The translations under genes were made by a program, and so were the position numbers. From NCBI GenBank assembly GCA_021414145.1, contig JAIOOY010000073.1:1-36836 (forward strand): 36,836 nucleotides of DNA. Direction: 5' to 3'. The notes beneath the pieces were generated by a model, which had not been told where the DNA came from, searched no databases, and was given only the letters and a program-made list of their open reading frames with translations. This document shows positions 1 to 36,836 of this stretch, piece after piece. This DNA comes from Methylophilales bacterium. Lineage in GTDB: Bacteria > Pseudomonadota > Gammaproteobacteria > Burkholderiales > Methylophilaceae. How positions within the stretch are numbered: the first letter of the stretch is position 1; each line of letters starts with the position of its first letter.

Positions 1-218
1 CTATCGAATATCGCCTACTTGCCTATCTCGCATCTCATCCTGAGTGTGTTCTGACACATCGTCAGATTCTAAAAGCAGTATGGGGTCCATCTCATACTGA
101 AGATGCTCATTATGTTCGAGTCTATATGGGGCATTTACGAAAAAAACTTGAAGAAGATCCCTCTCAACCTAAATACATCATTACTGAATCTAGTGTGGGA
201 TATAGATTTATAGGCTGA
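1..218 (+). CDS. kdpE: KdpE-type response regulator, C-terminal DNA-binding part (5' truncated by window edge)
   Basis: An open frame runs from base 3 to a TGA at 216-218 and encodes the last 71 residues of an OmpR/PhoB-type winged-helix domain. Recognition features are LTHRQILKAVWG, HYVRVYMGHLRKKLEEDP and the end ITESSVGYRFIG. The HYVRVYMGHLR segment is particularly like KdpE, the response regulator that with KdpD activates the high-affinity potassium transporter KdpFABC. The receiver domain and the rest of the kdp operon would lie left of the window. The stretch is visibly richer in A and T than the genes that follow. It is followed by a terminator at 266-300. Another OmpR-family regulator is possible, but the GHLRKKLEEDP block favours KdpE. 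Confidence 0.8.
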   Translation, partial: IEYRLLAYLASHPECVLTHRQILKAVWGPSHTEDAHYVRVYMGHLRKKLEEDPSQPKYIITESSVGYRFIG

Positions 219-265
219 GGGAAAATTTTAATTAGGGTGCTGCTGTGGGTCGATTCCAGCCATAA

Positions 266-300
266 AAAAACGCCCCGGTGCTGTCACACGGGGCGTTTTT
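266..300. terminator. Bidirectional intrinsic terminator between kdpE and the cold-shock gene
   Basis: The arms AAAAACGCCCCG (266-277) and CGGGGCGTTTTT (289-300) are perfectly complementary around an 11-base loop. The A-tract on one side and the T-tract on the other let it terminate transcripts from both converging genes. Confidence 0.9.
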
Positions 301-318
301 AATTGGATTACAGTGAAT

Positions 319-525
319 CTAGGCAGCTTTAAGAATATTCGAGGCTTGCTTGCCTTTGGGGCCGTCAATAATCTCGAACGTGACTTTCTGACCTTCTTTT
401 AGGGTTTTGAAACCGGCTTCGTTGATCGCAGAAAAGTGCGCGAACAAATCGTCGCCGCCGCCATCAGGGGTGATAAAACCATAGCCTTTGGCGTCGTTGA
501 ACCACTTCACAATACCTGTTGCCAT
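319..525 (-). CDS. Cold-shock domain protein (CspA family)
   Basis: The 68-residue protein is a single cold-shock domain of normal family length. It carries the RNP1 motif KGYGFI near residues 13-18, an RNP2-like motif DLFAHF near residues 26-31, and the N-terminus [24 protein letters not shown] in place of the enterobacterial VFVHF, and the ending [12 protein letters not shown], are typical of betaproteobacterial CspA homologues. Such proteins bind single-stranded RNA and DNA in the cytoplasm and act as RNA chaperones. The start has a good AAGGA ribosome-binding site. A leader of roughly 100 nt, with a G/C hairpin near 548-561, separates it from the best candidate promoter; long leaders are usual for csp genes. 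Which paralogue it is, and whether it is cold-induced, cannot be told from the sequence. Confidence 0.95.
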
Positions 526-627
526 TGCTTACTTCCTTAGCAGAACCGGGGAGGCACCCCCAAAAAGTTTGTATTTCAAAGCTGAACGCAAACCACATTA
601 AGAGCATGAATGCAAACGCCTGCGTCT

Positions 628-657
628 ATTTTGAAACAACTTTTTCACTGAAGTCAA
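628..657 (-). promoter_or_regulatory. Candidate sigma-70 promoter for the cold-shock gene
   Basis: On the minus strand TTGACT (652-657) is followed after 18 bases by CAAAAT (628-633). The -35 matches consensus at 5 of 6 positions and the -10 at 4 of 6. It would give a leader of about 95-100 nt. This is pattern matching only. Confidence 0.4.
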
Positions 658-690
658 GCACTTAATGAAATACGGAAGACACTGTAGATG

Positions 691-790
691 CCGTTCGTGG
701 TGAGTGTTTTTCGTTCCTCTCCTTCGATACACCGCGTTAAGCGCGGCACTCAGGACGAACGAAAAATGTATCGAACCACAACCCGCGCTC
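691..790. repeat. REP-like intergenic element with nested inverted repeats
   Basis: The spacer between dsbC and the cold-shock gene holds several nested inverted repeats: TTTTTCGTTC (707-716) with GAACGAAAAA (757-766), TTCGATAC (723-730) with GTATCGAA (768-775), and a central hairpin CCGCG-TTAAG-CGCGG (732-746). The words GTTCGTGGTGAG and TATCGAACCAC resemble repetitive extragenic palindromes common in beta- and gammaproteobacteria. No coding sequence is credible here. Confidence 0.6.
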
Positions 791-806
791 ACTTACAGTC
801 CAATTT

Positions 807-1529
807 CTAGCGGGATTTTTTCGCCGCCGTATTCAGCGCTTTCTCAATATCTTCTGCCGGATATGCACCGCGCATGCGTGAGCCATCGGCAAAAAACAAG
901 GTTGGGGTACTGCTCACACCCATCTTGTTGGCAAGGGCGGCGACTTTTTCCAACGGCGCGCTGCAACCTGCTTTGCCTTGCGGCAGGAATGCGTTATTGA
1001 CCCAGCTATACCAGGCTTTGGCGCGGTCTGGCGCGCACCAGATGGCTTTGGATTTGTTGGCGGCATCGGGGTGCAGATGCTCTAATGGCAGCAAGAAGGT
1101 ATAGACCGTCACGTCAGTGATGGAACTCAGCTCCTGTTTTTCCAGCTTTTTGCAGAACGGGCAGTCGGGGTCGGAAAATACCGCCAGCTTGCGGCTGCCG
1201 TTACCCTTGACCACTTTAATGGCTTGATCCAAAGGCAGACTATCGAAATCTATACGCGAAAGCTCATCCATACGTGCCGCGGTGATGTCCCTGCGGCTTT
1301 TCACATCCATCAAACGCCCTTCGGCGATGAGGAAGCTGAAGTTCTCATCGGTGTAGATGATCTGGTCGCCAATGTAGACCTCGTACAACCCTTCATAAGG
1401 CGTTTTGGTGACGCTTTCCACCTTGAGTTTGGGGAACATGGACTGCATGGTTTTACGAATACTGGCTTCATCGGCATGGACGGCGAATGCACTTGCCAAG
1501 AGCAAGCTGACTAACACTTTTTTCAACAT
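807..1529 (-). CDS. dsbC: DsbC-type periplasmic thiol:disulfide interchange protein
   Basis: The 240-residue protein begins with a Sec signal (MLKKVLVSLLLASAFAVHA, cleavage after about residue 19). An N-terminal DsbC dimerisation domain follows to about residue 80 and then a thioredoxin fold. The catalytic pair is Cys123-Cys126 in the context SDPDCPFCKKLE. The cis-proline motif is STPT near 207-210, and Cys165 and Cys189 match the structural disulfide of Escherichia coli DsbC. It isomerises wrong disulfides in the periplasm and is normally kept reduced by DsbD, which is not in this window. Its start lies 13 bases after the stop of the upstream hydroxylase gene and has an AAGGAAG ribosome-binding site, so it is probably the last gene of that operon. 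The active site reads CPFC rather than CGYC. Confidence 0.93.
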   Translation of the reverse strand: MLKKVLVSLLLASAFAVHADEASIRKTMQSMFPKLKVESVTKTPYEGLYEVYIGDQIIYTDENFSFLIAEGRLMDVKSRRDITAARMDELSRIDFDSLPLDQAIKVVKGNGSRKLAVFSDPDCPFCKKLEKQELSSITDVTVYTFLLPLEHLHPDAANKSKAIWCAPDRAKAWYSWVNNAFLPQGKAGCSAPLEKVAALANKMGVSSTPTLFFADGSRMRGAYPAEDIEKALNTAAKKSR

Positions 1530-1542
1530 AAACTTCCTTATT

Positions 1543-2697
1543 TTAAGCCAGCGCCCGCGCCATTAAAGCGCGTTTCACTGGGGGTAGATGATTGACCATT
1601 CTCAGGCCGGTATTGCGTAAAAATCCCAGCATGGGATCGTCATTATTAAACAGTTTTTGTAAGCCATCGGTGACACTCCCCATGGCAAAAACGTCGGCCT
1701 TACGCGACCGTTCATAACGCCGCAGTATTGCCCAGTCGCCAACATCGCGCTGGGTTTTTAGCAGCACTTCCACCAACATCTGCACGTCTCGTAAACCCAG
1801 ATTCATCCCTTGCCCGGCCAACGGGTGAACCTGATGCGCGGCATCGCCCACCATCGCCAAACGCGGCGCTATCATGGATTGATTTCGTTGCAACACTAAG
1901 GGGAAAGCGGCGGCTGGCGTAATCAAATGCATCGCCCCCAAGCTGTGATGCCCTGCCTCTGCCACAGTGTGACAGAGTTGCTCCGGTGTCAGTTCCATCA
2001 ATGTTTTGGCCTGCGCTTCAAACGCCGACCACACCATGGAAATACGGTTTCCCGGCAGTGGCAACCAAGCCAAAATGCCATCGTCCTTAAACCACTGACG
2101 GGCGATGTTGCCGTGGGGTTTTTCAGCGTCGAAATTGGCGACCACGCCGAGCTGATGATAGGGCTCGGCAACCACTTCCACCCCGGCTTGCTTGCGTACC
2201 CAGGAGTTCGCCCCATCGGCGGCGATGATGAGTTTCGCACTTACATTGCGACCATCTTCGAGCGTTAAATGTGCTGTATCTTTGCCGAATTCCAGCGCGG
2301 AACATCGCGCCGGACAAAGGATTTGCAAGTCTTGCGTATGTTCCAACGCCTTCCACAGCGCCGCGTGCATCAAACGGTTTTCCAGAATAAAACCCAGCTC
2401 GGCCACGCCAGCGGAATAGGCATCAAAATTGAGCGGGCTGTTACTGACATCGCCCCACACCTGCATGGCATGGATGGGATTGATACGGCTGGCATCCATC
2501 GTGTTCCACACGCCCAGATCGCGCAAGAATTCAACATTGCCGGGAGTGATGGCATAGATGCGACTATCCCACTCAGTATTATTTTCCTGCGGCAAACCGG
2601 CTTCGACCAGAACCACGCTTAAACCGCCACGAGACAACGCCAGAGCCGTGCTTGCGCCGACGAGACCACCCCCAATAACGATGACGTCCGTGTTCAT
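1543..2697 (-). CDS. FAD-dependent ubiquinone-ring hydroxylase (UbiF/UbiI/UbiM/UbiL family)
   Basis: The 384-residue protein is a class A flavin monooxygenase of the UbiH/COQ6 family. It shows an N-terminal dinucleotide fold VIVIGGGLVGAS, the middle motif IIAADGANS, and a FAD-ribityl motif beginning GDAAHQVHPLAGQG near residue 287, followed by LGLRDV. The GDAAH...RDV version resembles UbiF or UbiI more than UbiH, so this enzyme probably hydroxylates a different ring position (C5 or C6) of the ubiquinone precursor from its upstream neighbour. The start codon overlaps the ubiH stop in an ATGA arrangement, implying translational coupling. The E. coli order pepP-ubiH-ubiI supports the assignment. 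Betaproteobacteria use several members (UbiL, UbiM, UbiF) with different regiospecificity, so no symbol is given. Confidence 0.88.
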   Translation of the reverse strand: MNTDVIVIGGGLVGASTALALSRGGLSVVLVEAGLPQENNTEWDSRIYAITPGNVEFLRDLGVWNTMDASRINPIHAMQVWGDVSNSPLNFDAYSAGVAELGFILENRLMHAALWKALEHTQDLQILCPARCSALEFGKDTAHLTLEDGRNVSAKLIIAADGANSWVRKQAGVEVVAEPYHQLGVVANFDAEKPHGNIARQWFKDDGILAWLPLPGNRISMVWSAFEAQAKTLMELTPEQLCHTVAEAGHHSLGAMHLITPAAAFPLVLQRNQSMIAPRLAMVGDAAHQVHPLAGQGMNLGLRDVQMLVEVLLKTQRDVGDWAILRRYERSRKADVFAMGSVTDGLQKLFNNDDPMLGFLRNTGLRMVNHLPPVKRALMARALA

Positions 2698-3842
2698 CCC
2701 TTTGCCCCGAAACTCATCTTACGCAGTAAAAAGTTGCGCGCAGGCGGGAACAAATCCAAGGCTACCAAGCCAGCACCGCGCAATATCCCTGACGCAGGTA
2801 AGCGCGCATCGAAGGCGCGTATCAGCAAGTCGGTGAACAACATGCTGGCACCCGTATCCGTGCGACGAGAGGCTCGATATTCAGCCAGCATTCTGGCACT
2901 TCCTAAATCTTGAGCATCGGTTTCGCGGATGATGTGCGCCAACTCCCAAGCATCTCGTAAGCCCAGGTTAAAACCTTGTCCAGCCACCGGATGCAAAGTT
3001 TGCGCAGCGTTACCGATGACCGCCAGATGCTCTGCGGCGGAAGGTCGTACCCACGCCATTTTCAGTGGGAATACCATCCGCGCGGTAACCTTGGTAAAGC
3101 GCCCTACCCTATCGCCAAAATGTTCATGAAGCTGGTTTAAGAACTGCGCTTCCTCCAAGTCACGCAAAGCCTGCGCGTTCTCTGGCAAGGCCGTCCACAC
3201 CAGAGTAAATCCGCGCTCACCCCAAGGCAACAGCGCAACTGGACCCTTTTTGGTGAAGCGTTCGTAGGCAATATTGTCGTGCGGCGCTTCGGCTTCTATA
3301 CGCGCCACCAAGGCGCTTTGCTCGTATTCGCGCACTTTGCGCGGCAGCTTGTGTACATCATTCAGGCTGCGGCCTCCATCGGCCAATACCGCAAGCTTGG
3401 TTTCAAGAGTTTGCGCTTGCTGATCTTGCTCGAAATTCACGTTGCACGACGCCACTGCCGGTAACAACTGGCTGACCGCCGCGCCGCGCTGATAATTGAC
3501 TTCAGATTTGGCTAAAGCATCACTCAAACTGGCGGACAGTTGTACATAGTCCACCACATAGCCCAGCGCTTCCTGTTTCATCTGCTCGGCTTTGAGTACG
3601 GTGCGCCCGAGTCGTCCTTTTTCCGAGACGTGGATAGTCTTGATGGGGGTCGTTTGCAAGCTTTCCCACACCCCTAAGCGCTGCAAAATCAGCTTGCTGC
3701 CTTCGGCCAGCGCAATAGCGCGCGGATCAGATTTTTGTGTGGTTTGCGCTTCGAGCACCGTCACATCAAAACCACTGCCCACCAGCGCCAACGCTAGTGT
3801 CGCCCCGACCGGCCCGCCGCCGACAATCACTATATCCTTCAT
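2694..3842 (-). CDS. ubiH: UbiH-type 2-octaprenyl-6-methoxyphenol hydroxylase
   Basis: The 382-residue flavin monooxygenase starts MKDIVIVGGGPVGATLALAL. It carries LADGGRS in the middle and GNAAQTLHPVAGQGFNLGLR toward the C-terminus; the GNAAQTLHP variant is the one found in E. coli UbiH, where GDAAH is usual in sister enzymes. It hydroxylates a ring carbon (C4 in E. coli) during aerobic ubiquinone synthesis, probably within the Ubi complex. A longer frame reaches 3902, but I chose the ATG at 3840-3842. It overlaps the pepP stop as ATGA, and the extra 20 residues have no family counterpart. It sits directly downstream of pepP as in enterobacteria. Confidence 0.9.
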   Translation of the reverse strand: MKDIVIVGGGPVGATLALALVGSGFDVTVLEAQTTQKSDPRAIALAEGSKLILQRLGVWESLQTTPIKTIHVSEKGRLGRTVLKAEQMKQEALGYVVDYVQLSASLSDALAKSEVNYQRGAAVSQLLPAVASCNVNFEQDQQAQTLETKLAVLADGGRSLNDVHKLPRKVREYEQSALVARIEAEAPHDNIAYERFTKKGPVALLPWGERGFTLVWTALPENAQALRDLEEAQFLNQLHEHFGDRVGRFTKVTARMVFPLKMAWVRPSAAEHLAVIGNAAQTLHPVAGQGFNLGLRDAWELAHIIRETDAQDLGSARMLAEYRASRRTDTGASMLFTDLLIRAFDARLPASGILRGAGLVALDLFPPARNFLLRKMSFGAKG

Positions 3843-5128
3843 GAGTTCATCACCGCCTCGATTTCGGCGACAGTCTTGGGCGCGCTGGAATACACATAGC
3901 ATCCTTGCTCAGTCACCAGCACATCATCTTCAATGCGAATACCGATACCGTGCAAATGCTCAGGGATATCATCTGCGGGACGGATGTACATACCTGGCTC
4001 TACCGTCAGCGCCATACCGGGGCGCAGCTTCACCCAGTCCTCGCCCTCTTTGTATTCGCCCACGTCGTGCACATCCAAACCTATCCAATGACCGGTACGA
4101 TGCATAAAAAATGGTTTATAAGCTTCTGATTCAATCAGGCCATCCACGTCACCTTTCAGCAAGCCTAAATCCACCATGCCCTGCGTCAGCGTTTTCAGAG
4201 CCGCTTCATGCGGAGCGATAAAAGTGTTGCCCGGTTTGATCGCCTTGAATGCTGCAGATTGCGCGGCCAGTACGATTTCATACACGTCGCGCTGCGCTGA
4301 GCTGAAACGTCCATTGACGGGAAAAGTACGAGTGATGTCGGAAGCATAGCCTTCCACTTCACAACCCGCGTCTATCAACACCAAAGTGCCGTCTTGCAAC
4401 ATCTGATTATTGGCGACGTAATGCAGCACACAAGCGTTACTGCCGCCCGCCACTATGGGCGTGTAGGCATGAGCATCCGCGCCACTTTTACGAAAGGCGT
4501 AGCTCAACTCGGCCTCTAGCGCATATTCATGCAAACCCACTTGGCATGAGCGCATGGCCTGTGCATGGGCGGCAGAAGAGATATCCGCCGCACGTTTCAT
4601 GGTGGCCATTTCATGACTGTCTTTGATAAGACGCATGGCGTCTAGCGGTGCGCGCAAGTCGTGGATTTGGTTGGGTGCGTGTTTGCCAGAGCGAGTCTGG
4701 GCACGCACGGCATTGAGAGCGGCGCTGATGCGTGCATCCCAAGAAGCGTCATGCCCCAGCGAATGCCAAACTGTGGCACGGTTGGCGATAAGTTCCGGGA
4801 GTTTTGTGTCCAGCTCGCTGATGGAATACGCAGTATCAAACCCAAACCTCTGCTTTGCACCATCTGGACCATAGCGAAAGCCATCCCAGATTTCGCGAGT
4901 TTCGTCTTTATCCCGACAGAACAGGATGGATTGGGGCTTGTCGCCGCCCACCAGTACCAAAGCGGCTTCTGGCTCATTAAATCCAGTTAAATACCAGAAG
5001 TAACTGTCGTAACGAAAAGGAAAATGCGCGTCGCTGTTACGCGCTTTCTCCATTGCAGTGGGAATAACAGCGACACCATCACCCAACATTGCCAGCAAAC
5101 GCTGGCGGCGAGAAGCGTAATGCTTAAT
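3839..5128 (-). CDS. pepP: Xaa-Pro aminopeptidase (aminopeptidase P)
   Basis: This M24B metallopeptidase removes the N-terminal residue when proline is second. The N-terminal domain includes FPFRYDSYFWYLTGFNEPEA. The C-terminal pita-bread domain keeps the five metal ligands: Asp in LIDAG, Asp in ASDITRTFP, His in HRTGHWIGLDVHD, Glu in LTVEPGMY and Glu in GIRIEDD. The first ordinary start codon is TTG at 5098, but that would cut off residues homologous to the family N-terminus. An in-frame ATT at 5126-5128 follows directly after the upstream TAA and lies 7 bases from a perfect GGAGG. It adds KHYASRRQRLL, like the RRRQALV of E. coli PepP. I therefore take ATT as the start (429 residues). The gene is coupled to the HDOD gene upstream and ubiH downstream. 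Confidence 0.9.
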   Translation of the reverse strand: MKHYASRRQRLLAMLGDGVAVIPTAMEKARNSDAHFPFRYDSYFWYLTGFNEPEAALVLVGGDKPQSILFCRDKDETREIWDGFRYGPDGAKQRFGFDTAYSISELDTKLPELIANRATVWHSLGHDASWDARISAALNAVRAQTRSGKHAPNQIHDLRAPLDAMRLIKDSHEMATMKRAADISSAAHAQAMRSCQVGLHEYALEAELSYAFRKSGADAHAYTPIVAGGSNACVLHYVANNQMLQDGTLVLIDAGCEVEGYASDITRTFPVNGRFSSAQRDVYEIVLAAQSAAFKAIKPGNTFIAPHEAALKTLTQGMVDLGLLKGDVDGLIESEAYKPFFMHRTGHWIGLDVHDVGEYKEGEDWVKLRPGMALTVEPGMYIRPADDIPEHLHGIGIRIEDDVLVTEQGCYVYSSAPKTVAEIEAVMNS

Positions 5129-5965
5129 TTAAGCTCCTCCGGCCATGGCGTGGTCAACGAACTCTTGGATATCCACCTCGTCAAAGCCCAGATGGTCACC
5201 CAAAGAAAGCGCATAACCTTCAGAGGTATAGCCATCAGGGAAGAAACTCGGGTCAATCACATATTCGGCCAAACGACCTACTGCCACCATTGCTGCAGCA
5301 TTGGCAGAAATTTGGAAATCGTCGTTGAATACATTAGGTTCGTGGTGATGTGTGATGGCTTCGATAATGTCATCCGCCAAAGCCCAGCTCTTTGCCATCA
5401 TGGTTCCTACAATCACATGGGTAGTTGGAATATGCTCTAGCTCTATCGCAGTAAAGGGGCGATTGCGCTCCTCAACGGCTAATTCATAAGCCTTGCGATA
5501 GGCAGGTAAACGTTGCATCAACAACGGAATGCCGCAATCGCGGAACAAGCCAAAGGTATAGGCCGATTCCTTGGATACGCCCGGCAGATTGCTAGCGATG
5601 ACCATACACACATTTGCCACCAATTCGGCATGCCCCCAAAAGGCATCCATACCTTCAATGTGGTCATACGCACCTTTCAAAGACAGGCCAGTGACGATGC
5701 CTTTGATGATGTTCACGCCGAGAATGATGGAGGCCTGTTGCGGAGTTTCCACCTTGCGCTTCATGCCGTAGAAAGGGGAGTTAACTAGCTTCAGCACGCC
5801 TACAGAAAGAGCAACATCCTTGGCAATCAATTGCCCGATTTTCTGGATATTTGGATTTTCTAAACGGCTTTCTTCTATCAGCTCCGTCAATACGCTTGGG
5901 CGTGGCGGAATCTTGATACCGGATAAAACACCTTCCGCGTCTTGTGCAAGTGAGTCACTCATCAT
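5129..5965 (-). CDS. HDOD domain protein
   Basis: The 278-residue cytosolic protein consists mainly of one HDOD domain, a degenerate relative of HD phosphohydrolases. Typical features are IPPRPSVLTEL near the N-terminus, LIAKDVALSVGVLKLVNSPFYG (about residues 48-69), the helix QQASIILGVNIIKGIV, and the later HTHVIVGTMMAKSW-like and ITHHHEP segments. HDOD proteins are usually signalling adaptors without proven enzyme activity, often tied to two-component, chemotaxis or cyclic-di-GMP pathways. No second output domain is visible. Its GGAGG-containing 3' end doubles as the ribosome-binding site of pepP, so the two are probably cotranscribed. The function in this operon is unknown. Part of a dispersed GGGGACAGACCAC repeat lies just upstream of its start. 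Confidence 0.85.
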   Translation of the reverse strand: MMSDSLAQDAEGVLSGIKIPPRPSVLTELIEESRLENPNIQKIGQLIAKDVALSVGVLKLVNSPFYGMKRKVETPQQASIILGVNIIKGIVTGLSLKGAYDHIEGMDAFWGHAELVANVCMVIASNLPGVSKESAYTFGLFRDCGIPLLMQRLPAYRKAYELAVEERNRPFTAIELEHIPTTHVIVGTMMAKSWALADDIIEAITHHHEPNVFNDDFQISANAAAMVAVGRLAEYVIDPSFFPDGYTSEGYALSLGDHLGFDEVDIQEFVDHAMAGGA

Positions 5966-5983
5966 TCAATTCCTTCTATAATT

Positions 5984-5997
5984 AGGGGACAGACCAC
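5984..5997. repeat. Single copy of a dispersed GGGGACAGACCAC repeat
   Basis: The 14-mer AGGGGACAGACCAC, preceded by AATT, recurs within the palindrome at 9164-9228. The divergent spacer 5966-6106 between the HDOD gene and recJ otherwise holds only A/T-rich sequence without a confident promoter. Confidence 0.6.
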
Positions 5998-6106
5998 GTT
6001 TTATCGCTGCATTTTCTGCTTAAATCTATAACGACATACTCCGAGGTGAATCATAGTAGCATTCACAATAAAATCCAACCACGTTAAATATCCTAATAAT
6101 AGCCTT

Positions 6107-7819
6107 ATGACCACCAACATCAAAGCGCGAATTTATCCCGTCGAAACCGCTGCAGTACTCACTCAACATGGTCTGCATCCAGTATTGGCGCGCATATACG
6201 CGGCTCGTGGGATTAACAGCTACGCCCAGCTTGAAACCAGCTTAAGCACACTCATTGCACCAGATCAACTCAACAACGCCAGCCACATGGCCAACATCCT
6301 CGCTGATGCTATTACGCAGCAAAAACGCTTGCTCATCGTCGCCGATTACGATGCCGATGGCGCGACCGCTTGCGCTGTCGGCATGCGCGGTTTGAGGAGT
6401 CTTGGGGCGGTGGTGGACTATCTGGTGCCCAACCGCTTTGACCACGGCTACGGCTTAACACCAGAAATCGTTCGGCTCGCCGCTAAAAAACGACCAGATT
6501 TTATTATCACAGTAGATAACGGCATCGCCAGCATAGACGGAACAAACGAGGCGAATCGCTTAGGCATCTCGGTGTTGGTCACCGACCATCACTTGCCTGG
6601 CGAAACTCTTCCCGCCGCTACTTGCATCGTCAACCCCAATGCTCCCGGTTGCGATTTTCCAAGCAAAAACCTGGCAGGCGTGGGCGTGATTTTTTATGTG
6701 TTGTTGGCGCTACGCGCCGAATTACGCCAACGCGGGTTATTCGATGCCAATCCTGAACCAAAATTGACCGATTTACTCGACATTGTGTCGCTTGGCACCG
6801 TGGCCGACCTCGTGAAGCTGGACGATAACAATCGCATTCTCGTCGACCAAGGACTAAAACGTATCCGTGCCGGACTGGCTTGCCCTGGCATTCAGGCCTT
6901 GCTGCGCATTGCCGGACGCGAACCTAAGCGCGCGTCCACCTATGACCTTGGTTTCGTCTTAGGCCCAAGACTCAACGCGGCTGGCAGACTGGAAGATATG
7001 GCGCTAGGGATTGAATGCCTACTCGCCACCGATCCCAAAATCGCTCACGAAATCGCATTGAAATTAGACCAGATGAACCGCAACCGCCGGGAAATTGAAG
7101 CCGATATGCAGGACAGCGCATTAGCCAGCTTGGAAAGTATCAAAGTCGCAGACGGCTACAGCCTGTGCTTACACGACCCCGGCTGGCACCAAGGCGTCAT
7201 CGGCATTCTAGCCTCGCGCCTCAAAGAAAAATATCACCGCCCGACTTTCGTTTTTGCAACCTCCAACGACGGCAAACTCAAAGGATCGGGACGCTCTATT
7301 CACGGGCTACACCTGCGCGACGCACTGGACATCGTTTCCAAACGCCATCCTGACATGATTCTAAGCTTTGGTGGACATGCAATGGCGGCTGGCTTAACTA
7401 TCCAACAAGCCAGCCTAGAAGCATTCATCCTAGCGCTTGAGCACACTGTCCGCGAACTACTGACCCCCGCCGATTTGGAACGTGTTATTGAAACCGACGG
7501 CAGATTAGATGTCACCGACACGAATTTGGCGCTTGCGCAGTTACTGGAAGACGGCGTGTGGGGGCAAGGCTTCGCCACACCTAGCTTTGAGGGTGATTTT
7601 ATCGTGGCGCAGCAACGTGTCGTGGGCGAAAAACATTTGAGACTCAAGCTGGAACAAGGCGGTGAAACCGTTGAAGCCATGCTGTTCTTTCATAACGAGC
7701 CAGTGCCAGAGCGTATTAAAGCGGTATATCAGTTGGGGATAAATGAATACAATGGAAAAAAAAGCACGCAACTCATTGTACGACACTGGTTTGCCCTCAA
7801 TCTAATAGGAATCCCATGA
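6107..7819 (+). CDS. recJ: Single-stranded-DNA-specific 5'-3' exonuclease RecJ
   Basis: The 570-residue protein has the length of E. coli RecJ (577). The DHH phosphoesterase core shows VADYDADGATA (Asp80, Asp82, Asp84), TVDNGI (Asp137) and VTDHHLPG (Asp160-His161-His162). The DHHA1 part contains GSGRSIHGLHLRDAL and FGGHAMAAGL, followed by a C-terminal OB-like domain. RecJ degrades single strands from the 5' end using manganese or magnesium and acts in RecF-pathway recombination, base excision and mismatch repair. The start has no strong Shine-Dalgarno site. The stop overlaps the start of the next gene in an ATGA arrangement, which implies coupling to a metabolically unrelated gene. Confidence 0.96.
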   Translation: MTTNIKARIYPVETAAVLTQHGLHPVLARIYAARGINSYAQLETSLSTLIAPDQLNNASHMANILADAITQQKRLLIVADYDADGATACAVGMRGLRSLGAVVDYLVPNRFDHGYGLTPEIVRLAAKKRPDFIITVDNGIASIDGTNEANRLGISVLVTDHHLPGETLPAATCIVNPNAPGCDFPSKNLAGVGVIFYVLLALRAELRQRGLFDANPEPKLTDLLDIVSLGTVADLVKLDDNNRILVDQGLKRIRAGLACPGIQALLRIAGREPKRASTYDLGFVLGPRLNAAGRLEDMALGIECLLATDPKIAHEIALKLDQMNRNRREIEADMQDSALASLESIKVADGYSLCLHDPGWHQGVIGILASRLKEKYHRPTFVFATSNDGKLKGSGRSIHGLHLRDALDIVSKRHPDMILSFGGHAMAAGLTIQQASLEAFILALEHTVRELLTPADLERVIETDGRLDVTDTNLALAQLLEDGVWGQGFATPSFEGDFIVAQQRVVGEKHLRLKLEQGGETVEAMLFFHNEPVPERIKAVYQLGINEYNGKKSTQLIVRHWFALNLIGIP

Positions 7820-9150
7820 ACAAGTTAATCGCTAACCTCATTACTGAACACCATATTCACGAGGTGGAGTGCGTGATACCCGATATCACCGGCATCGCAC
7901 GCGGCAAAATTCTGCCTAAAGATTTATTTCTCAATGCAGGTGAGATGCGTCTACCCAAAAGCGTGTTGCTCAATACCGTCAACGGCCAGCAGCCGGACAA
8001 CGCGCCTTATGTGGGCGATACCGACCCCGACATGGTGTGCTTACCCGACCCATCAACTTTCAGAGTAGTGCCTTGGGCAGCTGAGCCGGTAGCTGTGGTG
8101 ATTCATGATTGCGTGGAATGGGATGGTTCTCCTGTGGCACTTTCGCCACGCGCAGTGCTGCGTAACATCATTGAGCTTTATATCAAGCGTGGTTGGCGTC
8201 CAGTGGTTGCGCCAGAGATGGAGTTCTATCTAGTTGCGCGTCACCAGAATCCACATGAGCCACTACAGCCACCTATAGGCAGGAGCGGTAAGCAAGAAGC
8301 CGGAAGACAGAGCTATTCCATCGATGCAGTTAACGACTTTGACCCCTTTTTTATGGAGCTTTCAAAATTCTGCGACATCCATAGACTAGGTGTTGAAACG
8401 CTGATTCATGAAGCTGGTGCCGGCCAAATGGAGATCAATTTTACTCACGGTGATCCACTTGAATTGGCAGACCGTGTGTTTCTCTTCAAGCGCACCGTGC
8501 GTGAAACAGCCCTGCGGCATGGCATCTTTGCCACCTTTATGGCTAAACCTATGGAAATGGAACCTGGTAGCGCCATGCACATCCACCAGAGCATTTTAGG
8601 TGCCGATGGCAACAACATCTTCAGCCAAGACAATGGCGATGCCAGCCCAGCATTCTTTCACTACATTGCTGGTTTGCAGAAATATGTTCCTCAGGTGATG
8701 CCGATGTTCGCACCCTACGTCAATTCTTACCGGCGACTAGCACCCTTTATGTCCGCGCCAACAAACGTGAGCTGGGGTTATGACAACCGAACTTGCGGCC
8801 TCCGCATTCCAAATTCCGATGCCGGTTCTAGGCGTGTAGAAAATCGTGTGCCCGGCGTTGATGTGAATCCCTATCTCGCCATCGCCGCCACTTTGGCCTG
8901 TGGTTATCAAGGCATGGTGGAAGAATTGCAACCAGCTGAACCGCTGAGCTCAAGCGCTTGGAATATGTCACATGATCTACCACGTCATCTGGAAGATGCA
9001 ATTGAACTACTGCGCGGCTGCTCGGTGATGCATGACCTCATGGGGTCGCGCTTTGTAGACGCGTTCTGCGCAGTGAAAGAATTAGAATATGGCACATACA
9101 ATCGCGTGATTAGCTCGTGGGAACGAGAACATCTGCTGCTACTGGTATAA
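7816..9150 (+). CDS. Glutamine-synthetase-family enzyme, probably gamma-glutamylpolyamine synthetase (PuuA-like)
   Basis: The 444-residue protein has the beta-grasp and catalytic domains of glutamine synthetase: PDITGIARGKILP near residue 23, the metal-site motif APEMEFYL near 135, HEAGAGQMEINF, MHIHQSI and NSYRRLAP. YSIDAVNDFDPFF is characteristic of the PuuA/GlnA-like group that glutamylates putrescine and other amines. The tyrosine of the NLYDLPP loop, adenylylated in ordinary GlnA, is absent: the equivalent reads AWNMSHDLPRHLEDA. Control by GlnE is therefore not expected. The likely role is ATP-dependent gamma-glutamylation of a polyamine or similar amine for nitrogen use or detoxification. 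No other puu genes are nearby, so the substrate is unproven. The start overlaps the recJ stop by 4 bases. Confidence 0.82.
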   Translation: MNKLIANLITEHHIHEVECVIPDITGIARGKILPKDLFLNAGEMRLPKSVLLNTVNGQQPDNAPYVGDTDPDMVCLPDPSTFRVVPWAAEPVAVVIHDCVEWDGSPVALSPRAVLRNIIELYIKRGWRPVVAPEMEFYLVARHQNPHEPLQPPIGRSGKQEAGRQSYSIDAVNDFDPFFMELSKFCDIHRLGVETLIHEAGAGQMEINFTHGDPLELADRVFLFKRTVRETALRHGIFATFMAKPMEMEPGSAMHIHQSILGADGNNIFSQDNGDASPAFFHYIAGLQKYVPQVMPMFAPYVNSYRRLAPFMSAPTNVSWGYDNRTCGLRIPNSDAGSRRVENRVPGVDVNPYLAIAATLACGYQGMVEELQPAEPLSSSAWNMSHDLPRHLEDAIELLRGCSVMHDLMGSRFVDAFCAVKELEYGTYNRVISSWEREHLLLLV

Positions 9151-9163
9151 GTAAGTAATTAAA

Positions 9164-9228
9164 CAATTAAGGGGACAGACCACAATTAAAGAGTACACTT
9201 CTTTAATTGTGGTCTGTCCCCTTAATTG
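9164..9228. repeat. Perfect 29-bp inverted repeat with GGGGACAGACCAC core
   Basis: Arms 9164-9192 and 9200-9228 are exact reverse complements around a 7-base loop (GTACACT). Each contains TTAAGGGGACAGACCAC followed by AATTAAAGA. A further partial repeat at 9234-9252 (CCCCTTAATTGTTTAATTA) is the reverse complement of 9156-9174. The element fills the convergent spacer between the glutamine-synthetase-like gene and era. It could serve as a terminator as RNA, but lacks a separate U-tract. The GGGGACAGACCAC word resembles dispersed palindromes linked elsewhere to REP-type tyrosine transposases; no such transposase is present here. Confidence 0.85.
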
Positions 9229-9253
9229 TATGCCCCCTTAATTGTTTAATTAT

Positions 9254-10144
9254 TCAATACCCCAGACTTTTCACTGCCCGCACGTCGTCTGCCCAGCCGC
9301 TGCGGACCTTGACCCAAGTCTCTAACCACACCTTGGCATTGAATAACCTTTCCATATCTAATCTGGCTTCGGTGGAAACACGTTTCAGTTTTTCGCCATC
9401 CTTGCCGATGACAATGGGTTTTTGGTTTTCTTTGTCCACAATGATGGCGGCGTGGATGCGGCGCAAGCCCCCTTCTTGCTCAAATTTCTCGATCTCCACA
9501 CTGATGGCATAAGGAATTTCCTCACCCAACAAACGGAATAGCTTCTCACGTATGAGCTCAGCAGCAAGAAAACGCTCGTTACGATCGGTGAGTTCGTCCT
9601 CGCCATAAATGGCGGGTTGTTCCGGCAGATGTTTGCGTAGCGTAGAAAGTAGCTCATCCAATTGCAGGCTTTTTTTGGCACTGATGGGGATAACGTCGGC
9701 GAAGGGAAATTTCGCGGCCATTTCCTTGATGAATGGTAGTAGTTTCCCTTTATCTTTGACCAAATCCACCTTGTTCACGGCTAGTAACACGGGGCAGTGA
9801 GTAGGCAAAATCTCGAACACTTTTTCGTCGCCCACGCCAAATTTCATGGCTTCCACCACACATAACACCACGTCCACTTCAGACAGTACTTGTTTCACGG
9901 TGCGATTCATGGCGCTATTCAGAGCGTTGACGTGTTGCAGCTGAAAGCCCGGGGTATCCACGAACAGGAATTGCGTGTCGTCCGTGGTGTGGATGCCAAG
10001 CAAGCGGTGGCGCGTGGTTTGTGCCTTGCGCGAGGTGATGCTGAGCTTTAAACCCATCACATGGTTAAGGATGGTGGACTTTCCTACATTAGGACGACCG
10101 GTAATTGCAATCGTACCGCATCGGAAATCAGGACTATCTTTCAT
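9254..10144 (-). CDS. era: GTPase Era
   Basis: The 296-residue protein has the G motifs [22 protein letters not shown] and SAK, then a KH RNA-binding domain with [12 protein letters not shown] near the C-terminus. Era binds the 3' end of 16S rRNA and helps 30S subunit maturation. A frame extends five codons further to 10159. I prefer the ATG at 10142-10144 because GAGGA lies 8 bases upstream; the outer ATG has no ribosome-binding site. With this start it overlaps the rnc stop by 11 bases. It is the last gene of lepA-lepB-rnc-era. The recO and pdxJ genes that often follow era are not here; a palindromic repeat and a convergent gene come next. Confidence 0.96.
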
Positions 10145-10808
10145 GGCTAATTTCCTCATAGGCTAATTGTGCGGCGAGCTGTTCTGCGGCGCGGCGGCTG
10201 CCGGCTTGGGCTTTGGTGTTTATTTCCAGCTGGGGAATACTACATTCCACTACAAAAGTCTGGCAGTGAGCTTCGCCTTGCGTCTCAACGACGGTATAAC
10301 TAGGCAAGCTGATTTTGCGACCTTGCAAATATTCTTGCAGCATAGTTTTGGCATCCTTGCCTAATGTGCTAGGGTCTAGCTGTTGCAGCAAATCAGCGTA
10401 GAGTTTGATGACTAGAGTTTCAGCCGCGTCAAAACCTGCATCCAGATAAACCGCGCCGATTAATGCTTCTACGGCATCTGCTAACACCGACGGGCGCTTC
10501 CAGCCGCCACTTTTGATTTCGCCATCGCCTAATTTAAGCTGTGCTCCAAGCTCTAAACGCGTAGCTATTTCCGCTAGTGAAGGTTCTTTCACCAAATGCG
10601 CACGAAGTCGACTCAAGTCTCCTTCTGGTAATTGTGGGAAACGCTGGTAGAGCTGGGTGGCGATGACACAATTGAGTACGCTGTCGCCCAGAAACTCTAG
10701 GCGCTCGTTGTTGGCGCTGCTGTGGCTGCGATGGGTGAGCGCCTGGGTAAGCAATGCCGGTTGCTGGAACTCGTGACCTAGTCGAGCGAGCAATGCGGCT
10801 TTGCTCAT
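10134..10808 (-). CDS. rnc: Ribonuclease III
   Basis: The 224-residue protein matches the E. coli length of 226. The N-terminal nuclease domain carries the signature [13 protein letters not shown] with its acidic metal ligands, and [15 protein letters not shown] provides the second acidic cluster. The C-terminal double-stranded-RNA-binding domain ends [19 protein letters not shown]. RNase III cleaves double-stranded RNA and processes rRNA precursors and some mRNAs. The start ATG shares one base with the lepB stop (TAATG), indicating reinitiation. In E. coli RNase III cleaves its own operon leader; whether that occurs here is not visible. Confidence 0.97.
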
Positions 10809-11671
10809 TATTTAATCACAGTACCGATGCGGTTAAGGTGGTCAAAACTCATCCACACAAAGAATGCGCGACCGACGATGTTACTCTCTGGCACAAAACC
10901 CCAGTACCGGCTGTCATTGCTGTCGTCGCGGTTGTCACCCATCATAAAATAATGTCCCGCGGGAACGGTGCAGGAGAAACCTTCCTCATCGTAGCGGCAG
11001 TTTTCATTCAACGGAAACGGCTCGACTTGCTCTGGTTTGTACGTAGGCTGTTGTGGCAGCGTCATGGCGATATGCTCATGCTCACCTAGTTGTTCTTTTT
11101 GCAAATCGCCAACTAGGTAATTGAGGCCGGGTTTGACGTATTCATAATTGCCAGCAGGACTGAGATTAAGTAGTTTCCCATTTATAGTCAATTGCTTATT
11201 ATGATAATCTACGCGGTCTCCAGGCGTTCCAACCACGCGTTTGATGTAGTCTAACGAAGGATTTTTTGGATAGTGGAACACCATCACCTCACCAGTCTTA
11301 GGATGATTCACCTCTAGAAAGGTAGTATTCAACACTGGTACACGCAAACCATAGGTGTATTTATTGACCAGAATAAAGTCTCCTATCAACAAGCTCGGCA
11401 TCATTGAACCGGAAGGAATCTTGAATGGTTCTACTAAGAACGAGCGCACCAAAAACACCGCCAAAATCACGGGGAAAAAGCTCTTGGCATACTCGATGGC
11501 TACCGGTTCTGGGCTGCCGATGGCACGTTTTTTTCTCAACAGAACAATGTCGAATAGCCACAACCCGCCAGTAAGCACGATGAGCAGCAACATGAACATG
11601 GCAAAACTGATGAGGCTTTGAAATACAGCCCACAAGCCAAACGCGACTAAACCGAAAAAGATGTATTCCAT
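10808..11671 (-). CDS. lepB: Signal peptidase I
   Basis: The 287-residue inner-membrane protein has two N-terminal hydrophobic segments (about residues 3-42 and 63-80) and then a periplasmic catalytic domain. Box B is [14 protein letters not shown] with the nucleophile Ser89, and box D is [13 protein letters not shown] with the general base Lys144. Box E is [18 protein letters not shown]. The enzyme removes signal peptides from Sec- and Tat-exported proteins, including the many exported proteins coded in this window. It starts 18 bases after lepA and is translationally coupled to rnc. Confidence 0.97.
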
Positions 11672-11689
11672 TATTTGCCCTGTTTATTC

Positions 11690-13483
11690 CTACTTATCTT
11701 CCACTCTCAATATAGCTAAAAAGGCCTCTTGCGGAATTTCCACATTGCCCACTTGTTTCATGCGTTTTTTGCCTTCTTTTTGCTTTTCCAGCAGTTTCTT
11801 TTTGCGGCTGATGTCACCACCATAGCATTTTGCCAGCACATTCTTACGCATTGCCTTTACCGTCTCGCGGGCAATGATATTCGCTCCGATTGAAGCCTGT
11901 ATCGCCACGTCGAACATCTGGCGCGGGATTAACTCGCGCATCTTAGAGGCCAATTCACGCCCACGGTACAGGCTATTGGCTCTATGCACAATCAGTGACA
12001 AGGCATCCACCTTTTCGCCATTGACCATGATGTCGAGCTTTACTAAATCCGCATAACGGAATTCTAAGAATTCGTAGTCCAGCGAGGCATAACCGCGCGA
12101 GGTGGACTTGAGCTTATCGAAAAAATCCATCACCACTTCATTGAGTGGCATCTCATAGGTCAGCATCACCTGCCTCCCCATGTACTGCATATTCTTTTGT
12201 ATCCCGCGCTTGTTATTGCAAAGCGTCATCACTGGCCCCACGTACTCCTGCGGCATAAGAATGGTAGAAGTGATAATAGGTTCACGGATTTCTTCGATAC
12301 GTGATGGCTCGGGTAATTTTGCTGGATTTTCCACCATCAGAACTTCGCCCGATTTGGTGAGAACTTCATACATCACAGTGGGCGCAGTAGTAATCAAATC
12401 CATATCATATTCGCGCTCCAACCGTTCTTGCACGATTTCCATGTGCAACAAGCCGAGGAAACCACAACGGAAGCCGAATCCCAGCGCTTGCGACACTTCA
12501 GGCTCGTATTGCAAGCTGGCATCGTTCAGGCGCAGCTTTTCCAACGCATCACGCAAGGCTTCATACTGGTTGGACTCCACCGGATAGAGGCCAGCGAACA
12601 CTTGTGGCTTGATTTCCTTGAACCCCGGCAAAGCTTGCTCAGCCCGCCTATCGGCCAAAGTGACGGTGTCACCGACTTTGGCGTTGGCGAGTTCCTTGAT
12701 GCCGGCGATAATGAATCCAACCTCGCCCGCGGAAAGACTATCCTTTTGTCGCGATTTCGGTGTGAATACGCCCACTTGTTCACACAAATGCTGTGCGCCG
12801 GTGGCCATCAAGCGAATCTTGTCTTTGGGTTTGAGACGGCCATCCACCACGCGTACCAGCATGATGACCCCAACGTAATTATCAAACCAGGAGTCAATAA
12901 TCAACGCCTTTAGCGGCGAGTCCGGATCACCCTTGGGTGGTGGGATTTTGCTGATTACCGCTTCCAGCACGTCTTCCACGCCCGCACCAGTCTTAGCTGA
13001 GCAGCGTACCGCATCTATCGCCTCAACCCCGATGACATCCTCAATCTCCTGCATCACCCGCTCCGGGTCAGCGGAGGGCAAATCTATTTTGTTCAGTACC
13101 GGCACCACTTCCACGCCTTGCTCGATGGCGGTGTAGCAGTTAGCAACGCTCTGTGCTTCCACGCCCTGCGACGCATCCACCACTAGTAACGCACCTTCAC
13201 AGGCTGCCAATGAACGTGAAACCTCGTAGGAAAAATCCACGTGACCCGGGGTGTCAATCAGATTCAACTGGTAAATCTGACCGTCGCGCGCTTTGTAGCT
13301 AAGAGCCGCTGTTTGCGCCTTGATGGTAATACCACGCTCGCGCTCCAAGTCCATAGAATCAAGCACTTGAGCCTCCATCTCGCGGTCAGAAAGTCCGCCG
13401 CAAAGATGGATAATCCTGTCCGCCAGCGTAGATTTGCCGTGGTCTATGTGGGCGATGATGGAAAAATTGCGGATGTTGTTCAC
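11690..13483 (-). CDS. lepA: Elongation factor 4 (LepA)
   Basis: The 597-residue translational GTPase has [14 protein letters not shown] (P loop), [16 protein letters not shown] and NKIDLP. Domains II, III and V resemble EF-G, and the LepA-specific C-terminal domain ends [25 protein letters not shown]-like. It associates with ribosomes and influences back-translocation or 30S assembly. The start is a [19 protein letters not shown] aligns with the family N-terminus and an in-frame TAA lies 11 codons upstream. No Shine-Dalgarno site precedes the GTG, because a terminator hairpin and its T-tract occupy that place. A weak -10-like TAAAAT near 13543 could belong to a promoter downstream of flgL. 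Genes lepB, rnc and era follow. Confidence 0.97.
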
Positions 13484-13516
13484 AAAATAAAAATAAGGGC
13501 GCTTGACGCGCCCTTA
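13484..13516 (-). terminator. Intrinsic terminator after flgL, abutting the lepA start
   Basis: On the minus strand TAAGGGCGC and GCGCCCTTA form a perfect 9-bp stem (13494-13502 with 13508-13516) with a 5-base loop. TTTTTATTTT follows, and then the GTG of lepA. It has the form of a strong rho-independent terminator and would end the flgKL transcript. If lepA is transcribed from upstream, it could also act as an attenuator. Confidence 0.85.
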
Positions 13517-13577
13517 CTGGTAGCTGATTTCAGGATGCGGATTTTACCGCAAAGCTGAAAATCCCGCAGTATTGCTT

Positions 13578-14966
13578 TTAAGGATGAATAAAGTTAAACA
13601 GAGACAAGGCCTGCACCGTAAGGAAGGACTTTTGTGCCGCTTCCAAATTGGTTTGTCTAAGCGCTAAATCTGTTGACGCTTGTGCATAATCCAAGTCCTC
13701 AAGACCGCTGATGGTGGTCTTGTATTGAACCACAGCATCTTCGTTGGCGCTGGCATGCGAATCAACTTCTTTCATGATAACGCCCACGGCTGCATCCGCA
13801 GTCAAAACTGCATCTTCTGCTTGCGTTAGATTCGCTAACGTCCCCATCACATGGTTAGCAAGCTGCGCGCCGCCAGTGGTTCTCAATGCGCCAATCAAAT
13901 TGTGTATGGTGGCAAATATATCCTGATTATTAACACTGCCCTTCACCGTGAACACATCGGGCGCGGTGACAGGTATTGAAGTGGTTGGTGTGCTGGTAGG
14001 ACTGTTGCTCACATTAAACTGGATGCCCAAATCCCATGCGTTTGGATTGGTATCCCCGGCCAAACTCTTGAAACTGATGGCAGCGTTATCAGTATAGACT
14101 CTGGTATAACGTGGCCCGCCAGTCGCTGAAGCCGTCGCTGCTGAAGCAGCGTTGGTCAATAACGAAGTGCCCGCGGCATATGCCACCCCATTGATGGTGG
14201 TCGCAGAATTGGTCACAATGTCATAGGTAGTGACCGGTGGAGCGATAGTCGTATCTTGGGCAAAAAGAACTTTATAATCCTTGGTATTGCCGGCCGCATT
14301 CCACAAAGTGTTATTCAACACTGAACCCGGGGTTGCCACTCCAGTTCCCTGATTCACGGTACCCGTTACGGCAGGATCAGCACTCACTGCAAAATCCCCA
14401 TTACCATTCTTTATGCGCTGGAAAATATCCACACCAGGGCTGCTCACTGGCACTTGGCGAGAAGAACTCACTTGAATCAGTCGACTGCCTTGGTCGCCGT
14501 TATAAGCCACTACCCCAGGTGACGTTTCGGAAAATGGCTGGGTTTCTCCTTTGAAACCTGAAAACAAATATTTGCCATTTTCCGAAGTGTTCGCCAAACC
14601 TAACAGATAGGTATATTTACCCTCTATTTCCGTGGCAACGGCCAATTGGTCGTTCTTACTAAGCGCACCATCACCAGCCTGAACCGCTAAAGTACGGATA
14701 TCATTCAGCACTTCAGAAATACTTTGCAACGTTGCTGCCTGTGATTGCAAGGCGCTTGTCGCGGCAGCACCATTCACCTGGTACTGCTCTGCCGTGGATT
14801 TGGCTTGGCTAATTTCCAATACACGTGCCGCTGCCAGAGGGTCATCAGAAGGTGTAGTAATGCGTTTACCGCTGGAAAGCTGGTTCTGCAGTTTATACAA
14901 CTCGCTCACATGCCCCTGAACCGAGGTAGTTCCCAAGGTATAAATCATACTGGTGCTAATACGCAT
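13578..14966 (-). CDS. flgL: Flagellar hook-filament junction protein FlgL (HAP3)
   Basis: The 462-residue protein has a flagellin-like N-terminal coiled coil (MRISTSMIYTLG, LQNQLSSGKRITTPSDDPLAAARVLEI). The matching C-terminal helix contains DYAQASTDLALRQTNLEAAQKSF and ends SLFNFIHP. It is longer than E. coli FlgL (317) because of a Ser/Thr/Ala-rich middle domain between roughly residues 180 and 330. FlgL joins FlgK to the flagellin filament and is exported by the flagellar type III system, so it needs no Sec signal. The start has a strong AGGAGG site 4 bases upstream. The gene lies 33 bases after flgK and should share its FliA promoter. The terminator at 13484-13516 follows. Confidence 0.95.
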   Translation of the reverse strand: MRISTSMIYTLGTTSVQGHVSELYKLQNQLSSGKRITTPSDDPLAAARVLEISQAKSTAEQYQVNGAAATSALQSQAATLQSISEVLNDIRTLAVQAGDGALSKNDQLAVATEIEGKYTYLLGLANTSENGKYLFSGFKGETQPFSETSPGVVAYNGDQGSRLIQVSSSRQVPVSSPGVDIFQRIKNGNGDFAVSADPAVTGTVNQGTGVATPGSVLNNTLWNAAGNTKDYKVLFAQDTTIAPPVTTYDIVTNSATTINGVAYAAGTSLLTNAASAATASATGGPRYTRVYTDNAAISFKSLAGDTNPNAWDLGIQFNVSNSPTSTPTTSIPVTAPDVFTVKGSVNNQDIFATIHNLIGALRTTGGAQLANHVMGTLANLTQAEDAVLTADAAVGVIMKEVDSHASANEDAVVQYKTTISGLEDLDYAQASTDLALRQTNLEAAQKSFLTVQALSLFNFIHP

Positions 14967-14999
14967 ACTGCCTCCTAATTACCTGATAGCGTTAAACTT

Positions 15000-17462
15000 T
15001 TACTGAACAGCCGCTAATATTGAGTTGAACAAAGTGTTAGAGATTTCAAACATCTTGCCTGCGGCCTGATAAGCTTGTTGAAAGCGCAGCAAGTCTGCTG
15101 CTTCTTCATCCAGATTTACTCCTGAAACAGATTGCTGAGTAGCTTGTGTTTGCTGTACCAATTCCTTTTGTGCAGCACCAGTCACTTTGATTTCACTGGT
15201 CTTATTGCCTATCAAGCTCACCATTTGCGCATATGAACCCTGAAATGAAGAGGTTCCGCCACTCATGGTAGAAAGCGATTCCAACTGTGCCAAGGCCAAA
15301 GCATTGCGGTTATCTGCGGTGCCGCTGGTTGTAGGTCCCACGGTAAACGTGTCGCCATTTTGCGGAGTACCTGTTAGCTTGGCAGACCAGCCGTTATAAC
15401 TGATGGCTGCTCCAGAAATGGTGTCATAGGCAAGAGGTCCGGAAGGTATGCCTGAGCCGGTTCCCGTCACGTTATATTCCAAGAACCCGGCCGTAGCTGC
15501 CGCTTGAGCCGCCGCTTCAACGCTGGCAGCTGTTGCCCCAGTGATCGCCGCCGCCGCTCTGGCTGCGTCAGCAACAGCGGCCGCAGTTTTATTTGCTTGC
15601 GCCAAAGAAGCTGGAATAGCAGCGCCAGTTGCCGCCAAAGCAATCGTACCGCCTGCACCCGTCACCGCTACGGCAGTAATCGCCGCCAACGCCGCAGCTA
15701 CCGTCGCCGCACCCGTAGGAACGACCGCTGCCGCTGCCGTGCCTGCAGAGGTGATGTTGCTATAGGTAATGGTCACGTTCTGCCGTAAATTGGCATTCAG
15801 CGGAGATACAGAGATTATTGCGTTATTGATTGCCGCTGTTGAACCGCCACCTGATGCCGTTTTGGAGGTAACGCCTTTATCCACCTGAAACACATCACCA
15901 ACAACAGCTGCACCAGAGATTTGTGCCGTCCAGCCATTAATGCTGATATTACTACCAGACACATACGCAAATGTAGTGGTTCCGCTTACGGAATCAATTA
16001 ATGGTGCTCCGGTGGTATTGTCTGTAGCCGTAAATGTACCTGCACCTGTAAAGGTAATCGTCACTTTATCATTAGGAGAATTCACCGATCCGGCACTAAT
16101 CTTGCCATTACCGAAATTCCCAAGTGTGGCCAAAGTAGTGATAGGTGAAGCCGCAGCGATGGTAGTGGTACTAATGCCAGACGCCATGGTAATGCCAGAT
16201 GCGCCATTACGTGTAGGTCTGACCAAGAAAGTATCGCCAACAACTGTGGCACCTGCGGCCAATTGCAACGTGATACCATCCACGGTAAACCCAGCCGCGA
16301 GTTGGGCCGCAGTAATGGCAGTTTGCGTACTATCCGACAAGCGCGTTAAGGTATAACCCGCGGCTGTTGCCACCAAACGATAGTCACTGGTTGTGACATG
16401 TTGAATATTAGCAAGCGTAGTAGTAACAACCCCTGTACCCGCATTCGCCGTACCAGGTAACACGTTGCCAGTTCCCACGGTAAAGAAATTGCCACCTGCA
16501 TTGCCTGCCAAGTCTTGACCTAGCGCATGTTGATCATTGAAAGCTGTAGCAACCGCCATGGCAATACGACCCAATGAATTCTCAGCCACATCAAGAGACT
16601 GGTCGCGGAAGGCCAGTAAGCCACCCAGTCTTCCGCCACTAATATTGTTGCTACCAATAGGAATATTGGTGGTGGAATTGAATTGATAATCAACTTCAAG
16701 ATGCTGAGCATCCTCACGCCCTGCAACGGCAGCCAACGTAAACACGGTATCCCTAATCACCAAGGGCTGACCACTACCAAAGAACACCGAGACGCTACCA
16801 TCCGATTGAGTAATAACGCTGGTACCCACCTCTTTATTGAGCAAAGAGATCAGCTGCTCGCGTTGATCCATCAAGTCATTTGGGAGTTGGTTAGGATTGC
16901 CAGCACTTTGCAATGCGATTTGGTTATTGAGGTTGGCGATTTGCGCGCCGTAGCTATTGATCAACTGCACAGAATCAGAAATTTGCGTATCTAAACCATC
17001 TCGCACTTCAGAAAATCGTGTCGCTAGGCTTTGAAGCTTGGAAACCAAAGCACTTCCACCGCTCAGCAAGGCTTGACGTGAAGGCACTGAAGCCGGATTA
17101 GAGGAAACATCAGCTACGCTTTTGAAAAACTCTTCAAGCGAAACGGCCAAGCCAGAATTGGAACCACCTACAGCGTTGTCTATCGGCTCAATCTGGGAAA
17201 GAAAGGAATCTAGCTGCGCACCTGTAGTTTGCACCTGTTTCAGTTGCGTTTCGATGTATGAGCTAATCTGGCGGCGTACCGTGTCAACATTGACACCTTG
17301 ACCAATAAAACCTGCGCCTGTTTTCAATGCAAAAGCATTCGACTGAATCAAGCCCTGACGGTGATAGCCAGGCGTGCTCGCGTTGGCAATGTTATGCCCT
17401 GCGGTACTCAGTCCTATTTGTGCTGCACGAAGTGCGCTTAGACCTACGCTTTCAAAACTCAT
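15000..17462 (-). CDS. flgK: Flagellar hook-associated protein FlgK (HAP1), enlarged
   Basis: With the ATG at 17460-17462 the protein has 820 residues, against about 550 in E. coli. The N-terminus MSFESVGLSALRAAQIGLSTAGHNIANASTPGYHRQ-type rod/hook signature and the C-terminal LDEEAADLLRFQQAYQAA helix are canonical. The centre is expanded. Three related segments of form DG/NGW....GxxxxGDxFxV occur near residues 394-415, 509-528 and 690-709. An Ala-rich stretch at about 573-660 lies between the last two. FlgK caps the hook and joins it to FlgL. I preferred the ATG over an upstream GTG at 17471 because that GTG lies inside the AAAGGTG ribosome-binding site. A FliA-type promoter precedes the gene. 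Confidence 0.95.
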   Translation of the reverse strand: MSFESVGLSALRAAQIGLSTAGHNIANASTPGYHRQGLIQSNAFALKTGAGFIGQGVNVDTVRRQISSYIETQLKQVQTTGAQLDSFLSQIEPIDNAVGGSNSGLAVSLEEFFKSVADVSSNPASVPSRQALLSGGSALVSKLQSLATRFSEVRDGLDTQISDSVQLINSYGAQIANLNNQIALQSAGNPNQLPNDLMDQREQLISLLNKEVGTSVITQSDGSVSVFFGSGQPLVIRDTVFTLAAVAGREDAQHLEVDYQFNSTTNIPIGSNNISGGRLGGLLAFRDQSLDVAENSLGRIAMAVATAFNDQHALGQDLAGNAGGNFFTVGTGNVLPGTANAGTGVVTTTLANIQHVTTSDYRLVATAAGYTLTRLSDSTQTAITAAQLAAGFTVDGITLQLAAGATVVGDTFLVRPTRNGASGITMASGISTTTIAAASPITTLATLGNFGNGKISAGSVNSPNDKVTITFTGAGTFTATDNTTGAPLIDSVSGTTTFAYVSGSNISINGWTAQISGAAVVGDVFQVDKGVTSKTASGGGSTAAINNAIISVSPLNANLRQNVTITYSNITSAGTAAAAVVPTGAATVAAALAAITAVAVTGAGGTIALAATGAAIPASLAQANKTAAAVADAARAAAAITGATAASVEAAAQAAATAGFLEYNVTGTGSGIPSGPLAYDTISGAAISYNGWSAKLTGTPQNGDTFTVGPTTSGTADNRNALALAQLESLSTMSGGTSSFQGSYAQMVSLIGNKTSEIKVTGAAQKELVQQTQATQQSVSGVNLDEEAADLLRFQQAYQAAGKMFEISNTLFNSILAAVQ

Positions 17463-17489
17463 TTTTATCACCTTTACTCATATGCTCTA

Positions 17490-17516
17490 TTAGCGGCTAA
17501 ATAAGCTAAAACTTGA
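17490..17516 (-). promoter_or_regulatory. FliA (sigma-28) promoter for flgKL
   Basis: The minus strand reads TCAAGTTT, 11 bases, GCCGCTAA. The E. coli FliA consensus is TAAAGTTT-N11-GCCGATAA, so each half matches at 7 of 8 positions with exact spacing. It lies 28 bases upstream of the flgK ATG, as expected for late junction genes. Confidence 0.8.
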
Positions 17517-17615
17517 GTGAAATTTTGTAAATTTTATGAACACATCAAATTTGCTTAGTCGCCTTATTTTATAAGCCTTACCAAGCGTATAAATCAAGAA
17601 AAAAAGTGTGATTTA

Positions 17616-18530
17616 TTACCCAACCACACCTTGCAACGAATTTAGCTTGAAAAGATCACGGAATGAGTTGCTGTTGACCACCCCCATAATCTTGGAGGCG
17701 TAGTTGGGATCAGTAGCAAAACCACCTTGCTGCAATCCATTCACAAAGCCTGTGGCATCTTGATTCAACGCTTTTGCATAACGCGAATTTCCGCCAATAA
17801 GTTTGGCGTAATCGGCGAAGGCTTCATCATATGAACCATAGACGCGAAACTTCTCAGAACTCTTCACCATGTTTCCGTGCATGTACTCAGTAACATCTTT
17901 CACTGTCGCAGGTCCAGTCCACTGCGTTCCAGCCTTTACGTTGAATATGTTGTAGCTATTACTGCCGTCTGCAGTTTTTAGTTCTTTTTTGCCCCAGCCA
18001 CTTTCAACGGCGGCTTGTGCCAATATTGTCTCTGTTGGCACCCCTAGCGTTTTTGCCGCTGCTGTCGCATACGGCTGCATTTTTTGTATGAATTCATTAG
18101 AAGTAGAAGCTTCTACCGGGTTGGCAGACAACACACCATTCATAAGTCCCGTTGTGGCTCTGGTCGGCAAGGGAATGTCATAAGTCGTTGGTTGGCTTAC
18201 ACCGACACCACCTGCCGACTTCGGCAAGCTACGTTCAATTTGCGCCAACAGCACATCAGCCATGCCCAAGCCTTTACCCTGCGAGACGGTTTGTGCCATC
18301 TGCTGGTCGAACATGTCGGTAAAGGTTCTGGATTCTTCGCTGTCGAACAGGCCGTCTTTAGGTACCGATTCGCGCATAGTGCGCAGCATAAGCTGCAAGA
18401 AGTAAGCCTCGAACTGACGTGCCGCGGTTTTGATGCCGTCATGCGTATCCTGCTTTTTAGCCTGTAGCTTGACCTGATCCAGCGATTGCGGATTGATCGC
18501 GAGCTGGTTGGCTAAGGCATCGAGTGCCAT
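17616..18530 (-). CDS. flgJ: Flagellar rod-capping protein/peptidoglycan hydrolase FlgJ
   Basis: The 304-residue protein has the two-domain form. The N-terminal rod-binding domain (about 30-100) includes ARQFEAYFLQLMLRTMRESVPKDGLFDSEESRTFTDMFDQQ-type sequence. After a linker, a glucosaminidase/muramidase domain (about 147-300) shows ILAQAAVESGWGKKE with the probable catalytic Glu176, NIFNVKAG, and the YGSYDEAFADY end motif. It caps the growing rod in the periplasm and opens the peptidoglycan; it is exported by the flagellar type III apparatus. The ATG shares a base with the flgI stop (TAATG). The 153-base spacer to flgK holds the FliA promoter. Confidence 0.96.
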   Translation of the reverse strand: MALDALANQLAINPQSLDQVKLQAKKQDTHDGIKTAARQFEAYFLQLMLRTMRESVPKDGLFDSEESRTFTDMFDQQMAQTVSQGKGLGMADVLLAQIERSLPKSAGGVGVSQPTTYDIPLPTRATTGLMNGVLSANPVEASTSNEFIQKMQPYATAAAKTLGVPTETILAQAAVESGWGKKELKTADGSNSYNIFNVKAGTQWTGPATVKDVTEYMHGNMVKSSEKFRVYGSYDEAFADYAKLIGGNSRYAKALNQDATGFVNGLQQGGFATDPNYASKIMGVVNSNSFRDLFKLNSLQGVVG

Positions 18531-19645
18531 TAGATAACCTCTAACTCGGCTTTGAGCGCACCTGCGGACTTCATCGCTTGAAGAATAGCAAGCAAATCTT
18601 GCGGCGTGGCACCGACGGCATTGAGCGCCTTGACTACTTCACCTAAAGTGGCACCAGAGCGCAACATGACAAGCTCACCCTTTTTTTCTTTGATTTCGAT
18701 TTCAGCCTGCGCGCCTACTGCTGTTTGTCCTTGTGAGAACGCATTGGGTTGGCTCACCAGTGGCTCACTGGAAATAATCACCGACAAAGATCCATGCGCC
18801 ACCGCAACAGAATCCAAAGTCACTTCCTTATTCATAACAATAGAACCGGTGCGTGCATTCAAAATCACTCTAGCAATATCCTCACCAGGAGCAACTGAAA
18901 GATTCTCCACACGGGAAATGAAAGCAATACGCTGGTTAGGGTCAGCCGGAGCGTTCACCTGAATCAAACGGCCATCAACAGCAACTGCCGTGCCATTACC
19001 GAAGCTACGGTTAATCGCATTCACTACACGTGAGGCAGTGGTGAAGTCAAATTGATTAAGCTCATAATTGATAAAAGCACCTTGACCCACTGCAGTAGGT
19101 ACGGCACGTTCAACCGTAGCGCCGTTAGGGATGCGCCCCGCATTGAGATGATTTATTTGTACGCTAGAACCTGCCGCCGAGGCACCAGCACCCACACCCA
19201 CCATATTGCCTTGCCCCATTGCGTAAATTTGACCATCCGCACCTTTGAGCGGGGTCATCAGCAGAGTACCGCCACGTAAGCTCTTGGCATTGCCGAGTGA
19301 CGAAACCGTAATATCCAACTGTTGCCCAGGCTTGGCAAAGGCCGGTAAATTAGCCGTCACCATCACAGCAGCTACGTTTTTTAGTTGCAGGTTAGTTCCA
19401 GCAGGAATGTTCACTCCCAATTGACCTAACATATTGGCGATACTTTGTACGGTAAACGGAGTTTGCGTGGTTTGGTCACCTGTGCCATCCAGTCCTGCCA
19501 CCAAACCGTAGCCTACCAACTGGTTGGAACGCACGCCTTGCAGAGACGCAAGGTCCTTGATGCGTTCAGCTTGTACGGAAGCTGAAAACAGCAAAGCAGC
19601 AAGGAATGATAAGAATAATTTTGAAGATAAAGATTTCATGCCCAT
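18530..19645 (-). CDS. flgI: Flagellar P-ring protein FlgI
   Basis: The 371-residue protein begins with a Sec signal (cleavage after SASVQA) and then ERIKDLASLQGVRSNQLVGYGLVAGLDGTGDQ, the classic FlgI N-terminus. It ends TPQDLLAILQAMKSAGALKAELEVI. FlgI assembles in the periplasm as the P ring, the bushing around the rod in the peptidoglycan layer, with FlgA as chaperone. Two ATG codons (19645 and 19639) are two codons apart; the choice does not alter the mature protein. It follows flgH by 5 bases and is coupled to flgJ. Confidence 0.97.
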   Translation of the reverse strand: MGMKSLSSKLFLSFLAALLFSASVQAERIKDLASLQGVRSNQLVGYGLVAGLDGTGDQTTQTPFTVQSIANMLGQLGVNIPAGTNLQLKNVAAVMVTANLPAFAKPGQQLDITVSSLGNAKSLRGGTLLMTPLKGADGQIYAMGQGNMVGVGAGASAAGSSVQINHLNAGRIPNGATVERAVPTAVGQGAFINYELNQFDFTTASRVVNAINRSFGNGTAVAVDGRLIQVNAPADPNQRIAFISRVENLSVAPGEDIARVILNARTGSIVMNKEVTLDSVAVAHGSLSVIISSEPLVSQPNAFSQGQTAVGAQAEIEIKEKKGELVMLRSGATLGEVVKALNAVGATPQDLLAILQAMKSAGALKAELEVI

Positions 19646-19650
19646 CTTTC

Positions 19651-20355
19651 TTAAAAAGGCAACATTAGCGTAAAGAAGCGTGCCATCACGCTCAGCACTT
19701 GCGCGGTGTCTATAGACTGATTCTGTTTGCTCTCGATGACGGCATCAGCAATCAGCGTTGAATTCACAGTATTCGTGCTACTGATGTTGATAGGATTCAC
19801 CACGCCGGACAAGCGCACAAATTCTGTACCCTGATTCACAGCCACTTGTTTTTCACCGCTCACTCTAAGGTTGCCATTTGGCAACACTTCAATCACGGTC
19901 ACTGTAATTGTGCCGGTCACTGTATTGCTATTCCCATCATCCTGATTATCGGCAGATGAAACCTTGGAACTTGAGTTAAAACTGGAACTCAAGTCATTAT
20001 CAATCTGAGTATTCAATATATTGGCTGAAAAAGGTAATCTCGGTGTAACACCCAGCACTTTCGGTGTACCAATAGCTACTGCTGCGCTTGAAGTGCGATC
20101 TGCTGATTCTTTAGTTTTGCGGTTAGCCGAAGTTTTTTCTACTAACAGCACGGAAATAGTATCCCCTACAAAACGTGCACGACGGTCTTCAAAAATTGGA
20201 CGGCTGTTAGCCGCGTGATAGATAGAACCATCTGCAGCCGCCACTGGAACAGGGTTTGGGCGTATCGTTGTCGGCAATTGCACACGGGTTGGCGGATCGG
20301 TATCGCAACCCACTAGCACCAATGCTCCAATAACCAAAAAACCATAACGAATCAT
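19651..20355 (-). CDS. flgH: Flagellar L-ring lipoprotein FlgH
   Basis: The product has a lipoprotein signal MIRYGFLVIGALVLVGC with lipobox LVGC, so Cys17 is lipidated. The body contains SIYHAANSRPIFEDRRARFVGDTISVLL and the C-terminal GVVNPINISSTNTVNSTLIADAVIE block typical of FlgH. It forms the outer-membrane L ring. Upstream in-frame starts exist at 20370 (ATG) and 20373 (GTG). I chose the ATG at 20353-20355 because GAGG lies 9 bases before it and the signal peptide then has normal proportions; the longer form would only add MRLNS. It starts shortly after flgG. Confidence 0.94.
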   Translation of the reverse strand: MIRYGFLVIGALVLVGCDTDPPTRVQLPTTIRPNPVPVAAADGSIYHAANSRPIFEDRRARFVGDTISVLLVEKTSANRKTKESADRTSSAAVAIGTPKVLGVTPRLPFSANILNTQIDNDLSSSFNSSSKVSSADNQDDGNSNTVTGTITVTVIEVLPNGNLRVSGEKQVAVNQGTEFVRLSGVVNPINISSTNTVNSTLIADAVIESKQNQSIDTAQVLSVMARFFTLMLPF

Positions 20356-20379
20356 ACTATTCAACCTCATCACCTAATT

Positions 20380-21159
20380 TTATAACTGCACCAATCTTTG
20401 CAGCATCTGATCCGAAGCCTGAATGGATTTGGAATTGATCTCATAAGCACGTTGCGCTTGGATCATGTTGATCAATTCTTCCACCACGCTGACGTTGGAG
20501 TTCTCCAAAAAGCCTTGCTGGATGCTGCCTAACGCATTGGTACCCGCAGTACCAGTATTCGGCGTGCCAGAAGCGGTCGTTTCCAAGTACAGATTATCGC
20601 CTATGCTTTGCAAACCGGTTGGACTAATAAAGTTGGTCAGCGTAATCGGTCCTTGGGTAGTCACGACATTGCCAGGCTGAGTAATCGTTACCGTACCATC
20701 TTTGCCGATAGCCACGGAAATGGCATCTACCGGAACCGTAATCTGTGGCTGCAAAGGGTCGCCATTTGCGGTTACTACCACCCCTTGATTATTGGTCTGA
20801 AAAGCGCCGTCGCGGGTGTAAGCCAAAGTGCCATCTGGCAACTGTATCTGGAAAAAACCGTTGCCCTGTATCGCCATGTCGAAGTTATTTTCAGTCTGTT
20901 GGATGCCGCCTTGAATATGGATACGCTCAGTAGCAACCGGACGCGCACCAGTACCAAGCTGCAAACCAGAAGGAACTTGGGTTTGTTGTGAGGCTTGCGA
21001 ACCAGGTTGACGTAAGGTTACATAAATCAAATCCTCAAACACTGGGCGTGAACGCTTAAAACCATTGGTGCTGACGTTAGCCAAGTTATGCGAAATAACG
21101 TCAATATTGGTTTGCTGGGATTCCATCCCGGTTTTGGCAATCCAGAGTGATCTAAGCAT
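20380..21159 (-). CDS. flgG: Flagellar distal rod protein FlgG
   Basis: The 259-residue protein is the length of E. coli FlgG (260) and opens [38 protein letters not shown]-type, the rod signature. The middle contains [24 protein letters not shown], and the end is [27 protein letters not shown]. FlgG builds the distal rod through the peptidoglycan and outer membrane. It starts 27 bases after flgF. There is no Sec signal because it goes through the flagellar export gate. Confidence 0.97.
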
Positions 21160-21186
21160 GATATTTTCCTAAAGTAATTTTAGTTA

Positions 21187-21927
21187 TTAAGAAGAAAGTG
21201 ACATTATTTGCGTAGCTTTTGCGTTGTTTTCATCCGACTTCTGCATCATCTTCACTTGCATATCAAACATGCGTGAGGCCTCGATGATGTTAATCAACGT
21301 ATTGACAGCGCTAACATTGCTGGACTCCAGCACACCAGAGGCGATATTGACATTTGCGTCGGCAGGCGCAGCTTGACCATTTTTTTGACGGAACAGCCCG
21401 TCATCACCGCGCACCATATCCTGATCAGCAGGATTAACCAATTTAAGACGACCCACTTGCACCGCGTTCTGCACTTGGTTATTGGTCACCAAGCTCACCG
21501 TACCGTCTTTAGACACATACACTTCAGAGTCCTCAGGGACAGTGATAGGGCCACCATCACCAATCACTGGCAAGCCGGTATTGGTTACTAGTAAACCTGT
21601 GCTGGTAATTTCCAGCGCACCGTTCCGGGTATAAGCTTCTCCACCTTTGGAGTCTTGCACCGCAAACCAACCACGGCCTTGCATAGCCAAATCTAGTGGA
21701 CGCCCAGTAGTTTTCAATGTGCCACCAGACAAATCTGCATTCGGGGTTGAGTCGACCACAAAAGCACGCGTAGGCATGCCAGGGCCATATACCGGCAAGG
21801 CACGAAACGCAGTGTTTTGCGCCTTGTAACCATCAGTTGATGCATTGGCAAGATTGTTGGCTAGCACTGCTTGCTGATAGAAGCTGTGCTTGGCACCAGT
21901 CATCGAAATGTAGAGCAGTCTGTCCAT
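21187..21927 (-). CDS. flgF: Flagellar proximal rod protein FlgF
   Basis: The 246-residue protein starts MDRLLYISMTGAKHSFYQQAVLANNLANASTDGYK-type. It has MQGRGWFAVQDSKGGEAYTRNG and the C-terminal SSNVSAVNTLINIIEASRMFDMQ rod motif, all as in FlgF. It is a minor proximal-rod component. The gene sits between flgE and flgG in the conserved order, with short spacers of 27-34 bases. Confidence 0.97.
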   Translation of the reverse strand: MDRLLYISMTGAKHSFYQQAVLANNLANASTDGYKAQNTAFRALPVYGPGMPTRAFVVDSTPNADLSGGTLKTTGRPLDLAMQGRGWFAVQDSKGGEAYTRNGALEITSTGLLVTNTGLPVIGDGGPITVPEDSEVYVSKDGTVSLVTNNQVQNAVQVGRLKLVNPADQDMVRGDDGLFRQKNGQAAPADANVNIASGVLESSNVSAVNTLINIIEASRMFDMQVKMMQKSDENNAKATQIMSLSS

Positions 21928-21961
21928 GTCGTTCTCTTAAATTAGCTTATTAGCTTGCTAC

Positions 21962-23257
21962 TTATCGCAGGTTAACGATGGTTTGTAAGATGGAATCCTG
22001 CGTCTTGATCGTTTGGGCATTAGCCTGATACACGCGCTGAGCGATAATCATATTCACCAATTCTTGCGTCAAATCCACGTTGGAATCTTCGGTCGCAGCA
22101 CCCTGCAATGGACCATGATTGCCGTCGGTTCCCGGGGTTTGATTTAGCGCAGCACCAGATTCGGAAGTTTCTACCCACTGGTTATTGCCGATAGGCTGCA
22201 AACCTTGTGGGTTGCGGAAAGAATCCAAGGTAATCTGAGCAAGATCCTGTGATATCCCATTGGTGTAACGACCCACGATCACACCGTCTGCACCCACATT
22301 GAACCCCGCCAAAGAACCGGTGGTATACCCATCTTGGTTTAGCGTGTTCACTTTGTAATTGGATCCAAACTGCGTGGAGTTACTAAAATCCACTGGGAAA
22401 GCTTGAGGTGTCACAATTGCACCGACATAACCTTGTTCTGCGTCTGTAAGAGATTCTGCGAAAGGCGCTGAAGTCAGTATACCGGACGTGTTGAAAACCA
22501 AGTTACCAAGCGATACCGTACCAGCAGCAGAAAGATCTGTGAACACTGGCACTGCACCCGCTGGATTGGTAAGAGTTGCATACACGGTCCATGTATTTGC
22601 AGCCGCTGTTTTCACAAAATACATCTGATATGTGTGGGCATTACCTAGACTGTCATAGGTGGAAATGGCGGTGGAACGGTTATAAGAAGTTGGATCTGCA
22701 AAATTAAATACGGCAGTCGCTGGAACGGCCTCGCGCGAATCCAAGTTGACTACTGCCTGAATTCCTTGAAATGCTGCCGTTACATTTTGCCCCGTCGCAA
22801 CTGCCGGAACGTCCGAAGTATTCGCGGGGTCGAACAGGCGTACATCTGTCACGATGGGGGTAAGCACCCCGCTGGTACCCTGATAACCTTGCAGTCTGTA
22901 GCCTTCGGCAGTGACCACATAACCATTCTTATCCAACTGAAACTGGCCGTTACGACTATAGCTAATATCGCCACCATTGCTCACGCGGAAGAAACCGCCG
23001 CCGTTGATGGCTACATCCAGCGGGTTATTGGTCACGGTAATGCCGCCCTGAGTGAATTGCTGTGTGACATCCACAACTTTGGTGCCTAGACCGATACTAT
23101 TGGTACCGGCTCCCACCAAAGAATTAGCATATACGTCAGCAAATTCAGCACGGGATTGCTTGAACCCCACGGTACTTGCATTAGCCACGTTGTTACCGGT
23201 CACATCCAAACTTCTGGAAGACGCATTCAGCCCACTTAAACCTTGTTGAAAGCCCAT
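21962..23257 (-). CDS. flgE: Flagellar hook protein FlgE
   Basis: The 431-residue protein begins MGFQQGLSGLNASSRSLDVTGNNVANASTVGFKQSRAEF-type and ends VDLTQELVNMIIAQRVYQANAQTIKTQDSI. Two FlgE central domains lie between, including INGGGFFRVSNGGDISYSRNGQF. It polymerises into the hook, the universal joint outside the cell. The length is close to E. coli FlgE (402) with modest expansion in the outer domain. A strong AAGGAGA site precedes the start. Confidence 0.97.
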   Translation of the reverse strand: MGFQQGLSGLNASSRSLDVTGNNVANASTVGFKQSRAEFADVYANSLVGAGTNSIGLGTKVVDVTQQFTQGGITVTNNPLDVAINGGGFFRVSNGGDISYSRNGQFQLDKNGYVVTAEGYRLQGYQGTSGVLTPIVTDVRLFDPANTSDVPAVATGQNVTAAFQGIQAVVNLDSREAVPATAVFNFADPTSYNRSTAISTYDSLGNAHTYQMYFVKTAAANTWTVYATLTNPAGAVPVFTDLSAAGTVSLGNLVFNTSGILTSAPFAESLTDAEQGYVGAIVTPQAFPVDFSNSTQFGSNYKVNTLNQDGYTTGSLAGFNVGADGVIVGRYTNGISQDLAQITLDSFRNPQGLQPIGNNQWVETSESGAALNQTPGTDGNHGPLQGAATEDSNVDLTQELVNMIIAQRVYQANAQTIKTQDSILQTIVNLR

Positions 23258-23294
23258 TTATTTTCTCCTTAGTTCTAAATTTGTTGTCGTAAAG

Positions 23295-23963
23295 TTAGAG
23301 AATTTGTCTAACTTCAGATAAATCTACTAAACCAAAGCCCGACACATTTAAATTCGGACCCGCCGTATTCATCAACACACTATTAACAGTACCAACCGCG
23401 AGACTGGTAGCCGCTACCGCGCTACCACCCTGCGTGGCTTGCACGGTAAACTTGTAAGTTCCAGCAGCGGCTTTAGCGCCAGCGTCTGTCAAGCCATCCC
23501 AACCAAATATCGACGAACCTACATCTCGTTTACCTAAATCCAGCTTGCGCACTACATTACCGTTGCTATCTGTTATCGTGACCTTTACGCTTTCCGCAGC
23601 AGTGGTCAGATCTACGCCAGCAAGTGCAGCGCCATTTCCGGCACTATCGAAACTCAAGTCAACAAACGAACCTGGTGCCAGAACGCCATGATTGATGAGA
23701 GCAGCCGCTTGATAAGCCTGCGATTGACTCATGGCGGCTAAGGTGGCATTGAGCTTCTCAATACCAGTAACGGTAGAGAGCTGCGCCATTTGCGAGGTGA
23801 TTTCCGCATTATCCAAAGGATTCAGCGGGTCTTGATTCTTCATTTGCGTGACTAACAGCTTCAAGAAACGGTCTTGCTGCGCCTCCGCCGTAGTTGCATT
23901 CTTCTTTGCCTGAGCCGTCTGCGAGATCAGCGCGGAGGTTGAGTCTACTGATGAGGTTGCCAT
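23295..23963 (-). CDS. flgD: Hook-assembly scaffold FlgD
   Basis: The 222-residue protein has the N-terminal FlgD motif DRFLKLLVTQMKNQDPLNPLDNAEITSQMAQLSTV-type (about residues 31-65). A FlgD tudor-like/Ig-like region with SSIFGWDGLTDAGAKAAAGTYKFTV follows. FlgD caps the growing hook and is lost at completion. It precedes flgE and follows flgC closely; an AGGAGA site lies before the ATG. Confidence 0.96.
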   Translation of the reverse strand: MATSSVDSTSALISQTAQAKKNATTAEAQQDRFLKLLVTQMKNQDPLNPLDNAEITSQMAQLSTVTGIEKLNATLAAMSQSQAYQAAALINHGVLAPGSFVDLSFDSAGNGAALAGVDLTTAAESVKVTITDSNGNVVRKLDLGKRDVGSSIFGWDGLTDAGAKAAAGTYKFTVQATQGGSAVAATSLAVGTVNSVLMNTAGPNLNVSGFGLVDLSEVRQIL

Positions 23964-23979
23964 GATTTACTTCTCCTGA

Positions 23980-24393
23980 TTAAGAGCCAAGCGCAATGGT
24001 GCGCTGGATCATTTGTTTGGCGGTATTCATCATTTCCACGTTGGCCTGATAAGAGCGCGACGCGGAAATCATGTTGACCATTTCTTCCACCACATTCACA
24101 TTGGGCATGGTGATGTAGCCCTCTTGATTAGCGTATGGGCTGGAAGGGTCGTACACCATCTTCATTGGTGCTGGATCATCAATCACCTTTTGCACCACCA
24201 CACCTGCCGTACCTTTCGGTGAACCCTTGTTGATAGGCTTGGCTTCAAACACCACTTGCTTGGCTACATAGGGTTTGCCATTAGAACTAGTCACGCTGTC
24301 GGCATTGGCCATATTACTGGCCACCACGTTGAGGCGCATGGATTGCGCCGTCATTGCCGAACCCGCGATATCGAATACGTTAAACAACGCCAT
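23980..24393 (-). CDS. flgC: Flagellar proximal rod protein FlgC
   Basis: The 137-residue protein (E. coli 134) begins [35 protein letters not shown]-type. It continues with [38 protein letters not shown], the FlgC C-terminal helix. It is a proximal-rod subunit. Its ATG shares one base with the flgB stop (TAATG), so the two are coupled. Confidence 0.97.
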
Positions 24394-24803
24394 TAGTTGT
24401 TACCTCCTCTGAGGGCGAGGTTATCGCCTTGGATGGTGCCGTTGATGAATGTCAGCGTGGACATATACTTGAGTGAATTTTCGGTGAACTGCGCTTGTTC
24501 GATGTTGCTATCTACGGTGTTGCCGTCAATGCTAGGCTGCACCACGGTACGGAACATTGGCTCTATGCCATACAGCGTATCTTTGGCCTTGCCGCTGAGA
24601 TGCTTTTCTGAAGTCTTGACCATCTCTATGCCTTTTTTGACATTACTCAATGCCTTTTTCATGGCATCAGCAAAATCAATATCCACCGCGTTATAGTGCG
24701 GGGTATCGGCGTTAGCGATGTTGGATGCGATCAATTGTTGGCGGAAGCTGCGAACTTCGAGCGCTTTTTCTTGAAACGCAAAGGCTTTATCAATACTGTT
24801 CAT
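24393..24803 (-). CDS. flgB: Flagellar proximal rod protein FlgB
   Basis: From the ATG at 24801-24803 the protein has 136 residues (E. coli 138). It starts [23 protein letters not shown] and continues [22 protein letters not shown], the FlgB signature. The C-terminal helix is near [18 protein letters not shown] longer frame reaches 24899, but its extra residues have no FlgB counterpart and would run through the sigma-54 promoter at 24837-24854. ATG 24809, two codons earlier, is an alternative. It is the first gene of flgBCDEFGHIJ and forms the rod base with FlgC and FlgF. Confidence 0.94.
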
Positions 24804-24836
24804 AACCATTCGATTCACAATGAGACACGGCTGATT

Positions 24837-24854
24837 AAGCATTATCCATGCCAA
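24837..24854 (-). promoter_or_regulatory. Sigma-54 (RpoN) promoter for the flgB operon
   Basis: The minus strand reads TTGGCATGGATAATGCTT. The invariant GG and GC are exactly 10 bases apart, and the consensus TTGGCACG-N4-TTGCTT is matched except at two positions. The GC lies about 35 bases upstream of the flgB ATG. RpoN control with a FleQ/FlrC-type activator is the inference; no such activator gene is in the window. Confidence 0.8.
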
Positions 24855-24918
24855 ATAGCGGAGAATGGCATAAAACAAAGGCTCGCAGAGGAGTTGCACG
24901 AGAAAATGAAAAGCTGTG

Positions 24919-24936
24919 GCGGCAAGGGCTTGCCGC
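24919..24936 (-). terminator. Possible weak terminator after the diguanylate cyclase gene
   Basis: GCGGCAAG and CTTGCCGC form a perfect 8-bp stem around two bases. On the minus strand it is followed after a few bases by CTTTTCATTTTC, an interrupted T-rich run. It lies between the GGDEF gene and the flgB promoter and could insulate them. The two-base loop and broken T-tract make it weak. Confidence 0.4.
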
Positions 24937-24949
24937 TTATGGCAAGCGC

Positions 24950-26719
24950 TTAAGTATTACCTTCCGCTGCAAAAACTCGGTTGCGTCCAGCGTGTTTGGC
25001 AAGATACATGGCTTGGTCGGCGCGTTTGATAACATCCTCTTGGGACTCTTGGGGCAAACGCTCCGCCACGCCGGCGCTGAAGGTAATCAAAATCTTCTGG
25101 TTGTCGTGCAGAAAAATGTTCTTGGTCAGGTCGCGTTGCACCCGCGTCATCACCTCCACACCTTCTTCCCGCGGCGTTTCCGGCAGGATGATGACAAATT
25201 CTTCGCCGCCGTATCGCGCCAACACGTCTGACGGGCGCAATGCGTCGCGCGTCACTTTGGCCAGATGCGTCAGCGCTGCATCGCCCGCATCATGCCCTAT
25301 ACCATCATTAAGTTTTTTGAAGTGGTCAATATCCAAAATCGCCACGCTGATGGGCGTTCCGCTGCGCTCGGAACGCCCAAATTCGCGCTCGAAGGCATCG
25401 GTCATACCACGCCGATTTAATGCGCCGGTAAGAAAGTCCTCGTGTGCCAACTCGCTAAGTTGGGAAATTTCCAGCGTCAGCTCACGTACCTTCTCGTGCG
25501 CTTCGTCGCTTTTCACTTGCAACTCTTGCATTTCGTCATGCGCGCGCAGCGCGTCCATCTGCATCGAATGCGTATCGCGCATCAGCCCATCAAGTACTAC
25601 GTTCAAATCCACTATATCCGACGTGCCACTGATTTGCGCTTGATACCCTTCAATCTTGGTGTGATATTTACTGGTGTATTCGGTCATTTGTGCCAATTTA
25701 TTTACAAAATCTTCAGTCATGCGCTTCAGGCTTTCTCGCGCTTCCAAAACACTATGCTTGAGCTTGCCTTGCTTGAACAACAGCTCCTTCAAGGCGCTTT
25801 CCGCGTCGTACAGCGCCTCAATATCTAGCGGTTGAGCAATAATGTCGCGGATAATCTGTGTCTGGCCTTGCATCCATTCGTCATCCACCACCAGTTCGCT
25901 GATGTTATCCACCAGCAGACGCATCAGTTGCAGCAGTTCCTCGTGCAAGCGCGATTCGGCATTCTGATTCATCTCCAGCCGATACCAGAAAGCCTTGAGC
26001 GCCTCACCCAGCTTTTCCATTTCCTTGTCAGATCTAGCACTTCTGGCTTGCCCCAGCACATCTTGAGCGTGGCGCTCCAGTTCTGGCAGGTACTGCAAAC
26101 GCGAGGCGATGCCAAACGCTAAGGTTTGAATCAGCATCTCGCGCCACCAGATAGCAGTTGCTGTGGGCAAACCGGAAGAATCTTCCACCTCCACAGGTGC
26201 GTTTTCTTGCAATTCTGCCAGTAGCCCCGGTTCCAATGATTCAGCATTACCCTTCCACAAGCTCACCAGTCCTTGCAACTTGATGGTCAGCGCTGCAGCG
26301 TCACCCCCAAAATTACTCAGGACACGTTCCAACGCCTCTTTTTTCTTGGTAACAGTAAAGCCGGGGCGATTAGCCTCCAGTTCGCGTAGCAACTCCCGCA
26401 ACACCTCCCCCCAGTTGCCTACCATATTGCCCGCCGGAATCAACTGCCGCACTTGTTGTTCCAACGCTGCCACATCACCTTTGTTGGCTGCAGTTTCCAT
26501 CTGCACCGCCAGCCCCAGCCACTTGGAATGGGTGCTACCTGCGTCGCGCAACAAGCGTATCAAAAGTTGTAGCGCATCTTCAGACTTACTACCGGCAATC
26601 TCGTCATAAGCACGTTTGAAGTTATCCGGTGTAGGCGGTTGCCTGCGCTGCACCAGAGTTTTTAGCGCCAGTCGGGCAATGTCGGTGGGGGTTTGAACCA
26701 GTGTTTCGTCTTGTGTCAT
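24950..26719 (-). CDS. Diguanylate cyclase (GGDEF domain protein)
   Basis: The 589-residue protein ends in a GGDEF domain (about residues 420-589). It carries DFLTGALNRRG, the metal-binding AILDIDHFKKLND, the active-site GGEEF at 504-508, and an inhibitory I-site RPSD at 495-498, five residues before GGEEF as in feedback-inhibited enzymes. The N-terminal 400 residues lack membrane segments or a recognisable PAS, GAF or receiver domain. They look largely helical, with coiled-coil-like stretches around 330-415. The protein should therefore make cyclic di-GMP in the cytosol under control of an unknown signal. It lies directly upstream of flgB on the same strand and divergent from flgA, which suggests a link to the motile-sessile decision. 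No EAL domain is present. Confidence 0.92.
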   Translation of the reverse strand: MTQDETLVQTPTDIARLALKTLVQRRQPPTPDNFKRAYDEIAGSKSEDALQLLIRLLRDAGSTHSKWLGLAVQMETAANKGDVAALEQQVRQLIPAGNMVGNWGEVLRELLRELEANRPGFTVTKKKEALERVLSNFGGDAAALTIKLQGLVSLWKGNAESLEPGLLAELQENAPVEVEDSSGLPTATAIWWREMLIQTLAFGIASRLQYLPELERHAQDVLGQARSARSDKEMEKLGEALKAFWYRLEMNQNAESRLHEELLQLMRLLVDNISELVVDDEWMQGQTQIIRDIIAQPLDIEALYDAESALKELLFKQGKLKHSVLEARESLKRMTEDFVNKLAQMTEYTSKYHTKIEGYQAQISGTSDIVDLNVVLDGLMRDTHSMQMDALRAHDEMQELQVKSDEAHEKVRELTLEISQLSELAHEDFLTGALNRRGMTDAFEREFGRSERSGTPISVAILDIDHFKKLNDGIGHDAGDAALTHLAKVTRDALRPSDVLARYGGEEFVIILPETPREEGVEVMTRVQRDLTKNIFLHDNQKILITFSAGVAERLPQESQEDVIKRADQAMYLAKHAGRNRVFAAEGNT

Positions 26720-26762
26720 TTAGGTATTCCGATTGTTTGTTACTGCGTTGTACCAGAGCTTA

Positions 26763-26780
26763 TAGCGTTAGAATACGCTA
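26763..26780. promoter_or_regulatory. Short dyad in the GGDEF/flgA divergent spacer
   Basis: TAGCGT and ACGCTA are exact inverted arms 6 bases apart, centred in the 79-base spacer between two divergent starts. This is a plausible operator position, but the dyad is short and no known regulator site matches. Confidence 0.25.
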
Positions 26781-26798
26781 AATCTTTAATCCTAGTTA

Positions 26799-27500
26799 AT
26801 GAAGCCCATGCACCCAAGCAATTCCTATTTCGCACTCGGTCTCGCTCTCTTCTGTAGCCTCGCACACGCCGCCGAATGGCAATCGCGCGAGTCTATCCTA
26901 GCTGCCGCCGAGAGCTTTGTCGCACAAAAAACCGCCAACATTGACGGTGAAGTTACCATCTCCAGCACTCCACCCGACGCACGGGTAAAAGTTGCCAAAT
27001 GCGACAACCTAGAAAGCTCGCTGCAATCAGGCAATAAACTGTGGGGCAGAACCAGCGTCACCGTCAGTTGTAACTCGCCCGCCAAGTGGTCGCTGCGCGT
27101 TCCGGTCAACATCAAGGTGGTGGGACAAGCCTTAGTTGCTACCCGCGCCATCGGCAGTGGGCAAACCATAGAAGCACAGGACGTGACGGTAGAAACGCTG
27201 GATCTAACACCCTACCCAATTGGTGTATTCAAAAACCCGGAACAGGCGATAGGCAAGGTCACCGCCAGCAGCATCGCCGTCGGCGCACCGCTCCGCGCGG
27301 AGGTTTTAAGGGCGCAGATGCTTATCAAACAAGGTCAGCAAGTGGTGGTGGTGGCGCAAAGCGCCCACATCAAAGTCAGTACCGAGGGCGTGGCAATGAA
27401 CAACGCCCAAGCAGGGCAAGTGGTGGGGGTAAAAACCAAGTCCGGTGCGGTTGTTAAAGGCATCGCCAAAAGCGAAGGGGTAGTGGAAGTTAATTTTTAA
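26799..27500 (+). CDS. flgA: Flagellar P-ring assembly chaperone FlgA
   Basis: The 233-residue protein has a Sec signal (hydrophobic core YFALGLALFCSL, cleavage after AHA) and a mature domain with SRESILAAAESFVAQKT. The C-terminal SAF domain includes VVATR-like sequence, the AIGSGQTIEAQDV block and LIKQGQQVVVVAQ, ending MNNAQAGQVVGVKTKSGAVVKGIA. It is a periplasmic chaperone for FlgI. It is transcribed away from the flgB operon, as is common. No flgM or flgN follows; a palindrome at 27515-27539 and a convergent gene do. Confidence 0.95.
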   Translation: MKPMHPSNSYFALGLALFCSLAHAAEWQSRESILAAAESFVAQKTANIDGEVTISSTPPDARVKVAKCDNLESSLQSGNKLWGRTSVTVSCNSPAKWSLRVPVNIKVVGQALVATRAIGSGQTIEAQDVTVETLDLTPYPIGVFKNPEQAIGKVTASSIAVGAPLRAEVLRAQMLIKQGQQVVVVAQSAHIKVSTEGVAMNNAQAGQVVGVKTKSGAVVKGIAKSEGVVEVNF

Positions 27501-27514
27501 TACCGCTTCAAGGT

Positions 27515-27539
27515 CTAGGATGCGCCATGCGCATCCTAG
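27515..27539. terminator. 11-bp palindrome at the end of flgA
   Basis: CTAGGATGCGC and GCGCATCCTAG pair perfectly around CAT, 15 bases after the flgA stop and before the convergent DUF465 stop. The stem is strong and well placed to end both transcripts, but neither side has a clear T-tract. Confidence 0.55.
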
Positions 27540-27551
27540 TGCAGACATAGC

Positions 27552-27788
27552 TTATGAAATCAAGATTGCGTAGAGTTCATCCTTGAGCTTAAGCCGTTTC
27601 TTTTTGAAATCTTCAAAAGTCTCATCAGCCACAGGAATGTCCTCAGCCTCAAGACGAATCACTTCACGATTCAACAAATGATACTCATCAAACAACTTGG
27701 CGAAATGCGCGTTACTCAACTTGAAACTGTGAATTTTTTCGCGCAACTCAGGAAATTCAGTTACCAGATCGTGATGAACAGCAGCCAT
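27552..27788 (-). CDS. DUF465/YdcH family small helical protein
   Basis: The 78-residue protein is rich in Glu, Lys and Leu and almost wholly helical. It contains HDLVTEFPELREKIHSFKLSNAHFAKLFDEYH, then VIRLEAEDIPVADETFEDFKKKRLKLKDELYAIL-type sequence, the pattern of the YdcH (DUF465) family. These proteins have no settled function; a helical hairpin or coiled coil is expected. The start has an AAGGAGAG site 3 bases upstream whose core can pair with CTCCTT further upstream in the leader. The 117-base spacer above it also holds a perfect dyad TCAATAATG-TT-CATTATTGA near 27839-27858. Confidence 0.8.
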   Translation of the reverse strand: MAAVHHDLVTEFPELREKIHSFKLSNAHFAKLFDEYHLLNREVIRLEAEDIPVADETFEDFKKKRLKLKDELYAILIS

Positions 27789-27793
27789 AATCT

Positions 27794-27823
27794 CTCCTTA
27801 AACAGTTAGGGTTCTTAAAGGAG
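27794..27823 (-). promoter_or_regulatory. Possible Shine-Dalgarno-sequestering hairpin in the DUF465 leader
   Basis: On the minus strand CTCCTT (complement of 27818-27823) can pair with AAGGAG (complement of 27794-27799), the ribosome-binding site, over an 18-base loop, with two extra A-T pairs. The stem is short, so this is only a hint of translational control. Confidence 0.3.
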
Positions 27824-27905
27824 CGATTCTACGCGCTCAATAATGAACATTATTGATCTATATCTACAAATACCTAGTTACAGTGTTGTTTTCCTGCCAC
27901 GCCCT

Positions 27906-28733
27906 CTACTTATTAAACCAAGTCAACGTCCCCGCCTTCATATCCGGCACCAGTATGGTTTTGCCATCGGCGGCTAAACCAATATCCGCAGCGGATTGAA
28001 ACTGCACCTTCACCCATTCCAGGTTCCCATCTTTTTTGAGCGTGAACAGGCGACCATTTTTCCAGTCGCTAATCCAGAGCGCACCGCGTTTGTCACGTAC
28101 TAAACCATCAGCACCACCAAAACCTTCGACCACACGTTCCATCTTGCCGGTGTTGAGGGTGATGCGGTACAACATGCCGGAGACAAAATCCACCATCAGC
28201 AGATGATCGTTACCATCGGCCAGTAAACCATTGGGAGCCAACACGCGCGGGTCATCGCCGTTGACCACAACGGTCACTTTGCCGTCTGCCGCCACGCGAT
28301 ATACCGCACCGCCCCTACCTTGCAGATCCCCACTATCGGATACAAACAGGCTGCCATCCTTGCCGAATTCGAGGTCGTTCAGGAACTGTGGTTTTGCGGG
28401 AAAGGCCTCTGCTGCGACAAATACGCTCCACTTGCCGTCTTTACCCACTTTCAAAATACGCGTCTTATCCGCCACGTACAGCGCGCCTTTTGAGTAGGCC
28501 AATCCCTTGGGATCATCCATACCGCTGGCAAACACTTTAGCCTTGCCGTCTGCGCCTATCACGGCGATATCACCATCCCCATCCTTACCAAATTCGCCTA
28601 TTTCGGAAACATAGATACGTCCATCTGCAACTACCACTGACTCTGGATTCTTCAAGCCTGTAACTACTTTATTTTCGGCGGCATAGGCGTTAAAACTGGC
28701 AATAAGTGCTACAACTAAAATACTATTTTTCAA
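27906..28733 (-). CDS. Secreted SMP-30/gluconolactonase-like beta-propeller protein
   Basis: The 275-residue protein has a Sec signal (MKNSILVVALIASFNAYA) followed by propeller blades with repeated units such as NPESVVVADGRIYVSE, DPKGLAYSKGALYVAD, FLNDLEFGKDGSLFVSD, APNGLLADGNDHLLMVD and ADGLVRDKRGALWISDW. The order fits the SMP-30/gluconolactonase/LRE family, periplasmic by its signal. Substrate and catalysis are unknown; lactonase activity would need conserved metal ligands that I cannot confirm. The start is TTG with GGGAG 8 bases upstream. It begins 12 bases after the unrecognised gene and is the last member of the sulfide-dehydrogenase operon. Confidence 0.8.
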   Translation of the reverse strand: MKNSILVVALIASFNAYAAENKVVTGLKNPESVVVADGRIYVSEIGEFGKDGDGDIAVIGADGKAKVFASGMDDPKGLAYSKGALYVADKTRILKVGKDGKWSVFVAAEAFPAKPQFLNDLEFGKDGSLFVSDSGDLQGRGGAVYRVAADGKVTVVVNGDDPRVLAPNGLLADGNDHLLMVDFVSGMLYRITLNTGKMERVVEGFGGADGLVRDKRGALWISDWKNGRLFTLKKDGNLEWVKVQFQSAADIGLAADGKTILVPDMKAGTLTWFNK

Positions 28734-28745
28734 CTTAACAACTCC

Positions 28746-29327
28746 CTAAAAATATTCAAAAAAACTAAATTTCGGCTCACGCCCGACAATAGACACAATA
28801 CCGCACGGAGAACGCGTAAAGTCGGCCGCCATAGCGGTTTGGATACTGCTCTGCAAGGCGCTGTCTGCCTGTATCTGGGTCATGATATTCTGCATGGCAG
28901 CATCAAAGGCCTTGCCGACTTCGTTATCCTGATAGATTGAAGTCAACTGACCAAACTGTTCGCCTTCGGCCTTGTAGGTAGCCAAAGGCTGACCATCGCC
29001 GCGATGCAACTGTACCTTGAGTTTGGCGTAATAGGTAGACGACGCAGGGTTGTAAACCAAACGGGAATTCACCCAGGCAATGAGATCCGCCGTCTTACCA
29101 GCCTCGCACGCGCCCACGTTACTGAAACGCCGGGCCAAGGCACGACTGGCAGCATCTTCAGCGATGACCGTGTAATCTACCCAACGTGTATAAAGTGGCG
29201 CAACACCCACCACTGTGGGATGCCCGTACCTATCCGGGCTGGTATAAACGAGCAAGCTGGGTTCAGCTGCCCAAGCAGTATTGATCGTCATTACGCCGAC
29301 TAGTGTTGCCAAAAATAATCGTTTCAA
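28746..29327 (-). CDS. Exported protein of unknown function
   Basis: I do not recognise this 193-residue protein. It has a Sec signal (MKRLFLATLVGVMTINTAWA) and a mature part with no hydrophobic segment. Notable stretches are VVGVAPLYTRWVDYTVIAEDAASRALARRF, YYAKLKVQLHRGDGQPLATYKAEGE and AFDAAMQNIMTQIQADSALQSSIQ. Two cysteines (in VGACEAG and SPCGIV) could form a disulfide. The mixed strand-helix pattern vaguely recalls accessory lipoproteins of transport systems, but there is no lipobox. It begins with TTG overlapping the stop of the propeller gene upstream as TTGA, with AGGAG 7 bases before, so it is translated with its neighbours. Confidence 0.75.
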   Translation of the reverse strand: MKRLFLATLVGVMTINTAWAAEPSLLVYTSPDRYGHPTVVGVAPLYTRWVDYTVIAEDAASRALARRFSNVGACEAGKTADLIAWVNSRLVYNPASSTYYAKLKVQLHRGDGQPLATYKAEGEQFGQLTSIYQDNEVGKAFDAAMQNIMTQIQADSALQSSIQTAMAADFTRSPCGIVSIVGREPKFSFFEYF

Positions 29328-30496
29328 TTGGATTCTCCTTTGTAGATTATCCGATACACCAAACCTGCCCTATCGTCCGAAATATACACCGCACCATCTG
29401 GCGCTACCGCTACGTCTACCGGCCTGCCCCATGCACCTTTGTTGGATAGCCAGCCAGTAATGAAGTCGCTCACCTTTACTGGCTTGTCTTGCTCAAAGTG
29501 TACTCTAACTACTTTGTAACCTGAAGGCTGGTTTCGGTTCCATGAACCATGCAAAGCGACCAGCGCATCTGAACGGTACTCCACCGGAAATGTGGTTTTG
29601 TCCAGAAAAGCGATGCCTATAGGCGTGGAATGCGCTGGCAAAGTAATGGCTGGAGACTGCATGCTAGAGCAATCCCCGGCAAAGTTAGGGTCAACAAACT
29701 TGTCGCCCCAACAATGCGGCCAACCGTAAAAACCGCCTGCCTGAATCTGGTTAAGATGCTCCGGCGGCAAATCATCATTCACCACACCGTTCTTGTTGCC
29801 GGAACGCATATCCGCGCCATTGTTAGTGGCAAACAACTCGCCGGTTTTTGGATGCCAAGCGAAGCCTTGCGTGTTGCGCAGTCCCGTTGCCCAGATGGAG
29901 CTTGGCGCATGGCGACCTAAGGTCTGTAAAGCGCCAGCTGGCTTTCCTTCCACCGTGTAGCGCAGCATGGTGGCACGTAGCGGCTCATTCTCTACGCACA
30001 CATTACAACTGGAACCCACATTGAGATACAAATAACCGTCGGGCCCTAGCTTCAAAGTTTTCTTGGTGTGGCCGCCCGATGGCAGATCAAAAATCACTGG
30101 CATGGCACGGCCATCCTCCAGCTTTACCACCCCATCCTGATTCGCCACGTACAACATATCACCGACAAAAGCCAAGCCATGTGGTCCGTTGAGTTGCTCG
30201 GCCACAATGATCACCTTATCAGCCACCCCGTCATGATTGGCATCCGGTAGCTTAACCACTTTGTTGTCTAGCCCCAAAGATAGATAAAGATCGCCTTGCG
30301 GACTGAATGCCATCATGCGTGGACCACGAAAATAGCTACTTCCTCCAGATTCCAACCTTGCGAAGATAGTGGCTTGAAAGCCAGTGGGGAGTTTGAGTGC
30401 TGAAATTGGATCGGGCGGAACAGGCAGCATTGAAGCCAAATCAGCGCGTGATAAAGCAGCAAAAAACAACAACAAAAAGTAAGAAATTATCCGCAT
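29324..30496 (-). CDS. PQQ-type sugar/sorbosone dehydrogenase-like beta-propeller, exported
   Basis: The 390-residue protein has a Sec signal (MRIISYFLLLFFAALSRA) and a six-bladed propeller resembling soluble glucose dehydrogenase and L-sorbosone dehydrogenase. Key stretches are LPTGFQATIFARL, NGPHGLAFVGDMLYVAN, GGHTKKTLKLGPDGYLYLNVGSSC, ATGLRNTQGFAWHPKTGELFATNNG, GGFYGWPHCWG and LVALHGSWNRNQPSGYKVVRV. The family oxidises aldoses or related polyols with PQQ, but many members have no known substrate. There is no heme motif. A TTG at 30508 is possible; the ATG at 30494-30496 gives a better signal peptide. It follows the FCSD gene by 13 bases. Confidence 0.82.
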   Translation of the reverse strand: MRIISYFLLLFFAALSRADLASMLPVPPDPISALKLPTGFQATIFARLESGGSSYFRGPRMMAFSPQGDLYLSLGLDNKVVKLPDANHDGVADKVIIVAEQLNGPHGLAFVGDMLYVANQDGVVKLEDGRAMPVIFDLPSGGHTKKTLKLGPDGYLYLNVGSSCNVCVENEPLRATMLRYTVEGKPAGALQTLGRHAPSSIWATGLRNTQGFAWHPKTGELFATNNGADMRSGNKNGVVNDDLPPEHLNQIQAGGFYGWPHCWGDKFVDPNFAGDCSSMQSPAITLPAHSTPIGIAFLDKTTFPVEYRSDALVALHGSWNRNQPSGYKVVRVHFEQDKPVKVSDFITGWLSNKGAWGRPVDVAVAPDGAVYISDDRAGLVYRIIYKGESN

Positions 30497-30509
30497 GGCC
30501 TTAACCAAA

Positions 30510-31763
30510 TCAGGTTAATACATCACTCCATATATTTTTAGCCCACGCCTGCGCAAACTTTCCTTCCTGCTCACTTGGCTTGTCAGAGACACCACCTCCA
30601 TCGGCGGGCAACATGACTTTTTTGGCTGAGTCATAACGGTATACATTTGCAACATGCATCGCCAGTTTGTCCGACACATAGCTGTAACAAGTATTGGCAA
30701 ACACGGGTTGTGGATCAGGGTCTTGTCCGGCCAGCAAATTGGCAATCGCCGAGGCACATACTTTAGCTTGTGAAGTAGCCATGTGGGCGGACTTGGGCAG
30801 TGCGGCGGAAACTGAATCACCGATGATGTGCACGTTGGGTGCCACTTTGGATTCGTAGGTCAAAAAATCCACCTCGCACCAGCGTTTATCCACGTTGGCA
30901 ACACCCGCCAGTTGTGCGACTTTGCCCGCGCGTTGTGGTGGGATTACGTTGAGCACGTCGGCTTTGACTGTTTCGAACTCGGTCTTCACCGTGCGATTTG
31001 CTACGTCCACTTCCATCACTTGGCTGTTTGCCCGATATTCGATCATGCCGGGATACAAGTCCGCCCACGCGTTGGTGAACAAACTCTTTTTGGAAGTGAT
31101 TTCAGGGTTCGCATCCAGCACGATGATTTTGGATTTTGGTTTGTAGTTTTTAAGGTAAAAAGCTACCTGACTGACGCGCTCATACGGCCCCGGCGGGCAA
31201 CGGTACGGCGCTTTGGGGATGCTAATCACAAACACGCCACCGTCAGTCATGGTTTCCAATTGTAGGCGCAGATTGACAGTTTGTTCACCCGCTTTCCAAG
31301 CGTGGGGGATGATTTGCTGCGCGTCAGAGCTTTGCAACATGGGGAGACTTTCCCACATAAAGTCCACGCCAGGCGCAACAATGAGGCGCTCGTAGCCCAA
31401 CTCATCGCCATCATCCATGACGATGCGGCGCTTGGTCACATCTACCGCCGTCACTTCAGCATATAAGCGCTTGACGTGATAATTATCTAAACCGGAAAAG
31501 TTGAACGTGAGGTCGCCTATCTTCTTGCTGCCGCCTAGTACCAGATTGCTCAAGGGGCAGGAAATAAAAGTGGTGCTCTGCTCAATCAGCACTATTTCCA
31601 CTGCCTCACCCGCCCATAAACGCAAATACTTGGCTGCCGTAGCACCGGCGTATCCGCCGCCAATAATGATGATGCGCTTAGTCACGCTCGCCCAGCTTGG
31701 TTGTGGCAACGCGCCTAAGGCTGCTCCGGCACCCACTAATTTAAGAAAGTCGCGGCGTAGCAT
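30510..31763 (-). CDS. fccB: Flavocytochrome c sulfide dehydrogenase flavoprotein (FccB/SoxF type)
   Basis: The 417-residue protein opens with a Tat signal (MLRRDFLKLVGAGAALG). The FAD domain starts RIIIIGGGYAGATAAKYLR and includes YERLIVAPGVDF and NVHIIGDSV. A C-terminal FCSD flavin-binding region follows. Cys69 in FISCPLSN would be about residue 42 of the mature protein, the covalent FAD attachment site in Allochromatium FCSD. Cys189 (YRCPPGPYE) and Cys359 (NTCYSYVSD) correspond to its redox-active disulfide. The enzyme oxidises sulfide to sulfur or polysulfide in the periplasm and passes electrons to a cytochrome c subunit, whose likely gene lies immediately upstream (2-base gap). SoxF homologues can also assist thiosulfate oxidation. 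Confidence 0.92.
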   Translation of the reverse strand: MLRRDFLKLVGAGAALGALPQPSWASVTKRIIIIGGGYAGATAAKYLRLWAGEAVEIVLIEQSTTFISCPLSNLVLGGSKKIGDLTFNFSGLDNYHVKRLYAEVTAVDVTKRRIVMDDGDELGYERLIVAPGVDFMWESLPMLQSSDAQQIIPHAWKAGEQTVNLRLQLETMTDGGVFVISIPKAPYRCPPGPYERVSQVAFYLKNYKPKSKIIVLDANPEITSKKSLFTNAWADLYPGMIEYRANSQVMEVDVANRTVKTEFETVKADVLNVIPPQRAGKVAQLAGVANVDKRWCEVDFLTYESKVAPNVHIIGDSVSAALPKSAHMATSQAKVCASAIANLLAGQDPDPQPVFANTCYSYVSDKLAMHVANVYRYDSAKKVMLPADGGGVSDKPSEQEGKFAQAWAKNIWSDVLT

Positions 31764-31765
31764 GA

Positions 31766-32104
31766 TTAGAAGTTGAGTGGCATGGGTGATGCAGATGCCT
31801 TACGTGGTTGTGCTGCGAAGTAGTCGGCCAACAGCTCGATTTCAACCTCGGTCAAGCCTTTGGCGTGATGTTGCATAACAGTGGAAGGGCGGTCGCCCTT
31901 GCGAAAAGCCATCATCTGAGTGACAAAATACGTCCTATCCAAGCCCGCCAGTACTGGTGTTCCTCCCACACTGTTACCGTTGCTTCCATGACATGCCGCA
32001 CAAGAAGCCGCCAATACCCGTATATGGTTATTTGCCTCAACCGCGCCTGCGGACAAGGCATAACTCATCAACAAGCATGCAGCTAGATTTTTTGCAGCTG
32101 TCAT
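31766..32104 (-). CDS. Monoheme class I cytochrome c, probable FccA-type partner
   Basis: The 112-residue precursor has a Sec signal (MTAAKNLAACLLMSYALSAGA) and one heme site CAACH in the context VLAASCAACHGSNGNS. GGTPVLAGLDRTYFVTQMMAFRKGDRPSTVM includes a Met as possible axial ligand, and a C-terminal helix begins EVEIELLADYFAAQ. This is the c553/FccA family fold. It should accept electrons from the adjacent flavoprotein; classic purple-sulfur FccA has two hemes, here only one. A GTG at 32131 is in frame and would overlap the ankyrin gene by 10 bases, but the ATG at 32102-32104 gives a cleaner signal peptide. Confidence 0.9.
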   Translation of the reverse strand: MTAAKNLAACLLMSYALSAGAVEANNHIRVLAASCAACHGSNGNSVGGTPVLAGLDRTYFVTQMMAFRKGDRPSTVMQHHAKGLTEVEIELLADYFAAQPRKASASPMPLNF

Positions 32105-32121
32105 GTAGTGGAAACTGTGCT

Positions 32122-32607
32122 TCAGAAGCACTTATCGTCTTTACAGCCGTCATCTTTGGCACCGTATTTGGTCAACAGTTTGACCGTTTCAGCATTCCCC
32201 TGGTCTGCTGCCATGCGCAAAAGGGAAACACCGCCACGGATTTTGATGTTGGGGTCAGCACCCTTTTGCAACAAATATTCCAGCAAATCATTATTGCCGT
32301 CATATGCCGCGTGTGCGCTAGCGGTCATTTTGGTGATGGGATGACGATAATTGATATCAGCGCCACGCTCCGCCAAGACTTTCACTACCGCCAATTGATT
32401 TTTAGCCGCGGCGGACAACAAAGGTGACCAGCCAAAGAACACGTCCTTCACCGATGCCACACCCGAGTCCAAGTACTTATTCACCGTAGCCGTGTCACCC
32501 TCGGTCACCGCACCCATAAACTCGATTTGCTCGTCATCTGTCATTGCATAAGTCATGAAGGGTGCGAACAATGCGACCGCCAAAATTACACTTTTAATAA
32601 ACTTCAA
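32122..32607 (-). CDS. Exported ankyrin-repeat protein
   Basis: The 161-residue protein has a Sec signal (MKFIKSVILAVALFAPFMTYA) and then about four ankyrin repeats, marked by GWSPLLSAAAKNQLAVVKVLAERGADIN, SAHAAYDGNNDLLEYLLQKGADPN and SLLRMAADQGNAETVKLLTKYGAKDD. It ends with two cysteines in GCKDDKCF. Ankyrin proteins bind partners and have no catalysis of their own. A periplasmic form encoded with oxidoreductases could protect or scaffold them, as AnkB does for catalase in Pseudomonas. An AGGAGAG site precedes the ATG. It appears to be the first gene of the sulfide-dehydrogenase operon, 53 bases after purL. A GTTAAT-N6-ATTAAC dyad lies at 32640-32657. Confidence 0.85.
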   Translation of the reverse strand: MKFIKSVILAVALFAPFMTYAMTDDEQIEFMGAVTEGDTATVNKYLDSGVASVKDVFFGWSPLLSAAAKNQLAVVKVLAERGADINYRHPITKMTASAHAAYDGNNDLLEYLLQKGADPNIKIRGGVSLLRMAADQGNAETVKLLTKYGAKDDGCKDDKCF

Positions 32608-32660
32608 TTCAACTCTCCTAGATTTATTTTGAACATCTTGTTAATCAACATATTAACCAA

Positions 32661-35600
32661 CTAACCCACAAATTTACGTGCATTTCTAAACATCCGCATC
32701 CACGGTGCGTCCTCATACCAATCATCCGGATGCCAACTATTCTGCACCGCGCGGAATACCCGTTCTGGATGCGGCATCATAATACTGAAACGCCCGTCCG
32801 GCGTGGTCAACCCGGTAATGCCTTGATGTGAGCCATTAGGGTTGAACGGATAGATTTCGGTAGCTCTGCCATCGTTATCCACAAAGCGCAGTGTAATCAA
32901 ATTCTGTTTCCGCGCCAGTTCGACAGCGACACTGGAAGAAAATTCCGCAAAACCTTCGCCGTGAGCCACGGCAATCGGCATGCGGCTACCATCCATGCCC
33001 GCAAAGAACAGCGAAGGCGAGTCTAAAACTTCCACCATGGCAAACCGCGCTTCAAATTGCTCCGATTTATTCCGCACGAAATGCGGCCAGAACTCTGCTC
33101 CAGGAATCAAGTCATGCAAATTGCTCATCATCTGGCAACCGTTGCATACGCCCAGCGCAAAGCTGTCTTTGCGTTGAAAGAAAGCGCTGAATTCATCCCT
33201 AGCCCGCGCATTAAATAAAATAGACTTCGCCCAGCCCTCACCCGCACCGAGCACGTCCCCATAAGAGAATCCGCCGCAAGCCACCAATCCGGCAAAATCT
33301 TTAAGGCTTGTACGGCCAGCGATGATATCGCTCATATGCACATCGTGCGCCTCAAATCCGGCACGATCAAAAGCTGCGGCCATTTCCACATGACCATTCA
33401 CGCCTTGTTCTCGCAGCACCGCCATTTTCGGGCGTTTGCCGCTGGCAATATAAGGCGCTGCGATGTCGTCATTGAGATCAAAACTCAACCGCGCGTTCAG
33501 TCCGGGATCGTAGGTGTCCAGCAAACTATCGTATTCTTGCTGCGCGCACAGCGGGTTATCGCGCAAACTCTGCATATGGAATGTGGTTTCCGACCACCAA
33601 CGGTGTACATCACTGTGGCGCTCGTCAAACACCATCTCGCCGTTGCACACGATGCGAATGTGTTTACCGGTGACCATACCTATCACTTGCGCCATACCGT
33701 TAAAAGCCATAGCGACACTTTCCACGTCCTCTGCTCGTACTTGCAGCACCGCCCCCAGCTCCTCACTAAATAGCGCGGGAATGGCTTCGGTAATGCCCAA
33801 ATCCACGACAAATCCACAATGCCCAGCAAACGCCATTTCCACCAAGGTCACGAACAGCCCGCCATCGGATCGGTCGTGATAAGCCAGAATCTTGCCCGCT
33901 TGGTTAAGACTTTGTACCGCGTTGAAGAAAGTTTTCAGGTGTTCGGCATCGTCCAGATCCGGTGCGATGTTATCCGTTGCGCCATACACCTGGGCTAGTG
34001 CCGAACCGCCCAATGCGTTCTTGCCCAATCCTAAATCCACCAGCATCAGCGCCGTTTCACCCACATTGGTACGCAGTTGCGGTGTGAGGGTTTTGCGTAC
34101 ATCAGGCACCGGCGCAAAAGCGCTCACGATAAGGGAAATCGGTGCGGTAACGGCCTTTTGCTTACCGCTGTCATCCCATATGGTCTTCATAGACATCGAA
34201 TCTTTACCTACCGGAATGCTGATGCCCAAAGCTGGGCACAGCGCCATGCCTACCGCACGTACCGTGTCGTAGAGTGCCGCGTCTTCACCTTGATGCCCGG
34301 CAGGAGCCATCCAATTGGCAGAAAGCTTGATGTCGCTCAAGTTTTCTATCCCCGCTGCAGCAATGTTGGTAATCGCCTCCGCAATCGCCATACGCCCAGA
34401 AGCCGGCGCGTCTATCAGGGCCAGCGGCGCTTTTTCGCCTATGGCAAACGCTTCGCCACGATTGGTTTGATAGCCTGCCAAGGTCACCGCCACGTCCGCC
34501 ACCGGCACTTGCCACGGCCCAACCATTTGGTCACGTGCCACGAGGCCAGTCACGGTACGGTCGCCTATAGTGATGAGGAAGGTTTTATCGGCCACTCCGG
34601 GCAACCGCAGCACGCGCTGAGCAGCCTCGGTCACATTGATTTCGCTCCAGTCAAAAGCGGGTAGTTGGCGAACTTGATGCTTAACATCGCGCGTCATTTT
34701 CGGCGGCTTGCCCAGCAGCACTGACAAATCCATATCCACCGGCTTGTTATCGAAGTGACTATCGGCCAAAGTCAGATGTTTTTGCTCTGTCGCCATGCCG
34801 ACAATAGCGAACGGGCAGCGCTCACGCTCGCAAATTTGCTTGAACAGCTCGACGTTTTCCGGTAGTACAGCCAGCACATAGCGCTCCTGCGCCTCGTTAC
34901 ACCAAAGTTCTTTAGGCGACATGCCCAGCGCTTCATTTTGAATATCGCGCAACTGAAAAAATGCCCCGCGCCCGGCATCATTCACCAGCTCCGGGAAAGC
35001 GTTGGAAAGCCCACCTGCGCCCACATCATGAATCGCCAGAATGGGATTCTGCTCGTTCATCTGCCAGCAACGATCTATCACCTCCTGCGCACGGCGTTCC
35101 AGTTCAGGATTGCCACGCTGCACTGAGTCAAAATCCAGATTTTCCGCATTAGAACCGCTACCCATGCTCGATGCAGCGCCGCCGCCCAAACCTATCAACA
35201 TGGCGGGGCCACCCAATTGAATCAGAATCGCACCGTCAGGGATGGCATGCTTCTTGGAATGTCGTGCCGAAATGTGTCCGATGCCACCCGCCAGCATGAT
35301 GGGCTTGTGATAACCACGAACCTCATGATCACTTTCAATCTCCAAAGTGCGGAAATAGCCCGCAATGTTGGGGCGCCCAAACTCGTTGTTATACGCCGCG
35401 CCGCCCAATGGACCATCTATCATGATTTGTAGTGCGGAGGCGATTCGACCAGGCTTACCGTAACCAGCTTCCCAAGGCTGTTTGAAGTGGGGAATCTCCA
35501 AATTTGATACCGAAAATCCGGTCAAGCCCGCCTTGGGTTTGGAGCCGCAACCGGTCGCGCCTTCATCGCGGATCTCGCCCCCCGCACCCGTCGCCGCTCC

Positions 35601-36521
35601 GGCAAAAGGCGAAATCGCCGTCGGGTGATTATGGGTTTCCACCTTCATCAGAAAGTGCATGTCATCTTGCTCATAGCCGTAACGCCCGTCGGCCTGCGCG
35701 TTGAAGCGCTGTGTGGTTTCACCCGCCACAATCGAGGCGTTATCTGAATAGGCGACTACCGTGTTGCCCGGGTTCAGCTTGTGTGTGTTACGTATCATGC
35801 CAAACAGCGAGTTTTCTTGTTTCTCGCCGTCTATCACCCAATCCGCATTAAAAATCTTGTGGCGACAATGCTCAGAGTTAGCCTGCGCAAACATCATCAG
35901 TTCCACATCAGTAGGGTTACGTCCTATACGTTGAAAATTTTCTACCAGATAGTCCACTTCATCCGCCGACAAAGCCAATCCCATAGACTGATTCGCCTTA
36001 TCCAGCGCGGCCTTGCCGCCATTAAGGATGTCCACCGTACTAAGCGGCGCAGGATTGGCGACCTCCACCAGTTTGGTCGCGTCGTCCAGCGAGCTAAATA
36101 CCGCCTCGGTCATACGATCATGGATCAGCGGCAACAGCGCGGCTTTCTCATCCTTACCCAACGGCTTGCCGTCCTGCGTCGTCACATAAAACACCACACC
36201 ACGCTCAATCCGCGTGACCTCCTCCAAGCCGCAATGCTGTGCAATCTCAGTCGCCCGTGATGACCAAGGAGAAATCGTGCCGGGACGCGGAATGACCAAC
36301 AACTGCTCGCCTGTTGGTGTTTCCTCAGCCATCTTCGGCCCATAGGTGAGTATCTGCTGCAGCGTATTCTTTTGTGTAGGATTGAGCGTGTGCTTCGCCC
36401 AGACAAAATGCCAGAACTCGGCGTAGACATGAGTGATGCGCGGTGCGCTGGATTTCAGCGAATTCGCGATCTTATCCAGCCGGAAAGGAGATAAAGCAGC
36501 ACTGCCACGGATGCGGAGCAT
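32661..36521 (-). CDS. purL: Phosphoribosylformylglycinamidine synthase (large single-chain type)
   Basis: The 1286-residue enzyme is close to E. coli PurL (1295) and fuses all three parts. These are an N-terminal PurS-like domain, two AIR-synthase-type halves ([61 protein letters not shown]-like loop [10 protein letters not shown]) and a C-terminal class I glutaminase. Its nucleophile is Cys1126 in [10 protein letters not shown], with HGEGFAEF and [10 protein letters not shown] completing that domain. It converts FGAR to FGAM using glutamine and ATP in purine synthesis. A longer frame starts at 36611, but [18 protein letters not shown] at 36519-36521 is the conserved N-terminus and the extra residues would cross the divergent tRNA promoter region. 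Confidence 0.97.
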
Positions 36522-36624
36522 GGTTTTTCTTTGAGTTGCAAAGACAGGAATTTTACCCGAAATAGGTGTTTTAGGTTCGGTACAAAACTTCATGGATGCC
36601 ATAGCAGCCACACATGCTTTCCGC

Positions 36625-36630
36625 TATAAT
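36625..36630 (+). promoter_or_regulatory. Candidate -10 box of the tRNA-Pro promoter
   Basis: A perfect TATAAT lies 39 bases before the mature tRNA 5' end in the purL-tRNA divergent spacer. No good -35 hexamer stands 16-18 bases upstream, so the assignment rests on the -10 alone. Confidence 0.45.
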
Positions 36631-36669
36631 CCGCAACCTTCTGAAGCGGCTTTGTCGCTTTGGCCCGGT

Positions 36670-36746
36670 CGGGGCGTAGCGCAGCCTGGTAGCGTACTTG
36701 CATGGGGTGCAAGGGGTCGCAAGTTCGAATCTTGCCGTCCCGACCA
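36670..36746 (+). tRNA. tRNA-Pro (anticodon GGG)
   Basis: The 77-base sequence folds as a cloverleaf. The acceptor CGGGGCG pairs with CGTCCCG (one G-U), and the D arm is GCGC-AGCCTGGTA-GCGT. The anticodon stem CTTGC/GCAAG encloses the loop ATGGGGT with anticodon GGG. The T arm GCAAG-TTCGAAT-CTTGC is followed by discriminator A and an encoded CCA. It reads CCC and CCU proline codons. The loop and D arm match E. coli proL closely. Confidence 0.97.
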
Positions 36747-36765
36747 ATTTGAAAGTGACCGCGCC

Positions 36766-36836
36766 ATGTCCCACATCTGGAAACCTCACGTTACCGTCGC
36801 CGCCATCGTTGAGCAAAACGGCAAGTTTTTGCTGGT
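36766..36836 (+). CDS. Nudix hydrolase, N-terminal fragment (cut by window edge)
   Basis: An ATG 19 bases after the tRNA CCA opens a frame reading [20 protein letters not shown] and FLLV, which runs off the window. [16 protein letters not shown] resembles the start of the NudJ-type Nudix phosphatases (E. coli NudJ begins MFKPHVTVA). The Nudix box itself lies beyond the edge. The close spacing suggests one transcript with the tRNA. Confidence 0.8.

Follow-up and report, generated by a model that had tools for sequence, protein, structure and literature searches.

Methylophilaceae are methanol-using Betaproteobacteria. The family holds obligate and facultative methylotrophs, as stated in the available part of PMC4611497. 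Each recognisable product of the locus studied here has described relatives, namely, flavocytochrome c sulfide dehydrogenases (FCSD) of the FccAB/SoxEF type, the pyranose dehydrogenase CcPDH of auxiliary activity family AA12, and the SMP-30/gluconolactonase/DFPase propellers. The PQQ-contacting residues of CcPDH are listed in PMC6881789, which in its available part describes Ser449 of AA12 enzymes as 'relatively well preserved', thus not universal. For ankyrin-repeat proteins, the nearest parallel is Cj1386 of Campylobacter, which is involved in haem trafficking to catalase (PMC9426514, available part). The first-pass annotation knew of no described system with the composition of this locus, and a limited literature search likewise found no description of the six-gene arrangement. 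In this study, the layout, conservation and likely function of the cluster were analysed, and we favour with moderate confidence a periplasmic operon that Methylophilaceae have inherited vertically and that is built from separable modules, in which a sulfide-oxidising pair would stand beside a PQQ-type dehydrogenase and hydrolase with two accessory proteins.

Layout of the locus and export signals

The window, that is, the whole stretch of 36,836 nucleotides analysed, carries the six genes as first described, all on the minus strand behind purL:

purL, 36611-32661 (-), phosphoribosylformylglycinamidine synthase, named by inspection of the translation
ank, 32607-32122 (-), ankyrin-repeat protein of 161 aa, TTG start after AGGAGAG
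cyt, 32104-31766 (-), monoheme cytochrome c, alternative GTG start at 32131
fcsd, 31763-30510 (-), FCSD-type flavoprotein of 417 aa
gsdh, 30496-29324 (-), 'sorbosone dehydrogenase' family protein of 390 aa, alternative TTG start at 30508
p3, 29327-28746 (-), protein of 193 aa without a named family
smp, 28733-27906 (-), SMP-30-like six-bladed propeller

The coordinates bear out the tight packing, with gaps of 17 bases between ank and cyt (a 10-base overlap if cyt starts at GTG), 2 between cyt and fcsd, 13 between fcsd and gsdh (1 if gsdh starts at TTG) and 12 between p3 and smp, and a 4-base overlap of gsdh and p3. The end of purL lies 53 bases upstream of ank; this gene is the constant upstream neighbour and is outside the proposed function. 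A sigma-70 scan returned fewer sites than in shuffled sequences and was uninformative on internal promoters. The domain calls made earlier also held, since Ank_2, Cytochrom_C, FCSD_central, FCSD-flav_bind, GSDH and SGL all scored above the Pfam cut-offs and the fifth protein had no family above cut-off.

All six products are probably exported, as had been proposed. Model support was obtained for fcsd, of which the Tat signal passed the TIGR01409 cut-off and fell under that of Pfam TAT_signal (17.2 vs 22.7); the N-termini of ank, cyt, gsdh, p3 and smp were judged Sec-signal-like by eye. The p3 of the window appears by eye to have a plain signal peptide and no lipobox. Lipobox-like N-termini were seen by eye in some orthologues, as expected for periplasmic proteins.

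Conservation of the cluster in Methylophilaceae

The main count of conservation was based on 66 loci of the same family. All six genes followed purL in the order of the window in 40 of the 66, and the cluster genes lay on one strand in every locus; the neighbourhood check therefore spoke against a chance assembly. Among the named-record loci, which were found with smp and come largely from the same organisms as the other set, 42/80 had all six in order. The cluster occurs in the named culturable genera Methylobacillus, Methylovorus, Methylotenera and Methylophilus. Among the screened genes, ank was next after purL in 66/66 family loci. Beyond smp the neighbour varied: across 64 loci, flgA was found in 7 and serB-sucC in 39, neither was found in the available stretch in 12, and the sequence was too short in 6. 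Conservation inside the cluster thus exceeds family-wide synteny.

The cluster is not one fixed system, and its modules are separable. Genes cyt and fcsd were always kept or lost as a pair (59 loci with both, 7 with neither), and 6 of the 7 loci without them retained gsdh. Conversely, gsdh was missing in 14/66 loci, 13 of which retained cyt and fcsd. Mapped on a 65-row purL tree, the distribution of fcsd needs at least 6 changes and that of gsdh at least 5. Thirteen of the 14 loci without gsdh kept smp in place, and in the 14th (L068) smp was cut by the contig end; ank was retained in all 7 loci without cyt. Three genomes (G001, G021 and G029) had no smp at the locus (L080, L082 and L132) and carried one elsewhere. 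Split genes over two overlapping frames were observed for gsdh in three loci (L094, L125 and L135) and for cyt in one (L082), reflecting either decay or sequence errors.

A separate set of 20 loci came from small genomes of about 1.0-1.4 Mb. Here ank again followed purL among the screened genes in 20/20 loci; the arrangement purL-ank-smp was found in 8, purL-ank without smp nearby in 7, and smp near ank in 13. Because smp persists in the absence of gsdh, and ank in the absence of either, a use independent of this gsdh must exist for smp and one independent of both genes for ank. Retention in these small genomes suggests that the ank-smp part matters under strong genome reduction.

Candidate functions of the products

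The products of cyt and fcsd look like an ordinary flavocytochrome c sulfide dehydrogenase pair. The flavoprotein scored 153.2 bits for FCSD_central (cut-off 27) and 78.5 bits for FCSD-flav_bind (cut-off 26), and its profile matched 5n1t, 1fcd and 3vrd at 1.2e-121 or better. C69, C189 and C359 were invariant (25/25 rows) and aligned opposite Cys of 5n1t; we take them to be the FAD-linking Cys and the redox-active Cys pair. The cytochrome is monoheme with one CxxCH, and its family profile matched the FCSD haem subunits 5n1t_B, 3vrd_A and 1fcd_C as well as c4/c552-type cytochromes. A c-type cytochrome gene accompanied fcsd in 59/59 fcsd-bearing loci. The domains, the invariant Cys and the solved relatives thus agree with the earlier view that this pair is the set expected for sulfide. 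Outside the family, elsewhere in the order, cyt adjoined fcsd in 25/25 loci (L168-L192), with the other four cluster genes absent within about 1.5 kb in each.

The product of gsdh looks like a PQQ-type dehydrogenase of the 'sorbosone dehydrogenase' family. The GSDH domain reached 73.5 bits (cut-off 25) and the Pfam AA12 (TrAA12) model 16.8 bits, under its cut-off of 30.9; the protein is therefore called AA12-like and not an AA12 member. Its profile match to 6jt5 spanned positions 69-404 of the 409 in the profile. Nine PQQ contacts of CcPDH were scored (R273, H363, R430, N431, H539, H560, W563, N564 and R621, the chain numbering being shifted by 239 as deduced from the HGSWN motif), and each column was kept in 28/28 rows of gsdh. 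At the active-site Ca-ligand positions, D451 (a position often Glu) was Asp and S449 was Gly, both in 28/28 rows. The pqqE gene was found in 57/60 genomes of the family, the two others of the genus among them, and not in the window's own assembly, which is 72% complete.

The product of smp is an SMP-30-like propeller with likely Ca-site residues, as judged from its sequence and a predicted structure with a pLDDT of 94.0. Its SGL domain scored 58.6 bits (cut-off 26.3). The model gave Z 32.2 to Ca-bound Cj1041c and about 30 to DFPase and the lactonase RPA3624; designed propellers and the NHL domains found in TRIM proteins reached Z 29-30 too, so the fold alone is no proof of an enzyme. The candidate Ca-site residues E31, N119, N168 and D209, matched to DFPase by order and spacing and not by residue-level superposition, were kept in 25/25 rows; this Glu-Asn-Asn-Asp set presumably corresponds to the SMP-30/DFPase metal site. 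Matches to smp at E 1e-40, a threshold loose enough to let fused paralogues through as well, occurred in 140/150 family genomes. In 11 paralogous loci elsewhere in the family, which were picked for long frames, gsdh and smp form a single fused protein with both sites intact in 11/11 full rows; other gsdh paralogues are unfused, with frames of 437-458 aa (G002, G013, G017, G030, G032 and G043).

For ank, the Ank_2 match of 71.3 bits is accompanied by a conserved C-terminal Cys pair, and 140/150 family genomes had a match at E 1e-20. For p3, no Pfam or NCBIfam family scored above cut-off, the nearest being Lipoprotein_16 (14.4 bits, cut-off 25), and there were 0 matches up to E 1 among solved structures. 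The AlphaFold2 model of p3 (mean pLDDT 85.9) suggests a PelC/LptE/PqiC/CsgG-like fold at middling scores (Foldseek best PqiC at 3.5e-4; VIA comparison Z up to 9.7, rmsd 3.5-3.7, 133-138 residues aligned).

Interpretation and comparison with known systems

Under the modular reading that we favour, sulfide would be oxidised at the FAD/cysteine site of the first module (cyt and fcsd) and electrons would pass to the monoheme cytochrome. In the second module, gsdh would act as a PQQ/Ca-dependent AA12-like dehydrogenase on a hydroxy or hemiacetal compound, and smp, as an SMP-30-type Ca-dependent propeller, would hydrolyse its product, most likely a lactone. The products of ank and p3 may have accessory roles in the periplasm and work for the locus irrespective of which oxidoreductase it carries. 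What both modules would have in common is their location and probably their transcription, and not a cytochrome. The earlier suggestion of a second, PQQ-like chemistry feeding the same cytochrome therefore stands in part: the residues point to a PQQ-type enzyme, and the separate loss of gsdh and cyt argues against the common cytochrome.

A single obligate periplasmic complex of all six products, with the PQQ enzyme and FCSD both reducing one monoheme cytochrome, would suit the tight packing, the conserved order and the apparent export of every product. The p3 model also resembles the ring-formers PelC, a dodecamer according to its structure entry, and CsgG. Nevertheless, the absence of cyt in 7/66 loci with gsdh kept in 6, the absence of gsdh in 14/66 with cyt and fcsd kept in 13, the 6 and 5 changes that the purL tree requires at the least and the 25/25 pairs outside the family without the other four genes nearby make the larger complex raised by the first-pass annotation improbable in its obligate form. 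Somewhat more credible, and still unlikely, is a conserved spot behind purL that has collected unrelated periplasmic genes and been kept vertically, with ank, p3 and smp unconnected to FCSD. The constancy of purL-ank (66/66 and 20/20 loci), the independent gain or loss of fcsd-cyt and gsdh, and the three genomes with smp elsewhere fit this explanation; however, the 4-base overlap and 2-17-base gaps, the fixed interior beside a variable downstream boundary, and the fusions, which link at least gsdh and smp, weigh against it.

The substrates admit further readings. The FCSD-like pair might act mainly on another reduced sulfur compound, such as a thiol or persulfide derived from methylated sulfur compounds, in place of sulfide. 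A stable-isotope probing study implicated Methylophilaceae in the breakdown of DMS, with FCSD genes increasing in its heavy fraction (PMC4611497, available part). Sulfide formed from DMS would, however, agree just as well with the sulfide reading, and the signature residues and domains are standard; we consider such a substrate very improbable. We also give little weight to the more specific idea that gsdh and smp form a two-step oxidase (an alcohol or hemiacetal becoming a lactone or ester and after that an acid) acting on a periplasmic adduct of methanol oxidation, e.g. formaldehyde bound to sugars or thiols, with FCSD removing nearby sulfide, ank and p3 serving as assembly factors, and the whole being a family-wide clean-up or energy module.

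In methanol specialists one would not expect a single putative operon to bring together a sulfide dehydrogenase, a lactonase-like propeller and a PQQ dehydrogenase of the sugar type. The locus offers a defined gene set for seeking a periplasmic substrate of methylotrophs, and a place to seek a sulfide-removal route during the use of methylated sulfur compounds.

Compared with FCSD of the FccAB/SoxEF type (PDB 1fcd, 3vrd and 5n1t), the window pair agrees in its flavoprotein domains, its invariant cysteines, the Tat-type signal and the adjacent CxxCH cytochrome gene, with a cytochrome of monoheme size as in 5n1t_B (102 residues); it differs in being embedded in a six-gene set, whereas the pair stands without the other four in the 25 loci elsewhere. 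Cj1386 resembles ank in that its gene lies beside that of a haem protein; ank is, by contrast, retained in the 7/66 loci without cyt, and haem delivery to this cytochrome is therefore not its only role. The p3 model may have the overall fold of PelC/LptE/PqiC/CsgG-like proteins, given the middling scores, and p3 differs from these in that no sequence family matches above cut-off and that the window protein appears by eye to start with a plain signal peptide in place of a lipobox. The nearest solved propellers to smp are Cj1041c (22gu, Ca-bound) and the lactonase RPA3624 (7ris); smp shares the six-bladed fold (Z about 30-32) and the residue order E21, N120, N175 and D229 of DFPase (positions from mutant titles). 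It differs in its identity of about 20-28% and in standing next to a PQQ-type enzyme, with which it is also found fused. Finally, gsdh has all nine PQQ contacts of the Coprinopsis AA12 pyranose dehydrogenase CcPDH (PDB 6jt5), seven of which are made via side chains and two (Trp563 and Asn564) via the main chain, as well as its active-site Asp and a near full-length profile match. Unlike the fungal enzyme, gsdh lacks a cytochrome b domain, has Gly at Ser449, carries an invariant CxxC (C164, C167) where the aligned stretch of 6jt5 is without cysteine, and occurs in methylotrophs.

Arrangement and conservation of the cluster

Six genes in tandem occupy the minus strand, flanked by purL, the constant gene upstream of ank, and by a small gene that encodes 77 amino acids or more; their junctions range from a 4-base overlap to a 17-base gap. 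On re-reading, the order, strand and packing claimed in the first-pass annotation were correct. The cyt and gsdh genes each have two candidate start codons. The names purL, flgA, serB, sucC and sucD were assigned by eye. The features are as follows:

27906–32607, minus strand: the six-gene cluster, in the order
ank, ankyrin-repeat protein
cyt, single-haem cytochrome c
fcsd, FCSD flavoprotein with a Tat-type signal
gsdh, 'glucose/sorbosone dehydrogenase' propeller
p3, 193-aa protein
smp, SMP-30-like propeller
27837–27856: short palindromic sequence with 9-base arms on either side of AA, possibly an operator, between smp and the small gene starting at 27788

Eighty regions (L062–L141) were hand-chosen from part of the FCSD and p3 matches in 150 genomes of the family Methylophilaceae. 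Eleven regions without the cluster (lone p3 or lone fcsd and cyt) and three truncated ones (L108, L118 and L131) were set aside, and 66 loci were retained, whose counts are non-independent owing to shared ancestry. L112 and L113 are two copies in one genome, and L062 and L068 were kept and scored as smp-absent though the contig end cuts smp.

Table. Composition of the cluster in 66 Methylophilaceae loci
purL-ank-cyt-fcsd-gsdh-p3-smp complete and in order: 40
Without gsdh only: 12
Without cyt and fcsd only: 6
Without smp only: 4 (including L062, where the contig ends)
Without p3 only: 2
Without gsdh and smp: 1 (L068, smp lost to the contig end)
Without cyt, fcsd and gsdh: 1

The cluster is conserved over the family. 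Its genes lie on one strand in all 66 loci, and the reading frame is split in two for gsdh in three loci and for cyt in one. Among the 150 genomes, matches were obtained for ank in 140 (E 1e-20), smp in 140 (E 1e-40, a limit that also lets in fused gsdh-smp paralogues), p3 in 117, FCSD in 111 (part of these being distant SQR-like matches only) and gsdh in 83 (E 1e-100); ank and smp were each matched in 106 of the 108 good-quality genomes. In 20 loci of small genomes (about 1.0–1.4 Mb) picked from the match lists, ank always followed purL, with smp directly after ank in eight, gsdh and smp after ank in two, smp about 1.3 kb past ank in three and smp not nearby in seven. In genus g10, a gene of 413–432 aa that appears MFS transporter-like by eye lies between p3 and smp (L109, 8149–9390; L111, 5585–6883).

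Named loci were collected with smp as the best 80 of 182 matches, a set that overlaps the 150 genomes; 57 were titled Methylophilaceae, Methylophilales or a genus of the family, and the other 23 mostly by phylum or class only. All six genes occurred in order in 42 of the 80, 33 of them with Methylophilaceae-type titles. Among these 80, the nearest relative of the window's assembly, with smp 95% identical, was titled Methylophilaceae bacterium. Seven loci carried smp and no other cluster gene, including L231 and L233 (titled Methylococcaceae) and L300 (Variovorax), and a contig titled Sulfuritalea (L263) carried ank-cyt-fcsd-p3-smp.

The gene past smp was examined in the 64 loci with full smp, including the three truncated ones; it was flgA in 7, serB-sucC in 39, neither within the available stretch in 12 and unreadable in 6. 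The inside of the cluster is thus fixed while its outer neighbour changes, which favours a real unit. A neighbourhood formed by chance was rejected on the conserved gene order, complete in 40 loci, together with the variable downstream boundary. In several family genomes a second, larger ankyrin-repeat protein is encoded directly behind sucCD-like genes, about 3–5 kb past smp (L079, L244, L306 and others), at a separate locus.

The cytochrome–flavoprotein pair

The FCSD profile matched solved FCSDs at 1.2e-121 or better, and three cysteines of known function were invariant in 25 of 25 rows. The cyt profile matched FCSD haem subunits and also c4/c552-type cytochromes. Judged by sequence, there is no reason to doubt sulfide as the probable FCSD substrate. 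In PMC4611497, FCSD genes are reported as more numerous in DMS-labelled metagenomes, and the methylotrophy and sulfur genes there are related mainly to Methylophilaceae and Thiobacillus; PMC8399692 lists fccA and sqr for Methylophilus genomes.

The first-pass annotation had proposed a larger periplasmic complex, or a second oxidation chemistry feeding the same cytochrome. Both cyt and fcsd were present in 59 of the 66 loci and both missing in 7, and gsdh was missing in 14, one of these also lacking fcsd. A FastTree purL tree required at least six changes for fcsd and five for gsdh. It had 65 rows, the window and L108 among them, with L113 and three loci whose purL pieces were short excluded, and 12 of its 62 inner branches were open. 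In the rest of the order, an FCSD-profile match, distant ones included, was found in 214 of 250 genomes; cyt adjoined fcsd in all 25 outside loci read, and gsdh, p3, ank and smp were absent from their available flanks. From the joint absence of cyt and fcsd, the separate absence of gsdh and the lone pairs outside, the sulfide pair has the look of an ancient, portable module, and the gsdh gene does not rely on its cytochrome. The absence patterns give no support to one shared cytochrome, and the single six-member complex is likewise unsupported. A more distant cyt and fcsd pair stands alone at L110, L114, L115, L140 and L141, as a second copy in some genomes.

The two propellers

Profile positions 69–404 of 409 of gsdh aligned with the fungal AA12 enzyme 6jt5. 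PMC6881789 gives seven side-chain PQQ contacts and two main-chain contacts (Trp563 and Asn564); the nine columns at these positions were identical in 28 of 28 gsdh rows. Compared with 6jt5, gsdh keeps the nine contacts and the active-site Asp, and has Gly at Ser449. The protein is termed AA12-like because the Pfam AA12 model scored under its cut-off. The putative second, PQQ-like oxidation chemistry suggested earlier is well supported at residue level. The pqqE gene was present in 57 of 60 family genomes and was not found in the window's own assembly (1.45 Mb, 72% complete). Of 72,556 plasmid records, 343 matched gsdh, every one below 60% identity, with no close copy among them. No other cluster gene was present in the flanks of 25 GSDH relatives outside the family (L198–L222), and the smp half was absent from three outside loci read further (L337–L339).

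The predicted smp model (pLDDT 94.0) was superposed on Ca-bound Cj1041c (Z 32.2, rmsd 2.3, 245 aligned). Superposition gave Z of about 30 with DFPase and with the lactonase RPA3624, and Z 29–30 with designed propellers and TRIM-protein NHL domains; because these last two score so closely, the fold alone is no proof of a hydrolase. Four smp residues, presumably the metal site as in DFPase, were invariant in 25 of 25 rows.

At second loci of family genomes, gsdh-like and smp-like matches share long reading frames. In 11 genomes (L326–L336), chosen for long frames so that 11 is no frequency, all were single fused proteins of 605–676 aa with an apparent signal, and the nine PQQ-contacting and four metal-site residues were all kept in the 11 full-length rows. 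The search yielded domain rows for gsdh (27, of which 16 partial) and for smp (22, of which 11 partial); the partial rows, nearly all gapped at the sites, were left out of the count. These fusions are the best evidence for sequential action, and suggest that gsdh and smp may perform oxidation and then hydrolysis. However, the family also has unfused gsdh paralogues, and smp and ank persist without gsdh in many genomes, so the putative hydrolase must have another use too.

Possible accessory proteins and comparison with known systems

The p3 protein belongs to no sequence family, and its predicted model (pLDDT 85.9) resembles PelC, PqiC, LptE and CsgG with middling scores, which suggests a possible envelope accessory protein. 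Membership of Lipoprotein_16 was rejected with a score under the cut-off, and a search of viral contigs gave no match. Weak p3-like matches outside the family occurred in 7 of 250 order genomes, with no other cluster gene in flanks that extended at most about 1.5 kb in either direction; one such genome has three close together (L152, L157 and L162; G238:C5:74081-75706), one of them stop-interrupted.

Separable periplasmic modules, namely cyt and fcsd for sulfide, gsdh and smp as PQQ dehydrogenase and lactonase-type hydrolase, and ank and p3 as accessories, are on balance the probable explanation of the cluster as a whole; confidence was slightly lowered, given the nearly equal fit of NHL and designed propellers to the smp model and the occurrence of gsdh paralogues that are not fused, and the difference was assigned to the rival readings of passive co-inheritance behind purL and of another substrate for the FCSD pair. 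As the first-pass annotation had stated, no described system of this composition was found, here in a limited search of openly accessible papers. The cluster is real and consists of known parts in an arrangement for which that search gave no description. Compared with the DFPase site, the four smp residues are of the same types in the same order and roughly similarly spaced, the DFPase positions being taken from entry titles. Apart from purL, no gene of the locus is as constant as ank; a Campylobacter ankyrin-repeat protein aids haem delivery to catalase (PMC9426514), whereas ank of this cluster is retained where cyt is missing.
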